Shown piece after piece: positions 1 through 64,000 of a stretch of DNA of 64,000 nucleotides (positions within the stretch are counted from its first letter, which is position 1; every line of letters starts with the position of its first letter). Both the position numbers and the translations under genes were made by a program. The stretch is from Methanolobus sp. ZRKC5 (GTDB taxonomy: Archaea > Halobacteriota > Methanosarcinia > Methanosarcinales > Methanosarcinaceae). A model generated the notes under the pieces. It did no database searches, was not told the origin of the DNA, and was given only the letters and a program-made list of their open reading frames with translations. The DNA lies in the NCBI RefSeq assembly GCF_038446525.1, contig NZ_CP151792.1:930001-994000 (forward strand). Reading direction: 5' to 3'.

Positions 1-847
1 TACCAAGAATAACGTTGGAAGTCAGTGCTGCAGGCAGGTTCCATCCTCCGAGGAACAACAGAACAATAAGCATTGAACCAAGGATAAGGTGGATATATTC
101 TGCGAAGAAACCAAGACCAAATCTCATACCTGTATATTCAGTGATCCATCCGGCAATGAGTTCTTCCTCAGATTCGTTCTGGTCAAAAGGAAGACGACCC
201 ATGTCTGCCATAAGAGCAATGAAAAATACAATGAATCCTATTGGCTGCTTGATTATGAACCAGAGAGGATTCTGTGCCTGAGCTATCTCTATAATATTCA
301 GTGAACCAGCCATGATGGCTACACTCACTATACAAATTCCAAGAGGAACCTCGTATCCGATCATACGTGCAAAGTTCCTGAAAGCACCAAGAAGAGAGTA
401 CTTGTTGTTTGCACTGTATGCGATCATGAAAATACCGATAACAGAAATAGCTGATACAGCTTCAATGTAAAGAACACTGATATCCATATCTGTTGCCGCA
501 ATCGGGTACGTCACACCATTGATGATTATCGCACCGAACGGAATTGCCACAAGCATAAGGAAAACAGAACCCATTAGAAGAATAGGTGCTGAAACGAACA
601 ATAGTCTGTCAGCATTCTTTGGAATGATATCCTCTTTGGTGAACAGCTTGATAGCATCTGCGACAAGCTGGAGTAATCCATGAAAACCTGTCCTCATCGG
701 ACCGTATCTCTGCTGGATATCTGCAGAAAGTTTACGCTCAAACCACACAACAGCCATCGCACCGAGGAATACGCCACCCATTAGGCACAGGCCAAGGATA
801 CCTCTTAGAAGTGGATTATAAATTATATCTTCTAATTGCATCATCAT
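1..847 (-). CDS. fpoH: F420H2 dehydrogenase subunit FpoH (3' end beyond window)
   Basis: Membrane subunit homologous to NuoH of complex I; it forms part of the quinone/methanophenazine-binding chamber at the junction of the membrane and peripheral arms. The frame is open from 847 to the left edge, giving about 282 residues of a family that is usually near 350, so the C-terminus is missing. Reading the minus strand shows several hydrophobic segments, the NuoH-type loop containing IQQRYGPMRTG and ADAIKLFTKED, and the acidic motif PFDQNESEEELIAGW. Three ATG codons are in tandem (847, 844, 841) after a GGTGAT site; 847 is used here. It starts just before the fpoD stop region ends, as expected for translational coupling. 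The order A-B-C-D-H matches Methanosarcina fpo operons. Confidence 0.93.
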   Translation of the reverse strand, partial: MMMQLEDIIYNPLLRGILGLCLMGGVFLGAMAVVWFERKLSADIQQRYGPMRTGFHGLLQLVADAIKLFTKEDIIPKNADRLLFVSAPILLMGSVFLMLVAIPFGAIIINGVTYPIAATDMDISVLYIEAVSAISVIGIFMIAYSANNKYSLLGAFRNFARMIGYEVPLGICIVSVAIMAGSLNIIEIAQAQNPLWFIIKQPIGFIVFFIALMADMGRLPFDQNESEEELIAGWITEYTGMRFGLGFFAEYIHLILGSMLIVLLFLGGWNLPAALTSNVILG

Positions 848-849
848 GA

Positions 850-1974
850 TCACCTGTCGACCTCACTGGTACATGTGTCCATACTTCCGGCAATGGTCAC
901 GATGTCAGCTACAGTCACGCCTTTAAGAAGTGGTGGTAGTGTCTGTAAAGTTGGATACACAGGTCCTCTTATCTTTACACGATATGGTTTGTCTGATCCA
1001 TCAGAAACCATATAGAATCCCATTTCTCCTCTTGGAGCCTCTACGCGGTGGAAAACCTCTCCGGCAGGAATTCTCATAACGGGTGACCTCTTACCATACG
1101 CCGTACCTTCGGGGAAGAGAGGTCCGGATGGAATCTGGTCAAGGCACTGCTCTACAATGTACATGCTCTCGCGCATTTCATCAAGACGCACCTGAATCCT
1201 GGCATAGACATCACCGGCTTTCTGGACACATACCTTGAAATCAAGGTCCTTATAGACAAGGTAAGGTTCATCCCTGCGTATATCAAAAGCAACACCAGTT
1301 GCCCTGAGTGGAGGACCGGAAACACCAAGATCCTTTGCAACATCTGCTGTAAGTGTGCCCACACCCACTGTTCTGGCCTTATAGATAGAGTCAGTACTGA
1401 ATAATTCCTCATACTGATCAATTGCCTTTTTCAGGTTTCCAAAGACATATTTCACGTCATCCTTGAATCCATCAGGCAGATCATCCTTCACACCACCAAA
1501 ACGCAGGAAACTGTGCGTGATACGAGCTCCTGTAACGGAGTCCATAACAGACATAAGATCTTCCCTGTCCCTAATGGTATACATAAACATACTCACAAAC
1601 CCGACAAAACCTGCATATTCACCCATACCAAGTATGTGGCTCTGTATTCTGGAAAGCTCTTCCATGATCACACGGATATACTGAGCTCTTTCAGGTACTT
1701 CGATACCTGCAAGTTTTTCAACACAACCGACATATGCCTCTTCATTGGTAAGTGCTTCAAGATAGCAGATCCTATCCACTATGGTAATACCCTGAAGATA
1801 TGTCTTGTTTTCAAGGATCTTTTCAATACCCTTGTGGATATAACCCATTTCGACCTCAGAGTCCACAATAGTCTCGCCCCTTAATTTTGCATTAAGCCTG
1901 AACGGACCTGGCAGCATAGGATGTTGCGGACCAAGGTGTATTATCATTTCAGAAGGCCCAACTGTTTCTTCCAT
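850..1974 (-). CDS. fpoD: F420H2 dehydrogenase subunit FpoD
   Basis: Peripheral-arm subunit homologous to NuoD (49 kDa subunit), related to the large subunit of NiFe hydrogenases; with FpoB and FpoH it lines the methanophenazine site. The 374 residues carry the family motif LGPQHPMLPGPFRL near the N-terminus (residues 14-27), the GYIHKGIEK segment and EELSRIQSHILG. The hydrogenase-type Ni-Fe cysteines are absent, as in all complex I-like members. The length is normal for archaeal FpoD. It lies 10 nt downstream of fpoC and 2 nt upstream of the fpoH start, in one operon. Confidence 0.97.
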   Translation of the reverse strand: MEETVGPSEMIIHLGPQHPMLPGPFRLNAKLRGETIVDSEVEMGYIHKGIEKILENKTYLQGITIVDRICYLEALTNEEAYVGCVEKLAGIEVPERAQYIRVIMEELSRIQSHILGMGEYAGFVGFVSMFMYTIRDREDLMSVMDSVTGARITHSFLRFGGVKDDLPDGFKDDVKYVFGNLKKAIDQYEELFSTDSIYKARTVGVGTLTADVAKDLGVSGPPLRATGVAFDIRRDEPYLVYKDLDFKVCVQKAGDVYARIQVRLDEMRESMYIVEQCLDQIPSGPLFPEGTAYGKRSPVMRIPAGEVFHRVEAPRGEMGFYMVSDGSDKPYRVKIRGPVYPTLQTLPPLLKGVTVADIVTIAGSMDTCTSEVDR

Positions 1975-1984
1975 ACTTTAACCC

Positions 1985-2461
1985 TCACACTAAATTTTTA
2001 GCAGTCTTGTTGGGGAAGCCTTCGTAATCCTTACGAAGTGGCCACTCACCGAGCATCTCTATAGGAAGTACAAGAGGTTTAAGGTCGGGGTGGTTAAGAT
2101 ACTTCACACCAAACAGTTCGTACGTTTCTCTTTCGTACCAGTTCGCATTCCAGTAAACAGGCACTACGGATTCTATCACAGGGTTTTCCCTTGGGAGGAG
2201 AGCCTTCATGGTCAGAATTACCGGATGATCGTAGGAACCTATTATGTATATTACTTCGATCTCATTCCTGTCCGGATAGTCAGCTCCGAATTCACAGCAG
2301 AGATGTCCGAAAGACAGGTCTTCCTTGAGGTAGCGGCATACATCCACTACATTTTGAGGCTTCACCTTTGCAATTACCCTTATGTCAGATTCTACATTAG
2401 CATCATAGATATCCTCAGGGAACTTGCCGGTAAGTGAAGCGATTATAGAATTAGCGTCCAT
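1985..2461 (-). CDS. fpoC: F420H2 dehydrogenase subunit FpoC
   Basis: NuoC-like (30 kDa) peripheral subunit of F420H2:methanophenazine oxidoreductase. The 158 residues include the signature ANWYERETYELFGVKY (the NuoC ERExxDxFGI motif) followed by HPDLKPLVLP and a C-terminal PLRKDYEGFP, all typical of the family. It is a structural subunit with no cofactor, packing on FpoD. The start ATG at 2461 is preceded by a strong GAGGTGG site. It sits between fpoB and fpoD with spacings of about 10 nt. Confidence 0.97.
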   Translation of the reverse strand: MDANSIIASLTGKFPEDIYDANVESDIRVIAKVKPQNVVDVCRYLKEDLSFGHLCCEFGADYPDRNEIEVIYIIGSYDHPVILTMKALLPRENPVIESVVPVYWNANWYERETYELFGVKYLNHPDLKPLVLPIEMLGEWPLRKDYEGFPNKTAKNLV

Positions 2462-2470
2462 TTATCCACC

Positions 2471-3031
2471 TCAATAATCCGTACCTTTGTCCTTCTTTGC
2501 GTCAATCTTTTTCTGAAGCTCAACAAATGCCTGGATTAGAGCTTCACATCTTGGCGGACATCCCGGAACAAAAACATCTATCGGGAATACTTCATCAATG
2601 TTCTGATGGGTACTGTATGATTCATAGAATGGACCACCACTTATTGCACAATCACCAAAGCATATGCACCACTTTGGTGCAGGCATCTGATCCCATATCC
2701 TCTTTAAAGCTGGCAGATACTTTTTCGTCACATATCCACTAACAATCATTACATCAGCATGTCTTGGAGAGTTACGTGGGATAATACCAAAACGATCGGT
2801 ATCATAGTGAGCCATACCTGTGGCAAGCAGTTCAACACCACAACAACCCATTGCATTTACCATGAACCACAATGAATTCTTACGACCCCAGTTGAGGACA
2901 TCCTGAACCTTTGTTTTCTTAATGAAGTCACTGATAGCATTGGTATCAGTAAGCACCATACCTGGAACGTCATCATATCCGACGTCCTGGACTTCAGTTT
3001 GTTCGACTTTTGTCTGCTCTATTTCATCCAT
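2471..3031 (-). CDS. fpoB: F420H2 dehydrogenase subunit FpoB
   Basis: NuoB-like (PSST) subunit carrying the terminal [4Fe-4S] cluster (N2 equivalent) that passes electrons to methanophenazine. The 186 residues contain the four expected cysteines: the tandem pair in MGCCGVELLA, one in CFGDCAISGG, and one in PGCPPRCEAL. The first ~20 residues are an acidic, poorly conserved extension. The start overlaps the fpoA end by 13 nt and has a GGAGG-like site, which indicates translational coupling. Confidence 0.97.
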   Translation of the reverse strand: MDEIEQTKVEQTEVQDVGYDDVPGMVLTDTNAISDFIKKTKVQDVLNWGRKNSLWFMVNAMGCCGVELLATGMAHYDTDRFGIIPRNSPRHADVMIVSGYVTKKYLPALKRIWDQMPAPKWCICFGDCAISGGPFYESYSTHQNIDEVFPIDVFVPGCPPRCEALIQAFVELQKKIDAKKDKGTDY

Positions 3032-3411
3032 TTAAGAGCCTCCTTCTTGATTAGGTACACGTAGCCAAACAATACAACAAAAATAAAGACTAACATTTCG
3101 ATGGTTGCTATTTCAGTAATACCATGTCCTTTGAAGATTGTAGCCCAGGGGTAAAGGAAGAGGACTTCAATATCAAAGAGAACAAAAGCAATGGCATAAA
3201 GATAGTATTCGACATTGAATTGTATTCTGGCACTTCCCACGGGAAGGGAGCCAGCTTCATATGTCGTGTACTTTGCTGATGATTTACTCCTCGGACTTAA
3301 TGTTTTCACAAGGAACATAGTCATAGGAGGCATCAAAAGCGCCACTATAAGAATGATTGCAACCGGTATGTAACTATTGGCTATGTTACTAATATCGATT
3401 ATTCCTGACAT
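3019..3411 (-). CDS. fpoA: F420H2 dehydrogenase subunit FpoA
   Basis: NuoA-like small membrane subunit, 130 residues with three predicted transmembrane helices (about residues 13-35, 69-90 and 98-120). The loop after helix 1 has the NuoA-type sequence KYTTYEAGSLPVGSARIQF, and helix 2 has the conserved FDIEVLFLYPWA. It is the first gene of the fpo operon as read on the minus strand. The start ATG at 3411 is followed by MSGIIDIS; the ribosome binding site is weak. Confidence 0.96.
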   Translation of the reverse strand: MSGIIDISNIANSYIPVAIILIVALLMPPMTMFLVKTLSPRSKSSAKYTTYEAGSLPVGSARIQFNVEYYLYAIAFVLFDIEVLFLYPWATIFKGHGITEIATIEMLVFIFVVLFGYVYLIKKEALKWMK

Positions 3412-3577
3412 AAACTATTCTCCTGAAAGTTATAAAGGTAGATAGACTATTTGTATAAAGCACCTTCGTGTAAGGGACTAATACAAACACATCTCAAATA
3501 CATGTAGATAGATAAACAATATCTGTTGGCATATTTTTCAATAGATAGTGTTGGCTAGTAATTGATAATAATTCATT

Positions 3578-3587
3578 ATATTTAAAT
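3578..3587 (-). promoter_or_regulatory. Candidate TATA box for the fpo operon
   Basis: On the minus strand TTTAAATATA resembles an archaeal TATA box. It lies about 165 nt upstream of the fpoA start inside the 276-nt gene-free stretch 3412-3687. If used, it would give a long leader. Other AT-rich stretches nearby could also serve, so the assignment is tentative. Confidence 0.3.
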
Positions 3588-3687
3588 TGTCTTAATTACG
3601 ATGTTGAAAGCCTGAAAAGCAAGCCAATAAATACTAGTATAGAAAAAAAGAAATTAATTAAAATTGATTGCAGGAAAAAAAAGTAAG

Positions 3688-4194
3688 TCACACACTTTTT
3701 GGAGAGAAATACTTCTTGATGACAGTGTCACATTCAGAACATGAGATGACCATCCAGTCACCAAGATCCATGCGCTTGTATTTATCAAAAATTGAAGCAT
3801 TGCATCCAGGACATACGTAATAATCCTTGAAGTAGTAATGATAGAAATGCGGTGTTTTTTCCAGCCACTCAAGAACCTTTTGCATGTGCTCGAAATAACG
3901 TCTTTTTGAAGGATGTCCAGTATCATTTACAAGTGCATCTGAAACACGAGCACTGACATCTTTTGTATGCCGGTCTGATTTCTGCGAGATCTTTTTGTAA
4001 TCAGAGATATACTTTGAAGTGTTATTGAGATAATTCAAATAAGCACCATGTGCCTTCGGTTCGCTTTTCCAGATCGCACGAAGAAAATACTCACCCATAA
4101 CATCTTCCATGATATCCGCGCAGGTAGTACAGATATTGTACCCTTCATAAAGTTTAAAGTCCTGCAATTCACTACATATATCACAAGTTTCCAC
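3688..4194 (-). CDS. Uncharacterised zinc-ribbon protein with four CxxC pairs
   Basis: The 168-residue protein has a CxxC pair at residues 4-7 and another about 15 residues later (CTTC), then a charged, probably helical middle, then CPGC and CSEC near the C-terminus. This pattern suggests two structural zinc sites, one at each end of the protein. No catalytic motif is recognised. It lies upstream of the fpo operon on the same strand but is separated by 276 nt, so co-transcription is not implied. It might be a regulator or RNA/protein-binding factor, but the sequence does not show which. Confidence 0.8.
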   Translation of the reverse strand: METCDICSELQDFKLYEGYNICTTCADIMEDVMGEYFLRAIWKSEPKAHGAYLNYLNNTSKYISDYKKISQKSDRHTKDVSARVSDALVNDTGHPSKRRYFEHMQKVLEWLEKTPHFYHYYFKDYYVCPGCNASIFDKYKRMDLGDWMVISCSECDTVIKKYFSPKSV

Positions 4195-4231
4195 GTAACA
4201 CCCTCCCCTTATTTATCTTCTTTTTGTATAC

Positions 4232-4651
4232 CTACTTAAGAGACTTTGGTGTCATAGCCTCACGAGTAAACATTATAGGAAATATATTAAGCACTGCCAG
4301 CAGGTCACCCTCTCTGACTTTGCCAGACTCCTGGCCCAGTACGTAGGCAGAATTTATTATACGCTCACTGTCAACCGGCTTGGCACCACCCTTTGCACCT
4401 ACCTTGACCAATGAAACAACTGCATGATGGGTGAAAGTACATGGAAGAGCAACCATGTCCGGTTCCAGGTGTATTTCTCTTATATTGATTTTTTTGAATT
4501 CACCTGCACGTACCTCAGTATCCTCATTCGAGATCACCATTTCCCATTTTGCACGGGTTGCCATGGTAAATTCATATGGTGCGGCCTTTACTTGCTTAGA
4601 TGACAATTCTCCATTTTCTCTGGAGACAACCTGGATCACTTCTTTCTTCAT
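4232..4651 (-). CDS. DUF22-like archaeal protein
   Basis: 139 residues without membrane segments. The sequence resembles the archaeal DUF22 family as I recall it, notably the region around TRAKWEMVISNED, the stretch PCTFTHHAVVSLV and the C-terminal GDLLAVLNIFPIMFTRE. The biochemical role of DUF22 is unknown. It lies 37 nt upstream of the zinc protein at 3688-4194 on the same strand, and the two may be co-transcribed. A clear ATG follows an upstream AT-rich promoter-like stretch (4660-4700). Confidence 0.75.
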   Translation of the reverse strand: MKKEVIQVVSRENGELSSKQVKAAPYEFTMATRAKWEMVISNEDTEVRAGEFKKINIREIHLEPDMVALPCTFTHHAVVSLVKVGAKGGAKPVDSERIINSAYVLGQESGKVREGDLLAVLNIFPIMFTREAMTPKSLK

Positions 4652-4730
4652 AAAACCACTAAAACGAAACTAACCTGTAACTATATATAAATTTTGCATA
4701 AACATAACGAATAATCATGATATAAGATAG

Positions 4731-5180
4731 TCACTTTTTAAGAATTATACAACTTACTTCTTTATGGCACTTTGTTGTCAAAATGCTTTGAGAATCCTTT
4801 ATACCATCCATATTCCCCAGTACCTGCAAAACATTTTCCTTCAGTGAATGTATATCAAATGTCCGCACTTTCAGTAATATATCATAAGGTTCAAGTAATT
4901 CATATATTTCCAATATGTCATCGATATTCTTTAGGCGGTTTATTATATTGATTCTTTTGTTCTGCTCAATGTTAACCCCTATAAAAGTCGTGACATTCAG
5001 GCCAACCTCTGTGGTATTCACTTTGACAGTAAACTCATGAATAGTACCTGTTTCACGCATTTTTTCGATTCTTTTGTGCACTGTAGATGTCGCCAGGCCA
5101 AGATCGGTTGCAATTTCAGTACTATGCATCCTTGAATTCTTGGAAAGGCGTTCTAATATCGCGAGGTCAACGTCATCCAT
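4731..5180 (-). CDS. Lrp/AsnC-family transcriptional regulator
   Basis: 149 residues. An N-terminal winged helix-turn-helix (about residues 1-55, starting DDVDLAILERLSKNSRM and including TSTVHKRIEKM) is followed by a RAM-type ligand-binding domain (about 60-149) with LEPYDILLKVRTFD. This is the standard AsnC/Lrp layout and length. Such regulators are usually octameric and respond to amino acids or related effectors; the target here is not evident. It is transcribed away from the divergent ferredoxin gene at 5366, so the 185-nt intergenic region is a plausible site of action. Confidence 0.92.
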   Translation of the reverse strand: MDDVDLAILERLSKNSRMHSTEIATDLGLATSTVHKRIEKMRETGTIHEFTVKVNTTEVGLNVTTFIGVNIEQNKRINIINRLKNIDDILEIYELLEPYDILLKVRTFDIHSLKENVLQVLGNMDGIKDSQSILTTKCHKEVSCIILKK

Positions 5181-5365
5181 GATAATATAATTATATGTCC
5201 ATAATAATAAATATTTCCGTTTGAATCAGCATATCCAACAATATGTGACTTTTATGCAAATAATATCATCTGAAAAACCAATACAACAAAAAACAAAATC
5301 AAATAAAGAACAATAAGGCTTTTTATTGTTGAAAACGTTATACAATAAAATCCGGTGAATATACT

Positions 5366-5521
5366 ATGAAAGTGAACGAAAACTGTGTAGGATGTGGCCA
5401 ATGCATTGCCTTTTGTAAATTTAATGCTATTGAAGTGAGAGGAAAGGCAACTATGACAACTGCCTGTGCAGAATGCAGAGCATGTATCGCATACTGCCCG
5501 GTTAAAGCAATTGAGGCATAG
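5366..5521 (+). CDS. Small 2[4Fe-4S] ferredoxin
   Basis: A 51-residue protein with two complete CxxCxxCxxxC motifs: cysteines 7, 10, 13, 17 and 34, 37, 40, 44. The latter segment is CAECRACIAYCPVKAIEA. It should carry two [4Fe-4S] clusters and act as a low-potential electron carrier. The stop codon (TAG) is followed after one base by the ATG of the flavoprotein at 5523, so the two are almost certainly one transcript, with the ferredoxin as dedicated electron donor. The same arrangement recurs at 10848-12235. Confidence 0.92.
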   Translation: MKVNENCVGCGQCIAFCKFNAIEVRGKATMTTACAECRACIAYCPVKAIEA

Positions 5522-5522
5522 A

Positions 5523-6803
5523 ATGAAGGCAATAATTATCGGTTCTGGACTTGGAGGGCTTTTGAGCGCAGCTAAACTTTCAAATTCAGGATATGAAGTA
5601 GAGGTCTTTGAACGTCTTCCGATAATAGGCGGAAGGTTCACCAATATACCATACAAAGGTTTCCAGCTAAGCACCGGCGCATTACATATGCTCCCACATG
5701 GACCCACCGGACCTCTTGCACAACTTCTTGAAGAGATTGGAGCAAATGTGGAAATCGTTCGTGGAAAACCGGTCTCAGTAATAAGGATTCCTAGAAAAAA
5801 AGGAGACACTGATTATAAGTACGGCCATAAAGACCTTCTTTTCGAGAACTTTAAGGTTCCATTTACCCTACTAAACCGCATCAAACTGATGTATTACGCA
5901 ATTAGCACCCGTAAAACCCCCCCTCGGGGAAAATCCTTTGAGCAATGGTGCAAAGAGCATATTGACCAGGACTGGACGTATCGTATTTCAGATTCTTTCT
6001 TTGGATGGGCACTCAGTCTGAAAGCTGCAGATATACCCGTCGAAGAAGCTTTTGCAATTATTGAGAACCTCTACCATTTTGGAGGACCGGGCGTCCCAAT
6101 GGGAGGATGCAAGGCGATCACAGATGCTCTTGCAGGCGTGATTAGATCAAACGGAGGAACAATACACACATCCTCAGAAGTTACAGGCTTTAAAATCGAA
6201 GATGAAACTATCAAAGGCGTTATTCTCAATGAGAAAGAGTATCCGGCAGATATTGTAATAAGTGATATCGGCCATGTGGCTACATCCTGCACGATAGGTG
6301 GAAATACAGAGATTTCCGGCATGGAAGAATATGCCCACAAAGCAGATACACTCAAGCCTTCTGCAGGAGTCAAGATATGCCTCTCTTCAGACAAACCACT
6401 TATAGGGCATGGAGGAGTATTACTCACACCCTACGCTAAGAGAGTTAACGGAATAAATGAGGTCACAAACATAGACCCAAAAATGGCACCGGAAGGAAAA
6501 CACCTTACTATGGCACACCAATGTGTTCACTGGAGTGACATGGATAATCTCGATAAAGAAATAGAATTGGGACTTGAGGATCTAAGAGATATTTTTGCAG
6601 GAAAGGAATATGAAGTACTTCTGATACAATCATATTCAAATGAATGGCCTGTTAACAGGTCACCCTCGGGTGCAGACCTTAACAACAAAACACCAATAAC
6701 AAACCTTTATGTAGTAGGAGATGGAGCGAAAGGTAAAGGTGGTATAGAAGTGGAAGGTATTGCGCTTGGAGTTAAGAACTGTATGCAATTAATAATAAAA
6801 TAG
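5523..6803 (+). CDS. Phytoene desaturase-like FAD-dependent oxidoreductase
   Basis: 426 residues. The N-terminus has the dinucleotide-binding motif IIGSGLGGLLSAAKLSNSG followed by EVFERLPIIGGRF, typical of the phytoene desaturase/carotenoid isomerase/amine oxidase superfamily. The C-terminus has the matching FAD motif NLYVVGDGAKGKGGIEVEG. The start at 5523 is preferred because it follows the ferredoxin stop directly and begins with the Rossmann strand; an upstream in-frame ATG would lie within the ferredoxin gene. Its substrate is unknown. With the adjacent ferredoxin it probably reduces or isomerises an isoprenoid. It ends with UAG. Confidence 0.88.
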   Translation: MKAIIIGSGLGGLLSAAKLSNSGYEVEVFERLPIIGGRFTNIPYKGFQLSTGALHMLPHGPTGPLAQLLEEIGANVEIVRGKPVSVIRIPRKKGDTDYKYGHKDLLFENFKVPFTLLNRIKLMYYAISTRKTPPRGKSFEQWCKEHIDQDWTYRISDSFFGWALSLKAADIPVEEAFAIIENLYHFGGPGVPMGGCKAITDALAGVIRSNGGTIHTSSEVTGFKIEDETIKGVILNEKEYPADIVISDIGHVATSCTIGGNTEISGMEEYAHKADTLKPSAGVKICLSSDKPLIGHGGVLLTPYAKRVNGINEVTNIDPKMAPEGKHLTMAHQCVHWSDMDNLDKEIELGLEDLRDIFAGKEYEVLLIQSYSNEWPVNRSPSGADLNNKTPITNLYVVGDGAKGKGGIEVEGIALGVKNCMQLIIK

Positions 6804-6861
6804 TTATTATAAAAAATGAAATTGATTAAACTTATGTAATTGTTGTATCAAGGAATTTACA

Positions 6862-7848
6862 ATGGATGAATTTGTCACATTTTGCCGAAATGTTTTCGTA
6901 CCTGTCACAAATATCTGCAGAAATAAGTGCGCATACTGTACATTCAGGCGTGACCCTGATGATCCACAAGCACAACTGATGCACATCGAAGAAATTCTGC
7001 CAATCCTTGAACAGGGAAAGAAAGCAGGATGTACAGAAGTGCTTTTTACTTTTGGAGAATATGCCGAGGAAGTACCGGAATACAAAAAATGGTTAGATGA
7101 CCAGGGTTATTCCAGTACTGTCGATTATATTTGCGAACTTTGCAAACTGGCAATCGATAAAGGCCTTTTACCACATACTAATGCGGGCGTATTGAACTAT
7201 ACGGAACTGGAAAAACTAAAAGCCTTTAATTCCAGTATGGGACTTATGCTTGAAACAACCGCAGAAGTTGCCGCACATGAAGGATCACCTGGAAAAGTGC
7301 CGGCCCAAAGGATCAAGACAATACGCTATGCAGGAGAGTTACGCATTCCTTTTACAACTGGTCTCCTCGTGGGCATTGGTGAAACCCTTGATGACAGGAT
7401 CAATTCCCTGCTGTCTATCGCAGACTTACACGAAGAATATGGTCATATACAGGAAGTGATCATACAGAACTTCACGCCAAAACCGGATACCACCATGGCA
7501 GATTTCCCCGCACCTACAGAAGAGGAAATGATGCAGACCATATTGATAGCAAGGGAAATACTCCCAAGTGACGTGGCCATTCAGGTAGCACCAAATCTTA
7601 TTGATCCTTATCTTTTGATACAATGTGGTGCCAATGACCTTGGAGGAATTTCCCCGACAACTATTGACTGGATAAATCCGGAAGCTGAGTGGCCAAGTGT
7701 GTCAGAGCTAAGAAAAATGGTGCAGGAAGTCACACTTAAGGAAAGGTTGCCTATTTATCCACAATACATTAAAAAAGGGTGGTATAGCGATATCCTGAAA
7801 GAACTTATAAATGATCTTTCAGATGAAGATGGCTATCGGAAAATATGA
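6862..7848 (+). CDS. cofG: 7,8-didemethyl-8-hydroxy-5-deazariboflavin synthase subunit CofG
   Basis: Radical SAM enzyme that closes the deazaflavin ring in F420 (Fo) synthesis, acting on the product of CofH. The 328 residues have the cluster motif CRNKCAYC (cysteines 19, 23, 26) and the CofG-type segments CTFRRDPDDPQAQL and LFTFGEYAEEVPEY. The C-terminal NDLGGISPTTIDWINPEA is also diagnostic. It is the first of a cofG-cofH-cofH-cofC run in the same direction. Confidence 0.97.
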   Translation: MDEFVTFCRNVFVPVTNICRNKCAYCTFRRDPDDPQAQLMHIEEILPILEQGKKAGCTEVLFTFGEYAEEVPEYKKWLDDQGYSSTVDYICELCKLAIDKGLLPHTNAGVLNYTELEKLKAFNSSMGLMLETTAEVAAHEGSPGKVPAQRIKTIRYAGELRIPFTTGLLVGIGETLDDRINSLLSIADLHEEYGHIQEVIIQNFTPKPDTTMADFPAPTEEEMMQTILIAREILPSDVAIQVAPNLIDPYLLIQCGANDLGGISPTTIDWINPEAEWPSVSELRKMVQEVTLKERLPIYPQYIKKGWYSDILKELINDLSDEDGYRKI

Positions 7849-7900
7849 GTTCCGACCGGGGCACACAATTTAAATACAAGAGATAAGTATCGGAGAAAAT

Positions 7901-9019
7901 ATGAACCCTATTATTCCGAGTGATATTATTGAACGTGCCTATAAAGGCAAGATCACAAAAGAAGATGCACTTTTTCTTTTGACGATCCCTCCGTTCAAAC
8001 TTTTTGAATTTGCTGACAGGTTACGGCAGGAAACAGTAGGTGATACTGTTACCTACGTAGTCAACCGCAATATAAACTTTACAAACCGATGTATTGGAAC
8101 CTGTGGTTTCTGCGCATTCAAAGACAATACAGGATATGTATTGGAGATCCCACAAATACTTGAAAAAGTAAGAGAAGCAGAAAACCTTGGAGCAACAGAG
8201 GTTTGTATCCAGGGAGGATTGCTTCCAAATGTCGACATCAATTTTTACACAGATATAATAAGGGCGGTTAAAACAGAATACCCACACATCCATACACATG
8301 CATTCTCACCTATGGAAGTGTATCATGCTGCAAAACAGAGTGACATAACTGTTGAAGAAGCCCTCATGCACCTTAAAGATGCAGGACTGGATACCATGCC
8401 GGGAACTGCGGCGGAGATTCTGTCTGACAGAGTCAGAGATATAATCTGCCCAGGGAAACTCAAGACTGACGAATGGATGGATGTAATCACCAAAGCCCAC
8501 AAAGCAGGAATAAACACAACTGCAACCATTATGTATGGTCACATCGAAACGATCGAAGAGCGTATTGACCACATGATGATAATAAGAGATATACAGAAAA
8601 AGACAGGTGGCTTCCATGAATTCGTGCCATTGACCTTTATGCCCTACAATAACAAAGTGGGTGATGAAATGATAAAGGCCGGAAGGTATGCGACCCCTGG
8701 CATGGAAGATCTGAGATTATATGCCCTTGCACGCATAATACTTAATACACACATAGGGAACATCCAGGCAAGCTGGGTCAAGCTCGGAAAGAAACTTGCC
8801 CAGGTAGCCTTATTCTGTGGTGTTAATGACCTTGGAGGAACCCTGATGGAAGAAAAAATATCAAGTTCAGCCGGTTCAACAAATGGTCAATTCATGTCCG
8901 CACAGGAATTGGAATGGTTCATCGTTTCATCAGGAAGGCAGGCACTTCAAAGAAATACCTCATATAAACCAATCATCAATGCCAGCAACCATGAACAGAT
9001 GAAACTCAAGGTCGCCTGA
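7901..9019 (+). CDS. cofH: Fo synthase subunit CofH, first copy (5-amino-6-ribitylaminouracil-tyrosine hydroxyphenyl transferase)
   Basis: Radical SAM enzyme that couples a 4-hydroxybenzyl radical from tyrosine to 5-amino-6-(ribitylamino)uracil, the first step of Fo synthesis. The 372 residues have CIGTCGFC (cysteines 64, 68, 71), the typical [11 protein letters not shown] lead-in, and [19 protein letters not shown] near the C-terminus. The next gene is a paralogue of similar length; the two are colinear throughout. Two CofH proteins are known from Methanosarcina genomes. Confidence 0.95.
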
Positions 9020-9026
9020 GGAAACA

Positions 9027-10106
9027 ATGTATTCTACCATTACAGACGATATTATCGAAAGGGCATACAACGGTGATATTCGCAAAGAAGATGCGATGAC
9101 ATTGCTAGATTCAAGCCCTTTTGAACTTTTTTCCCTTGCAGATGACTTGCGCTACAAAACAGTGGGAAACGATGTCACATACATCACTAACCGCAATATA
9201 TACCTCACAAATATGTGTGCAGGAAATTGTGGTTTTTGTGCATTTAAGGAAAAAGAAGGATACATCCTTTCAACTGATAAAGTGCTCGAAGAAGTTGAAA
9301 GGGCACATAGTGCAGGAGCTATAGAGGTTTGTGTCCAGGGAGGATATATCCCACAACTCAACATGGATTATTATACTGAGATCTTTGATGCTATTAGTTC
9401 CAATTATCCTTCAATGAACATACATGCCCTTTCACCGATGGAAGTATTCCATGCTGCAAGAATGGAGAAAATACCAGTTGGTGAAGCTTTCAGTATTTTG
9501 AAAGAATGTGGAGTAGGTACATTGACGGGAACGTCTGCTGAGATACTTGCAGACCGCGTAAGGAAGATAATTTGCCCAACCAAAATTACAAAACAACAGT
9601 GGATAGACACAATTAAAGCTTCACATAATGCAGGCCTTCGGACAAACGCAACCATGATGTACGGACACGTGGAAACTGCTGAGGAAAGAATAGACCACAT
9701 CTTCACTATCCAGAATATGCAGAAACTTACCGGCGGATTCACCGAATTCATCCCCATGGCCTTTATGCCATACAACAACAGGATAGGAGAAGAAATGATG
9801 CAAGAAGGTAAGTTCATGACCACGGGTATTGCTGACCTCCAATTGCAGGCCATTTCAAGAATAATATTGTACAAGCATATTGATAATATTCAGGCACCGT
9901 GGGTGAAACTTGGAAAGAAGTTAGCACAGGTTGCATTGTCCTGTGGAGCTAATGACCTTGGTGGTACTCTTATGGAAGATAAGATCACAGTTGCTTCCGG
10001 AGGAACTAACGGAGAATATACCCCGGCGGCCGAAATAGAGTGGTTGATTCGCCAAACAGGTAGAACGCCAAAACAAAGAAATGCACTTTACGAGGCAGTA
10101 TTATGA
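9027..10106 (+). CDS. cofH: Fo synthase subunit CofH, second copy
   Basis: 359-residue paralogue of the preceding gene, 8 nt downstream. It has CAGNCGFC (cysteines 64, 68, 71), TNRNIYLTNMC, HALSPMEVFHAARME and [19 protein letters not shown]. Alignment by eye shows the same order of motifs and no internal gap, so both copies look intact. Whether they differ in substrate or act as alternatives is not known. The stop overlaps the cofC start (ATGA). Confidence 0.94.
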   Translation: MYSTITDDIIERAYNGDIRKEDAMTLLDSSPFELFSLADDLRYKTVGNDVTYITNRNIYLTNMCAGNCGFCAFKEKEGYILSTDKVLEEVERAHSAGAIEVCVQGGYIPQLNMDYYTEIFDAISSNYPSMNIHALSPMEVFHAARMEKIPVGEAFSILKECGVGTLTGTSAEILADRVRKIICPTKITKQQWIDTIKASHNAGLRTNATMMYGHVETAEERIDHIFTIQNMQKLTGGFTEFIPMAFMPYNNRIGEEMMQEGKFMTTGIADLQLQAISRIILYKHIDNIQAPWVKLGKKLAQVALSCGANDLGGTLMEDKITVASGGTNGEYTPAAEIEWLIRQTGRTPKQRNALYEAVL

Positions 10107-10738
10107 AAGCATTGATCCCCTATAAAAAGAAAAATGCCAAATCAAGGCTTTCACCTGCGCTTACCCAAGAGGAACGGGAGGAATTCGTAGAGCTGATGTT
10201 AAGAGATGTAGTTGGTACCCTTAAAGAAGCTGAAATTGAGGAGATAGACATACTCACGACACTTGACAATGGAGTACCGAAGGATCTGGAGACAAACGTA
10301 GTACTTAGTGAACATGACCTTAACGAAGCTATCAATGACTATCTAGGTTATGAAAAAAAACCTATATTCATAATAATGGCAGATCTTCCCCTTATAAGAG
10401 CTAAACACATAAAGGAAATATTGGCAAGACCAGAGGACGTAGTAATCGTTCCTGGGAAAGGCGGAGGTACAAACGTCGTATTCATAAAAGACCCTTCGAA
10501 TTTCTATGTTAAATATTATGGATCCAGTTTCCTTAACCACTGCAATATAGCAAAAGAACGGAACTGTTCGGTGCATATTTATGATTCTTTCCTATTAAGT
10601 ACAGATATCGACGAACCCCATGACCTTGTAGAGATAATGCTTCATGGACATGGAAATTCCCGAGAATATATAATAGAAAGATTTGATATGAAAACAGGCA
10701 AAGCAAGAGCCAGAATAACTGCCCCTTGTGATGCATAA
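10103..10738 (+). CDS. cofC: 2-phospho-L-lactate guanylyltransferase CofC
   Basis: Nucleotidyltransferase that activates 2-phospholactate (or phosphoenolpyruvate) for attachment to Fo. The 211 residues begin with MKALIPYKKKNAKSRLSPAL, the nucleotide-binding lead of the family, followed by IIMADLPLIRAKHI and PGKGGGTNVVFIKDP. The start overlaps the second cofH by 4 nt, which indicates translational coupling and completes an Fo-side-chain cluster. Confidence 0.95.
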   Translation: MKALIPYKKKNAKSRLSPALTQEEREEFVELMLRDVVGTLKEAEIEEIDILTTLDNGVPKDLETNVVLSEHDLNEAINDYLGYEKKPIFIIMADLPLIRAKHIKEILARPEDVVIVPGKGGGTNVVFIKDPSNFYVKYYGSSFLNHCNIAKERNCSVHIYDSFLLSTDIDEPHDLVEIMLHGHGNSREYIIERFDMKTGKARARITAPCDA

Positions 10739-10847
10739 ACCACTTATAGTGCTTATACTATAATGGCTTCCTTAATCATGTTATTTTAATCAGAAAGATA
10801 TATTTCCCAAAAAATATAGGGATGAATTATACAAATTATAGGTGATA

Positions 10848-11024
10848 ATGGTGACCATCAACGTAAACAAATTCAAATGCGGGTATTGTGGTGCATGTGT
10901 AAGCGTATGCCCGGTTGGCGCGCTTGAATTGGTCGAAACCTGGATAGAAGTCAATGAGACATGTACATCTTGTGGTATTTGTGCTAAGATATGCCCGGTT
11001 GGAGCTATTGAGGTGAAAAAGTGA
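10848..11024 (+). CDS. 2[4Fe-4S] ferredoxin paired with geranylgeranyl reductase
   Basis: 58 residues with two CxxCxxCxxxC motifs (cysteines 11, 14, 17, 21 and 39, 42, 45, 49). An AGGTGAT site overlaps the start region; ATG at 10848 is used, but GTG at 10851 gives better spacing and cannot be excluded. The stop codon overlaps the GTG start of the reductase at 11021. A homologous ferredoxin next to the reductase is known in Methanosarcina, where it supports lipid saturation, so this is its likely role. Confidence 0.92.
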
Positions 11025-12235
11025 AGAGTGAGTACGATGTAGTGGTGATAGGTGCTGGTCCTGCCGGTTCTATAGCAGCAAAAACTGTTGCTCAGAAAGG
11101 TCTTGATGTCCTTCTGATAGAAAAAAGACAGGAAATAGGCGACCCTGTAAGATGTGCAGAAGGAGTCAGCAAGATATGGCTAAGGAAGCATATAGAACCT
11201 GACCACCGCTGGATCTGTGCAGACGTGAAAGGATCACGCATATATGCACCCGACGGAACTATGATCGAAATGGCAGAAGAGATTGCCGGTGGAGAAGTCG
11301 GATATGTCCTTGAACGCAAGCTCTTTGACAGGGCACTGGCATATGAAAGTGCAAAAGCCGGGGCAGAGGTAATGGTCAAAACAAGGGCAACTGACCTTAT
11401 CATGGAGAACGGTTTTGTAAAAGGTGTAAAGGTCATGCACCTTGGGGAAACATACGATATCAAAACTAAAATTGTCATCGGTGCAGACGGAGTCGAATCA
11501 AAAGTAGGCAGATGGGCTGGCATTGACACATCTATCAAACCGGCTGATCTTGAGACCTGTGCTCAGTACCTTATGAGCGGCACAGGTATCGACCAGAACT
11601 ATTGCTATTTCCATATTGGAAATGAGATAGCTCCAGCTGGTTACGTGTGGATATTCCCAAAAGGAAATGATCTTGCAAATGTTGGAATCGGCATTCTGGG
11701 CAGCAAATCCGGAGAAAAAAAGGCCGTTCACTACCTGAATGAATTTGTAAAAAAGACATATCCTAATGCCAGAATCCTGGAAATGGATGTTGGAGGAGTA
11801 CCTGTTTGTGGCTCTATTGAAAAGACAATAGCCAATGGGCTTATGCTTATCGGAGACGCAGCCAGGCAATCAGACCCAATAACAGGCGGAGGAATTATCA
11901 ATGCAATGGAAGCTGGAAAGATTGCAGGAGAAGTTGCATATAAGGCAATATCCAAAGGTGACGTTTCAACCAATGCGCTTCAGGAATATGAGAAAAAGTG
12001 GCGTACAACAATTGGTTACGAAATCGATAACAGTCTGATAGTCAAGAATACATTTACCAAATTTACGGACAAGGAAATGAATTCTCTGGCGCATTCACTG
12101 GAAGGGGTCAATTTTTCCAGTATGAGCCTGTTGGACCTTTTGTATGCACTCTTCAGGGCAAACAAGAAGCTTTTATGGGACCTAAGAGGACTTTTCAAGA
12201 ATGTCGTGAAGTACGAACTGGACTTTGAACAATAA
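11021..12235 (+). CDS. Digeranylgeranylglycerophospholipid reductase
   Basis: 404-residue flavoprotein that saturates the isoprenoid chains of archaeal membrane lipids. It has the FAD motif [13 protein letters not shown] at the N-terminus, [11 protein letters not shown] with the conserved cysteine (about residue 47), the family motif [17 protein letters not shown], and [20 protein letters not shown] for FAD ribityl binding. The GTG start overlaps the ferredoxin stop. A hairpin terminator follows directly. Confidence 0.95.
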
Positions 12236-12275
12236 TAAAGTGATTAATTTATCACTTTATTCTTATTTTTCTGTT
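12235..12275 (+). terminator. Hairpin terminator after the reductase gene
   Basis: A 10-bp inverted repeat (ATAAAGTGAT, then a 6-nt loop, then ATCACTTTAT, 12235-12260) begins at the stop codon of the reductase and is followed by a T-rich run (TTCTTATTTTTC). Confidence 0.7.
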
Positions 12276-12361
12276 TTTTGCATTGACTTCTGATTTGTTA
12301 CACAAGCTTTTTTAACCGCTGTCACCGAGATTACCATAGTCATCTTCGATGGAACAACAGC

Positions 12362-13141
12362 ATGGATAAAAGAAAACTTACAATTTCTGAAATCGAAGAA
12401 ATGGAATACTACGATTTCATGAGCTATATAGGAGTTCCTTATTTCAATATTGGTGGACCCCTTTCAACTGAAGAACTTGCAGGATTATGCCACATCAATA
12501 AAAGTAGCATAGTATTGATGGTAGGATGCGGGAGCGGATTTAGCGCCTGTCATCTGGCAAAGACAATGGGATGTTTTGTGCTTGGAGTAGACATCGCCAG
12601 CCTCCCAGTAGAACATGCACGACAGAGAGCCGTTGAGGAAAATATTGAAAACCTGACGGATTTCATTACAGGTGATGCTTATAATCTTCCTTTCATGGGA
12701 AATTCCTTTGACATCGTGATAACCGAATTTGTTTCTCAATTCCTTGACAAGAAGAGAGCTTTCACCGAATTTAGGCGTGTGCTTAAAGCAGGAGGATATG
12801 CAGGCATTAATGAATTGTACAGGGACGATAATATAGAACCCTACCTTAAAGCGAAGATAGATAAAGCGGAGACTATTTTTACAGAAGTAACTGGATTGCC
12901 TTTTTCAATGGAAACGCCGGGAGCATGGCAACATTACTTTGAAAAAACAGAATTTACAGATATAAGAATACATCAGCATAAGCCATTTCAGGGTTTTAAG
13001 GATATGTTTGTTACTTTTAAGGCCATGGGAGGCTTTTTGAACACCGCAGGTATAATGTTGAAGATGCTAATATTTGCGATATCGAGCAAAAAAATCAGAA
13101 GAAGTTTTTCAAAACTCGATAAAGGAAAAAGGGCTCTGTAG
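12362..13141 (+). CDS. Class I SAM-dependent methyltransferase, C-terminus cut by IS insertion
   Basis: 259 residues as it stands. Motif I is [16 protein letters not shown] (about 51-66), then [20 protein letters not shown] and [15 protein letters not shown], as in ubiquinone/menaquinone-type methyltransferases. The substrate is unknown. The last codons and the TAG stop (13139-13141) come from the terminal inverted repeat of an insertion element that starts at 13132. If the element and one copy of the 8-bp duplication are removed, the frame continues for about 20 more codons to TAA at 16375-16377. The native protein was thus about 281 residues; the truncated form lacks only the tail and may still fold. 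Confidence 0.88.
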
Positions 13142-13238
13142 AAATCCTCATTTGAATAATAAAAATAACCTTGACATACCTGTCAAGGTTATGGACTAAT
13201 ATCTTGAATTTGACTTCTTTCACTTGATTCCAATACTT
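13095..13238 (-). CDS. IS5-like transposase, 3' exon (downstream of the group II intron)
   Basis: After the predicted intron end at 13239, the minus strand reads [20 protein letters not shown] and [14 protein letters not shown], which is the expected C-terminal helical region of the transposase encoded at 15403-16188. No in-frame stop occurs inside the element; the frame crosses the terminal repeat into flanking methyltransferase DNA and stops at 13095-13097. Splicing would join it in frame to the 5' exon to give about 309 residues. Confidence 0.8.
13124..13148 (+). repeat. Left target duplication and terminal inverted repeat of the IS5-like element
   Basis: The 8-bp target duplication GGAAAAAG occupies 13124-13131 and recurs at 16297-16304. 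The element then starts at 13132 with GGCTCTGTAGAAATCCT, whose first 13 bases match the inverse of the right end exactly, with 16 of 17 matching overall. Confidence 0.9.
13165..13192. repeat. Perfect 12-bp inverted repeat in the IS end
   Basis: ATAACCTTGACA and its exact complement are separated by 4 nt (TACC), about 33 bp inside the left end of the IS5-like element and within the transposase 3' exon (codons for NLDRYVKVI). It would form a strong hairpin in DNA or RNA of either strand. Confidence 0.75.
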
Positions 13239-13279
13239 GTCGAATAAGAAAAAGCGATTACTCGCCCTCCCTCTTCTAA

Positions 13280-13313
13280 GAACCGTACGTGAAAATTTCT
13301 CTTCATACGGCTC
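13280..13313 (-). ncRNA. Group II intron domain V
   Basis: The 34-nt minus-strand segment starts GAGCCGTA and ends TACGGTTC, which pair. It contains the AGC catalytic triad, and an upper stem (TGAAGA with TTTTCA) capped by a GAAA tetraloop. This is the canonical domain V fold and shows the ribozyme core is intact at this end. Confidence 0.92.
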
Positions 13314-13337
13314 AAGCATTCTATAACCCTTTAAGTA

Positions 13338-14852
13338 TCAGGCAGTTGTTAGACTTTCCATGATATTTTGCTTCGACGCCACTAGTTTCTGTTTTCTCAG
13401 ATAGCTTATTCTCCATTTAAAGTATTCTTTGTCTACATATGGGTTCTTATCCATTTTTATGCGTGGATGTCTTACAATCTTTGTATGTGCAAAAGATTTG
13501 AGTTTAAGCCCTTCTGTGGAGAATACCCATTTCCTTGACCCTACCCTATGCCAATATCTATCTACTATCCAGTGGTGTGATTTATCTGGATGCCGCCTTT
13601 TAGCCCACGTCCATAGCATATCCCATAATCTGGAATCAAGCTTACTGAACGTATTTTTAGAGACAACTGAACGGTGATATTCGCTCCATCCAGTGATAAT
13701 AGGGTTGAGTTCCTTAATGAGAGAACTCTGAGACCGAGCTTTACCTTTCTTAATCACGTTGCTAATGCTTTTTGTGATATTCTCAATAGATTTGTTCGAG
13801 GGCTTGGTTAGAAGTTTACCATTATATTTCCGGAAATTCCATCCCAAGAAGTCAAATCCATCGTCTATGTGTGAAACAAGAGTTTTCTCACGAGATAGTT
13901 CTAAACCCCTATCTTTCAAGAATAGTCTGATAACCTCAGCAATATCTTTAGCCACTTCCTCTGAATCAGCAGTGACGATAAAGTCATCTGCGTATCTCAC
14001 AAAATTGACTTTATGGGAATTATAACTTTTTTTGTTAATAGTTCCCTTCCTGTTTGTATGATATTTGCATGCTATTGCATTTTTCATACCGTCCAATGTG
14101 ATGTTTGCCAGTACTGGAGATATTATTCCACCTTGAGCAGTACCTGCTTTGGTGGGATTCAGATGTCTATTATACACAAAACCAGCTTTAAGGAATTGCT
14201 TTAGTATTGACCGGTCCATAGGAATATTGTTCAAGAGCCATTCGTGATTTATATGATCAAAGCATCCTTTTATGTCGCCTTCCAAAATCCATTGAGCAGA
14301 GTTTCTTTTACTCAGACATGCGAACAATTGAGCTTCTGCATCTTTTGAACTTCGATATTTACGGAATCCAAATGATGTTCTGTCTGCTGTGGTTTCTGCT
14401 ATTGGGCTTAAAGCAAAAGCATATAATGCCTGCATTGCTCTATCGTACATTGTAGGAATGCTTAATGGTCGTTTTTTCTTCTTTCCTTGTTTCTCAATAT
14501 AGATTCTTCTCAATGGTTTAGCTTTGTAGCTCTTACCAGACAGTTCTAGAACGGCTTTCATCTTAGATTTGGATGTTGTCCATTTTTCTCCATCGATTCC
14601 AGCTGTTCTTTTACCTTTGTTCTGTGTTACTTTCTTTACTGCCAATAATTTGGCATGAAAAGAATTGGTAAGCAGGTATTGTAGTCGTTTAACTAAATGC
14701 CACTTCTTTTGTCTAACCGCTTTTACAATTCGGGCTTGCAGCTCATTAACGTTCCCTTCGACTGTTTTCCAGTCGATGTCCTCCCACTTGAATGGGATTG
14801 AATTGTCTGCAAGCCTCTCACCTGATGGTGTAGTCGAGTATCTTGCATTCAT
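13338..14852 (-). CDS. ltrA: Group II intron reverse transcriptase/maturase
   Basis: 504 residues if started at the ATG at 14852, which follows an AGGAGG site at good spacing; an upstream start at 14882 would add 10 residues. It has the reverse transcriptase blocks, including GIDGEKW, LEGDIKGCFDHINHEWLL, GTAQGGIISPVLANI and the intact active site FVRYADDFIV. The maturase X domain follows (GWSEYHRSVVSKNTFSKLD and SHHWIVDRYW). I see no C-terminal HNH endonuclease, so retrohoming may depend on nascent-strand priming. It should be catalytically competent. Confidence 0.95.
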   Translation of the reverse strand: MNARYSTTPSGERLADNSIPFKWEDIDWKTVEGNVNELQARIVKAVRQKKWHLVKRLQYLLTNSFHAKLLAVKKVTQNKGKRTAGIDGEKWTTSKSKMKAVLELSGKSYKAKPLRRIYIEKQGKKKKRPLSIPTMYDRAMQALYAFALSPIAETTADRTSFGFRKYRSSKDAEAQLFACLSKRNSAQWILEGDIKGCFDHINHEWLLNNIPMDRSILKQFLKAGFVYNRHLNPTKAGTAQGGIISPVLANITLDGMKNAIACKYHTNRKGTINKKSYNSHKVNFVRYADDFIVTADSEEVAKDIAEVIRLFLKDRGLELSREKTLVSHIDDGFDFLGWNFRKYNGKLLTKPSNKSIENITKSISNVIKKGKARSQSSLIKELNPIITGWSEYHRSVVSKNTFSKLDSRLWDMLWTWAKRRHPDKSHHWIVDRYWHRVGSRKWVFSTEGLKLKSFAHTKIVRHPRIKMDKNPYVDKEYFKWRISYLRKQKLVASKQNIMESLTTA

Positions 14853-15402
14853 AAGTTTGCCTCCTTTCATGTAATAGAACACCTACGGTAAGTCTGCTCC
14901 CTTTCGGGACAAGGCAAATTTTGAACCTCTATGCACTCCATTACAGACTGCCATTTGCTTTCTACCGTTTCCTTTATCCCCTGTGCTATTGTTCATTCTC
15001 ACGAATTAACTACCTTTTTTTTTTTTTTACAGGAGCACATGGGACTTACCAAGTTCTATAATATGAATAATCACGGAAACCTTAGAAGCCATCTATAGGC
15101 CGGGAATCTGTGTCCATTCTCCATAATGTGCAAAAAACCATTATGGCCTGATTCCATACCTTTTGGTCTAAGCGTATCATTCCATTTCGCTTATCAATCA
15201 TAACGACCCTTACGATGATTTGCATTATACTCTTCATAGTTTCCTTATCCTAGCAGATAGTCAAGGATTGGAATTCCTTGCTTTCCACATTGTCCTGTGA
15301 GCTTAACACAATGATGTTACCATTCTATGCATCCCACAGTAGGATTATCCCGAATGGAAGGAATAGCTGTTAAGCAATTCATATTGTAACTTCTTGTCAC
15401 AC

Positions 15403-16188
15403 TTTAGCCCTGATATCTTCACTATATTTTCTTTTCAAAACAGAAAACATCGTTTCTACCAAATTTCTGTTATGATACAATGCTTTGTCAAATTCCCATA
15501 CCATTTTTTTGCGATATTTGCCTCTGATTCTCTTCCTTTTTCTTTGTCTCAAAGGAATCATAGCTATCGAATCTAGTTGCTCTCTTGTTAGTGAATGTAT
15601 GTCTTCTGAATCGTAACCTTTGTCCATCACATAGTACTTTGATTTGCGAGTTTTATGGCATTGCTTCAGTAATTTCATTGCATGTTTTGCATCATGCACA
15701 GGTTTACCTGATATTTTAAAACCAGTGACAATGAACTTTGCAGTATCAATAGAGATACTTGTTTTCAGGAAAGATCTTCGTTTCTTTCCTGTTCTCCAGG
15801 AATAATAGTAACTACAGTGGCCACTAGTAAACCCACTTGAATCAATAGCAGTAATCTCTATCTGCTCTCCGCGTGAATAGAATAGTTTTAGTGTTTGCTG
15901 CAATAATCCAGTGAAGTAGATAGATTTAATTCTTGTAATGAATTTATGCAGTGTAGTAAAATGTGGAACTTCTTTTAATCCAATTCTTGCTTTAACTTTA
16001 TCCATCACTTCTACAAGTTCAACAATATCTCTATAATCTTCATCAAGATATTCTTTTAACAAAACCAATGTCAATAGCTGGTGTTGGGTATATTTTCTTT
16101 TAGAATATTTACAACTATAAATCTGAAGGTGTGAGTTTCCTGATACAGCTAGCGCTGTATCAACAAACTTTAAGTACTTGTTAGGCAA
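15403..16188 (-). CDS. IS5-like transposase, 5' exon
   Basis: 262 codons up to the predicted splice site (the unspliced frame reads one more valine and stops at 15397). DDE catalytic residues are visible: [11 protein letters not shown] (first D), [14 protein letters not shown] (second D) and [14 protein letters not shown] (E), so all three lie in this exon. The start is a TTG at 16188; no ATG is in frame upstream. The missing C-terminus is encoded by 13238-13095. Confidence 0.88.
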
Positions 16189-16279
16189 AACACAATCATC
16201 CCCTTTTGTGTTTCTATCGCAAGTAATAATCAGGGGATTTATCCTTTTTAAATTATTATGCTAAAATAAAATGTGAAGT

Positions 16280-16304
16280 AGGTTTTCTACAGAGCCGGAA
16301 AAAG
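16280..16304 (+). repeat. Right terminal inverted repeat and target duplication of the IS5-like element
   Basis: The element ends TTTCTACAGAGCC at 16296, the inverse of its left end, followed by the second copy of the 8-bp duplication GGAAAAAG at 16297-16304. Confidence 0.9.
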
Positions 16305-16377
16305 AATACTTTTTAACAGCAGAAAGACAAAAAAACATGTAGGTTACATACTTGGAACCGCAAGGAAGCCATATTAA
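16297..16377 (+). pseudogene. Detached 3' end of the methyltransferase gene
   Basis: Read in the frame that the methyltransferase would have without the insertion, this segment gives GKRILFNSRKTKKHVGYILG and then TARKPY followed by TAA. The frame is open and ends with a basic tail typical of such enzymes. It now lacks a promoter and start codon of its own and ends 12 nt before the stop of the convergent trkH gene. Confidence 0.75.
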
Positions 16378-16388
16378 TGGTCTGGAAA

Positions 16389-17831
16389 TCAACGTTTCCA
16401 GAATTCAGGAGTCAGCATAACGATTACCGTGAATACTTCAAGCCTTCCAATCCACATGTTTGCTATAAGCACTAATTTACCGACAAATGGTACCACGTCA
16501 AAGCTTGCCATTGGACCTACCATACCAAATCCGGGACCTATATTCCCAAGTGTGACTATGGAAGATGTTAGCGAACTAATAATATCCATCCCCAACAATG
16601 AAAGAAGACCTGTGGATAAAGCAAATATCATGAAGTAAATTACTACAAAAGAGACGATTGCCTGCATTACATCATCAGGAACTGTCTTACCGTTGAGTTT
16701 TATTGGTTTTACGGCCCTTGGATGTATGGATTTGAATAAAGCCCGTTGTGCATATTTGAGGAGTAAAAAAAACCTTACTATCTTTATGCCTCCGGAAGTT
16801 GAACCGGCACATCCGCCAACAAACATGACTGCAAGCAGTACTATTTTTCCAGAGTCAGACCACAGATTAAAGTCCACGGTTGCAAATCCTGTTGTAGTTG
16901 TAATAGAAACTACCTGAAAGATAGCATACCTGAATGCTGTAAGAATTGTTTCTCCCATATCACTCCAAAGACTGAAAGTCAATATCAACGTTGCAACAAC
17001 AATAACGAGTGAATAGAATTTGAACTCATCATCCTTCAAAAAACTTTGGTTGTCGGTGTATAGTGTTCTGTAGTGAAGCGCAAAGTTAGCTCCTGCAACA
17101 AACATGAAAAAAGTGATTATGCCTTCTATAAGAGGGCTGTTAAATGCTGCTATACTGTTAGAATAGGGAGAAAAACCACCACATGCCATTGTGGTAAAGG
17201 TGTGTGTGACAGCATCATATATTGACATTTTAGCAAGTACCAGAGCTGTAACCTCTATTATAGAAATGAACAAATATACCATCCATAGTATCTTTGCAGT
17301 TTCCCTTATTCTCGGTTTTATTTTATCTTCGGTGGGGCCGGGAGCTTCTGCCCTGAACAACTGCCTTCCGGCAACACCAAGCTTTGGAAGAATGGCGATA
17401 AAAAGCATGATGATACCCATTCCTCCAATCCATTGAGTCATATTACGCCAGAAGAGAATACTTTTTGAATGGGATTCTATATCCAGTAAAATAGTAGCTC
17501 CGGTTGTCGTAAAACCAGACATGGATTCAAAAATTGCGTTTATAGGACTGAAACCATCCAGCATAAAAGGAATCGAACCGAAAATGGCAGCTGCCAGCCA
17601 GCCAAATGCAACAATGGCAAACCCATCCCTTGCCTTCCACTCATCGGTCGATTTATACTTATAAGAAAGCAAGATGCCTGTTAATCCAGTAATAATAACT
17701 GCTGCTAAAAATGGATATAAGGAATCACCGTAGTAAAGAGCGACAAGTAAAGGAACTACCATAATAACCCCGAGGAACCTTAGAAGTCCACCCAAAACAT
17801 TTAATATAACACCGTGATTCAAATATTCCAC
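16389..17831 (-). CDS. trkH: Trk potassium uptake system membrane subunit TrkH
   Basis: 480-residue polytopic membrane protein of the TrkH/KtrB family, which moves K+ through a pore with four glycine-containing filter loops. The loops are visible as GFTTTGATIL, TMACGGFSPYS, TTTTGFATVDF and TLGNIGPGFGMVG. About ten hydrophobic segments are present. It lies 12 nt downstream of trkA on the same strand, and the encoded pair should form the complete system, with TrkA as the cytosolic gating ring. Confidence 0.96.
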   Translation of the reverse strand: MEYLNHGVILNVLGGLLRFLGVIMVVPLLVALYYGDSLYPFLAAVIITGLTGILLSYKYKSTDEWKARDGFAIVAFGWLAAAIFGSIPFMLDGFSPINAIFESMSGFTTTGATILLDIESHSKSILFWRNMTQWIGGMGIIMLFIAILPKLGVAGRQLFRAEAPGPTEDKIKPRIRETAKILWMVYLFISIIEVTALVLAKMSIYDAVTHTFTTMACGGFSPYSNSIAAFNSPLIEGIITFFMFVAGANFALHYRTLYTDNQSFLKDDEFKFYSLVIVVATLILTFSLWSDMGETILTAFRYAIFQVVSITTTTGFATVDFNLWSDSGKIVLLAVMFVGGCAGSTSGGIKIVRFFLLLKYAQRALFKSIHPRAVKPIKLNGKTVPDDVMQAIVSFVVIYFMIFALSTGLLSLLGMDIISSLTSSIVTLGNIGPGFGMVGPMASFDVVPFVGKLVLIANMWIGRLEVFTVIVMLTPEFWKR

Positions 17832-17843
17832 CCCGATGAATGA

Positions 17844-19178
17844 TTATTTAAAAAGTTTTTCTACCTCTGAATTTGCGGACTGAAGGGAAAACACAACCAC
17901 CCTGTCGCCTTCCTCTATAACATATTCACCACGGGGAACCACTGTATTACCTTTGTGGACAACCATGCTGACAATCGCACCTGGAGGAAATTTCACACTT
18001 TTCAGAGGTTTTCCTACTACCTTTGACTTTTTAGAAGCAGTATACTCAATTATCTCGGCTTTTTCGCCTTCTATGGTTGTGATAGATTCAATGCCTTGTC
18101 CAAAAGTAAGTTTTAGAACTTCATTGACCGTAGTTTGTCTTGGACTTACAGCACTGTCAACACCAACCATTTCAAAAAGGGAAACATAATCAGAGCGGTC
18201 AGATCGAGCTATAACTTTCTTCACTCCAAGCTGTTTGGCAAGCAATGAGCATAAAAGGTTCTTTTCATCACTATTAGTGACTGATATGACAACATCCATT
18301 TCAGAGATCCCTTCTTCCTTTAATAGATTTATATCAGTTCCATCGCCATTGAGAACCAATGCCCCAGGAAGTTCTTCAGCTATAACCATAGACCTTTCTT
18401 TATTAGACTCTATGATCTTCAGATCAAACTCACTCTTCGCGACCAGTTTTGCAAGATAGAAACCTACAATTCCGCCACCAATGATCATCACTTTACTTCT
18501 TTTGCCGACCTTTTCACCAAACATATCACGGACCTCGGTCATTGAAGCCGGTTTTCCGATTACCACGATATGATCGTTGCCTTTTATTATATCCTCACCA
18601 TGTGGGATTATTACTTCGGAATCCCTGAAAAGAGCACTTACAATACAGCAATTTGCAAGATGAAGCTCTTGCATATGTTTATTTACAAGAGAATGATTTT
18701 CAGGAACTACAAATTCCATCATCTCAACTTTTCCATCTGCAAAATATTCCGCATCAATTGCAGAAGGAATTGCAAGTATCCGGGCAACCTCAGAAGCAAG
18801 GGATAGTTCAGGACATACCATGATGTCGATACCTATTTGAGGTCTTTTTGTCACAGGCTTATCAATGTAATCTGGATTACTGACCCTGGCTACGGTTTTT
18901 AATTTATCTTTGTCCCTGGCAATGAGTTTGGATCCCATACAGGCAACTATGTTCACCTCATCAGAGCCCGTCACAGCAACCAACAAACCAGCCCCCTCCA
19001 GAATATCATGGAGAATGGATACATTGGCACCATTGCCATGCAAAACATGAACGTCAAGCTCATCTGCACGTTCGCATGCTTCTTCATTCTGGTCTATAAC
19101 AACAACATCGTTTGTCTGGTAAAGAGCCTTAGCGATATGATAGCCAACTTCACCAGCACCAATTATTACGATCTTCAT
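17844..19178 (-). CDS. trkA: Trk potassium uptake regulator TrkA
   Basis: 444 residues in two tandem halves, each a Rossmann (TrkA_N) domain followed by a TrkA_C domain. The first begins KIVIIGAGEVGYHIAKAL; the second begins KVMIIGGGIVGFYLAKLV near residue 229. This is the classical duplicated TrkA that binds NAD(H)/ATP and gates TrkH. It is the first gene of a two-gene operon. Confidence 0.96.
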   Translation of the reverse strand: MKIVIIGAGEVGYHIAKALYQTNDVVVIDQNEEACERADELDVHVLHGNGANVSILHDILEGAGLLVAVTGSDEVNIVACMGSKLIARDKDKLKTVARVSNPDYIDKPVTKRPQIGIDIMVCPELSLASEVARILAIPSAIDAEYFADGKVEMMEFVVPENHSLVNKHMQELHLANCCIVSALFRDSEVIIPHGEDIIKGNDHIVVIGKPASMTEVRDMFGEKVGKRSKVMIIGGGIVGFYLAKLVAKSEFDLKIIESNKERSMVIAEELPGALVLNGDGTDINLLKEEGISEMDVVISVTNSDEKNLLCSLLAKQLGVKKVIARSDRSDYVSLFEMVGVDSAVSPRQTTVNEVLKLTFGQGIESITTIEGEKAEIIEYTASKKSKVVGKPLKSVKFPPGAIVSMVVHKGNTVVPRGEYVIEEGDRVVVFSLQSANSEVEKLFK

Positions 19179-19358
19179 GGTATACCTTCAAAAGGTCATA
19201 ATTAAAATATTGATATGATACTGAAATCAAAACCGTATAATATGCTTATTGGTTTTTAAGGTTAACCACATAATTAACGAAGCAATATAAATAACTGCCC
19301 AAAAAGGATAACGAATTCAAAATGAAAAAATAAAAAATTAGATGTTTTATGAAAAGAA

Positions 19359-20525
19359 CTATATTCCAGCTTCAAAAGCACCTTTCATTTTTCCAAAGAT
19401 ACCTTTGCCACCTTTTGGATTTTTCATATCGGACCCATTTTCAAGCTTCTGGTACTTTTTAAGGAGGTCCTTTTGATCCCCTGTTAGTTTTGTAGGCGTT
19501 CTGACAATGATCTTGACAAGCTGGTCACCGTGCGAATGACCATGAAGATGAGGCATTCCTTTGCTCTTCAAACGCAGTATAGAATGCGTCTGGGTTCCGG
19601 CTTTAATGTTCATTTTTACTTTTCCATGAAGTGTCGGGACCATTACATCTCCACCAAGTGCTGCCATTGAGAAAGATATTAACTGCTCGTAGAGTATATC
19701 GTTTCCTACACGCTGGAACTTGTCATGTGGCTCCACATGAATTACAACGTAAAGATCACCAGATGGTGCACCCGGACTTCCTTCTTCACCTTCGCCCCTT
19801 ATCTTGAGACGAATTCCGTTGTCAGCTCCTTTAGGGACTTTTACAGAGATCTTACGGACCTTCTTAATCTTACCAGTACCCTTACATGCAGGACATGGAG
19901 TCTCAATGACCTGACCTCTTCCGTGACATGCATTACATGTGCTGGTAGACATGAATCTTCCAAATGGAGTGTTACGTGCCTGTGTTACCTGCCCTGAACC
20001 ATGACATGTAGAACATGTATGGGGACTGGTACCTGATTTTGCACCGGTACCACCACAAGATTCACAGTTCTCAGCCCTTGGGATATTGATAGTAGTATCA
20101 ACTCCTGTTGCTGCCTGCTCAAGAGTTACTGTCAGATCATAGCGAAGGTCAGACCCTCTGGATGGACCCTGCCTCCTTTGTCCGCCACCAAAACCTCCGA
20201 AACCGCCACCACCGCCGAATATGCTTCCAAATATATCCCCAAGATCACTAAACCCACCAAAGTCTGCGTTCCTGAATATATCTTCCTGACTATAACGGCC
20301 GTCAATACCTGCATGACCAAACCTGTCATATTGCTCCCTTTTCTCAGTATCAGAAAGGACAGCATATGCTTCAGATATTTCCTTGAACTTCTCTTCAGCA
20401 TCATCATCCTTATTCTTGTCGGGATGATATTGCATTGCGAGCTTCCTATAAACTTTTTTGATCTCGGATTCTGTGGCATCTTTGGATAAGCCTAATATTT
20501 CGTAATAATCGCGTGTTGTGGACAT
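19359..20525 (-). CDS. dnaJ: Chaperone protein DnaJ
   Basis: 388 residues. J domain with the HPD motif ([12 protein letters not shown]) at the N-terminus, a Gly/Phe-rich linker (about residues 75-115), four zinc-finger repeats ([36 protein letters not shown]), and the C-terminal substrate-binding domains. It is a type I DnaJ that stimulates DnaK ATPase. It is the last gene of grpE-dnaK-dnaJ and is separated from dnaK by a strong hairpin. Confidence 0.98.
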
Positions 20526-20575
20526 GGATGATTCCCGTTATGCATATGATGGTTATGAAATTGAAACTAAAGGAA

Positions 20576-20608
20576 GGTAAGATACCTTTAACATTAAAGT
20601 ATCTTACC
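20576..20608. promoter_or_regulatory. Strong hairpin between dnaK and dnaJ
   Basis: GGTAAGATACCTTTAA and TTAAAGTATCTTACC pair over 15 bp with one bulged base and a 2-nt apparent loop. It lies 21 nt after the dnaK stop and 50 nt before the dnaJ start, as read on the minus strand, and is followed by a moderately T-rich tract. It could be a partial terminator, attenuator or mRNA processing site setting the DnaK:DnaJ ratio. Confidence 0.65.
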
Positions 20609-20629
20609 CAGGTGTTGATCCATGCATAT

Positions 20630-22483
20630 TTACTTATCTTCATCAACTACTTCATAATCCGCATCTACAATAGTCTCCTCGTCGGAGTCTGCAGATGAAT
20701 CGGATTCTTCTGAAGCAGATGCTGCAGATGCAGCTTCTTCCTGTGCCTTCTGGTACATTGCAGCAGAGACATCATAGACAGCAGTCTGGAGAGCTTCGGT
20801 CTTCGACTTGATATCTTCAAGATCTTCAGTTTCCAGGGCAGCCTTAAGATCGCTGACCGCAGCCTCGACCTTGGACTTCTGCTCATCGGTTGCAATATCA
20901 TCTGCTTCCTTGAGAGTCTTTTCAGCAGCATTCACAAGTGATTCAGCTTCGTTCTTAATCTCAACCTCTTCCTTGCGCTTCTTGTCCTCTTCAGCATGCA
21001 ACTCTGCATCTTTTACCATCTGGTCAATTTCCTCATCAGAAAGACCGCCTGGTTTCTGGATGGAAATAGACTGTTCCTTGCCGGTTCCCTTGTCCTGTGC
21101 ATTGACATGCAGGATACCGTTTGCATCAATATCGAATGTTACCTCGATCTGTGGAAGACCTCTTGGTGAAGGTGGAATTCCGTCAAGAGTGAACCTTCCA
21201 AGGGTCTTGTTAGCAGATGCTACACCTCTCTCACCCTGAAGTACGTGAATCTCAACAGATGGCTGGTTGTCAGCTGCTGTAGAGAATACCTGGCTCTTCT
21301 TGGTTGGAATGGTTGTGTTCCTTTCAATAAGAGCTGTTGATACCCCTCCGAGAGTTTCGATACCAAGGGTCAATGGTGTTACATCAAGCAGAAGTACGTC
21401 ATGAACCTCGCCTCCAAGGACACCAGCCTGTACTGCCGCACCAACTGCAACAGCCTCATCAGGATTGATGTTCTTGTATGGATCCTTTTCTGTTGCCTTC
21501 TTCACAGCTTCTGCAACTGAAGGCATCCTTGTAGAACCTCCTACCAAAAGTACCCTGTCAATATCCTTTGCACTGAGTTTTGCATCCTTCATTGCCTGGT
21601 TGACAGCCACCATGGTCTTGTCAAGCAGATCGGAAGTCATCTTCTCGAACTGTGCTCTTGTAAGATCGATATCAATGTGTTTTGGCTGTCCATTGGCATC
21701 TGCAGTAATGAACGGAAGGTTGACGTTTGTTGTTGCTACACCTGAAAGCTCTATCTTTGCTTTCTCTGCAGCATCCTTCAAACGCTGCAGTGCTGCCTTG
21801 TCCTTGGAAAGGTCGATGCCTTCTACCTTATTGAACTCTTCAATGAGGAACTCTACAACCCTCTGGTCAAAGTCGTCCCCACCAAGCTGAGTGTCACCGC
21901 TGGTTGAAAGAACTTCAAACACTCCTCCACCAAGCTCAAGAATGGATACATCAAATGTGCCGCCTCCAAGATCGTAGATGAGAATCTTGTGATCTTCTTC
22001 ATCCTTATCCAGACCATATGCAAGAGCTGCTGCAGTAGGTTCATTGATAATCCTCATGACCTCAAGACCAGCAATGGTACCTGCATCTTTTGTAGCCTGT
22101 CTTTGAGAGTCATTGAAGTACGCAGGAACAGTAATAACTGCCTGTGTGATAGTTTCCCCAAGATAGGACTCTGCATCTTCCTTTAACTTACGCAGGATCA
22201 TTGCGGAGATTTCCTGAGGAGAGTACTCCTTGCCATTGAGAGTTACCTGATAATCAGACTCTCCAATATGTCTTTTGATAGAGCTCACACTGTTGTCAGC
22301 ATTGGTGATTAGCTGCCTTTTGGCAACCTGACCCACCAGTTTCTCGCCCTTTTTAGAGAAACCTACAACTGAAGGTGTAGTCCTTCCCCCCTCAGCATTA
22401 GGGATAATAGTAGGTTCTCCTCCTTCGATAACAGCCATACAGGAATTTGTAGTTCCTAAATCAATTCCCAATATCTTTCCCAT
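20630..22483 (-). CDS. dnaK: Chaperone protein DnaK (Hsp70)
   Basis: 617 residues. The ATPase domain starts [20 protein letters not shown] and contains [14 protein letters not shown] and [13 protein letters not shown]. The substrate-binding domain follows the linker [19 protein letters not shown]. The C-terminal acidic tail ends [11 protein letters not shown]. Archaeal dnaK is generally considered of bacterial origin. It lies between grpE and dnaJ on the same strand. Confidence 0.98.
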
Positions 22484-22581
22484 TTTCTTACCTCATTTAT
22501 GAATGAATTTTAATTGCTATTAATAATTGTGTGTTATTTATATTGAACATATCCTTGCCAGGATAGAAACCGGTTTCAGTT

Positions 22582-23100
22582 TCATTTGTCCGATTTCTTT
22601 GATACTGTAACCATTGCAGGCCTTATCACCTTTGTATGCAAATAGTACCCAGGTTTACAGACATCAACAACGATATTCTCATCATGCTCCGGATGTTCTA
22701 CATGCATCATAGCTTCATGCAAATAAGGGTCAAATTCAGCACCTTCACACTCGATTTTTTGAAGGCCTTCCTTCTCAAGTATTCCAGTAAACTGTTTAAA
22801 GACCATCTCAACACCTTTTATTATAGATGAGATATCATCAGCCTGCTTTGCAGACTCAAGAGCACGTTCAAAGTTGTCATAAACCTCAAGGAGCTCTATT
22901 ATAACCTGCTCAACTGCAAATTTACGATATTCTTCTTTTTCACGAGTACTTCTCTTTCGGAAATTATCGAATTCTGCAGTCATGCGCAGAAGTTTATCCC
23001 TGAGTTCTGCAGCTTCATCCTCAGAAGGATTTACTGCAACTTTGCCTTCTTCAACTTGTTTCGAATCTAATTCTTCACAATTTTCTGGTCCATCAGCCAT
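22582..23100 (-). CDS. grpE: Nucleotide exchange factor GrpE
   Basis: 172 residues from the ATG at 23100 (a TTG two codons upstream is less likely). The N-terminal half is acidic and coiled-coil-like; the core has RMTAEFDNFRKRSTREKEEY and the C-terminal beta domain has EFDPYLHEAMMHVE and KPGYYLHTKVIRPAMVTVS. It releases ADP from DnaK. It is the first gene of the heat-shock cluster; the upstream 150 nt to 23255 should hold the promoter. Confidence 0.96.
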   Translation of the reverse strand: MADGPENCEELDSKQVEEGKVAVNPSEDEAAELRDKLLRMTAEFDNFRKRSTREKEEYRKFAVEQVIIELLEVYDNFERALESAKQADDISSIIKGVEMVFKQFTGILEKEGLQKIECEGAEFDPYLHEAMMHVEHPEHDENIVVDVCKPGYYLHTKVIRPAMVTVSKKSDK

Positions 23101-23255
23101 TCTCAATTTCTCCGCATGTTCTGTGCGCGGTAATGTGCATCAGAACTAGTGATTGTTTGATGTTCTATAAATAGCTACCGCATGTTTGCTTTGTTTCAAA
23201 GAAATGAAGTATGCAAAAATGAGAGAAATATTATTAATACAATATAATAACTATT

Positions 23256-23669
23256 TCAAAAAGAACCCTTGAACTTATGCTGCAAAACACGTATCAGGAA
23301 CATGCTGGCTATCATGCATAAGGCGAGTGCAGAAACGACCTGCTCCGGCCCAACAGCAGTTATGCCACCTTCAAGAGCATACTTTATACCACTAAAAAAA
23401 GCTGTGGCTGAGAACGTTGCAGTTAAAGATACTATTGAGCCCCCTACAAGAGAACCCATGTAATCTGCGCCACGTGACTCAAAATAAACAGAACCTGCTA
23501 TGAAGATAACCGCAAAAATAAGAAGCATAACAGGCATAGGAACCGGAGTGGAACCACTTTTTGCCATGCTCATCAGCCCAAATGCCACACCGATCATAAA
23601 AATTGCCATCGTTGTAGAAACTGCCAGTGCCTGCACAAATGGGTTTTCAGTATTTACATCCATGTTCAT
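23256..23669 (-). CDS. Small integral membrane protein, function unknown
   Basis: 137 residues with four hydrophobic segments (about 14-33, 43-60, 71-95 and 108-127) separated by short loops such as KSGSTPVPMP and ESRGADYMG. No transporter or enzyme motif is recognised. Two near-adjacent ATGs (codons 1 and 3) are possible starts. It is upstream of grpE on the same strand but separated by 155 nt, so linkage is uncertain. Confidence 0.75.
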   Translation of the reverse strand: MNMDVNTENPFVQALAVSTTMAIFMIGVAFGLMSMAKSGSTPVPMPVMLLIFAVIFIAGSVYFESRGADYMGSLVGGSIVSLTATFSATAFFSGIKYALEGGITAVGPEQVVSALALCMIASMFLIRVLQHKFKGSF

Positions 23670-23795
23670 CCCAGTCCTCTATCAGTAATCATAGTATATA
23701 GTCATTGTTAATATATAGTTGCATACTATAAATATAAAAAGCAGCGTGTAATTACACAGAATTGCAAGAAGAGAAGAGAAGAGTTTTTCATGATA

Positions 23796-24551
23796 TTACA
23801 AGTCCAATATCGGATATGATCTTGAAAGATAATAATCAAATAATTCTTTGCCCCAGTGTAATGCAAGAGAATTACAGAATACAAGGTCCTTGCGGTCATA
23901 ATTGCCATTTTCGTCAAAAAGGCACATCATCAAATAGTTATCCGTCAAAAAAAGCGATGCAAGTTTCATATCCCCAGGATATACGAATAATTTTGCATTG
24001 TTATTTTTGAGGAACATTTTAAACTCATGCCCATAATCGACTTTATGCCTTCCCAATGCGTTTTCAGTCATTATAATAGAGACATCGATATTACTTTTAA
24101 CCAGATCCAGAAGAAATGAAGGGAAAGAAGGATGCAGAAAAGCTGTAGCCCCCATGACAAAATTGGACCCCATTGATTCTTCTATGAGATCTTTATTAAG
24201 CTCGAACATGTCATTAAGATCGGGCTCTATCATCTCACAATGTTCCAGTTCCCTTATCCTTCTAAGAAGATGTGGAGGAATAGAGCTGAGTTCGTGTTTT
24301 GTCCAGTAATCAAAATTATCCTCAAGTACTTTCAGTGTTCCCACCAGAGGTAACATATCCCTTACTATAACCGCGCCTATCTCTGAAAGCCGGCACACAT
24401 CTTTCTCTTTTATGACTAGCCTGTTCTCGGACAATATCTTGATCTGAGGCAGCAATGCATGCCTTGTTACATTAAGGACCTCAAGGATCTCCCCCATTTC
24501 CCGAGGACCATCTCTGAGAAACAACATAAGGTTCTTCCTTTTTTCCGACAT
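23796..24551 (-). CDS. Winged-helix regulator with FilR1 (DUF1724) domain
   Basis: 251 residues. An N-terminal winged helix (about 1-70, with LFLRDGPREMGEILEVLN and ALLPQIKILSENRLVI) is followed by the FilR1/DUF1724-type domain found in many methanogen regulators, here with LLDLVKSNIDVSIIMTENAL and LFLTDNYLMMCLFDENGNYD. Relatives in Methanosarcina control methyltransferase genes (Msr type) or filament formation (FilR), but the target here is unknown. It is monocistronic. Confidence 0.87.
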   Translation of the reverse strand: MSEKRKNLMLFLRDGPREMGEILEVLNVTRHALLPQIKILSENRLVIKEKDVCRLSEIGAVIVRDMLPLVGTLKVLEDNFDYWTKHELSSIPPHLLRRIRELEHCEMIEPDLNDMFELNKDLIEESMGSNFVMGATAFLHPSFPSFLLDLVKSNIDVSIIMTENALGRHKVDYGHEFKMFLKNNNAKLFVYPGDMKLASLFLTDNYLMMCLFDENGNYDRKDLVFCNSLALHWGKELFDYYLSRSYPILDL

Positions 24552-24783
24552 GAATATTGTATCAAGCAGTGAACGTCTTATACAACGACCCCCATCCCTA
24601 TGTTCAAGTTTGAAACCGTTTCATATGGCTTGCGTTAAATCAAAATCGACTAAAACCAATCTAATCTTTTGATCTAGCGGCATCTTTATTGTTATTTATG
24701 CTATCTGGCGCTATAAGCATTTCCATGTACATCCGATGATGAATCAAAATTCCCGGGAAATATAAAAAGATGTACCAATTAAT

Positions 24784-24993
24784 CTTTAATTGTAACTATT
24801 CAGCCTACCACAATTAGCCTATTGATACTGATTTAATCAAAACGGAGATGTTTGCTCACTAACAACCTAAGAATCAAAAAAGCAATCAATGGCAACAATC
24901 AAAATTAATGATCCTAATAAAATGTAGGTCTCAACTTTTTGTCAAGATTGCTATTGATAGTGTTTTTATCAGGCTGAATAGTTACCTTTAATT
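24784..24993. repeat. MITE copy 1 (194 bp) with 8-bp target duplication
   Basis: The element runs from 24792 to 24985 and begins GTAACTATTCAGCCT, ending in the exact inverse AGGCTGAATAGTTAC. It is flanked by a perfect direct repeat CTTTAATT (24784-24791 and 24986-24993). It is too small to encode a transposase. A second copy of the same length lies at 39090-39283 in the opposite orientation and is similar along its whole length. GTAA ends and 8-bp duplications are features of IS66-type elements, so it may be mobilised by one elsewhere in the genome (inference). Confidence 0.9.
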
Positions 24994-25041
24994 ATAAGGA
25001 AAAAAGCAGGCCATTACAATAGTATACTCATTTACTTCATT

Positions 25042-25182
25042 TCAAAGTAAATTTGAGCTGGTCATACTACCGCATTGCGAACAATAATATATGTAGTTTG
25101 AGCCTAGTTTTTGCTTTTTCAATGCGTTCCCGCAAAATGTGCAGGAAATTTTTATATCGGTTTCCGTTTTTATCTTATTCAC
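25042..25182 (-). CDS. Tiny zinc-ribbon protein (46 aa)
   Basis: GTG-initiated frame reading KISCTFCGNALKKQKLG and YIYYCSQCGSMTSS: two CxxC pairs (residues 14-17 and 34-37) separated by 16 residues, a classical zinc ribbon. The GTG start lies one base after the stop codon of the upstream ORF at 25184-25318, suggesting one transcript. No function can be assigned. The short length and AT-rich DNA leave some doubt that it is expressed. Confidence 0.55.
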   Translation of the reverse strand: MNKIKTETDIKISCTFCGNALKKQKLGSNYIYYCSQCGSMTSSNLL

Positions 25183-25183
25183 A

Positions 25184-25318
25184 CTAACACATCATTAAAA
25201 AATCTATTCTTGCTGTATTTTTTTTTGTCCAGTACCCACATACCTTACAAACCTGTACTTCCCTTCCATCATCCTGGAATGCATTATTGCACTCCGGACA
25301 TTTCTCCAATAACCCCAT
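25184..25318 (-). CDS. Tiny zinc-ribbon protein (44 aa)
   Basis: ATG-initiated frame beginning MGLLEKCPECNNAFQDDGRE with a second pair CKVCGYW. The CxxC pairs are at residues 7-10 and 24-27, and the layout resembles zinc-ribbon domains fused to membrane or regulatory proteins. It is immediately upstream of a second tiny zinc ribbon (25042-25182). Either two separate small proteins or a split two-ribbon protein is possible; joining them would require a frame change and loss of a stop. Confidence 0.55.
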   Translation of the reverse strand: MGLLEKCPECNNAFQDDGREVQVCKVCGYWTKKNTARIDFLMMC

Positions 25319-25827
25319 TTTTAGTACCCCTTAAGTCAAATCATAGAGATATTTTACTTAATAATGTAGAAAGAGACAGATGTGGAAAAAACCACTCTGC
25401 CTCTTTACAGTGTACCACCGAAAATATGTACACATGTTCCATGAAAACGTTATCTTTTCTGAGAAAGATAGCATTTTCGAAGACCCCACTCTTTACTTGA
25501 GAAACTCCCATTCCCCAACCCGCAAATATATCCGACCGAGATTGAACTTACTCAATCGACATACAATAATTAGCATTTTTGATATATAACATAATTCCGG
25601 TAAAATTTATTATGTGGCATCAAATTATAATGCCGTTGTAATTTCAAAAAGGATTATACAGAAATATTCAAATAAGCAATTTAAGGAGCATTATAATTCA
25701 TGATTAAAAGTTTAACATATATAAAGCATTTCAATGTAAATAAATTAACATCATTGATAAATAAACCCCCTGCTAAATCAGACACATAATAGCAAAGGAT
25801 ATATCAAATAATGCAGTTGCAACCAAT
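25319..25827. other. Gene-free AT-rich stretch upstream of mfnD
   Basis: About 510 nt. I see no convincing coding region on either strand; short open frames lack a plausible start and family resemblance. It should hold the promoter of the leftward zinc-ribbon pair and of the rightward mfnD operon. AT-rich stretches at 25700-25760 could hold the mfn TATA box. Confidence 0.5.
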
Positions 25828-26757
25828 ATGAAAATACTGCTTGCAGAATATGCAATGGGAGTCGGAATAAAAGGCACACTGCTGCTGGAAGGCAAAGCCA
25901 TGTTAAGCACTCTTGCCGACAGTTTTTATCGCCTTGGGCATGAAGTTACCTACCTCACTGCAGAAAGCAAGCTTAAAAACGGAACTGCAATTATATCTGA
26001 TGAAGAAACCTTTGAAAACGTACTTGAAAATGCTGCAAAGAATAATGATGCAGGTCTTGTAATTGGACCAGATGAACTTCTGGGAGACCTGACAGACATT
26101 CTGGAAAAGAACACCATTAACCTCGGGTGCCCTGCAGAGTTTGTGCGACTCTGTGCAGATAAACTGGTGTGTACACAAATCCTTGACTCAAAATTCATAG
26201 CTACACCCAAAATAGTAAGCGAAGGATTCAATGGAAAGTATGTCATGAAACCAAGGTTTGGATGTGCATCCGAGGGAGTAAGAATGACAATTCCTGAAAG
26301 AATGAATACTGTGGAAGAGGAATATATCGCAACCGAATACATAGAAGGTGAACACCTTAGTGTGAGTATGATCTGCGGACAGCGGGCGCTTCCACTGAGC
26401 CTGAACAAACAGCTTATCGATATCAAGAAAGATAATGATGATACTATCTTTGATTATAAAGGTAATCAAGTACCATACAAGACAGACTACGAAGAAGAAG
26501 TGTTCCTGGTCGCAAAAAAAACTGTTGAAGCACTTGGGTGTAGTGGTTACATAGGAATCGATATTATCTATGGGGACAAACCATATGTTATTGATGTTAA
26601 TCCCAGACCTACAACTGCAATATTTGGGTTGGTTCAAACCCTAAAAGGCGAAATTGCAGAACTTATGCTGATGAATGTATTTGGTAAACTTCCCGATTCA
26701 GTAATTCTTGAAGGGGAGTGCTCTTTCACAAAAGATGACATTGAGGACATCATATGA
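25828..26757 (+). CDS. mfnD: Tyramine-L-glutamate ligase MfnD (ATP-grasp)
   Basis: 309-residue ATP-grasp enzyme that joins glutamate to tyramine in methanofuran biosynthesis. Visible features are the start KILLAEYAMGVGIKGTLLLE, the ATP-binding lysine region KYVMKPRFGCASEGV, and the metal-binding motif IGIDIIYGDKPYVIDVNPRP near the C-terminus. The stop overlaps the mfnF start by 4 nt. Identification is supported by the adjacent mfnF and mfnE. Confidence 0.92.
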   Translation: MKILLAEYAMGVGIKGTLLLEGKAMLSTLADSFYRLGHEVTYLTAESKLKNGTAIISDEETFENVLENAAKNNDAGLVIGPDELLGDLTDILEKNTINLGCPAEFVRLCADKLVCTQILDSKFIATPKIVSEGFNGKYVMKPRFGCASEGVRMTIPERMNTVEEEYIATEYIEGEHLSVSMICGQRALPLSLNKQLIDIKKDNDDTIFDYKGNQVPYKTDYEEEVFLVAKKTVEALGCSGYIGIDIIYGDKPYVIDVNPRPTTAIFGLVQTLKGEIAELMLMNVFGKLPDSVILEGECSFTKDDIEDII

Positions 26758-27743
26758 AAATAATTGGAATTGATATTGGTGGTGCTAATACTAAGATAGC
26801 ATCCGCTGACGGAGAAATCATTGAACTGCATTATATACCTTTGTGGAAGGACACAACATTGCCCACATCTCTGAGAGACATTGCAGAGGAATTAAAACCT
26901 GATAAGGTCAGTGTGGTCATGACAGGCGAACTTGCGGATTGTTTTGAAGATAAAGACAAGGGTATCGACTTTATCATGCGTTCTGTTAATGATGCTTTTG
27001 ATTGCGAAGTTAAATACATTGATAATAGTGGACGGTTCCATGAAGATTCAGGAAACCTGCGGGACCTTGCTGCAGCAAACTGGGCGGCATCTTCCAGGCT
27101 GATAGGTTCGGAGATAGGAGATTGTATCTTTGTAGACGTAGGAAGCACGACCAGTGACATTATCCCTATCAAAAATGGAAAACATGTTGCAGGCCTAACG
27201 GATTTTTCAAGGCTTGTTCGCAGTGAATTGTTCTATGCAGGAACACTCAGGACCAACCTTGCATACCTGCTTGAAAAAGTAAACGTTGCAGATGGGGACT
27301 GCCATATCGCATCAGAACTATTCTCAACTACTGCAGATGCATACTTACTGTTAGAAGACATCCCAGAAGAACTTTATACTTGCGAGACTGCCGATGGTGC
27401 AGGCAAGAGTAAGACAGATGCTATGAGAAGACTGGCACGTGTTGTATGCGCAGACCTTACAGAGATCTCAGCAGATGAAATATACCATATCGCTCAGCAG
27501 GTCAAGGAAAGACAGGTGAGCATTTTAAGCCAGGCTATATCAGTTGTTGCTGAAAAGAATGGGCTTGACAGGATAGCATCTGCCGGACTTGGAGAATTTC
27601 TCATAAAAGAGGCGGCAGAAAGACTTGGTTTTGAATGTATTTCTGTTGCCAGCAGATGGGGGGCGGATGTTTCAAAAGTATTCCCTGCATATGCTGCAGC
27701 GAAGATCATGGAAGATGAAGCTAATGCTTCAGGAAAAGAATAA
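26754..27743 (+). CDS. mfnF: Methanofuran biosynthesis protein MfnF (hydantoinase-like ASKHA fold)
   Basis: 329 residues. It begins KIIGIDIGGANTKIASADGE, an ASKHA-type phosphate loop, and later has IFVDVGSTTSDIIPIKNGKH. MfnF condenses the aminomethylfuran phosphate with gamma-glutamyltyramine. Older annotations call it an H4MPT-linked C1 transfer pathway protein. Start overlaps mfnD (ATGA), implying coupled translation. Confidence 0.9.
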   Translation: MKIIGIDIGGANTKIASADGEIIELHYIPLWKDTTLPTSLRDIAEELKPDKVSVVMTGELADCFEDKDKGIDFIMRSVNDAFDCEVKYIDNSGRFHEDSGNLRDLAAANWAASSRLIGSEIGDCIFVDVGSTTSDIIPIKNGKHVAGLTDFSRLVRSELFYAGTLRTNLAYLLEKVNVADGDCHIASELFSTTADAYLLLEDIPEELYTCETADGAGKSKTDAMRRLARVVCADLTEISADEIYHIAQQVKERQVSILSQAISVVAEKNGLDRIASAGLGEFLIKEAAERLGFECISVASRWGADVSKVFPAYAAAKIMEDEANASGKE

Positions 27744-27800
27744 GTCCGATTGAAATATACATATCTAAAGAGAGAATAAAATATAGGGGATTCAGTTGCT

Positions 27801-28433
27801 ATGAAGATCGTTGTGAAACTTGGAGGAAGTATTATGAAGTATTCACATTCCATCATTGACTCTCTGAAGCATCTGGAAAGGAGTAATGGCAACGACCACT
27901 CGATACTCATAGTTCCCGGTGGTGGTGTTTTTGCGGATTCGATCAGAACTATCAGTGAAAAATACGAAATCGGAGATGATGCAGCTCACTGGATGGCCAT
28001 TCTTTCAATGGAACAATACGCCCACTATATTGTAGATAAGACAGGAGTCAACTCTGTTGAAAATATCAATGAGGTCCCAAGTGGAGTTTCTGTTTTGTTA
28101 CCGTACAAAATGCTCAGGGAAAGCGATAAGTTACCACATTCATGGAATGTTACATCGGATACTATAGGAGCATGGATAGCCCGGGAAACAGGATCACGCT
28201 TTATAAAAGTGACTGATGTTGATGGAGTTATTGCCGATGATATTATTCAGAAGTGGATGACTGCCAGAGAACTTTCAAGGATGGGAGTTACATGTATTGA
28301 CAGCTCATTGCCTGTCTTTTTGATGGAAAACATGATGGATTGTGTCGTTGTCAACGGAATGTACCCTGAAAGAGTCATTGACGCTGTTATCGGAAAGAAT
28401 GTAATAGGAACTCATATCAAGGGGAATATTTAA
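27801..28433 (+). CDS. mfnE: [5-(aminomethyl)furan-3-yl]methyl phosphate kinase MfnE
   Basis: 210-residue amino-acid-kinase-family protein. N-terminal VVKLGGSIMKYS is the phosphate-binding lysine/glycine loop, followed by ILIVPGGGVFADSIR and later FIKVTDVDGVI. In methanofuran synthesis it converts the furan phosphate to the diphosphate used by MfnF. It lies 57 nt downstream of mfnF in the same direction. Confidence 0.9.
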   Translation: MKIVVKLGGSIMKYSHSIIDSLKHLERSNGNDHSILIVPGGGVFADSIRTISEKYEIGDDAAHWMAILSMEQYAHYIVDKTGVNSVENINEVPSGVSVLLPYKMLRESDKLPHSWNVTSDTIGAWIARETGSRFIKVTDVDGVIADDIIQKWMTARELSRMGVTCIDSSLPVFLMENMMDCVVVNGMYPERVIDAVIGKNVIGTHIKGNI

Positions 28434-28524
28434 ATTAGATACTGCGTATGTACTGAAATCACTGACATGCTGATTTTTCAGTATTTTATATTTATCACAT
28501 ATTATCATAGTAAGGAGATTCTAA

Positions 28525-28692
28525 ATGGCAAATAAAGTCGATAATTGTACCACATGCAACAAGAGACTTGTGGAAACCGGCTATGTACGCTTCCCATGCC
28601 CTGTTTGTGGCAACGAGCTTGGAAGATGTATAAGCTGCAGACAGCAGAGCAACCCATATAAATGTTCAAAATGCGGATTTTCAGGAGCATAA
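28525..28692 (+). CDS. HVO_2753-type small zinc-finger protein
   Basis: 55 residues with four CxxC pairs: CTTC (8-11), CPVC (25-28), CISC (35-38) and CSKC (47-50). This matches the archaeal two-zinc-finger microprotein family represented by HVO_2753, often encoded just before translation elongation factor 1-beta, as here. It is preceded by a GGAG site and ends 11 nt before aef1B. It probably has an RNA-related role; this is inferred from family and neighbour. Confidence 0.9.
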
Positions 28693-28703
28693 GGTGAATT
28701 TAG

Positions 28704-28973
28704 ATGGGAGAAGTTGCAGCAACTATTAAGATAATGCCTGAGGGTGTCGATACAAACCTCGAAGAACTTAAAGACAACCTTATCGCATCACTTCCAAAGG
28801 GCGCAGAATACGGCACTCACAAGGAAGAGCCTATCGCATTCGGACTTAAGGCCATCATCATGGTCGTCATCGTAGGTGACCTCGAAGGAGGCACAGAATC
28901 CGTAGAGCAGGCCTTTGCAGCAGTAAACGGTGTTGAGAGCGTAACAGTGACAGAAGTCGGAAGACCTGTCTAA
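28704..28973 (+). CDS. aef1b: Translation elongation factor aEF-1beta
   Basis: 89 residues, the usual length of the archaeal guanine nucleotide exchange factor for EF-1alpha. Sequence EVAATIKIMPEGVDTNLEEL at the start and IAFGLKAIIMVVIVGDLEGG in the middle are characteristic. The GGTGAA site overlaps the end of the zinc-finger gene. A T-rich terminator follows. Confidence 0.96.
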   Translation: MGEVAATIKIMPEGVDTNLEELKDNLIASLPKGAEYGTHKEEPIAFGLKAIIMVVIVGDLEGGTESVEQAFAAVNGVESVTVTEVGRPV

Positions 28974-28982
28974 ACCTCTCAT

Positions 28983-29009
28983 TTACTTTTCTTTTTTTTA
29001 TTAATTTTT
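28983..29009 (+). terminator. T-rich archaeal terminator after aEF-1beta
   Basis: A run containing TTTTCTTTTTTTTATTAATTTTTC begins about 10 nt after the aEF-1beta stop, without a strong hairpin, as is common for archaeal intrinsic termination. Confidence 0.55.
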
Positions 29010-29027
29010 CAACATTGTAACTTTTTG

Positions 29028-29099
29028 GGGCTTGTAGATCAGGGGAAGATCGTTACGTTCGCAACGTAAAGGCCGCGGGTTCAAATCCCGCCGAGTCCA
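29028..29099 (+). tRNA. tRNA-Ala (anticodon CGC)
   Basis: The 72-nt cloverleaf folds fully: acceptor GGGCTTG with CGAGTCC, D stem GATC/GATC, anticodon stem TTACG/CGTAA with loop TTCGCAA (anticodon 29060-29062), and T stem GCGGG/CCCGC with loop TTCAAAT. The third acceptor pair is G-U, the alanine identity element. CCA is not encoded; no intron is present. Confidence 0.96.
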
Positions 29100-29743
29100 C
29101 TTAGACAATGTCAGACTGATTTTAGCTTGCGGCATAACTTATAGATTAAATCAAAGACAAATGATAAAAATCATTCCTGAAAAGAGGATAGCCACAGCTA
29201 ATAAATGACAATTATATATTTATATTTCATTTGTACCACCAAAATTAATTTAGTTAGCGACATCATGAATTATTAATACTCAAGTAGATTTTTTAATAAT
29301 ACAATTATATAACAAAAATAATAGCTACAAACTGAAAATTCGAGAGAATAATGAGTAGCCATTCTGTCAGAATCAACCTCAGCCATCCTGAAGAAAATAA
29401 GCATAGTTTTTTATATGTATGAATCCTAATTTTGGAATGACAGTTAACTTACAGGCGGGTTAAGAAAAAGTAAATTCCATTTGGCTATTTCTTTTAGGTT
29501 AATTGCTAAAATAAAGAATGCGTCGTATAGATACGGGAAAAGGTTCCCTTCTCAATAGAAACTGCTACATTGTCACAATCAAAGACATAACAAGGGAAAT
29601 AATACAATCACTTGTATCCTATGATTAGTGGGTTTGTTCCGGCTGCAAAATTGTAGACTTGGTAAGAATCAAATGAACGAATCGTGCGAAATATCTTAAC
29701 TCGAAGTTAACAGGTCAAATAAACAACAAAGGAAATCAAATAA
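29100..29743. other. Gene-free stretch between tRNA-Ala and the RGG protein
   Basis: About 640 nt of AT-rich sequence. The longest plausible small frame begins at the ATG near 29519 (about 35 codons, starting MRRIDTGKGSLL) and resembles nothing I recognise; it may be a remnant. No inverted repeats or conserved RNA folds stand out. The long leader upstream of the gene at 29744 could contain a regulatory 5' UTR, as seen for some cold-induced genes, but that is speculation. Confidence 0.4.
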
Positions 29744-29974
29744 ATGAGAGACAATAGAAGCGGTGGATTCAAAGGCGGAAACGACAGGAACCAGGGCGGA
29801 TTCAGAGGTGGAAACGGTGGAGGAAACTTCAGATCCAGTGGTCCAAGAGAGATGCACAAGGCAATCTGCGCAGACTGCAAACAGGAAACTGAAGTACCAT
29901 TTAAGCCAACCGAAGGCAGACCTGTATACTGCAGGGAATGCTTCCAGAACCACAGACCACCAAAAAGATATTAG
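29744..29974 (+). CDS. RGG-rich zinc-ribbon protein
   Basis: 76 residues. The first half is Gly/Arg/Asn-rich (RGGNGGGNFRSSG), typical of RNA-binding RGG tails. The second half has CADCKQETEVPFKPTEGRP followed by VYCRECF: two CxxC pairs framing a short zinc ribbon seen in small bacterial and archaeal proteins near RNA helicases. An RNA-related or cold-response role is an inference. No neighbour lies close enough to form an operon. Confidence 0.82.
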   Translation: MRDNRSGGFKGGNDRNQGGFRGGNGGGNFRSSGPREMHKAICADCKQETEVPFKPTEGRPVYCRECFQNHRPPKRY

Positions 29975-30167
29975 ACGTATTTTATCTGATACTCAATTAA
30001 TATTTTAACTAGAGGCAAAGTATTCGTACACTTTGTCCATTACCCTTTTTAAAATTCATATCCCATTTCATCACATCCACCATTGATCTGCTAATCACAC
30101 AATATCTATACAAACACCTATATACCGGACATTTCCATATTTTATTATAGAAGTGTGGGTGATTGAT

Positions 30168-31538
30168 ATGAAATCAGTAATGGGGATTTTTATTGTTCTT
30201 TTATTGGCTGTTACATCAGCAACTGTTGTAACCGCAGCATCAACAGAAGATTGTAAAGCCTGCCATCCGGGAAAATATGATGCATGGACTGCATCTCCCC
30301 ACTACATCGAATCTGTGTTAAGTAGTGATAATCCAAATGTGGAATCTTGCCTGCCCTGCCACGGAGCCAGTACAGCACGCCTATACATCAAATAGTATGG
30401 AGAAATGTTGTGGGAATCACCAGAGTGTGAAATGTGTCACCAGCCTCCTGTGGAGGGTTTTGATGCACATATCATAAGCCCTTCTAAAGCAATACCACAG
30501 TCAAACCTATCTGCAGAGCTTTGTGGGAATTGCCATACAGGGAAACATGAAGAAGTCTACGAAGAGTGGAACGAATACAATAGTATTGAGTTCGATCCGG
30601 TAACAACGGCAAGTCATTCCGAACCTTCCAACATTGAAGACAGAATCGTGCTTAACCGAAGCACCTGCGTATCCTGCAAGAGCACTGAAGGTGCCATACT
30701 GAACATTGAAGATGCTGCCCTATATGGCAGGAGCAAAGACAGAATGCCGGATACAGAGGACATAACTGAATGGAGAATTACCTGTATTGCATGCCATGCT
30801 CCGCATAGTACCGAGCTAAGAACCACACCAACACAACTATGCGCAAGCTGCCATAATTCCGACGGTGCCAATCCGGACGGAAACACAACCATTGTAAGGT
30901 ACACACAGTGGGAAATGTACAACGGGTCAATATACACCAACGGAGTGCATGCAGTCAACCTTGGCTGTGTTGATTGCCACATGGCAATGATGATAGAAGA
31001 AAATGAAACAATAGTTACAGGACACTCTTTCGATTTTGAACCCATATTGCTTTCTGACCCCAATTCGGGCAATATATGCAAGAAGTGCCATGTCATGTCC
31101 CATGACGAGATCCCGGTGGACAATGAGTGTGATGATTGCCATGATGTATCTCTCTCAAACATCTTAGAAGTGAATCAGGAAACTATCAAAAATAAACTTA
31201 AGGAACTGGAACCTCTTGAAAAAAATGCCAGTATGGCTCTTACAATGATAAGCAACAATGAAAGCTATGATGCAAAACTTGAAAACTACAACAATGCACT
31301 ATTCTACATAAGCGAAGTGGAATCTGACGGAAGCTTTGGAATGCACAATATGGAACGTGCCACAAATAACCTTGACATGGCAGAGACTTTGCTCAAATCT
31401 GTTATTGAAGAAGGAACAGCCATCATTGGTACGGATGAAACATCAACACCCGGTTTTGGAATATTTGCAGCAGTTTCACTGATAACAATAGCTGCATTTG
31501 CTTTGTGCAGGGAAAGGAAAAGACGGAAAGAACACTGA
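30168..31538 (+). CDS. Secreted multihaem cytochrome c with an in-frame UAG codon
   Basis: From ATG 30168 (GGTGAT site just upstream) one frame runs to 31538, interrupted only by TAG at 30393-30395 (codon 76). It begins with a signal peptide (to about residue 24). Two CxxCH motifs precede the UAG (CKACH 29-33, CLPCH 61-65). After it come CEMCH, CGNCH, CVSCK, CIACH, CASCH, CVDCH, CKKCH and CDDCH, giving nine CxxCH and one CxxCK. The C-terminus is TPGFGIFAAVSLITIAAF plus a basic tail, a PGF-CTERM archaeosortase signal. The frame and haem spacing continue across the UAG without loss, so it is either read through (pyrrolysine or suppression) or a very recent nonsense mutation. If not read through, only a 75-residue fragment is made. 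Confidence 0.8.
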
Positions 31539-31560
31539 GCGGTGTTTTTTACTCTTTTTA
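31531..31560 (+). terminator. Hairpin and T-tract after the cytochrome gene
   Basis: AACAC and GGTGTT pair around a short loop that contains the stop codon, followed by TTTTTTACTCTTTTT. Confidence 0.6.
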
Positions 31561-31629
31561 TGTTCAATGTTCATAGATAGGATCCGTTCACACCACCTAC
31601 CATCAATAGATCCAGAACTGAGTAGATTA

Positions 31630-32704
31630 TAGTTATTAACCAAACTATTAATACTAATTGAGTATAACAATACTGTATGGCTAAACCCGAACAAATTCCG
31701 ATAAAGCATCATCTTTCATCAGAAGAATTGCTTAAACATATTAAGTCATTAGAGAAAGACACACGAGTTCTACAACGTTTATATTTTGTTAAACATCGTT
31801 ATGAAGGAGCTTCTGTTAATGAAGCAGCTAAACTTGTAGGGATATCAAAACCCGTTGCATATCAATGGCAAGAGCGGTGGAATCAAGACGGATATGAAGG
31901 ATTAAAGCCTAGGTTTTCAGGAGGATGTCCTTCCAAACTCACTGATGATCAAAAAGAAAAACTAAGGGACATGTTACATGAAAGAGATGATTGGTCTACA
32001 AAAGAAGTTCAGGAACTCATTTATAATGAATTTAAGGTTCAATACACCATTAAGCAAATACTAGTGATCTTGAAGAAGTTTGGCATGCATCATGCCAAAC
32101 CATATGCGCATGATTATCGAAGACCACAAAATGCAGAAGATTGTTTAAAAAAAACTTACCGTTAATCGATGATGATTGCGTTATCGGATTTCTTGATGAA
32201 TCATCTCCCCAAACAACATCAAATACGGTTCGTTTATGGTCTTTCAATAAACCTGCCATCTTCAAAAACACAACCAGGATAAAAGCAAACTCCTTCGGTT
32301 TTTATGCATTGAATGGTAATTCTGTTATTGATTTCAAAGAACATTCAACCAAGGAGGATGTATGTTCGTTTTTATCAGCTGTTAAAAACAATAACATGGG
32401 AGAGAGAATCGTAATTATTCTCGACAATTTTAGATCACATCGAGCAAAATATACAGTGGAATTTGCACAGGCAAATGATATTGAATTGGTCTATTTACCT
32501 CCATATTCACCCGACTTGAATCCAATCGAATTCATCTGGAAAAGTGTCAAAAGAATTATTTCTCGCAATTTTGTGAAAGATCTGGATCATATGAAAAATC
32601 TGATTGCTGAGGAGTTTATTGATTGTTCATCAAAGATTAGCTTCGCAAGAAAATGGATTGAGACATTTCTGGATGATAAGTTAAAAATGTTAAGTTAGTA
32701 ACTA
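31630..32704 (+). mobile_element. IS630-family insertion sequence (1075 bp)
   Basis: Imperfect inverted repeats TAGTTATTAAC (31630) and GTTAGTAACTA (ending 32704) bound a two-frame transposase. TA dinucleotides flank both sides (31628-31629 and 32705-32706), matching the TA target duplication of IS630/Tc1 elements. It is inserted between the cytochrome terminator and kefB and does not break a visible gene. Confidence 0.88.
31677..32698 (+). CDS. IS630-family transposase expressed by -1 frameshift
   Basis: The first frame (31677-32165, 162 aa) holds the helix-turn-helix region with NEAAKLVGISKPVAYQWQER. The second frame (from about 32150 to 32698) holds the DDE domain: VIGFLDESSPQ (D), VIILDNFRSHRAK (D) and PPYSPDLNPIEFIWKSVKR (E). 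The frames overlap at an A8 run (TTTAAAAAAAAC, 32144-32155), and the second frame is -1 relative to the first, the usual programmed-frameshift arrangement. The fused protein would be about 340 residues, normal for the family. Confidence 0.9.
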
Positions 32705-32852
32705 TAAATGGATACATCCCATGACCTTGAAAACCTTATCATCTACCATGTAATCTCCCTGGAATGTCACTCAGTCATAATCTATTTTACATGCAAGCAA
32801 CCTCTGTTAATATGAAATTATTTATATTACCAATTGAAGTTGTGACCCCATC

Positions 32853-34859
32853 ATGGAACTGACCTTATTCACAGATATCGGGATAATTTTCGGACTCTCT
32901 ATAATCATCTTGCTGCTATTCACCAGGATGAAACTACCTTCTGTATTGGGATTCCTTGTTACTGGTATGCTGGCAGGCCCGCACTGGTTAGGAATAATTA
33001 GCAGTGTGCATGAAGTAGAAGCACTTGCAGAAATAGGCATTATTCTTCTTCTCTTCACTATAGGCGTAGAAATGTCTATCAAAGAACTCTGGGACATAAA
33101 AAGATCAGTCCTGCTTGGCGGAACCCTGCAGGTAACAACAACGATCCTGGTGGTTTACTATATTTGTATCTTTTTTGGCCTAAGCTCAGGAACAGCACTA
33201 TTCATAGGTTTTCTCATATCATTGAGCAGTACTGCTATCGTTCTCAAATTATTTCAGGAAAAAGCAGAGATTGACACACCACACGGAAAAACATCCCTTG
33301 CAATACTGATATTTCAGGATGTAATTATCGTCCCGATGATACTCATAACACCAATAATAGCAGGTGCCTCTATAGAATCTATCGACACATTGCCCCTATT
33401 CCTGCTCAAAGCTATCGGGACAATAGCACTGGTCATTGTAAGTGCAAGATGGATAATTCCTGCATTACTATTCCAGATAGCAAAAACAAGGAACAGGGAA
33501 TTGTTCCTTTTGAGTATCGTTTTCATTTGTCTGGCTACTGCCTGGCTCACTTCCAGTATCGGATTATCACTTGCCCTTGGAGCTTTCATGGCAGGACTTA
33601 TTATTTCTGAATCTGAGTACAGTCATCAGGCCATGGGTAATATCATGCCATTTAGAGACGTCTTCATGAGTTTTTTCTTTGTTTCCATCGGCATGTTGCT
33701 GGACATCAGTTTCTTTACAAATAATGTAGTTTACCTGCTTGCTCTGGCGCTTGTGGTCATTGTCATAAAGTCTGCTACTGCCAGCCTTGCAACATTCATC
33801 CTGGGATATCCACTGCGTACAATAATCATCACAGGGCTGACACTTGCACAGGTTGGAGAATTCTCATTCGTGCTCTCAACCTTTGGTCTTGAATATTCCC
33901 TTCTTGACCAGAACATGTATCAGCAATTCCTGGCAGTTTCCATCATCACAATGGCGCTAACTCCCTTCATAACAGCATCTTCATATGGTATTTCAGATAG
34001 AGTAGTTAAAGCCGTCCCATATCAGAAACTCATTAATGGGTTCTACGCGAACGGTCTCACTGCAAAGAATGATGATGAAAAAATAAAGGACCACCTGATC
34101 ATAATTGGGTATGGATTCAACGGCAAAACTTTATCGCATGCAGCGAGGAATGCAGGAATACCATATGTGATAATAGAAACAAACCCTGAAACAGTACGTC
34201 AGGAAAAGAAAAAAGGTGAAAAGATACACTATGGTGATGCAAGCCACGAGGCAGTACTTAATTCTACAAACATTGATTCTGCAAGAATACTAATCATAGG
34301 TATATCAGATCTTGTCGCTACAAGAAAGATAATCGACATGGCGAAAAGACTGAATCCAGATATCTACATAATCGCCAGAACCCGCTATGTAAGTGAAATG
34401 AAAAGACTCAGCGATCTTGGTGCAGATGAGGTAATTCCTGAGGAATACGAAACATCTGTTGAGATATTTGTTCGCCTGCTAAAAAAGTACCTCGTTCCCG
34501 AGGAAGACATTGACATATTCACAAGGGAGATACGTGCAAACGGATACTGCATGTTGAGGAAAGCCTATTCAGAAGAACAGGAAAGAAGCTTTAACTTAAA
34601 AGATGAGCTTCCGGGTGTGGAAGTCAGTACTTTAAAAGTAGGTGAAAGTTGTTTTGCAAACGGAAGAACGCTCAAGGACCTTAATATAAGGACAAAGCAC
34701 AAAGCAACCATTCTGGCAATCCGCAGGAATGACACCACCATCACAAACCCTGACGGCGATATTTCCATATATTCAGGAGATATCTGTATCATTTTTGGAA
34801 AGCCAGAAGACCTACATAATGTTAGGGAATTATTCAAGAGACCATCCTGTGAAATGTAA
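32853..34859 (+). CDS. KefB/CPA2-type monovalent cation:proton antiporter with TrkA domains
   Basis: 668 residues. About twelve transmembrane segments occupy residues 1-385 (Na+/H+ exchanger domain, with LLLFTIGVEMSIKELW and SLSSTAIVLKLF). A Rossmann TrkA_N domain begins near 410 (HLIIIGYGFNGKTLSHAARN), and a TrkA_C domain occupies about 580-668. Such proteins export K+ or Na+ in exchange for H+. The gene is monocistronic and complements the trkAH uptake system at 16-19 kb. Confidence 0.93.
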   Translation: MELTLFTDIGIIFGLSIIILLLFTRMKLPSVLGFLVTGMLAGPHWLGIISSVHEVEALAEIGIILLLFTIGVEMSIKELWDIKRSVLLGGTLQVTTTILVVYYICIFFGLSSGTALFIGFLISLSSTAIVLKLFQEKAEIDTPHGKTSLAILIFQDVIIVPMILITPIIAGASIESIDTLPLFLLKAIGTIALVIVSARWIIPALLFQIAKTRNRELFLLSIVFICLATAWLTSSIGLSLALGAFMAGLIISESEYSHQAMGNIMPFRDVFMSFFFVSIGMLLDISFFTNNVVYLLALALVVIVIKSATASLATFILGYPLRTIIITGLTLAQVGEFSFVLSTFGLEYSLLDQNMYQQFLAVSIITMALTPFITASSYGISDRVVKAVPYQKLINGFYANGLTAKNDDEKIKDHLIIIGYGFNGKTLSHAARNAGIPYVIIETNPETVRQEKKKGEKIHYGDASHEAVLNSTNIDSARILIIGISDLVATRKIIDMAKRLNPDIYIIARTRYVSEMKRLSDLGADEVIPEEYETSVEIFVRLLKKYLVPEEDIDIFTREIRANGYCMLRKAYSEEQERSFNLKDELPGVEVSTLKVGESCFANGRTLKDLNIRTKHKATILAIRRNDTTITNPDGDISIYSGDICIIFGKPEDLHNVRELFKRPSCEM

Positions 34860-35063
34860 ATGAATAAACTCTGCCCCATGGCAGAAATTAGCTCAAAGTA
34901 AGTCACGTAATTTTGAACACCATTAAAAAACACATTGGTTTGTGAAATTAACATCAGTTTATTTTATATGTGAAAAACGTAAAGATAAAAAAGAGTCATG
35001 GGGACCCAAAATAAAATCAAAACCGTGAGTTAACAGCTCATCTTCATAAATGGAGGTAATGTC

Positions 35064-35285
35064 ATGGGATGGAAATTATCAAGAAGAACACATCAACGCT
35101 TTAGGCATCTAAGAGTGTGGAGTACGACAAATCATTCAGATGAATCTTACAAATCAAAGACTCCTACAACGATATCTGAACAAAATTTACTTCCTATAAA
35201 GACTTTGGAACCATTGCCCATCAATAGCCTTGATGAAGTCGCAAAAACAAAAATAAGAAACATGGCGCAATTACCTATTCAGTGA
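35064..35285 (+). CDS. Small hypothetical protein (73 aa)
   Basis: Begins MGWKLSRRTHQRFRHLRVW after a good GGAGGT site, then turns Ser/Thr/Pro-rich. No motif, signal peptide or membrane segment is recognised. The strong ribosome binding site and a hairpin 12 nt after the stop support a real transcription unit, though no family assignment is possible. Confidence 0.5.
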   Translation: MGWKLSRRTHQRFRHLRVWSTTNHSDESYKSKTPTTISEQNLLPIKTLEPLPINSLDEVAKTKIRNMAQLPIQ

Positions 35286-35297
35286 ATAATCCTCATA

Positions 35298-35328
35298 TGA
35301 AAGGTGAAATTATCACCTTTCACCAGTT
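35298..35328 (+). terminator. Perfect 10-bp hairpin after the small hypothetical gene
   Basis: TGAAAGGTGA and its exact complement TCACCTTTCA flank a 5-nt loop (35298-35322), followed by CCAGTTTTC. It lies between a small ORF and the cupin gene. It could terminate transcription or, being a perfect palindrome upstream of the cupin gene, serve as an operator. Confidence 0.55.
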
Positions 35329-35365
35329 TTCAACGTCACAATGAAAAAGAATAAATTATCTGAAT

Positions 35366-35704
35366 ATGTTAAACTTATTCATGTTCAGCAAGCACAATGA
35401 ATCCGATTACAAAGAAGTACTCTCCGGAATAGAAATGAAAACAATTGTTCACGGAGAAAAAACGCTCATGGTAGAATTCATCTTAAAAAAGGGAAGCATG
35501 CTCCCGGCACATGAACACATCCATGAACAGACAGGATACATGGTTTCAGGAAAGATGCTGCTCACAATCGGAGATGAAACTCATGATGTAATGCCTGGGG
35601 ATTCATGGAACATACCATCAAATGTACCTCATTTTGCTCAAATCCTGGAAGATTCCGTGGCTGTGGAAGTTTTTTCACCTCGAAGGGACGAGTATCTGGA
35701 ATAA
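35366..35704 (+). CDS. Single-domain cupin protein
   Basis: 112 residues (or 107 from the second ATG at 35381; no clear ribosome binding site precedes either, so the message may be leaderless). The cupin metal-binding motifs are visible as LPAHEHIHEQTGYMVSG and PGDSWNIPSNVPHFAQ, giving three His and a Gln/Glu as ligands. Small cupins of this type include quercetinase-like and sensor proteins; the substrate is unknown. Confidence 0.85.
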   Translation: MLNLFMFSKHNESDYKEVLSGIEMKTIVHGEKTLMVEFILKKGSMLPAHEHIHEQTGYMVSGKMLLTIGDETHDVMPGDSWNIPSNVPHFAQILEDSVAVEVFSPRRDEYLE

Positions 35705-35726
35705 ATCCAATACATGAGGAACTATA

Positions 35727-35760
35727 TCAAAGGAGAATAAATTTCCTTTGAATTTTTTAT
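35727..35760 (+). terminator. Hairpin terminator after the cupin gene
   Basis: TCAAAGGA (35727) and TCCTTTGA (to 35751) pair around a 9-nt loop, followed by ATTTTTTATT. Confidence 0.7.
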
Positions 35761-35815
35761 TCCATAATGACGGATAATGATACAATTATCCATTTATAAT
35801 TTAATACATGAAAAA

Positions 35816-36604
35816 TCAATTTTGGTCCGGCAGAACCTCTTCTTTTAATTGCTCATAGCAGTTTACCATCAATTCAGGAGTTGCTGCCATATCAATAATA
35901 TTGAATTCAAAGAGTCTTGCAAACTCGTTTACCATGGGCTCGAACTGCTTTTCATAATGAAGACCTGTATTCATTTTAGCCACATTCTTGTATCCTGCAT
36001 AATCAAAAACAAATTTTGATTTTTCGACATCATCAGGATCCGGAGTCATACCTGCAGAAACAACCATCTCACGCCAGTGGGCTGCCCACATTGGTGTCAT
36101 GAAGAAAGTACCAACACCACGAAAACTCTTCAATTTCTCAAGATATGCAGCCCTGCCACCGAGTGCTGCACCAATACAATCGTCTATTACATCCCCATTG
36201 TCCTCTTTTAGTATATGGACCGGACATGGGAGATCAGCAAGTTCTTCATCAACTTTGCCAAGAACATTACCACAAAGACCGTAGAATAGGAGAATTCCAT
36301 CAGAGTAGCCTGACATCTCACGTGCTTTGTTGTAAACAACTTCTTTGAGATGCTCAGGTTTGGCGTGCAAAGCAAGTTCAAGCATTTCCACAATTATAGT
36401 ATAGTCATCGCCATTCAAATTATCTGGCAAACTGTTTTCTGAAACAAGCGTATAGTTGCAGCCAGCATCCCTTAGCTTATCAACAATTCCGTTACAATCG
36501 TCATTTTCCACAATTAACAGACTTTTTATTGAATTATCATTTTCAACAATATGGACGATCTCATCCTCAAACATCCTGCAGGCAATGAAGCTCAGTACTG
36601 ACAT
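35816..36604 (-). CDS. DUF1638-family protein
   Basis: 262 residues, soluble. It resembles the methanogen DUF1638 family: start SVLSFIACRMFEDEIVHIVE, central ILLFYGLCGNVLGKVDEELA, and FFMTPMWAAHWREMV. Family members are often encoded near methyltransferase or corrinoid proteins in methylotrophic methanogens, but the biochemical role is unknown. The conserved cysteines (CRMF, YGLCGN) could bind metal or a cofactor. It appears monocistronic here. Confidence 0.85.
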   Translation of the reverse strand: MSVLSFIACRMFEDEIVHIVENDNSIKSLLIVENDDCNGIVDKLRDAGCNYTLVSENSLPDNLNGDDYTIIVEMLELALHAKPEHLKEVVYNKAREMSGYSDGILLFYGLCGNVLGKVDEELADLPCPVHILKEDNGDVIDDCIGAALGGRAAYLEKLKSFRGVGTFFMTPMWAAHWREMVVSAGMTPDPDDVEKSKFVFDYAGYKNVAKMNTGLHYEKQFEPMVNEFARLFEFNIIDMAATPELMVNCYEQLKEEVLPDQN

Positions 36605-36736
36605 GGAATATCATCTCCTTAAAAGGTAAGAAAATGTGATTTTGGATAGTATTATAATCTGGCGCTACGTACAGCAGGATGGATATAAACACAGCTGATA
36701 ACAATAATTATTCAAGCTGGATGATAGGGAGGAATA

Positions 36737-37060
36737 ATGAGCTACCTGTACCTGGCATTCGCCATAATATTTGAGATATGTGGAACGACATGCATGAAAC
36801 TATCCGAAGGATTTACAAAACCACTACCATCTGCATTAATATTTATTTTCTACGGCATCAGTTTCATAGCATTCACCATTGCATTGAAAAAGATAGATGT
36901 GAGTGTTGCCTATGCTATCTGGGCAGGGCTTGGAGTAGCCATGATCTCATTGATAGGGCACTTTGGATTCAACGAACCACTGCCACCTATAAGAATAGTA
37001 TTCCTAGCACTCATAGGCATTGGAGTGATAGGACTACATCTGAGCAGCAGCGTGAATTGA
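36737..37060 (+). CDS. Small multidrug resistance (SMR/EmrE) transporter
   Basis: 107 residues with four transmembrane helices. The essential membrane glutamate is present at residue 13 (LAFAIIFEICGTTCMKLSEG), and AYAIWAGLGVAMISLIG is the conserved third helix. EmrE-type proteins are proton-coupled exporters of quaternary cations or guanidinium. It is a single gene rather than the paired type. A ribosome binding site (GGGAGG) precedes the start. Confidence 0.93.
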   Translation: MSYLYLAFAIIFEICGTTCMKLSEGFTKPLPSALIFIFYGISFIAFTIALKKIDVSVAYAIWAGLGVAMISLIGHFGFNEPLPPIRIVFLALIGIGVIGLHLSSSVN

Positions 37061-37100
37061 CCTGGACATACACCCTACACCGCATACAACGTAACCATAT

Positions 37101-37892
37101 TCATGCACCCCTGAGCATGTCTTTTTTGAACAGACCATATTCATCAAAACCCCTGTGGATAAGCACAAGAATACCCAAAAGTACATTCACCATGGTTGTC
37201 ACATAGATAACTATCATAATGGCTATCTGATATTCTATTGCAACCAATGGACTTGCACCGGCAAGTATCTGTCCTGTCATCATACCCGGAAGAAAAACGA
37301 TACCAATTGTAGCCATATTTGCAATAGTAGGTTTCAATGCAACCCTCATGCTTTTACGTAAATATGGGATTAGCGCTTCAGTCTTTTCAGCTCCCATGGA
37401 CAGACGGAAAAGATAGCGGTTCTCATTTCTCTGGATTTCAGTACAAAAGTTATCCATCCCAACGACATTTGCTCTCAGTGAATTACCCAGCACCATACCG
37501 GCTATCGGTATGAAATAGCGTGCATCGAAGAGATCATTCAGGTCTATGATAAAATTATTGAAATAGAGAAGTATGGCATAGTTTGTAACAGCAAGAGAAA
37601 TTACCAGTAATGGAAAAAAATGCCTGGTTTTGAGTTCAGCATTCTTCAGTACTGTATGGGATGCTACAAAGACCATGATAAGTACCCAGAGTACATTCAG
37701 CACTGCGTTGTTCAGCTCAAAGAGGAATGTGAGGAAAATACCCACAAAAGCCAATTGAAGAACCATCCGGATAGCACTCTCAATTGTAGATGATATTAAT
37801 TTCAAATTTAGATAATAGCTGATAAGGATGGGAATGGCCAGAAGCAGAAATGTAAAAAACAGACCTGTTAGTCCTACTTCATATGTTTGCAT
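37101..37892 (-). CDS. FetB-like ABC transporter permease
   Basis: 263 residues with about seven hydrophobic segments. It resembles the FetB/YbbM family: ISSTIESAIRMVLQLAFVG, IPIAGMVLGNSLRANVVGM and FLPGMMTGQILAGASPLVA. The bacterial FetAB system exports iron and protects from oxidative stress. The ATPase gene is immediately upstream (stop and start adjoin at 37892/37893). Confidence 0.9.
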   Translation of the reverse strand: MQTYEVGLTGLFFTFLLLAIPILISYYLNLKLISSTIESAIRMVLQLAFVGIFLTFLFELNNAVLNVLWVLIMVFVASHTVLKNAELKTRHFFPLLVISLAVTNYAILLYFNNFIIDLNDLFDARYFIPIAGMVLGNSLRANVVGMDNFCTEIQRNENRYLFRLSMGAEKTEALIPYLRKSMRVALKPTIANMATIGIVFLPGMMTGQILAGASPLVAIEYQIAIMIVIYVTTMVNVLLGILVLIHRGFDEYGLFKKDMLRGA

Positions 37893-38525
37893 TCAGTTTG
37901 CCTCCCTTGAAAAGTCAATGACCCTAATGTTTTCATTTTCCCACTCACGGTCATGAGATATGGAAAGTACGGTCCATTTCGGATTACAAAAGAATATCTC
38001 CACAACTTTCTGCTTTAAAGTACTGTCAAGTTCTGCTGTGACCTCATCAAGCAGAAAGATATCTTTCCCTGACAACAGAGCTACAACAAGGACAATCCTT
38101 TGCTTTTCTCCTCCGGAGAGTTTCATGTAGTCCTTGTTGAGAATATCATGATCTAAAGATAGATCTGCCATTACTTTGTCAAGCTGAGCACGGTAAAGAA
38201 TATCCTTATTTGCCTTAAAAGAAAATATCTCATCTATAAGGTCACCTACTTTCCCATCACCAATATCCGTATCCTGAGATACATACATTATTCTTTTCCT
38301 GATGCTCCATATAGAATTGCTATCCACCTGGATACCATCAAAGAAGATTGTACCGGAATTTTGTACACCGAATCCCATTATCAACCTGAAAATAGTGGAT
38401 TTTCCAATTCCTGATCTTCCTTTTATAAGGATCTTTTCACCTTTTGCAACAGAGAGATTAAAATCGGAAAGAATCGATTTTTCATCGTATTGGATAGAAA
38501 GATTTTGAATACTCAACATTTCCAT
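37893..38525 (-). CDS. FetA-like ABC transporter ATP-binding protein
   Basis: 210 residues from the ATG at 38525, chosen because a GGAG site precedes it and because upstream codons run into the divergent peroxiredoxin gene. It has Walker A (GRSGIGKST), the ABC signature (LSGGEKQR), Walker B (DIFLLDEVTAEL) and the H-loop region (VLSISHDREW). It pairs with the permease at 37101. Confidence 0.92.
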   Translation of the reverse strand: MEMLSIQNLSIQYDEKSILSDFNLSVAKGEKILIKGRSGIGKSTIFRLIMGFGVQNSGTIFFDGIQVDSNSIWSIRKRIMYVSQDTDIGDGKVGDLIDEIFSFKANKDILYRAQLDKVMADLSLDHDILNKDYMKLSGGEKQRIVLVVALLSGKDIFLLDEVTAELDSTLKQKVVEIFFCNPKWTVLSISHDREWENENIRVIDFSREAN

Positions 38526-38602
38526 GTGCAATTTTCTCCAGCCATAATAAATAGTCAATTCTGGTATAAAGGCTTTAAACAAGAATTTACATAAATTACT
38601 CC

Positions 38603-39085
38603 ATGAGCAAGAACTCACTTACAGAAGGACAAAAAGCTCCTGATTTTTGCCTCCCAGACCAGAATGATAATGAAGTATGTCTGAAAGAACTTGCAGGTAA
38701 ATGGATCGTTCTTTACTTCTACCCGAAAGACAACACTTCAGGATGCACGAAAGAAGCACAGGAATTTACAGCCTTACAAGAGGATTTCGGTGCGGAGAAT
38801 GCAGTGATACTTGGAGCCAGCAAGGACAGCATTAAATCACATATCAAATTCGTTGAAAAGAAAGAAATTGGTATCACACTTCTTTCAGATGAGGAAAAAA
38901 CCGTTCACCAGAAGTACGATGTGTGGAGAACAAAGAAAAACTATGGCAAAGAATATCAGGGAACTGTCAGATCCACTTTTTTGATTGATACAGAAGGCAA
39001 TATTGCAAAAATATGGGATAATGTCAGAACAAATGAACATGCACAAAAGGTGCTTGATGCACTTAGAGAAATAAAAGAGAACTAA
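38603..39085 (+). CDS. bcp: Peroxiredoxin of the Bcp/PrxQ family
   Basis: 160 residues. The active site is FYPKDNTSGCTKEAQEF, with the peroxidatic cysteine at residue 48. The usual PrxQ resolving cysteine five residues later is replaced by glutamine (53), so this is probably a one-cysteine or alternative-partner type. It reduces peroxides using thioredoxin-like donors. It is divergent from the FetAB-like genes, which in bacteria also relate to peroxide/iron stress. Confidence 0.94.
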   Translation: MSKNSLTEGQKAPDFCLPDQNDNEVCLKELAGKWIVLYFYPKDNTSGCTKEAQEFTALQEDFGAENAVILGASKDSIKSHIKFVEKKEIGITLLSDEEKTVHQKYDVWRTKKNYGKEYQGTVRSTFLIDTEGNIAKIWDNVRTNEHAQKVLDALREIKEN

Positions 39086-39291
39086 TTTCGTAACTATTCA
39101 GCCTGATAAAAACGCTATCAATAACAATCTTGACAAAAAGTTGAAACGTAAATTTCATTAGGATCATTTATTTTGATTGTTGCTATTGATTGCTTTTTTG
39201 ATTGTTAGATTGTTAGTGAGTAGACATCTCTATTTCGATGAAATCAGTACCAATAGGCAAATCGTGCCAGGCTGAATAGTTACCTAATTTC
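39082..39291. repeat. MITE copy 2 (194 bp) with 8-bp target duplication
   Basis: Runs 39090-39283 with ends GTAACTATTCAGCCT and, at the other side, AGGCTGAATAGTTAC. A perfect direct repeat CTAATTTC flanks it (39082-39089 and 39284-39291); the left copy lies directly after, and shares two bases with, the stop codon of bcp. It is the reverse-orientation relative of the element at 24792-24985, identical in length. Confidence 0.9.
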
Positions 39292-39374
39292 TATTCTTTT
39301 CTATTTTTGCGTGCTTGTGGATTTTGCATAGAGTACACTATTGGGTTTTGTTGTTGAGGTTTAAAAAAGAAAAA

Positions 39375-39400
39375 GCAACCCCCGGTTTATTGGGGGGTGC
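39375..39400 (-). terminator. GC-rich hairpin downstream of the repeat protein gene
   Basis: GCAACCCCC and GGGGGGTGC pair around an 8-nt loop with T/A-rich flanks; it lies about 40 nt beyond the stop of the minus-strand gene at 39439. Confidence 0.6.
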
Positions 39401-39438
39401 GGGTTTATTTTAGTCTATTAAGTAATCCTTACAACCTC

Positions 39439-40815
39439 TTAAGTCGAAGTCACAGTGACTGCAATTGTCCATTCCTTTCCGTCGCTAACTCTTGTAATAG
39501 AAAGAGTGTATGCTCCTGCAATTGTTGCAGCTGATGGAGAGGATATGACAAGGTCAGCACTGTCTCCTACATTGCTAACACCTACAGATATTACACTGGT
39601 ATCATCATCCATAAGAGAACATACGAATAATGTTCCATCATCAGATGTGAAAGTCGGCAATAAATTAGTACCATCTGCATCTACCATTGCTGTTACACTG
39701 ATAGTAGCTGACCCATCGTTGTTGTCAAATGTTGCAGTTGTTGGTGTAATAGAAGTCTGATCTTCACATAATGTAACAGTAATCGTTACATTGCTTGCTG
39801 GCATCTCAAAAGTGTATACTTCACCTGGTGTAAACACAGCTGTTGATACACTTCCACTACTTTCGTCTGTTACAGATATTGATTCAAACATTAGACCACT
39901 TTCAATACCTGAAATTTCTACACCCACTGGTTGTCCAGCTTGTGATGTATTTTCAGGATTTGTCGTCACTGTTGCATTTCCACCATCTACAGCTGCAACT
40001 GTAATTCCATAGGTCACAGATATATCATATTCTGATGTGTCACCATTTTCTGCAGTTACATTTAATATGTTTGCGTTTAAGACAATAGTCCCATTATTAA
40101 GTTGAGATTCGTCATATACTACATATGACTGTTGTGAGTCATCAGTAGATTCAATTGCGTCTATCAATTCAGCAACCGTTAATTGACCTGAAACGTTGAC
40201 ATATTCAGAACCATCCTCATTATTAAGGCCTGTAATAATAGATTCGTAACCAGATTTTACCTGTATAGTTGTAACTGAACTTGGAGCTGCTACGGTTACT
40301 GTTACAACATATTCTTGAGTGGTTGAATCAGCTGCAGTTACAGTGTAGGTAACAGGGTTTGTGTAGTTCTGAACTATTCCAGTATTAGGTGAAACACTAG
40401 CTCCGGTATGAACTATGGTTGGTGTCAATGATGTTACATCAGTACCATAAGGAACTGTCAGAGCTACGGTCTTTGCTCCTTCATCAACTGTACCAGTTAC
40501 GGAAGGGGTAGCAAAGTCAAAGCTTGTGATAGCCTTTGCAGGATTTGCTGCTACGGTTACTGTTACAACATATTCTTGAGTGGTTGAATCAGCTGCAGTT
40601 ACAGTGTAGGTAACAGGGTTTGTGTAGTTCTGAACTATTCCAGTATTAGGTGAAACACTAGCTCCGGTATGAACTATGGTTGGTATCAATGATGTTACAT
40701 CAGTACCATAAGGAACTGTCAAATCTACTTTCTTCACAGACACTAAAGGAAATATAGCCAAGATATGAGATAGCGTTAAAACAAAAGAAGATGCATAAAA
40801 AGTGCTTGAAACCAT
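39439..40815 (-). CDS. Surface-type protein with DUF5018-like repeats, probably a truncated remnant
   Basis: 458 residues from the ATG at 40815. It contains one partial and one complete copy of a repeat ending QEYVVTVTVAA, which includes VPYGTDVTSL and VQNYTNPVTYTVTAADSTTQ. A region with an internal INV-like motif and GITVAAVDGGNATVTTNPEN follows. The composition is Thr/Ser/Val-rich with few lysines, as in exported Ig-like proteins. The N-terminus lacks the first part of the first repeat and has a hydrophobic stretch (residues 10-27) without the positive charges of a normal signal peptide. No C-terminal anchor is present. It may be a fragment of a larger adhesin-like gene. Confidence 0.6.
   Translation of the reverse strand: MVSSTFYASSFVLTLSHILAIFPLVSVKKVDLTVPYGTDVTSLIPTIVHTGASVSPNTGIVQNYTNPVTYTVTAADSTTQEYVVTVTVAANPAKAITSFDFATPSVTGTVDEGAKTVALTVPYGTDVTSLTPTIVHTGASVSPNTGIVQNYTNPVTYTVTAADSTTQEYVVTVTVAAPSSVTTIQVKSGYESIITGLNNEDGSEYVNVSGQLTVAELIDAIESTDDSQQSYVVYDESQLNNGTIVLNANILNVTAENGDTSEYDISVTYGITVAAVDGGNATVTTNPENTSQAGQPVGVEISGIESGLMFESISVTDESSGSVSTAVFTPGEVYTFEMPASNVTITVTLCEDQTSITPTTATFDNNDGSATISVTAMVDADGTNLLPTFTSDDGTLFVCSLMDDDTSVISVGVSNVGDSADLVISSPSAATIAGAYTLSITRVSDGKEWTIAVTVTST
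40286..40460. repeat. Direct repeat unit 1 within the DUF5018-like gene
   Basis: About 175 bp nearly identical to 40547-40721, offset 261 bp (87 codons). The few differences include a G/A change (GGTGTCAATG against GGTATCAATG). Near identity at the DNA level points to recent duplication or gene conversion. Confidence 0.9.
40547..40721. repeat. Direct repeat unit 2 within the DUF5018-like gene
   Basis: Second copy of the unit at 40286-40460. It encodes the N-terminal partial repeat, and identity breaks off at its upstream edge (40722 onward), where the gene appears truncated. Confidence 0.9.
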
Positions 40816-41064
40816 CAAGTCGCTTAAAGAAAACTAAACAGTCATACCAGTACATCGCAGGAATACATCATATTATGTCAATGTATTCAGATATCTCACT
40901 GAAGATTAGAATATAACCTAGCACTAACATTAATAAGGATATAAGCCACGCCCATCTAAGGATATGTGCAAGATTCTTAGGCTGTGTTAATTTTTGAAAA
41001 AAACGGTCGACCACGTTTGGTCGATCTTCTGGATTATTATTCATAAAAAAAGAATATCAAAGGA

Positions 41065-41682
41065 TTATCCCTTGATCCTCTTTAGTCTGAAGGTGTTTTC
41101 CCTTTCCATCTCTTCAAGACGGAGCCTAATGAAACCCATTGCTTCCTGATATTCCGGTATTACCTTAAATTCGAGAGCATTGACACGCCTTTTGGTCTTC
41201 TCGATATCATCAAGAAGCTTTTTCATGGTTGTCTCGATCTCTGCAGCAAGGATTATCTTTTCGACAAGATTCTCATAAGCATCTGCTGCCTCATCAGTGT
41301 ATGAACTGGTACCAAGAATACCATAACCACGTTCGTTTATGGATTTCCTGACACTGGATGATTCGATCTTTGGAACGACTACACCCATAATGTTACGGCT
41401 TTCCAGTTCAATCTCCGGCTTGCTCTTAAGTGCAAAAGCTGTGGATTTGACGGTGATAGTACCGTCAACAGCATTTGCAATACCTATCCTTCGGGAAGCA
41501 TCTTCATAGGCGGCATCCAGCTCAGTTCTGACATCCTTTGCTTTGCTGAGAATCTCAAAGAACTCAAGGATAAGACCGTCCCTTTTCATCTTGAGCAGCT
41601 TATGACCACTCTGAGAGAGCTTGATCTTTCTCTTGAATTCAATAAGTTCTGAACGAGTTGGTTTTACATCTTTCACGCCCAT
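41065..41682 (-). CDS. atpD: A-type ATP synthase subunit D
   Basis: 205 residues, long helical hairpin expected for the central rotor stalk. Family features are KPTRSELIEFKRKIKLSQSG at the N-terminus and KRRVNALEFKVIPEY near the C-terminus. It is the last gene of the operon seen here; Methanosarcina operons often have a small gene G after D, but none is evident downstream. Confidence 0.96.
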   Translation of the reverse strand: MGVKDVKPTRSELIEFKRKIKLSQSGHKLLKMKRDGLILEFFEILSKAKDVRTELDAAYEDASRRIGIANAVDGTITVKSTAFALKSKPEIELESRNIMGVVVPKIESSSVRKSINERGYGILGTSSYTDEAADAYENLVEKIILAAEIETTMKKLLDDIEKTKRRVNALEFKVIPEYQEAMGFIRLRLEEMERENTFRLKRIKG

Positions 41683-41699
41683 GTTGAATCACCTTTCAG

Positions 41700-43079
41700 T
41701 TAGTTGCTCTTGTGAGCAGGGTGGTACTTGTCGATATACTTGTTATCGATCCTGGTAAGCAGGGATTCCGGAAGCTCAGAGAGAATGTCCCAGCCAACTG
41801 CAAGAGTGTCTTCAATTGACCTGTCTTCATCTCTTCCCTGACGGACGAACCTGTCTTCGAACAAGTCAGCGAATTCAAGGATTTTCTGGTCTCTCTCGGA
41901 CAATGCCTCTTTACCTACAATAGCTACAAGACCTCTGAGGTCACGACCTTCTGCATAACCAGCATACATCTGATCAGATACTGCCTTGTGGTCTTCCCTG
42001 GTCTTTCCTTCACCAATACCTGAGTTCATCAGACGTGATAGTGATGGAAGCACATTGATTGGTGGGTAAACACCTTTCATGTGAAGTTCCCTGGAAACTA
42101 CGATCTGACCTTCTGTGATATATCCTGACAGATCAGGAATTGGGTGAGTGATATCATCACCAGGCATGGTGAGGATTGAGAACTGAGTAACTGAGCCCTT
42201 AAGTCCTTTGATAACACCTGCACGCTCGTAGAGTGATGCAAGGTCAGTGTACATGTAACCTGGATAACCACGTCTTCCAGGAACTTCTTCACGAGCTGCA
42301 CCCATCTGACGGAGAGCTTCACAGTAGTTTGTGATGTCAGTAAGGATTACGAGTACGTGCATATCATGCTCGTATGCAAGGTACTCTGCAGCTGTAAGAG
42401 CCATCCTTGGTGTGATGATACGTTCTACAGCAGGGTCGTCTGCAAGGTTAAGGAAAACCACAGCTCTCTCAAGAGCACCGGTCTTTTCGAAGTCCTGCAT
42501 GAAATACTGGGCTTCTTCGTTTGTAATACCCATTGCAGCAAATACTACTGCGAAAGGTTCGTCTGAACCTGGAACCTTTGCCTGACGTGCGATCTGAAGT
42601 GCAATCTCATTATGTGGAAGACCTGATCCGGAGAAGATAGGAAGTTTCTGACCACGCACAAGGGTGTTTGTTCCATCAATGGTTGAGATACCTGTCTGGA
42701 TGAAGTCCTCTGGTGGCATTCTTGAATATGGGTTCATTGATGAACCGTTAACATCAAGCCTGTCTTCAGGAACAATACGTGGTCCGCCGTCCAATGGTTC
42801 TCCTGAACCGGAAAGGATACGGCCAAGCATATCTTTTGATACAGGTAGTTTGATTGTCTCACCGGAGAATACTACACCGGACTCTTCATTCAGTCCACCA
42901 GTTCCTTCAAACACTTGAACTGCTACAACATCAGCTGAGGTGTCAAGAACCTGACCCCTCTTTGTTGTACCGTCTGGAAGGTTGATGTGAACAAGTTCAC
43001 CATAACCTACCGGTTCAGTATTCTCGAGGAACATCAATGGTCCGGAGATTTCTGTGATCGTCTTATATTCCTTGGTCAT
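41700..43079 (-). CDS. atpB: A-type ATP synthase subunit B
   Basis: 459 residues from the ATG at 43079, preceded by GGAGG inside the atpA end; an upstream in-frame start would lie within atpA and is rejected. It is the non-catalytic nucleotide-binding subunit of the A1 head: [40 protein letters not shown] (degenerate P-loop region) and [18 protein letters not shown]. Confidence 0.97.
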
Positions 43080-43080
43080 T

Positions 43081-44811
43081 TTAGTTGCCTCCAAGTGCTG
43101 CAAATTCCTTGTCCATCTTTTCCAGGACAACATTCAGTGCACTCTCGAAGTCCTCTTCGAATTTAACCTTGGCAAGCTCATCCTTTGACTCAAGGGAGAG
43201 AATATCCGCCATTGGTATTCCTGCTTCAAGTGATGCCTGTGCCATGTCACTGTACTTGGAGATTGCTTTCAATAACTTGTACTGCTTATCGAATGGACAA
43301 TATGTGTCAACAGGGTGGAACGCATTCTGCTGAAGGAAGTATTCCCTAAGCATACGGCAGATCTCAAGAACCAGCTGCTGGTCTTCCGGAAGTGCATCGG
43401 AACCGACGAGCTGCACAATCTCCTGAAGTTCGGATTCCTGCTGGAGAAGCTCCATTGCATGGTCCCTGAGTGGTACCCAGTCAGGTGCAACGTTCTCTGT
43501 GAACCAGTCAGAAAGACCCTGAGTGTATAGACTGTAACTTGTAAGCCAGTCTATGGATGGGAAGTGTCTCCTCTGTGCAAGTTTTGCATCCAGTGCCCAG
43601 AATACTTTTACAATACGGAGTGTGTTCTGTGTAACAGGTTCTGAGAAGTCACCACCAGGTGGTGATACTGCACCAATAACTGTAATAGAACCTTCTTCTG
43701 CTGCAAGTGATTTTACTACACCTGCACGCTCATAGAACTCAGAGAGCCTTGCAGAAAGGTATGCTGGATAACCTTCTTCACCAGGCATCTCTTCAAGCCT
43801 TGAGGAAATTTCCCTCATTGCTTCTGCCCATCTGGATGAAGAGTCAGCCATAAGTGATACATCGTATCCCATGTCACGGTAATATTCTGCAATTGTGATA
43901 CCTGTGTAAACAGATGCTTCACGAGCAGCTACAGGCATGTTAGATGTGTTTGCGATAAGAACTGTACGTTCCATTAGTGGACGACCGGTCTGTGGGTCCT
44001 GGAGTTCAGGGAACTCATTCAATACATCAGCCATTTCGTTTCCACGTTCTCCACATCCGATATAAACTACAATGTCAGTGTCACTCCACTTTGCAAGCTG
44101 CTGCTGGGTAACTGTCTTTCCTGAACCGAATGGACCAGGGATAGCTGCAGTACCGCCCTTTGCAACAGGGAAGAGACCGTCAAGAATCCTCTGACCTGTA
44201 ATGAGAGGTCTAGTTGGAATAAACTTCTTCTCGACTGGACGTGGCAATCTTACAGGCCATCTCTGCATCATGGAAATTTCAGTGCCATCTGTAAGGACAC
44301 ATACTGTTTCGTCAACCTTGAACTTTCCGGACTTTATTTCTTCAACTGTACCGGAAACTGTAGGCAACATCATGATCTTGTGCTCAATGTTCGCTGTTTC
44401 CTGTACAACACCAATTACTGAACCGCCTTTTACGGAATCTCCACTTGATACAGTAGCTTTGAATTCCCATACTTTGTCACGGTCAAGACCGGGAGCGGTA
44501 ACACCTCTGTCAATGAAGTCTCCCATCTTTTCCTGGAGTACTTTCAGAGGTCTCTGAATACCATCATAAATACTTTCTAATAAACCTGGACCGAGTTCTA
44601 CAGAGAGAGACTTTCCAGTGTTCACTACAGGTTCACCTGGTTTGATACCAGATGTATCCTCATATACCTGAACAGTAGCTTTGTCACCTTTGATTCTGAT
44701 AACTTCGCCCATTAGACCTTCGTGACCAACATGTACTACATCGTACATTTTTGGCTTGATACCCATAATAGTGACAACTGGTCCGGCCACACGATAAATT
44801 TCACCTTTCAT
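43081..44811 (-). CDS. atpA: A-type ATP synthase catalytic subunit A
   Basis: 576 residues from ATG 44811, which overlaps the atpF stop by 4 nt (ATGA); a GTG at 44817 is possible. The P-loop is [20 protein letters not shown] with the archaeal SGKT form, followed by [13 protein letters not shown] and [20 protein letters not shown]. It forms the catalytic A3B3 head with subunit B. Confidence 0.98.
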
Positions 44812-45107
44812 TTCCACAGATCTACACCTACCGATTGCTTTATTTTTTCCCTTAAATTCGAACTTTCCCCACTACCTCCGAGAGTCACAACAGTTGGCTC
44901 AACAGAGTCATTGATAGTGTTTCTCAACATCTCCGGTAGTTTAATCAGATCATCACCGTGCATTACCAGAATGCCGACTTCTCGATCCTTAAGTATACTT
45001 TCTACTGTGAGTTCAAGTTCGCTATTATTAACTTCAAATATTTTTTTAACACCGGCCAGTCTGAAACCTGTTACAAACTCGCCACTTCCGACTACTGCTA
45101 ATTCCAT
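44808..45107 (-). CDS. atpF: A-type ATP synthase subunit F
   Basis: 99 residues, the Rossmann-like regulatory subunit of the central stalk. Recognisable segments are [20 protein letters not shown] and [19 protein letters not shown]. Start shares one base with the atpC stop (TGATG). Confidence 0.95.
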
Positions 45108-46183
45108 CAGATCACCAACTGTTCCTTGATAACTTCATCATCGAGGTTGGCGGCTTTGCCACGTACAATTATCCGCAAATTGTTGATCTCATTCTTTTTA
45201 GTTAACATATAGTCCATAATTGGTACAATTGAGATTGGATAAACATGTGAAAAGCTTGCTGCAGATTTAAGCCTGTGTTTTTTCAGTCGGCTCTCAACAT
45301 CGATCAATGAAACCATATCCGGACTTACAACATCTGAAATAACATCCCAATATGGATTCTTTTCAAGCTCTGAGATAAAATCTGCAAAGGAAAGAGGCAT
45401 TAATCTCTCAATATCCTTAAGCTTTAACTTGAGTCCACCCTCTACCATCAGACCCATCATATCAGGATCTGTAATTCCGGATTTCTTCAAGCGGAAAAGC
45501 GTTGTAAGGTTTTTCATATCAATGCCCATCCTGATAAATCTCGCAAACAGCTTGCGATCTTTGGATTTTGATTCGCCTACTACCTCAAAAAGCCCAGCGT
45601 AGTAAATTATATCGAGTTGATTCTCGATATCCGAAAGATTTGTACCATCATAATTCTTCAGTATGGAGTAATACTCAGTATTTGCAAGCTCAGAGATGAT
45701 CTCCTCATAAGTTGCTTTTGCCGCAAGGTCTGAAAGGTAAGTATAACTAAACCTTCCTGCTGCAACAAGGGCATCAAGGATTTCCTCTGTAGAAGCATTA
45801 CAGTATTTACCACGGAGAATAGTCTTTATATTCCAGATATCATACTGCTTAAGTTTCTCACCAACAAGGAAATTCACATCGCCTTCAGAGATAGTAAGTA
45901 ATTTTGTGAAGGTTACAGCAAGATTCCTGTTAAGTGCATGTTCGATAAGATCTGCGCCTTCATACTGCCTCGCCAACTCATCAACATCTTCTTTATACTC
46001 AGATTCTTCAATGAACCTGGTAATTTCATCAATGCTCATGTTCATGAGCCTAGGGTAGGTCTCTTTAGGCAGGATCTTACTCTTCATTGCACGTACACGT
46101 GCAGTAGTGTACGCGTAATTTGCATGACCCTTTGACTTCGTCCTTTTAGAACTACCACGCTTAAATTTCTGCAACAGCTGCAT
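45107..46183 (-). CDS. atpC: A-type ATP synthase subunit C
   Basis: 358 residues, the funnel-shaped subunit that connects the rotor stalk to the K ring. It begins with a basic, Lys/Arg-rich leader and contains [19 protein letters not shown] and [15 protein letters not shown], typical of the V-type subunit d/AtpC family. Confidence 0.95.
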
Positions 46184-46190
46184 TTAAAAA

Positions 46191-46742
46191 TCACCCGAAT
46201 AAAATATCAGATGTCTGCTTCAACAACCGCTCATTCACGCTTTTAAGGATGCCATCGTAAGTATAATCCAATTTGATAGTACCGTCTTCATTCTCAATAA
46301 CAACACCGCCAAGACAATCAATGTTGCCGGTGTATTCAAGTGAAGACAACTTTTTTACAATCTCCTCAGATCCAGCGTCGGAATAAATCCTATTGCCGCT
46401 TGACTCATAAGATTCTATGAGGCTTTTAAGGAGTTCTTCGTTTTTCTCTGGAGAGAATGTGGATATGGTTTCTACAGCCTGGACATATACTTTATCGAGT
46501 ATCTCCTTGCGTGCATTGAGCAATGTGCGCTTCACTTCAAGATTTGCACTGGATATTTCTTGCTGCCTGACTTTTTTAATATCATCTTCTGCTTTTGCGA
46601 GACGTTCTCCCATAATCCGTTTAGCATTCTGCTTAGCTTCGTCCAGAATCAGGGAAACTTCTGCATCTGCTTCGGAATCCAATTTGGAAACCTCTGACTG
46701 AGCAGCATCCATGATATCTTTAACAACAGTTTCAAGTCCCAT
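46191..46742 (-). CDS. atpE: A-type ATP synthase subunit E
   Basis: 183 residues from ATG 46742, which follows AGAGGTG at good spacing. A long N-terminal helix rich in Glu/Lys/Ala (LDEAKQNAKRIMGERLAKAE) forms the peripheral stalk with subunit H; the globular C-terminal part has IDCLGGVVIENEDGTIKLDY. Confidence 0.95.
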   Translation of the reverse strand: MGLETVVKDIMDAAQSEVSKLDSEADAEVSLILDEAKQNAKRIMGERLAKAEDDIKKVRQQEISSANLEVKRTLLNARKEILDKVYVQAVETISTFSPEKNEELLKSLIESYESSGNRIYSDAGSEEIVKKLSSLEYTGNIDCLGGVVIENEDGTIKLDYTYDGILKSVNERLLKQTSDILFG

Positions 46743-46788
46743 GCTCAACACCTCTGGAAAATTTAAGAGCGAAATACACGCTCTTAAA

Positions 46789-47022
<234 letters not shown>

Positions 47023-47026
47023 TTAA

Positions 47027-48979
47027 TTATTCCTCCGTGTATTTTCTAATATATCCAAATGGATCGTATTTACGTCCCCCACCTTCGTAGAATTTTCCGA
47101 AGAATTCTACATACTGCAACCTGAGTGAGTGTAAACCGGGGGCGATAATACTCAGGACAGTATTCAATGCGTGTCCAAAAAAGAACACGATAATTGCAAA
47201 GATAGTCATTCCACCAATCGGCGTACCTGGTTCCCAGATCATTTCAAAGGCGATCAGGTTGACAGTTGACGCAATGTAGATAGATGACAAACCTACAGCT
47301 ATGATACGAGTGTATGATAGAGAGTTACTGAGAAGCGAAGGCAGCTCAATTGGCCCTTTAATTCCTTCTCCTTTAAGAAGCATTACAAATCCTACAAGGA
47401 AAACAACAACACCGAGTATCGTTGCGATTGAAGGAAGTACTGCTACATAACCGAGAATTGCCAAAAGCAAACCAAGTTCAATAACTATCCAGCTACCTTT
47501 CTCAAAAATAGCTGCTGACATTCCATGTTTCCTGTTCTCATTAATGAAACCAAGTAGATAACCAATGTTTATGTGAACCAATCCCAGAAGGGCGGTAAAG
47601 ACAATCATTGTCATTACAAGGTGAGTCCTGTGAACAGGATAAGTAATCATTTCTCCTCCGACAGGAGATGCAAAGAGGTTCACTGTTTCAAACCCTTTGA
47701 TCAATCCTTCAGCAACTCCATGCTCCGTATGCAGACTTGCAAGCGGGAATCCCAGGAATTCACCATATAACACACCAAATATCAAAGTTGATATCTGACA
47801 GTATATAAGAACATTCATGAGAGGTTTGATAGCATCTGAAGAGACTGCTTTCTTGATACCAAGAGCCAGTGCAAGAAGTATTAATGCATAGCCTATGTCA
47901 CCAAGAATCATTCCATAGAAGAGTGGGAAAGAAATGAAGATCAATGTAGTAGGATCAAGTTCCTTATATGTTGGTCGTGCATAAAGGTCCATGATCTCCT
48001 GAAAAGGAGCGGCCACTTTAGGATTGTCGTATTCTATTGGAACGACTTTTTCATCCTCTTTTGTCATTTCCTGTTTGGAAACAAACGCACGTCCTTTTGT
48101 AGCTGTTTTCACAACATGTTCCAGCTCAGCAAAGTCTTCATCAGGAATCCATCCATCTACCATGAATGTACTTTCTGAAGTTGCGATCCTAAGAGGAGCT
48201 TCTGACTTTTGGGCTTCAATTGAAAGAAGCTCATTGCTGGCCAGAATGAAATCAGCATATTTATCTTTCAAAGATTCGATTTCTGCATCAATTGCTTCAA
48301 TCTGTTTCAGTAATCCAGATTCCCGTGATATGATGCCTGAAAGAGACTCTGATGGCATTCCACTTGCATTTGGAACTCTAAGTTCCCTGAAACCCAGCTC
48401 TGCAAGCAGCTCTGCAACTTCACCTGATTTTTCATTAGAAACGAACAGTGCTACAGTACCTTCTTTAGCATCGTAGAATATTTCGTATGAAGAAGTGATT
48501 TTGGAAACTGCAGACTCTACATCTTCCTTCACATATCCTGTGAACACAGAAAGATGTTCGTAGCCACGATAGAGATCAAGATCAAGAGAAATATTAGCAA
48601 ATGGAAGCAATTCTTTCTTAAGAGAATCTATTTCTTTAAGTTCTGCTTCAAGTTTGCTTTTCTGTTCAGTCTTTGCATCCAGTTCAGCATCCAGCTTATT
48701 GAGAGTGTCATCAAGTGAAGAAAGAACAGCCGTATTATCCTGTTTTTTGGATTCTGCGTCCTTTACACCCAGTAAACTGGCTATTGACCTGATCTTGATG
48801 AGTTTCTTGGAAACATCATCTACATTCTCAAATGGTCTGCCTATACGGAGACCGGAATTATCGTCATTGAAATCTTCGATCTGAAACAGATTTGACTTGT
48901 GCAGAGCATCGACCGTTTCTTCAAAAATGCTTTTATGGCCAACGATCACGGCACGACTCATCTGCTTTAGTTCAAGCAT
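47027..48979 (-). CDS. atpI: A-type ATP synthase subunit I (a subunit)
   Basis: 650 residues. The N-terminal cytoplasmic half (about 1-330) includes coiled-coil segments that contact the peripheral stalk. The C-terminal half has about eight membrane helices, with [20 protein letters not shown] and the essential arginine region [20 protein letters not shown]. Start overlaps atpH by 8 nt. Confidence 0.96.
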
Positions 48980-49298
48980 GGATTGCCCTCTCGAACTCGT
49001 TTACAATTAATTCAACAGCTTCATCGACCTTGGATGAAGTTGAACCGGCAATTGCTCCAGCTTCACTAGTACCATCATCGATGATTTTTTCTTTATCTGA
49101 CTTGATAGACTCTTCTGCAGATTTCATTGCACTTTGTGCAGATTTCTGTGCATCAACCTCGGCCTGTTTAATGATTTCCCTGGCCTCGGTACGTGCACTG
49201 GCGATACGGTCATTTTTTCTTTTGCTACCGTCGTCAACCATTTTTCGTGCATTGTCTTCTGCCTCTTTGATTTCCGACAAGATTTTTTCTTTGGCCAT
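48972..49298 (-). CDS. atpH: A-type ATP synthase subunit H
   Basis: 108 residues from the ATG at 49298, preferred over 49310 because GAGG precedes it. It is almost wholly alpha-helical and charged ([20 protein letters not shown]), matching the AhaH peripheral stalk subunit. First gene of the operon. Confidence 0.93.
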
Positions 49299-49402
49299 GC
49301 TAATCCTCATGTGATGAATTGCTTATTATCCTGATAAATCATCATCTCCTACTGCTAGCTCACATATAAAGTATTCGGTTTTCCGGATGCTAACACTCAG
49401 GA

Positions 49403-49422
49403 AATGATAATGATTTATCATT
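49403..49422. promoter_or_regulatory. 8-bp inverted repeat upstream of the ATP synthase operon
   Basis: AATGATAA and TTATCATT flank a 4-nt spacer, about 105 nt before the atpH start, in the 205-nt intergenic region. It could be an operator or lie within the promoter; no known consensus is matched. Confidence 0.35.
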
Positions 49423-49515
49423 AAAATGACAGGAATTACTTACCATCAAGTATTCTTAATGCTGCCCTTGGATATTGTTTCCCAATTATCCGTAGCTAAT
49501 AAAAGATATTAGAAC

Positions 49516-50706
49516 TCAATGCATAGACTTATCGAGTCTAAGCGGAAGTTGAGTTCCTTTGGGGATGCTGTGGATATAATTGTTCCTAAATTCGGGGTTG
49601 CGCATCATGCAATATTCAGCAGAACCTTTGTATGCTTCATGCTGACCCATCCTAGCCCATATTGCGGAAAGCTTTTCCTCACGAATATTTCCAAATGAGA
49701 GAGGAGTATATGCGCATGGAAGAACATCTCCACCGGCTGTTGTATGCATCCATCTCCGGCCTGCAAAACAACCGAACTGATCAGGACCCATAAAATTAGG
49801 GAATGAAGTAACTCTTGGACCCTCCCATTTTTTGTTCATTGAACTCTGGAACTTGCCAAGGCGATCAACATCTTTAGAGGTAATGACCTCGTCCTCATGA
49901 TCCATCCACCTCCCAACGGCTATGATCTCATAAATAGACATTTCCTGCATACCCATATCTGCTGCGAAATTATAGAAACCATCAAGGTCATCAATGTTAT
50001 GAGGAGAAACGACCACAAAGAGATCGGCAAGAATGCCTGCATTCACCATGTGCTCTATCCCATTTACAGTGTTCTTGAAAGCGCCTTCCCGTCCCCTTAC
50101 ACGATCATGTTCAGCCTCATCAGGGCTATCCAGGCTCATGTGTGCAGCAAAAAGACCTGCTGCCTTCAACTCCCTGGCCCTTTGTTCGTTCAAGCTAAAA
50201 CCTGATGTGAAACAGGTAGCTATCGCACGAGTCTTATCCACCTTTGCAACCATTTGCGCAAAATCTTTCCTGAGCAATGTCTCCCCACCATCAAAGGCTA
50301 TGTAGTAAGAACCAAGATCAATTGCCTGCTGTATGGCGCTATTGATCTCATCGTATGTCAGAATCGGGTCTGCTACAATGTCAGCCGCACCACAGTGTAT
50401 ACAATCATAAGGACAATGTGTGGTAATACCTATAGAGAACTGATCCGGAAGCCTTTTCTTTAGAATAGAAGCTACTTGTGCACCAATCATCCTATTGAAT
50501 ATCTCACCGGGCATAGGAGGAGCCCATGTTGAAAATATAATGTTTTCCTCGTCTGCCTGTATCGGCTTCTCTTCCAGAAAAATCCTATTGATCCTCTTTA
50601 AGATTGGCTTTGCAACAGGAGCTAACGGACCTTCGGCATCAAGAACCACTTTTCCGTTTTCAGTGCTTGCATTTACTTTAACTACTGATTTATCATAAAC
50701 CCTCAT
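49516..50706 (-). CDS. Radical SAM protein with SPASM-like C-terminal cysteines, function unknown
   Basis: 396 residues. The N-terminal ~95 residues are not part of the radical SAM barrel. The cluster motif is CPYDCIHC (about residues 98-105), followed by YIAFDGGETLLRKDF. The C-terminal part has FGCFAGRRWMHTTAGGDVLP with further cysteines (CAYTP, EYCMM) that could bind an auxiliary cluster. Archaeal relatives are uncharacterised to my knowledge. It is directly downstream of a polyprenyl synthase (26 nt), so a step in isoprenoid, lipid or methanophenazine metabolism is a reasonable guess but is not shown by sequence. Confidence 0.85.
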   Translation of the reverse strand: MRVYDKSVVKVNASTENGKVVLDAEGPLAPVAKPILKRINRIFLEEKPIQADEENIIFSTWAPPMPGEIFNRMIGAQVASILKKRLPDQFSIGITTHCPYDCIHCGAADIVADPILTYDEINSAIQQAIDLGSYYIAFDGGETLLRKDFAQMVAKVDKTRAIATCFTSGFSLNEQRARELKAAGLFAAHMSLDSPDEAEHDRVRGREGAFKNTVNGIEHMVNAGILADLFVVVSPHNIDDLDGFYNFAADMGMQEMSIYEIIAVGRWMDHEDEVITSKDVDRLGKFQSSMNKKWEGPRVTSFPNFMGPDQFGCFAGRRWMHTTAGGDVLPCAYTPLSFGNIREEKLSAIWARMGQHEAYKGSAEYCMMRNPEFRNNYIHSIPKGTQLPLRLDKSMH

Positions 50707-50731
50707 GAAGTCACCTGATAATTAAATAAAA

Positions 50732-51601
50732 TTAAAGAATATCCCCTGGGAGCATATCAACTGTAATAAGATCAGTTACAAGCTCAAGTTTATCCCTTGC
50801 ATCTGAAGAGGGGAAAGAAGCAAGGATGTCTTTTGCACTCTGTACACAATCGCGTACTTGCTGCAGTGTTTTCTCCACTGCCGAGTCATGGTCCATTACC
50901 CTCCTGTAAATAAGAGGCAATGTTACGGATTCATAAGTGGAGCTTTTATCTTCAAGTTTGTTAAGGTACTCAAGAAGATCATCAACGATCTGGTATGCAT
51001 TACCCACATTCTCACCAAAGGACCTTAGTTTCAGTGCAGTGGCTTCGTCTGCATCTGCAACATACGCACCTATTGCAGCACTTGCAGCGAAAAGAGAACC
51101 GGTTTTCTTACTAATGCACTCATAGTAGTTCTTTTCCATGAATCCCTCATCCACACTGGAAATATCAATGGTCTCACCTTCAGCCATATACATGCCAGCC
51201 CGGCCAAATTCATTTACAGCATTGTTGCCATACTCGGAAATCAGCGATATAGCCTTAGATATCAAAAAATCTCCGCAAAGAATAGCTGCCGGAATACCAT
51301 ATTTTTTATGTGCTGATTCAACACCCCTGCGTACAAGACCACCATCAAGAACATCATCATGTATAAGAGAAGCAGAATGAATAAACTCAATAGCAAGCGC
51401 TGCATTGATACTAACCCTGGAATTGCCACCGCACATCTCCGTACATAACACCAGCATTACAGGCCTGATATTTTTACCACCGGAACTACATATATGAAGA
51501 AGCATCTTCTTCATCTGGGACTTATCATCCATGGAGCTGACCATCCCTTCCTTGGTCTCTTTGATAAGCTGGTATTCTTCCAGATCCTCTATTTGTATCA
51601 T
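50732..51601 (-). CDS. Polyprenyl diphosphate synthase
   Basis: 289 residues of the trans-isoprenyl diphosphate synthase family, extending allylic diphosphates with isopentenyl diphosphate. First Asp-rich motif: LIHDDVLDGGLVRRGVESAH. Second motif is NAYQIVDDLLEYLNKLED, in which the last Asp of DDxxD is Glu. GGKNIRPVMLVLCTEM is the IPP-binding region. In Methanosarcina a synthase of this type (geranylfarnesyl diphosphate synthase) makes the methanophenazine side chain, which is a candidate role here. Confidence 0.88.
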   Translation of the reverse strand: MIQIEDLEEYQLIKETKEGMVSSMDDKSQMKKMLLHICSSGGKNIRPVMLVLCTEMCGGNSRVSINAALAIEFIHSASLIHDDVLDGGLVRRGVESAHKKYGIPAAILCGDFLISKAISLISEYGNNAVNEFGRAGMYMAEGETIDISSVDEGFMEKNYYECISKKTGSLFAASAAIGAYVADADEATALKLRSFGENVGNAYQIVDDLLEYLNKLEDKSSTYESVTLPLIYRRVMDHDSAVEKTLQQVRDCVQSAKDILASFPSSDARDKLELVTDLITVDMLPGDIL

Positions 51602-51614
51602 ATATATCGTCCAA

Positions 51615-51995
51615 TCATTCTGAGTATTTAGAAGGACAACTCACCACGATCCGGTTCGCCTCAACAGTTCCACCAGACACCATTTTCCCGTTTATACTAA
51701 TGCTTTGCCCTTCTACTAAATTAGCCGGAAGCGAACCTGTGTATTCAACATGCAGTTCAAAAGAAGAGTCATCAAGATCCTGAAGAATAAAGGAAGTACC
51801 ATCAGTGGATATCTCCAAAGTTTCGTTCTTGATCGTACCCATAGTGTTAACGTCACGTCCCACGTATTTATCGGAATTTTCCGATAACTCCGAGATCATA
51901 GGATAACCTTGGGAAAGGTCCACATTCCAGAGACCCACAAAACCAACAATGGCAATGAAAGCAACTGCAAGAACAGTTTTCTGTTTTTTATCCAT
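51615..51995 (-). CDS. ccmE: Cytochrome c maturation protein CcmE, CxxxY type
   Basis: 126 residues: short cytoplasmic N-terminus, one membrane anchor (about 8-24), then an external OB-fold domain (DVNTMGTIKNETLEI, SFELHVEYTGSLPANLVEGQ). The C-terminal motif is CPSKY (Cys 120, Tyr 124), the Cys-type haem-binding site that replaces HxxxY in archaeal CcmE. It carries haem to apocytochromes c. Other ccm genes are not in the window. It is 13 nt downstream of the polyprenyl synthase and may be co-transcribed with it. Confidence 0.88.
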   Translation of the reverse strand: MDKKQKTVLAVAFIAIVGFVGLWNVDLSQGYPMISELSENSDKYVGRDVNTMGTIKNETLEISTDGTSFILQDLDDSSFELHVEYTGSLPANLVEGQSISINGKMVSGGTVEANRIVVSCPSKYSE

Positions 51996-52334
51996 AAAAG
52001 CACCTCATAATGACATTATTTCGTCATTTTGCGACATTGACACAGTACCCTCATTCGGGAACGCAATATGTATGCGACATATACTGACAATGTAATCCAT
52101 GTGATCGCAAATGCAATTTCTAACGCGCCTATAAAGAATCACCTCTATATCAGGTTAACCTTTGCCATCCATTTGCATTAAGAAGAACCCTTGCAGCAAT
52201 AAACGAACACGTATGAACCAATGTGTACATTGACGGATTTTACCTGATAATCAAGTATTAATATGGGTGTGCACTAGTATAGTTCCATCCTATATATAGG
52301 TAAACATACGAACAAAAAAACCTCATGATCAACT
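51996..52334. other. Divergent regulatory region between ccmE and ahbD
   Basis: About 340 nt without a gene. It contains a TATA-like CTATATATAGG near 52290, about 45 nt before ahbD. A GCGACAT element occurs twice (near 52030 and 52075). Since ccmE lies just after the polyprenyl synthase rather than at the head of that unit's promoter-distal end, this region mainly serves ahbD and the upstream start of the leftward unit lies beyond ccmE's start. Confidence 0.45.
52289..52299 (+). promoter_or_regulatory. Candidate TATA box for the haem biosynthesis operon
   Basis: CCTATATATAG lies about 40 nt upstream of the ahbD start, a normal distance for an archaeal TATA box with a short leader. Confidence 0.5.
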
Positions 52335-53381
52335 ATGGTAAAACCTCCAAGACTTATAGCCTGGGAAACAACAGCTGGATGTAACCTTTCATGCAAACAT
52401 TGCAGAGGGTCATCCACTGAAAAAAAACCAGAAGGCGAGCTCACAACAGAAGAAGCATTCCATTTCGTAGATGAGATAAAAGAGATAGGAGATCCCATCC
52501 TCATTCTGAGCGGAGGTGAGCCGCTTGTAAGGGAAGACATATTCGAAATCGCGAGATATGCCACCGAAAAAGGCCTCCGTGTAGCCATGGCCACCAACGG
52601 GACACTTGTGACACCTGAAATAGCAGAGAAGATTAAAAGTGCCGGCATACAGAGAGTCAGCATCAGCCTTGACGGCTCAAGTTCAAAGACCCACGATGAT
52701 TTCCGTTGCATGCCAGGAGCATTCGATGGCGCAGTATCCGGAATAGAAACTCTGAAAGAGGCAGGAGTAAGCTTTCAGATAAACCCCACTATCACAAAGC
52801 GCACCATAGATGAAATACCGGAAATACTTGAAATGGCAAAGGATCTCGGTGCCGATGCTCTTCACATATTCCTTTTGGTCCCCACAGGTAGGGGAAAGGA
52901 ACTTGAGAATGACGAGATACCACCTGTAGAATACGAAAGGATACTAAACTGGTTCTACGACAGGCAGAAGGATGCAGGCATTCAGCTCAAAGCCACATGT
53001 GCACCACATTATTTCAGAATAATGCGCCAGAGAGCAGAGAAAGAAGGTATTGAGATCAGTGTGAAGACACACGGTTATGAAGCAATGACAAAGGGTTGCC
53101 TTGGTGGAACTGGATTTTGTTTTGTATCAAGTACGGGAGATGTTTTCCCATGCGGATACCTTCCTGTACTGGCAGGAAACATAAAAGAGAAGACTTTCAA
53201 AGATGTCTGGGAAAACTCTAAAGTATTCAATGACCTGCGTGATGTTTCCAAACTTAAAGGAAAATGTGGAAGGTGCGAATACAATACAGTATGCGGGGGC
53301 TGCCGTGCACGTGCCTATGCTGCCACTGGAGACTACCTGGAAGAAGAGCCTTACTGTATATATGTACCTAAAAAACAGTGA
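52335..53381 (+). CDS. ahbD: Haem synthase AhbD (radical SAM)
   Basis: 348 residues. Radical SAM/SPASM enzyme that oxidatively decarboxylates iron-coproporphyrin III to haem b, the last step of the siroheme-dependent pathway. It starts [20 protein letters not shown], with the CxxxCxxC cluster, and has a C-terminal auxiliary cluster region ([25 protein letters not shown]). Identification rests on the motif and on adjacency to the two siroheme decarboxylase subunits. AhbC is not in the window. Confidence 0.92.
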
Positions 53382-53386
53382 TTTTA

Positions 53387-53842
53387 ATGATAGTGCTTGA
53401 TGATACTGATAAAAAGATACTCAATACAATACAATTTGAATTCCCACTGGAAACCGAGCCGTTTCAAAAGCTGGGAGAGCAACTGGGTATCAGTGAAGAC
53501 GAAGTGATCGAAAGACTTGATAGACTGCAAAATGAAGGAGCAGTCAGGAAAGTAGGACCAATCATCAACCGCAAAGGAGTTGGTGGTACAAGCACCCTCA
53601 TAGCGGTTACCGTCCCTGAAGAGAAAGTGGATGAGGTTGCAGGTTACATCAATGAATATCAGGAAGTATCCCACAACTACCACCGCCCTGAGAAATTTAA
53701 TATCTGGTTCACAATATCTGCACCTAACAGAAAAAGGATAGACAGTATACTGGAAGAACTTCGGGAAAGAACAGGGCTTGAATTCATCGACCTGCCTACA
53801 AAAAAACTGTTCAAGATCGGAGTCAGATTTAACATCAGGTGA
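53387..53842 (+). CDS. ahbA/ahbB: Siroheme decarboxylase subunit (AhbA/AhbB type)
   Basis: 151 residues from the ATG at 53387 (a GTG at 53378 is also in frame). Lrp/AsnC-like fold, with winged helix ([19 protein letters not shown]) and a RAM-like domain containing [18 protein letters not shown], the His/Arg-bearing motif of siroheme decarboxylases. With the next gene it forms the heterodimer that converts siroheme to 12,18-didecarboxysiroheme. Which gene is AhbA and which AhbB is not settled by reading alone. Confidence 0.9.
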
Positions 53843-53846
53843 TAAA

Positions 53847-54305
53847 ATGGATGACATTGATGAGAAGATAATAAAACTGACACAGAACGGCATCCCACTT
53901 AAAAGATCACCATTTGCAGACATCTCCAGTAAACTTGGAATTAGTGAACAAGAGATCATCGAACGCCTCCAAAAGATGAAGGAAGAAAAGGTCATCCGCA
54001 GGTTCGGTGCATCCATCGGCCATAGAGATATCGGAATTATTGCAAATGCCATGTGTGTCTGGAACGTACCTGATGAGAGGACAGAGGAAGTAGGAACAAT
54101 CATGGCAGGCTTTTCAGAGGTCACACACTGCTATGAAAGACCAAGGGCATCTGGATGGGATTATAACCTTTTCACAATGGTGCATTCATATACCAGAGAA
54201 GAATGTTATGAGATTGCAGCAAGGATATCCGAAGCCACAGACATCAAAGATTACAAACTTCTTTTTAGTGACAGGGAATTCAAGAAAACTGGAGTTCGAT
54301 TATAA
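53847..54305 (+). CDS. ahbA/ahbB: Siroheme decarboxylase, second subunit (AhbA/AhbB type)
   Basis: 152 residues from ATG 53847, which follows AGGTGAT; the frame is open further upstream but lies within the preceding gene. Winged helix with LGISEQEIIERLQKMKEEKV, then VTHCYERPRASGWDYNLFTM, the family active-site motif. Paralogous to the gene immediately upstream. Despite its regulator-like fold it is an enzyme subunit. Confidence 0.9.
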   Translation: MDDIDEKIIKLTQNGIPLKRSPFADISSKLGISEQEIIERLQKMKEEKVIRRFGASIGHRDIGIIANAMCVWNVPDERTEEVGTIMAGFSEVTHCYERPRASGWDYNLFTMVHSYTREECYEIAARISEATDIKDYKLLFSDREFKKTGVRL

Positions 54306-54365
54306 TCGCAATCTTTAACTAATTTACAGAAAAAGCAGAAGGCAATCATTCCCGGAGATGGAGAT

Positions 54366-55040
54366 ATGAAAAACAAGAACCACTTCCTGCCACTGCTGAT
54401 AGATATGAACGATAAGAATATCGTTATTTTTGGAAGTGGGTCGGTTGGAGAAAGAAAAGTTAACCTGTTCTCAGCATATGCACCTGTGACAGTTGTGAGC
54501 CGCAGTTTTTCAGATACTTTTTTTGAGCTGGAACGCAAGAACAATGTTACACTTATCAAGGCAGATGCCGGAAAGCTCACTGATGCAGACATAAATGACA
54601 TTATAAAAGAAGCTTTTCTTGTAATACCAGCCACCAATGACAGAACCATAAATGAAAGAATAGTAAATCTTTCAAAACTGTATGGAATTCTAACCAATGA
54701 AGTAGATGCCATTGGAGATGTAACAGTTCCTGCTGTAATTAAGCGTGGAGGACTGACCATCAGCATTTCCACAACAGGATCAAGCCCTGCATTTTCCAGG
54801 TTCACAAGACAGCAGGTAGAGAAAATTATCACTCCTGAATTTGCAGATATGATAAAGATACAGGATGAGATGAGGACGTACCTGAAGAATGAAGTTCCTG
54901 ACCAGAGAGATAGAAAAGATATATTGTGGGACATACTTGAGAGTGAAGAGGTATGGGCTGCGCTGAAAGAATCCTATGAAAAAGGGTTTAAAATAGCACA
55001 GGATATAGTAAGGAAGAAAATAAGCGAGAAAGTTAGATGA
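54366..55040 (+). CDS. Precorrin-2 dehydrogenase / sirohydrochlorin ferrochelatase-type protein
   Basis: 224 residues. The N-terminal NAD-binding domain is NIVIFGSGSVGERKVNLFS, followed by TVVSRSFSD and FLVIPATNDRTINERIV. The domain GGLTISISTTGSSPAFSRFT is the dimerisation/active region of the Met8p/CysG-N family. It makes sirohydrochlorin from precorrin-2 and perhaps inserts iron, feeding both siroheme/haem and F430/corrinoid synthesis. It lies 60 nt after the siroheme decarboxylase genes. Confidence 0.92.
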   Translation: MKNKNHFLPLLIDMNDKNIVIFGSGSVGERKVNLFSAYAPVTVVSRSFSDTFFELERKNNVTLIKADAGKLTDADINDIIKEAFLVIPATNDRTINERIVNLSKLYGILTNEVDAIGDVTVPAVIKRGGLTISISTTGSSPAFSRFTRQQVEKIITPEFADMIKIQDEMRTYLKNEVPDQRDRKDILWDILESEEVWAALKESYEKGFKIAQDIVRKKISEKVR

Positions 55041-55092
55041 ACATGTACCATATCCACTGCCACTTGAGTAATTGTATAAACATGAGGTGCCC

Positions 55093-56391
55093 ATGACTGA
55101 AATAACCAGTATGGTGATCACCCATTCCAAAGCAACTGTAGAGGAAATCGAGGAAGCATGGGACGGGGACATCGAGAATATGCTGAAGGATCTGCATTCC
55201 AATGATCTGGTCCATGAATGTGTAGTACTGAAGACCTGTAATCGTGTGGAAATATACATCGTTTCCCCAAAGGGAAGCAGTGTTCTATTCCAATTCGCAA
55301 AGAAAATGGGACTTTCTTCTAACATTATTGACTTTTTTGATCACGAAGAATCCATAATGCATCTGTTAAAACTGGCATGTGGACTTCAGTCCATGATAAT
55401 AGGAGAAGACCAGATACTTGGCCAGATAAAGGACCTCTATCTGGTTGCAAAGAAGCTTGGAACTACCGGAAGGATGTTGGATACCGCATTCAGCAAAGCG
55501 ATCCAGGTCGGAAAACGTGTAAGAACTGAAACTGAGATCAACCATGGAGCGCTTTCAATTGCATCTGCCTCTGTAGACCTGGCTGAGGAAACCGTAGGGA
55601 ACCTCAAGGACAAGATGGTACTTGTTATCGGCACAGGAGAGATGGGGGCACTTGTCACACGTGCACTTTCCCACAGGGAAATTGAGCTGATGTATATTGC
55701 TAACCGCACGTATGAGGCAGCAAAACAACTTGCTGATGAGATGGGAGGACATGCAGTACACTTTGACCAGATAGATGAGAATCTGAGGAAAGCAGATGTA
55801 GTCATCAGTGCAACCGGTGCGCCACACTTTGTCCTGAAATACGAACAGGTTGAAAAGGCCATGAGTTACAGGGAAAAAGAAATTCTTTTTATAGATATCG
55901 CAAATCCAAGAGATATCGACCCTTCAATCACAGACATACCCCATGTAACCCTATATAATATAGATAACCTGAGAGTCATCAATGAGAAAAACCTCGAGCT
56001 AAGAATGGAAGAGGCTAAAAAAGCCCAGGAAATCATTGAAGAAGAATTCAGTCTGCTTAATAAACAATACAAACAACAAAAAGCAGACTATCTCGTATCC
56101 GAGCTGTATGCACAATCATACAAGCTCCGCATTCAGGAAAAAGAGAAGGCTGTAACTAAATTGAGTGCATATCATACGATTGGTGAGACCGAGAGTAAAA
56201 TAATTGAGGATCTTACCCACTCAATAATAAATAAGATTCTTGCAGAACCCACAAAAGTCCTGAGATATGCAGCAGAAATAGGCGATGATGAACTGCTGGA
56301 TGCAGTGGGTAAATTGTTTAACGTTAGTAAATCCAGCTTAAATACAAAGGTTAAGGATGAGATGGTAAAATGTTCCCCGAGCGCAGAATGA
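55093..56391 (+). CDS. hemA: Glutamyl-tRNA reductase HemA
   Basis: 432 residues from ATG 55093 with a GAGGTG site. It reduces glutamyl-tRNA to glutamate-1-semialdehyde. The active-site cysteine is in [16 protein letters not shown], the conserved [19 protein letters not shown] type motif is present ([15 protein letters not shown]), and the NADPH domain has [20 protein letters not shown]-terminal dimerisation helix follows. It overlaps hemB by 22 nt. Confidence 0.96.
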
Positions 56392-57344
56392 GAAGACTGA
56401 GAAGTGGCAAGATAAGAGACCTGGTACGCGAAACTTCGTTGTCGGTCAATGACCTGATATATCCCGTGTTTGTTAATGAGACAATCAACTCTCCCAGGGA
56501 AGTATCATCCATGCCTGGTGTCTTTAATGTACCGGTGGAAAAGATAGCAGATGATGCAAAGGAAGCTGCGGATCTTGGCATACCAGCAATGATGCTTTTT
56601 GGCATACCAGAAACAAAAGACGAACACGGAAGTAGTGCATGGGGTGACGATGATGTTGTACAACGTGCAGTTCGTGAGATCAAAAGTGAACTCGGTAAGG
56701 ACATGCTTGTTATTACTGATGTCTGCCTCTGCGAATACACCAGCCATGGCCATTGTGGGATGGTGGACCACGATACAGAAGAGATTATGAATGACCCCAC
56801 ACTGCCACTACTGGGAAAGACAGCAGTAAGCCATGCAAAAGCCGGTGCTGATATGGTAGCACCATCAGGAATGATGGATGGCATGATAAGTGCAATTCGC
56901 AGTGAACTCGATGACAACTCACTCCATAATACCCCCATCATGTCCTATGCTGCAAAGTATTCTTCATCATTCTACGGACCTTTCAGGGATGCAGCAGGAT
57001 CAGGATGTTGCTTTGGGGACAGATCTACTCATCAGATGGACCCTGCAAACTCAGATGAGGCATTAATGGAAGCTGCACTTGATATTGAAGAGGGAGCCGA
57101 TATAATCATGGTCAAACCGGCGCTTCCATACTTAGATATAATATATCGCCTCAAGACCGAATTCGAGATACCAACTGCAGCATATAATGTCAGTGGAGAG
57201 TATGCAATGCTCAAGGCAGCAGCCCAGAACGGATGGCTCGATGAGAAAGCGGCCATGTACGAATCCCTCCTGTCAATAAAGCGTGCAGGTGCCGATATGA
57301 TAATTACCTATTTTGCCAAGGATATGGCTCAAATGTTAAAATAA
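56370..57344 (+). CDS. hemB: Porphobilinogen synthase HemB
   Basis: 324 residues. The zinc-ligand cysteines are in [15 protein letters not shown], indicating the zinc-dependent type. Catalytic lysine regions are visible as [20 protein letters not shown] and [16 protein letters not shown]. It condenses two aminolevulinates. Its start lies within the end of hemA. Confidence 0.97.
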
Positions 57345-57359
57345 TTACAAGGTGTTTAT

Positions 57360-58625
57360 ATGTCATTAGATAAGTCCAGAGATCTATACAATAAAGCAAG
57401 GATCCTCATCCCAGGAGGAGTCAGCAGTCCGGTGCGAGCTATCAAACCATACCCATTCTACACTGAATCGGCAAGCGGTTCAAAGATCAGAGATATCGAT
57501 GGTAATGAGTACATTGATTACTGTCTTGCATATGGCCCGAATATACTTGGACACTCAAACCCAACTATCAAGCAGGCAATAATATCACAGCTTGAAAAAG
57601 GCTGGCTATACGGCACTCCAACTGAACTTGAAGTAAATCTTGCAGAAAAGATAATAGGACTATACCCCAGTATCGACATGCTCAGGTTTGTTTCCACAGG
57701 AACAGAAGCAACCATGAGTGCACTTCGTGCAGCGAGGGGATTCACAGGTAAGAACAAATTCATCAAGATAGAAGGTGGATTCCACGGAGCACACGATGCA
57801 GTACTGGTAAAAGCCGGCTCCGGTGCGACGACACTTGGAAAACCAGACTCCCTTGGAATACCTGAGGATTTCACAAAAAATACACTTCAGGTACCATTCA
57901 ATGACATAGAAGCACTTACAGCAGTCATTGAGAAAAATCAGGATGATCTTGCTGCACTCATCATAGAACCAGTAATGGGTAACATAGGTCCCATACTTCC
58001 AGATGGTGACTACCTGAAGGATGTACGCAAGGTCACAGAAGAGAACGATGTAGTACTTATCTTCGATGAAGTGATAACCGGCTTCAGGCTTGCAATGGGA
58101 GGAGCACAGGAATATTTTGGAGTAACACCTGATATGACAACCCTGGGCAAGATTGTCGGTGGCGGACTGCCAATCGGCGTTTTCGGAGGGAAGAAGGAGA
58201 TCCTTGAGATGATAGCACCTTCCGGAAGTGTATACCAGGCAGGAACTTTTAGTGGAAGCCCGGCCTCAGTTGCAGCAGGACTTACAGTTCTTGACGTGCT
58301 TGAGAAAGAAGAAGTTCATAAAAACCTCAATGCCACCGGTGACATGATGAGAAGCAGGTTATCTGAACTTGTTACAGACCTTGGACTTGATTACAATGTA
58401 GTTGGTATTGCATCCATGTTCAAAATATTCTTTGGCGACAAGCCACTGAACTATCAGGATGTACTCAAATGCGATAAGGAAGGATACCTTAAATTCTTCT
58501 TCAAGATGCTTGATAGCGGAGTTTTCATTCCCCCATCACAATTCGAGACGAATTTCATTTCAACTGCACACACTGAAGATGATATTGAGAAAACATTGCT
58601 TGCTTATGAAGCAAACCTCAAATGA
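57360..58625 (+). CDS. hemL: Glutamate-1-semialdehyde 2,1-aminomutase HemL
   Basis: 421-residue PLP enzyme making 5-aminolevulinate. Features are [20 protein letters not shown] at the N-terminus, the cofactor motif [20 protein letters not shown], and the PLP lysine in [18 protein letters not shown]. It lies 15 nt downstream of hemB. Confidence 0.97.
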
Positions 58626-58638
58626 GCGGTGAACCAAT

Positions 58639-59577
58639 ATGATAATAGGAACCCGTGGAAGTGCCCTGGCCATTGCACAAACAGAGACTATTGAAGGTCT
58701 TCTTGCAGAACTAGGAGTCAGCACGACCAGAAAAATAATCACAACATCTGGAGACACTTTTACAGACAGGCCACTGCATGAGGTACCAGGTGTTGGTGCA
58801 TTTGTCAGGGAACTCGATAATAGGATGTTCAATGGCGAAATTGACATATCAGTCCACTCAATGAAAGACCTCCCTACCATCCGACCTGAAGAATTATCCA
58901 TGTCTGCAGTTTTAAAGCGTGATTCACCTTATGATGTCCTGCTCACAACAGATGGTTCCAGAATAGATGATCTTCCTGAAGGAGCAGTCCTTGGAACATC
59001 ATCCATGCGCAGAAGAGCGCAGATTCTAAGATACCGCCCGGACCTTCACGTCCAGGACCTAAGAGGAAATATCAATACCAGAATAAGAAAGCTCGAAGAA
59101 GGCCTTTATGATGGTATCCTCCTTGCAGAAGCAGGCATTCAGAGAATGGGCTGGGAAATGGATGTTGAGCGCCTTAACCCTCAATTCTTCTGCCCTTCTG
59201 CAAATCAGGGAACCATTGCTGTGGTAACTCCTGCCGGGACTGAGGCAGAGGAAGCAACGTCTAACCTTGATCACCAGAGGACAAGAATAGAGACAGAAAT
59301 AGAGCGCATAGTCATCACTGATGTGGAAGGAGGATGTACAGCCCCAATAGGCTCCTTTGCACATTTCATCAACGATAATGAGATCAGTATATGTTGTGAA
59401 GTACTGGCACTGGATGGCACGGAACATGTACGCATTGATGAGGTAATACCTGCTGATAGGTATCAGGAATATGCAAGGATACTTGGAAATGAACTGGTGC
59501 AGATGGGCGGCAAGGAACTCGTGCAAAGAGCCGTATGCCAGTTAGAATCAGGAACATCTTATGAAATGCAAGATTAA
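58639..59577 (+). CDS. hemC: Hydroxymethylbilane synthase HemC
   Basis: 312 residues, begins MIIGTRGSALAIAQTETIEG. It has ISVHSMKDLPTIRPEE and GAVLGTSSMRRRAQILRYRP, and the dipyrromethane-cofactor cysteine in EGGCTAPIGSFAHF. It polymerises four porphobilinogens. The uroporphyrinogen-III synthase and methyltransferase genes are not in the window. Confidence 0.97.
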   Translation: MIIGTRGSALAIAQTETIEGLLAELGVSTTRKIITTSGDTFTDRPLHEVPGVGAFVRELDNRMFNGEIDISVHSMKDLPTIRPEELSMSAVLKRDSPYDVLLTTDGSRIDDLPEGAVLGTSSMRRRAQILRYRPDLHVQDLRGNINTRIRKLEEGLYDGILLAEAGIQRMGWEMDVERLNPQFFCPSANQGTIAVVTPAGTEAEEATSNLDHQRTRIETEIERIVITDVEGGCTAPIGSFAHFINDNEISICCEVLALDGTEHVRIDEVIPADRYQEYARILGNELVQMGGKELVQRAVCQLESGTSYEMQD

Positions 59578-60481
59578 TATGACCGACATCACTGGAATAA
59601 AGCTCAAAAATCCAACAATACTGGCTGCCGGCATCATGGGCACCACCGGTGCATCACTTGTACGTGTTGCAAAAGAGGGAGCTGGCGCGGTAGTCACAAA
59701 ATCCATTGGCCCGGAACCTAAAGAAGGGCATAAGAACCCAAGTATGATAGACCTTGGATATGGATTTTTGAATGCCATGGGATTACCAAATCCTTCCCAT
59801 CCTGATTTTAAGAATGAGCTCGCAATAGCAAAGAAACAGATAGATACCCCGGTTATTGCAAGCATATTCGGCGGCACTGAAGAAGAGTTTGTGGATGTTG
59901 CCATGGGACTCGCTGAGTCAAAGCCCGATGCATTTGAGCTAAATTTAAGTTGCCCTCATGCATTAGGATATGGAGCTTCTGTGGGAAGCAATCCTGATGC
60001 TGTGGAAAGCATCACCAAAGCAGTTGTAGATGCTGTGGATGTCCCTGTATGGGTGAAATTAACACCCAATGTCACGGATATCGTAACAATAGGAGAAGCA
60101 GCACAGAGAGGTGGAGCTGATGCTGTTGTTGCCATCAATACTGTAAAAGGAATGGCAATAGACATCAACAGTGGATACCCCATACTTGGTAACAGGTTCG
60201 GAGGGCTTTCCGGGCCTGCTGTGAAAACGATTGCATTGAAGTGTGTTTATGACCTGTACACTGCTCTTGATATACCCATTATTGGTGTTGGAGGCGTTTA
60301 TACCTGGGAAGATAGCATCGAGATGTTGATGGCAGGTGCCAGTGCAGTACAAATAGGCTCTGCAGTCTACGAAGGACTAGAGGTATTCAACTCCATTTCC
60401 ATGGGAATCGAAAAGTTCGTTTCTGAAAAAGAGTACCGCGATATAACAGATATCATCGGGATTGCACATGAGAGGATATAA
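59561..60481 (+). CDS. pyrD: Dihydroorotate dehydrogenase B catalytic subunit PyrD
   Basis: 306-residue flavoprotein oxidising dihydroorotate. The start lies 17 nt inside hemC; a second ATG at 59579 after the hemC stop is possible. Motifs are [37 protein letters not shown] with the class 1B catalytic cysteine, and [15 protein letters not shown]-like [17 protein letters not shown]. It pairs with PyrK, whose start overlaps its stop. Confidence 0.96.
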
Positions 60482-61260
60482 TGTACCCCACCAACGTCAA
60501 AATAATTAAGATCATCAAAGAAACCCCATCAACAAGGACCTTTATCTTTGACATATCATTCGATGAAGCAATTGCCGGCCAGTTCGTCATGGTCTGGATA
60601 CATGGTGTGGATGAGATTCCCATGACACTTTCGAGTAAAAACTCTATCACTGTGCAAAAAGTAGGTGATGCCACTGAAAAGCTATTTGCCCTTGAAGAAG
60701 GAGCTGAACTTGGTATAAGGGGTCCTTTTGGAACAGGTTTTACTTTACCAGGCAAGGATGAAAAGATACTTCTGATAGCGGGTGGAGTAGGTGCAGCACC
60801 ACTTGCACCACTTGCAGAATATGCAGCAGCAAAAGGAATTTGTATGAGCATCATACTTGGAGCAAGAAATGCTGATGAACTGCTCTTTGTAGACCGGTTT
60901 GTGTCCTGCGGTGAATTGCATCTGACAACCGATGATGGCTCTGCACACAGGTGCGGATTTGTAACCGATGTTCTTGCTGAGACTGACGTGACGGCCTATG
61001 ACAAGATATACACCTGTGGTCCTGAAATGATGATGAAGTGCATTTTCGATATGCTGGAAAAAGAGGAAGCTCTCGAAAAGACAGAATTCAGCCTTCACAG
61101 ATATTTCAAATGCGGAATTGGAGTTTGTGGTGCATGCTGCATGGACAAGACAGGACTTCGAGTTTGCAAGGACGGACCCGTTTTTAACGGATTGCAACTT
61201 GTTGATTCGGAATTCGGTAATTATATGAGAGGACCAAGCGGGAACAAAAAACAGTTTTGA
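60481..61260 (+). CDS. pyrK: Dihydroorotate dehydrogenase electron transfer subunit PyrK
   Basis: 259 residues. Ferredoxin-reductase-like FAD and NAD domains ([38 protein letters not shown]) precede a [2Fe-2S] site, [17 protein letters not shown], with the last cysteine in RVCKDGPVF. It transfers electrons from PyrD to NAD+ or another carrier. It shares one base with the pyrD stop and ends the long haem-pyrimidine gene string. Confidence 0.96.
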
Positions 61261-61465
61261 ACCCGTTTTATTTAACATTACTTTATCCAAATTTCTAATT
61301 TTTTAAATAATTAACATACATATTATTAGCTTTGTTTTCAAATGCATTGGTGTCCACTTTACAAAAATGATAATGATACTAATCACCACATTACGAATAT
61401 ATTCATAATGTTTAAGTACCCCCAAATCGATGATATAAATTACTTACAAAATTTGGTGGTACGAT

Positions 61466-61478
61466 ATGAAAAACAGTA
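61466..61478 (+). pseudogene. 5' fragment of the PEF-CTERM protein gene (start codon side of IS insertion)
   Basis: ATGAAAAACAGTA follows a TTGGTGG ribosome binding site and an upstream AT-rich promoter-like stretch (61427-61437). The insertion element begins at the next base. Joining this to the sequence after the right duplication copy gives a continuous frame with a signal peptide. Confidence 0.75.
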
Positions 61479-62629
61479 GAGGATTTCGATATTCCCTCAT
61501 TTTAGATCATTAAAGTATTCAAACTCAATTATATCCTCTCATTTTTTATCATTTTGTTTAATTTCTCTTCATTAATCCTTATTTTTAGTATAGCTCCCGC
61601 TATCCTAAATTACTCCTTTGGTTTTTAGTGTCCTCAATTGATGCAGATTAAAACAAAAAGCTGTCATCAACATTTTTGCATTCACTCTTTCTACAGTTGT
61701 AACAAGAACCTTTCTGGTTTTAAATATTTCTTTTGTCACTGCATACACTCTTTCGCAAGGGACTCTTTTCACACTTATTCTTTCATTTCTGAGGATATCC
61801 ATTATTCCTAAAGGATGTCCTCTTACAGCTCGTTGCATTGTTGCTGCAAAACCTTTTGCTATTGCTCCAAAATATCCTTTATCTCTATACACCACTTCAC
61901 CCTTTTCAGACAGATCAACCTGTGAATCGTGAAGTGATGCAGTTGTTGTCTCAAATCTTCTGATTAGTTCATAATCCTTATCAATAATTGTATGAAGTTT
62001 GTATCCAAAGTGAGATTTACCATTTTTCTTAGTCCAGGTTCCATCTTTGCTTCTTCTTGTTTTCGCATCTTTTCCTCTGAGTACATCTGCTTTTGCATGT
62101 CCTGGATCTGAGTGAATAAAAGTTGCATCCTGGATCATTCCTTTTTTAATCTTCAAACCAAGAGCATCAAGCTGATTCTGCATTTCATCCCACACCGCTT
62201 TTTCTTTACCATTGTCGATAATTCTCTTCCTGAATGACCAGACAGTTGTACTGTCTGGTACATATTCAGGAAATCCCAGGAATTTCCTAAAGGATATCCT
62301 GTCAATACACTGCTTTTCAAGCTCAGCATCAGAAAGACCATGCCATTGTTGCAGAACAAGCATCTTGAACATTACAATAACATCAGCTTCAGGCCGTCCG
62401 CCTGAAGCTGTTCTGTTTATGTACATTGACTCCAGAATAGGGCGAAAAGGCTTCCAATCTACTAAATATTCAATTTCAGCAAGCTTATCTCCGACAGATT
62501 GGAGACGCTTATATTCTTCATTTAAGGCAAAATCAGTAAAAGAATCCATAATAGTAAATTTGCTTTGCTATTATTTAAATTTTATTAAATTGTATGAGTA
62601 TTGATGGTAGTTTCTCGAAATCCTCAGTA
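61475..62629 (-). mobile_element. IS5-like insertion sequence (1147 bp) with 4-bp target duplication
   Basis: The element spans 61479-62625. Ends are GAGGATTTCGA on the left and its near-inverse TCGAAATCCTC on the right. The 4-bp direct repeat AGTA lies at 61475-61478 and 62626-62629. It contains one intact transposase on the minus strand. It differs in ends and duplication length from the element at 13132-16296, so the two are unrelated insertions. Confidence 0.88.
61605..62549 (-). CDS. IS5-family transposase
   Basis: 314 residues. N-terminal DUF772-type region (SMYINRTASGGRPEADVIVM and FGLSDAELEKQCIDRISFRK-like LSDAELEKQCIDRISFRKFL), then the DDE domain with MIQDATFIHSDPGHAK, EVVYRDKGYFGAIAK and the C-terminal ERVYAVTKEIFKTRKVLV. 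It appears full-length and uninterrupted, so the element may be active. Confidence 0.94.
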   Translation of the reverse strand: MDSFTDFALNEEYKRLQSVGDKLAEIEYLVDWKPFRPILESMYINRTASGGRPEADVIVMFKMLVLQQWHGLSDAELEKQCIDRISFRKFLGFPEYVPDSTTVWSFRKRIIDNGKEKAVWDEMQNQLDALGLKIKKGMIQDATFIHSDPGHAKADVLRGKDAKTRRSKDGTWTKKNGKSHFGYKLHTIIDKDYELIRRFETTTASLHDSQVDLSEKGEVVYRDKGYFGAIAKGFAATMQRAVRGHPLGIMDILRNERISVKRVPCERVYAVTKEIFKTRKVLVTTVERVNAKMLMTAFCFNLHQLRTLKTKGVI

Positions 62630-63252
62630 ATCTAAAAATTATCGCTTTATTGGTGATTGCAACATTGATGATAATTGGAACGGCAGCAGCGACCACTCAA
62701 TCATCAACAGTATCTGTAGAACTTGTCAATGGGGAATGCAGTCTTGACATGTGGACATATGGAAATCATAACAGCATAATCAGTGGTTTTGAGTCCTATT
62801 TCAGTAGCAGCGTTAAAGGTGGCATATGGACAAATTCCGATGGAAGACTTGCTGTACTTACTGAAAATGGTTATATGAAAATAACTACCGAATATCCAAC
62901 TGATTGCTTCTGCATTGTATTTGCCAGTGACCGGAACGATGGATATGCAAGAGTTGTTCTAGACGGCAAAAGAATTTGGACAGGAGACACATGGGCAAAC
63001 GTTAACACAGGACAAAATATCGATGCACAAAAAATAACGTCGTTGAAAATAACAGGTCTTGAAAACACTGTCCACACAATAAAAATAAAGAACTTGAATG
63101 TACGCGATGAATGCCATGATGGCCATGTGACAATTTACAAATACGGTTACAACTGTCCGGAAGATACAGAGATTCCTGAGTTCCCTACGATTGCACTTCC
63201 TGTAGCTGCAATACTTGGACTGGCATTCATATTCCAGAGAAAGGAAAAATAA
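62626..63252 (+). pseudogene. PEF-CTERM secreted protein, separated from its start codon by an IS
   Basis: About 205 codons remain. The predicted mature protein begins near TTQSSTVSVELVNGECSLDM and has no recognised catalytic domain, but GIWTNSDGRLAVLTENGYMK and VVLDGKRIWTGDTWANVN suggest a beta-rich surface protein. It ends with IPEFPTIALPVAAILGLAF and a basic tail, a PEF-CTERM archaeosortase signal. In the reconstructed gene the N-terminus would be MKNSNLKIIALLVIATLMII, a normal signal peptide. Translation from an internal GTG (62650) would give a shortened hydrophobic leader, so weak export cannot be excluded. Confidence 0.82.
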
Positions 63253-63262
63253 GTTAATTAAA

Positions 63263-63292
63263 ATGAAGCTCAATGAGCTTCATCTTTTTTTT
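63263..63292 (+). terminator. Strong hairpin terminator after the PEF-CTERM gene
   Basis: ATGAAGCTCA and TGAGCTTCAT are perfect complements separated by one base (63263-63283), followed by C and eight T's. Confidence 0.85.
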
Positions 63293-63346
63293 AGTAGAAC
63301 TGCTTTGAACAGTTAGAATATTTTCAAAAAATGTCAGAAATATAAA

Positions 63347-63583
63347 TTATAAAGAAGATTCCTGTACCATAATCTTTGAAGCCATACCCCTGCCAAGCGC
63401 ATAATCGCACCCGTTTATGGATACGATGAGAGAACCATTTATGCCTCTCTTCACTTTAAGCAGGGTGTTCTCTATAAAGCCCATTGACCTGAGACGATTA
63501 AGCAGGGAACTACCCGCATTAATAGAAATAATCTTGCTGTTTTTACCTTCCGGCATCATTACAAGTGGTATGATCGGAGCCAT
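63347..63583 (-). CDS. feoA: FeoA-domain iron transport protein
   Basis: 78 residues from the ATG at 63583, which follows GAGGTAAAAAA at good spacing (an upstream in-frame start lacks a site). The SH3-like FeoA core is visible: INAGSSLLNRLRSMGFIENT and LIVSINGCDYALGRGMASKI. FeoA supports the ferrous iron transporter FeoB, which would lie elsewhere. A palindromic DtxR-like site overlaps its expected promoter. Confidence 0.9.
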   Translation of the reverse strand: MAPIIPLVMMPEGKNSKIISINAGSSLLNRLRSMGFIENTLLKVKRGINGSLIVSINGCDYALGRGMASKIMVQESSL

Positions 63584-63656
63584 TTTTTTACCTCTATCGT
63601 TTTCTAGAAAAGCGATATTCAAAGAATACCAGCGATTTCATAGTCACTCACAATAT

Positions 63657-63670
63657 TAGGGAACCCTAAC
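63657..63670. promoter_or_regulatory. DtxR/IdeR-like operator upstream of feoA
   Basis: TTAGGGAACCCTAA is a palindrome with a 2-nt centre. It resembles metal-dependent DtxR-family operators (TTAGG...CCTAA). It lies about 75 nt upstream of the feoA ATG and about 33 nt inside the TATA-like element at 63703, i.e. close to the expected transcription start, a position suited to iron-dependent repression. Confidence 0.6.
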
Positions 63671-63702
63671 ATTGATTGATACTGCAATATAGTGTTCTAT
63701 AG

Positions 63703-63712
63703 TATATATAAG
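63703..63712 (-). promoter_or_regulatory. Candidate TATA box for feoA
   Basis: Minus-strand TTATATATAC lies about 120 nt upstream of the feoA ATG, giving a predicted start near 63680 next to the palindrome at 63657-63670. Its AT-rich symmetry means it could also serve the divergent gene at 63804. Confidence 0.5.
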
Positions 63713-63803
63713 TTACCAGGTTCAAATAAAAGTTGTCTATTGAACAATTAAACTTGCCCTTCCAACACAAGTAATTTAAATCTTAATTTGAATCCCTATC
63801 ATA

Positions 63804-64000
63804 ATGTCTCCTGATAAAAACGAATGGAAAATACCGGAACTTGTGATGGGTGTAAAGAATCTGGCAGCCTTGAAAGCATGTAAAGAACATGCAGATGCAG
63901 TTTACTTCTCACTTGACAGATTGAGCCTCAGGTCCAGAGCACAGGAGATCACAACTGAAAAACTTGCTGATTTTATTGAAGAGATACACAAAAAAGGAAT
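63804..64000 (+). CDS. U32-peptidase-like protein (N-terminal part only)
   Basis: About 65 codons to the right edge. It begins SPDKNEWKIPELVMGVKNLA and continues with CKEHADAVYFSLDRLSLRSR, the layout of U32 peptidase family N-termini (a short strand, then GADAVYxG-like). The rest is outside the window, so the family call is moderate. U32 members act in RNA modification or protein processing. Confidence 0.6.
   Translation, partial: MSPDKNEWKIPELVMGVKNLAALKACKEHADAVYFSLDRLSLRSRAQEITTEKLADFIEEIHKKG

Follow-up and report, generated by a model that had tools for sequence, protein, structure and literature searches.

The Cytochrome Gene and Its Surroundings

The window, by which the whole analysed stretch of 64,000 nucleotides is meant, contains a gene for a multihaem c-type cytochrome whose features are listed in Table 1. 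Translation yielded a single frame, in which the UAG was counted as a residue. The only break was the TAG at codon 76; no frameshift was found, and the frame ended normally at TGA. Nine CxxCH motifs and one CxxCK motif (CVSCK, residues 167–171) were counted, preceded by a signal peptide, so that the description given in an earlier note on this DNA, made from the sequence alone, was borne out by the translation.

The same note had assigned a PGF-CTERM anchor to the protein, and this was confirmed only in part. A hydrophobic C-terminal segment, beginning after STPGFG, is present and forms a plausible membrane segment, but its match to PGF-CTERM was weak (TIGR04126, 11.3 bits compared to a cut-off of 24.5), and the domain was therefore left unconfirmed by this score.

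A small protein with the pattern CxxC-x17-CxxC (TIGR04272) is encoded at 29744–29974, directly upstream of the cytochrome gene, and is found upstream of it in the Methanolobus MAG Soudan_27 (G014) too. Between the cytochrome and the KefB-type antiporter, an IS630-family transposase occupies positions 31677–32698, split into the overlapping frames 31677–32165 and 32141–32698. It is absent at the corresponding place in MAG Soudan_27.

Table 1. Coordinates of the cytochrome gene, its sequence features and the conserved neighbouring gene (positions within the window).
Feature	Position	Strand	Basis
Multihaem c-type cytochrome gene, 456 codons, TGA stop	30168..31538	+	Translation, orthologues, Pfam cytochrome matches
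Signal peptide, residues 1–23 (...VVTA/ASTEDC)	30168..30236	+	Sequence reading; like hydrophobic N-terminus in all orthologues
Haem motif 1, CKACH	30252..30266	+	
Haem motif 2, CLPCH; last before the UAG, in the extra segment missing from eight-haem relatives	30348..30362	+	
In-frame TAG, codon 76, proposed pyrrolysine	30393..30395	+	TAG at the homologous codon in relatives
Haem motif 3, CEMCH; first Cys 11 residues past the UAG in every TAG bearer	30426..30440	+	
Haem motif 4, CGNCH	30522..30536	+	
CVSCK, catalytic-haem motif of NrfA/ONR type with lysine as ligand; lost by deletion from M. bombayensis and the Met clade	30666..30680	+	
Haem motif 6, CIACH	30783..30797	+	
Haem motif 7, CASCH	30840..30854	+	
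Haem motif 8, CVDCH	30966..30980	+	
Haem motif 9, CKKCH; Methanolobus orthologues only	31077..31091	+	
Haem motif 10, CDDCH	31128..31142	+	
C-terminal hydrophobic anchor (PGFGIFAAVSLITIAAFALC), then basic residues	31446..31511	+	Sequence reading; weak PGF-CTERM match
KefB-type cation/proton antiporter, conserved neighbour marking orthologous Methanolobus loci	32853..34859	+	Name from sequence reading

Pyrrolysine Decoding Genes and Use of UAG as a Stop

The host genome is complete (3.05 Mb), and its relatives by search were Methanolobus. The genes pylD, pylC, pylB and pylS were located at G000:C1:1683781–1688094, each scoring above its curated cut-off, and the gene for tRNA-Pyl with the anticodon CUA (cta) at G000:C1:1713070–1713141. 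ARAGORN did not find tRNA-Pyl in the pyl operon itself, the gene being about 25 kb away. Two ATP-grasp genes matched in a PylC_N Pfam search were rejected as unrelated; the true pylC adjoins pylS.

A few kilobases from pylDCBS lies mtmB with its own in-frame TAG (GMGIOGPETS). Methylamine use through MtmB requires UAG to be decoded as pyrrolysine. Given mtmB and the pyl genes, such decoding must, as judged from the gene content, take place in this organism. The pylS gene was found in all 15 genomes tested, including every TAG-bearing genome.

UAG was also confirmed as a stop codon, as had been stated before: the genes at 5366–5521 and 5523–6803 both end in TAG. Sampling of 264 kb of the genome gave 192 non-overlapping ORFs with a length of 150 aa or more, of which 21 (about 11%) were terminated by TAG, mostly with a further stop within 15 codons. 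UAG is a used but minor terminator in this genome, and its decoding is therefore not unconditional. The archaeal Pyl code is recognized by the absence or near absence of UAG as a terminator, a state which this genome does not show.

Conservation of the TAG Codon

Orthologues were sought by six-frame search with stops read through. A single TAG was observed in the orthologues of M. profundi (G016), M. bombayensis (G009) and MAG Soudan_27, and in the Methanolobus copies it occupies the identical codon (RLYIK-O-YGEML, RLYSK-O-YGEVV, RLYSI-O-YGEVV and HLYSR-O-YGEVV). Identity to the host cytochrome was 67% for M. profundi, about 50% for M. bombayensis and about 40% for the second genus described below. 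In M. profundi and M. bombayensis, the genes are intact with the TAG retained. Decayed copies in close relatives had been put forward as grounds for rejecting a pyrrolysine codon; the copy of MAG Soudan_27 is indeed a pseudogene, with a TAA and a large internal deletion, yet its TAG was kept. None of the other refuting outcomes named in the note came up.

Four Methanolobus orthologues (G001, G006, G019 and G025, the last being M. vulcani PL 12/M) carry ATG (Met) at codon 76, within RLYSx-M-YGEV. Since this ATG is in frame, the position is coding. The question raised earlier of whether orthologues have UAG or a sense codon here is thus answered by both, UAG in several species and Met in others. 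In G004, only a cytochrome remnant with MYGEV was left. A KefB-type antiporter (68–90% identity in seven relatives) adjoins all Methanolobus orthologues, which places them at the same locus.

A family-wide search revealed a homologue with a single TAG in three species (G081, G082 and G083) of a second Methanosarcinaceae genus, which may, as a guess, be the Methanosarcina sp. MTP4 group. The locus differs from that in Methanolobus. The TAG falls in the same alignment column (WDR-O-YANVDVKPSACEVCH), with no gap up to the next haem motif; the distance from TAG to this motif was constant in all bearers (Table 1), and Tyr directly follows the TAG in each of them. In the paralogues from Methanolobus and genus g8, the column is occupied by Glu (GAA or GAG).

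TAG at the homologous codon was thus found in six intact genes from two genera, the host gene included, and in one pseudogene. It was evident that a TAG shared at one codon across two genera is beyond chance and is not a fresh mutation. The cytochrome family itself was confined to the Methanosarcinaceae (33 genomes, among 238 genomes of the class).

A PYLIS-like RNA structure common to both genera was sought downstream of the UAG and was not found. The Methanolobus TAG copies folded somewhat better than the Met copies, with no fold in common with the second genus, and an Rfam search gave no match. Pyrrolysine decoding is held to work without PYLIS (PMC8211752).

Two other occurrences of TAG were noted during these searches. 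In a related nine-haem gene of G097 (L070), TAG replaces a conserved Trp codon in the haem-2 segment; with its CxxCK damaged and a TGA in frame as well, this gene is a decaying copy, in contrast to the conserved UAG. At L048:5396–5758, about 50 codons are duplicated in tandem, with TAG at the same place in each copy (VIRTHELLRDOALNLAPLAWLGNPR...); the repeat is probably non-coding.

Selection and History of the Codon

The dN/dS ratio was determined by the Nei–Gojobori method, upstream and downstream of the TAG separately. Downstream values were 0.16 for the host compared to M. profundi, 0.15 compared to M. bombayensis and 0.25–0.31 within the second genus, and upstream values were close to these in TAG-bearing pairs; the Methanolobus ratios are rough, as dS among these species reached 1.4–2.6, near saturation. 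Purifying selection acts on the cytochrome on both sides of the UAG.

Of the 393 codons that aligned in all six intact bearers, 21 were the same throughout; these comprise the TAG, haem His and Cys codons, Trp codons and further fixed residues. As the presence of TAG was the reason for choosing these six, the count shows how deeply the codon is retained and does not serve as a test.

In a phylogeny of 32 proteins, TAG bearers were located in two places, and a single TAG clade was rejected (p-AU 5e-43). About three changes at codon 76 are required by this tree. Moderate support (89/79) was obtained for a placement of the Met copies within the TAG group of Methanolobus, and the order within this genus reads as TAG first and Met later. 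The TAG of the two genera may go back to a common ancestor, with replacement by Glu or Met and loss of the haem-2 segment in other lineages, or may have been gained separately.

Protein Family and Residue 76

Pfam and PDB sequence searches with HMMER placed the cytochrome with NrfA (2j7a), octahaem nitrite reductases (2ot4, 8rv0), OcwA (6qvm) and 6i5b. Profile matches extended over the haem core and the C-terminal helices, with E-values of 7e-22 for 6i5b, 9e-21 for 6qvm, 2e-7 for NrfA and 6e-7 for ONR. Features in common are the CxxCK motif and a C-terminal helical segment with GxHN. The protein is predicted to be an exported, membrane-anchored cytochrome of the NrfA/octahaem-nitrite-reductase/OcwA kind; nitrite reductase or any other reductase activity of the archaeal proteins is putative. 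A recoded stop codon was not seen in any of these relatives.

Motif 2 is missing from the eight-haem relatives, compared to which the host protein has two extra motifs, and the UAG is located within the additional stretch that separates motif 2 from motif 3. The host protein, M. profundi and the second genus have all retained the CxxCK motif. Since it was lost in M. bombayensis, a UAG bearer, and in the Met clade, catalysis and the UAG do not go together. From the orthologues of M. bombayensis and the Met clade (L018, L019, L020, L021 and L027), about 45 residues including CxxCK are gone while nine CxxCH motifs were kept; the putative catalytic haem was thus dropped cleanly from a multihaem protein.

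Eight free His residues were invariant among 15 aligned proteins, a number equal to that of the shared CxxCH haems, and the ninth CxxCH of the Methanolobus proteins is accompanied by H312. By this counting, a haem-ligand role for residue 76 is unneeded. The AlphaFold model had a mean pLDDT of 43.7, too low for residue 76 to be placed relative to the haems.

The chemical dissimilarity of pyrrolysine, Met and Glu speaks for a tolerant position, while recurrence at the same codon in two genera stands against this view. Most likely, residue 76 would lie at the surface or in a packing contact beside the additional haem 2, at a site able to accept pyrrolysine, Met or Glu, and a part in catalysis or haem ligation is less probable.

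Discussion

The earlier proposal of an in-frame UAG as a possible pyrrolysine codon gained support from the pyl genes, the TAG codons of the orthologues and purifying selection. Very probably, the cytochrome gene is intact and its UAG at codon 76 is translated as pyrrolysine by the host PylRS–tRNA-Pyl(CUA) pair. The demonstrated basis comprises the frame, the decoding genes, the conservation of UAG in two genera and purifying selection on both of its sides.

According to the proposed mechanism, the PylRS–tRNA-Pyl(CUA) pair would decode codon 76 in competition with termination. Translation would pass the UAG, the residue inserted would be pyrrolysine, and the full-length haem protein would be produced when pyrrolysine is available. 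Failed decoding would leave a precursor of 75 residues with two haem motifs and without the anchor. Counter-points to decoding are the termination of sampled ORFs by UAG, the lack of a PYLIS-like structure common to both genera, the decayed copies in MAG Soudan_27 and G004, and the sense codons of relatives, which have Met (four of the orthologues) or Glu (the paralogues); in view of these replacements, pyrrolysine at position 76 is not indispensable.

That residue 76 or its codon has a selected function is a tentative proposal, which we consider somewhat less probable than its opposite. Equally tentative is the idea that the UAG was kept, or arose twice, because pyrrolysine tunes the extra haem or couples cytochrome output to methylamine growth. 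A sense codon at a tolerant site may also have changed to UAG, been suppressed by tRNA-Pyl and drifted, in which case pyrrolysine would be inserted without any special role, and we rate this at slightly below an even chance. The lineages do differ at position 76 (Met, Glu or pyrrolysine); the roughly three changes on the tree, with a single TAG clade rejected, imply repeated gain or repeated loss of TAG; the CxxCH haems are already matched in number by conserved free His; and Thg1 (tRNA-His guanylyltransferase) of M. acetivorans provides a precedent (PMC2933860, PMC8211752). However, the same-codon TAG in two genera is hard to obtain from a single neutral event, TAG was retained between Methanolobus species in spite of their near-saturated dS, and its conversion to ATG (Met) needs more than one substitution. 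A UAG acting as a gate, by which cytochrome output would be tied to pyrrolysine supply and methylamine growth, the product being the complete anchored cytochrome or else a small, soluble protein with two haems, appears unlikely. Its appeal lies in the position of the UAG after haem motif 2 in all bearers, where termination would leave an exported two-haem stub, in the use of UAG as a live terminator by the host and in the substrate-dependent UAG decoding known in Acetohalobium (PMC8211752), but the Met orthologues at the same locus manage without a gate. The likelihoods given for drift at a tolerant site and for the gate are conditional on the UAG being decoded and are not to be added to that of the main explanation.

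The remaining alternatives fared worse. A role of pyrrolysine 76 at haem 2, where it would modify the haem or replace Met as its axial ligand, would agree with Met, a usual haem ligand, at codon 76 in four orthologues; it is very unlikely, as the eight invariant free His match the eight shared haems, H312 pairs with the ninth, and paralogues retaining haem 2 have Glu. If the gene were dying and its TAG came from a nonsense mutation or a sequencing error, the alternative named in the earlier note, the UAG would simply stop translation. The family does decay in some species, as seen in the broken copy of MAG Soudan_27, the remnant in G004 and the G097 relative with its TGA and a TAG elsewhere; nevertheless, six species share the TAG in assemblies made independently and with frames otherwise open, which together with dN/dS well below 1 downstream of it makes this explanation highly improbable. 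Hardly credible at all are two separate proteins, a secreted dihaem product ending at the UAG and a downstream product started internally. An ATG does occur four codons past the TAG in the host genome, but relatives have a Val codon (GTG, GTA, GTC) or GTT instead, the internal product would have no signal peptide, whereas attachment of haem to CxxCH takes place on the outer side of the membrane, and the Met orthologues form one continuous frame.

With decoding as pyrrolysine as the preferred explanation, the cytochrome joins the UAG-encoded pyrrolysine proteins as a new protein class with unusual conservation. Like the cytochrome UAG, the UAG codons of MtmB, MtbB and MttB are decoded by PylRS/tRNA-Pyl in Methanosarcinaceae and conserved across genera. 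In those corrinoid methyltransferases, which are cytoplasmic, pyrrolysine belongs to the active site, whereas the cytochrome is a predicted exported haem protein in which pyrrolysine is replaceable by Met or Glu. A 2025 Science paper reportedly describes an archaeal Pyl code with over a thousand Pyl proteins, many of them non-methyltransferase, and is said to take UAG as always sense, in contrast to the host genome with its UAG-terminated ORFs. The cytochrome gene might be on its list of Pyl proteins.

The pyrrolysine proteins named in a review are methylamine methyltransferases, some transposases and Thg1 only (PMC8211752); beyond these, the literature consulted offered only predictions. Thg1 and the amber-bearing transposases resemble the cytochrome in having pyrrolysine or UAG outside methyltransferases. 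The UAG of Thg1, however, is limited to M. acetivorans, inessential for activity (PMC2933860) and held to be neutral, while the cytochrome UAG is common to two genera. A multihaem c-type cytochrome of Geobacter with a conserved in-frame stop, for which similar reasoning was used, is reported in PMC1914089; there, the codon is TGA, a selenocysteine candidate, in Bacteria with unrelated decoding machinery. The accessible parts of the computational surveys PMC1242214, PMC1914089 and PMC3639795 do not name a pyrrolysine cytochrome, and none was found in a literature search of limited coverage that included few subscription papers.

A cytochrome UAG that two genera keep at one codon, and in whose place close relatives have Met or Glu, represents a natural experiment on pyrrolysine outside methyltransferases. 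It is directly testable, as cultured species with UAG (M. profundi, M. bombayensis) and with Met (M. vulcani) are available. If pyrrolysine proved to have a role under selection in an exported redox protein, the cytochrome would be, to our knowledge, the first case beyond the methylamine methyltransferases in which its functional use is conserved. UAG-bearing cytochrome genes are probably split or discarded by gene callers, and inventories of electron transfer in methylotrophic methanogens may therefore miss these cytochromes.
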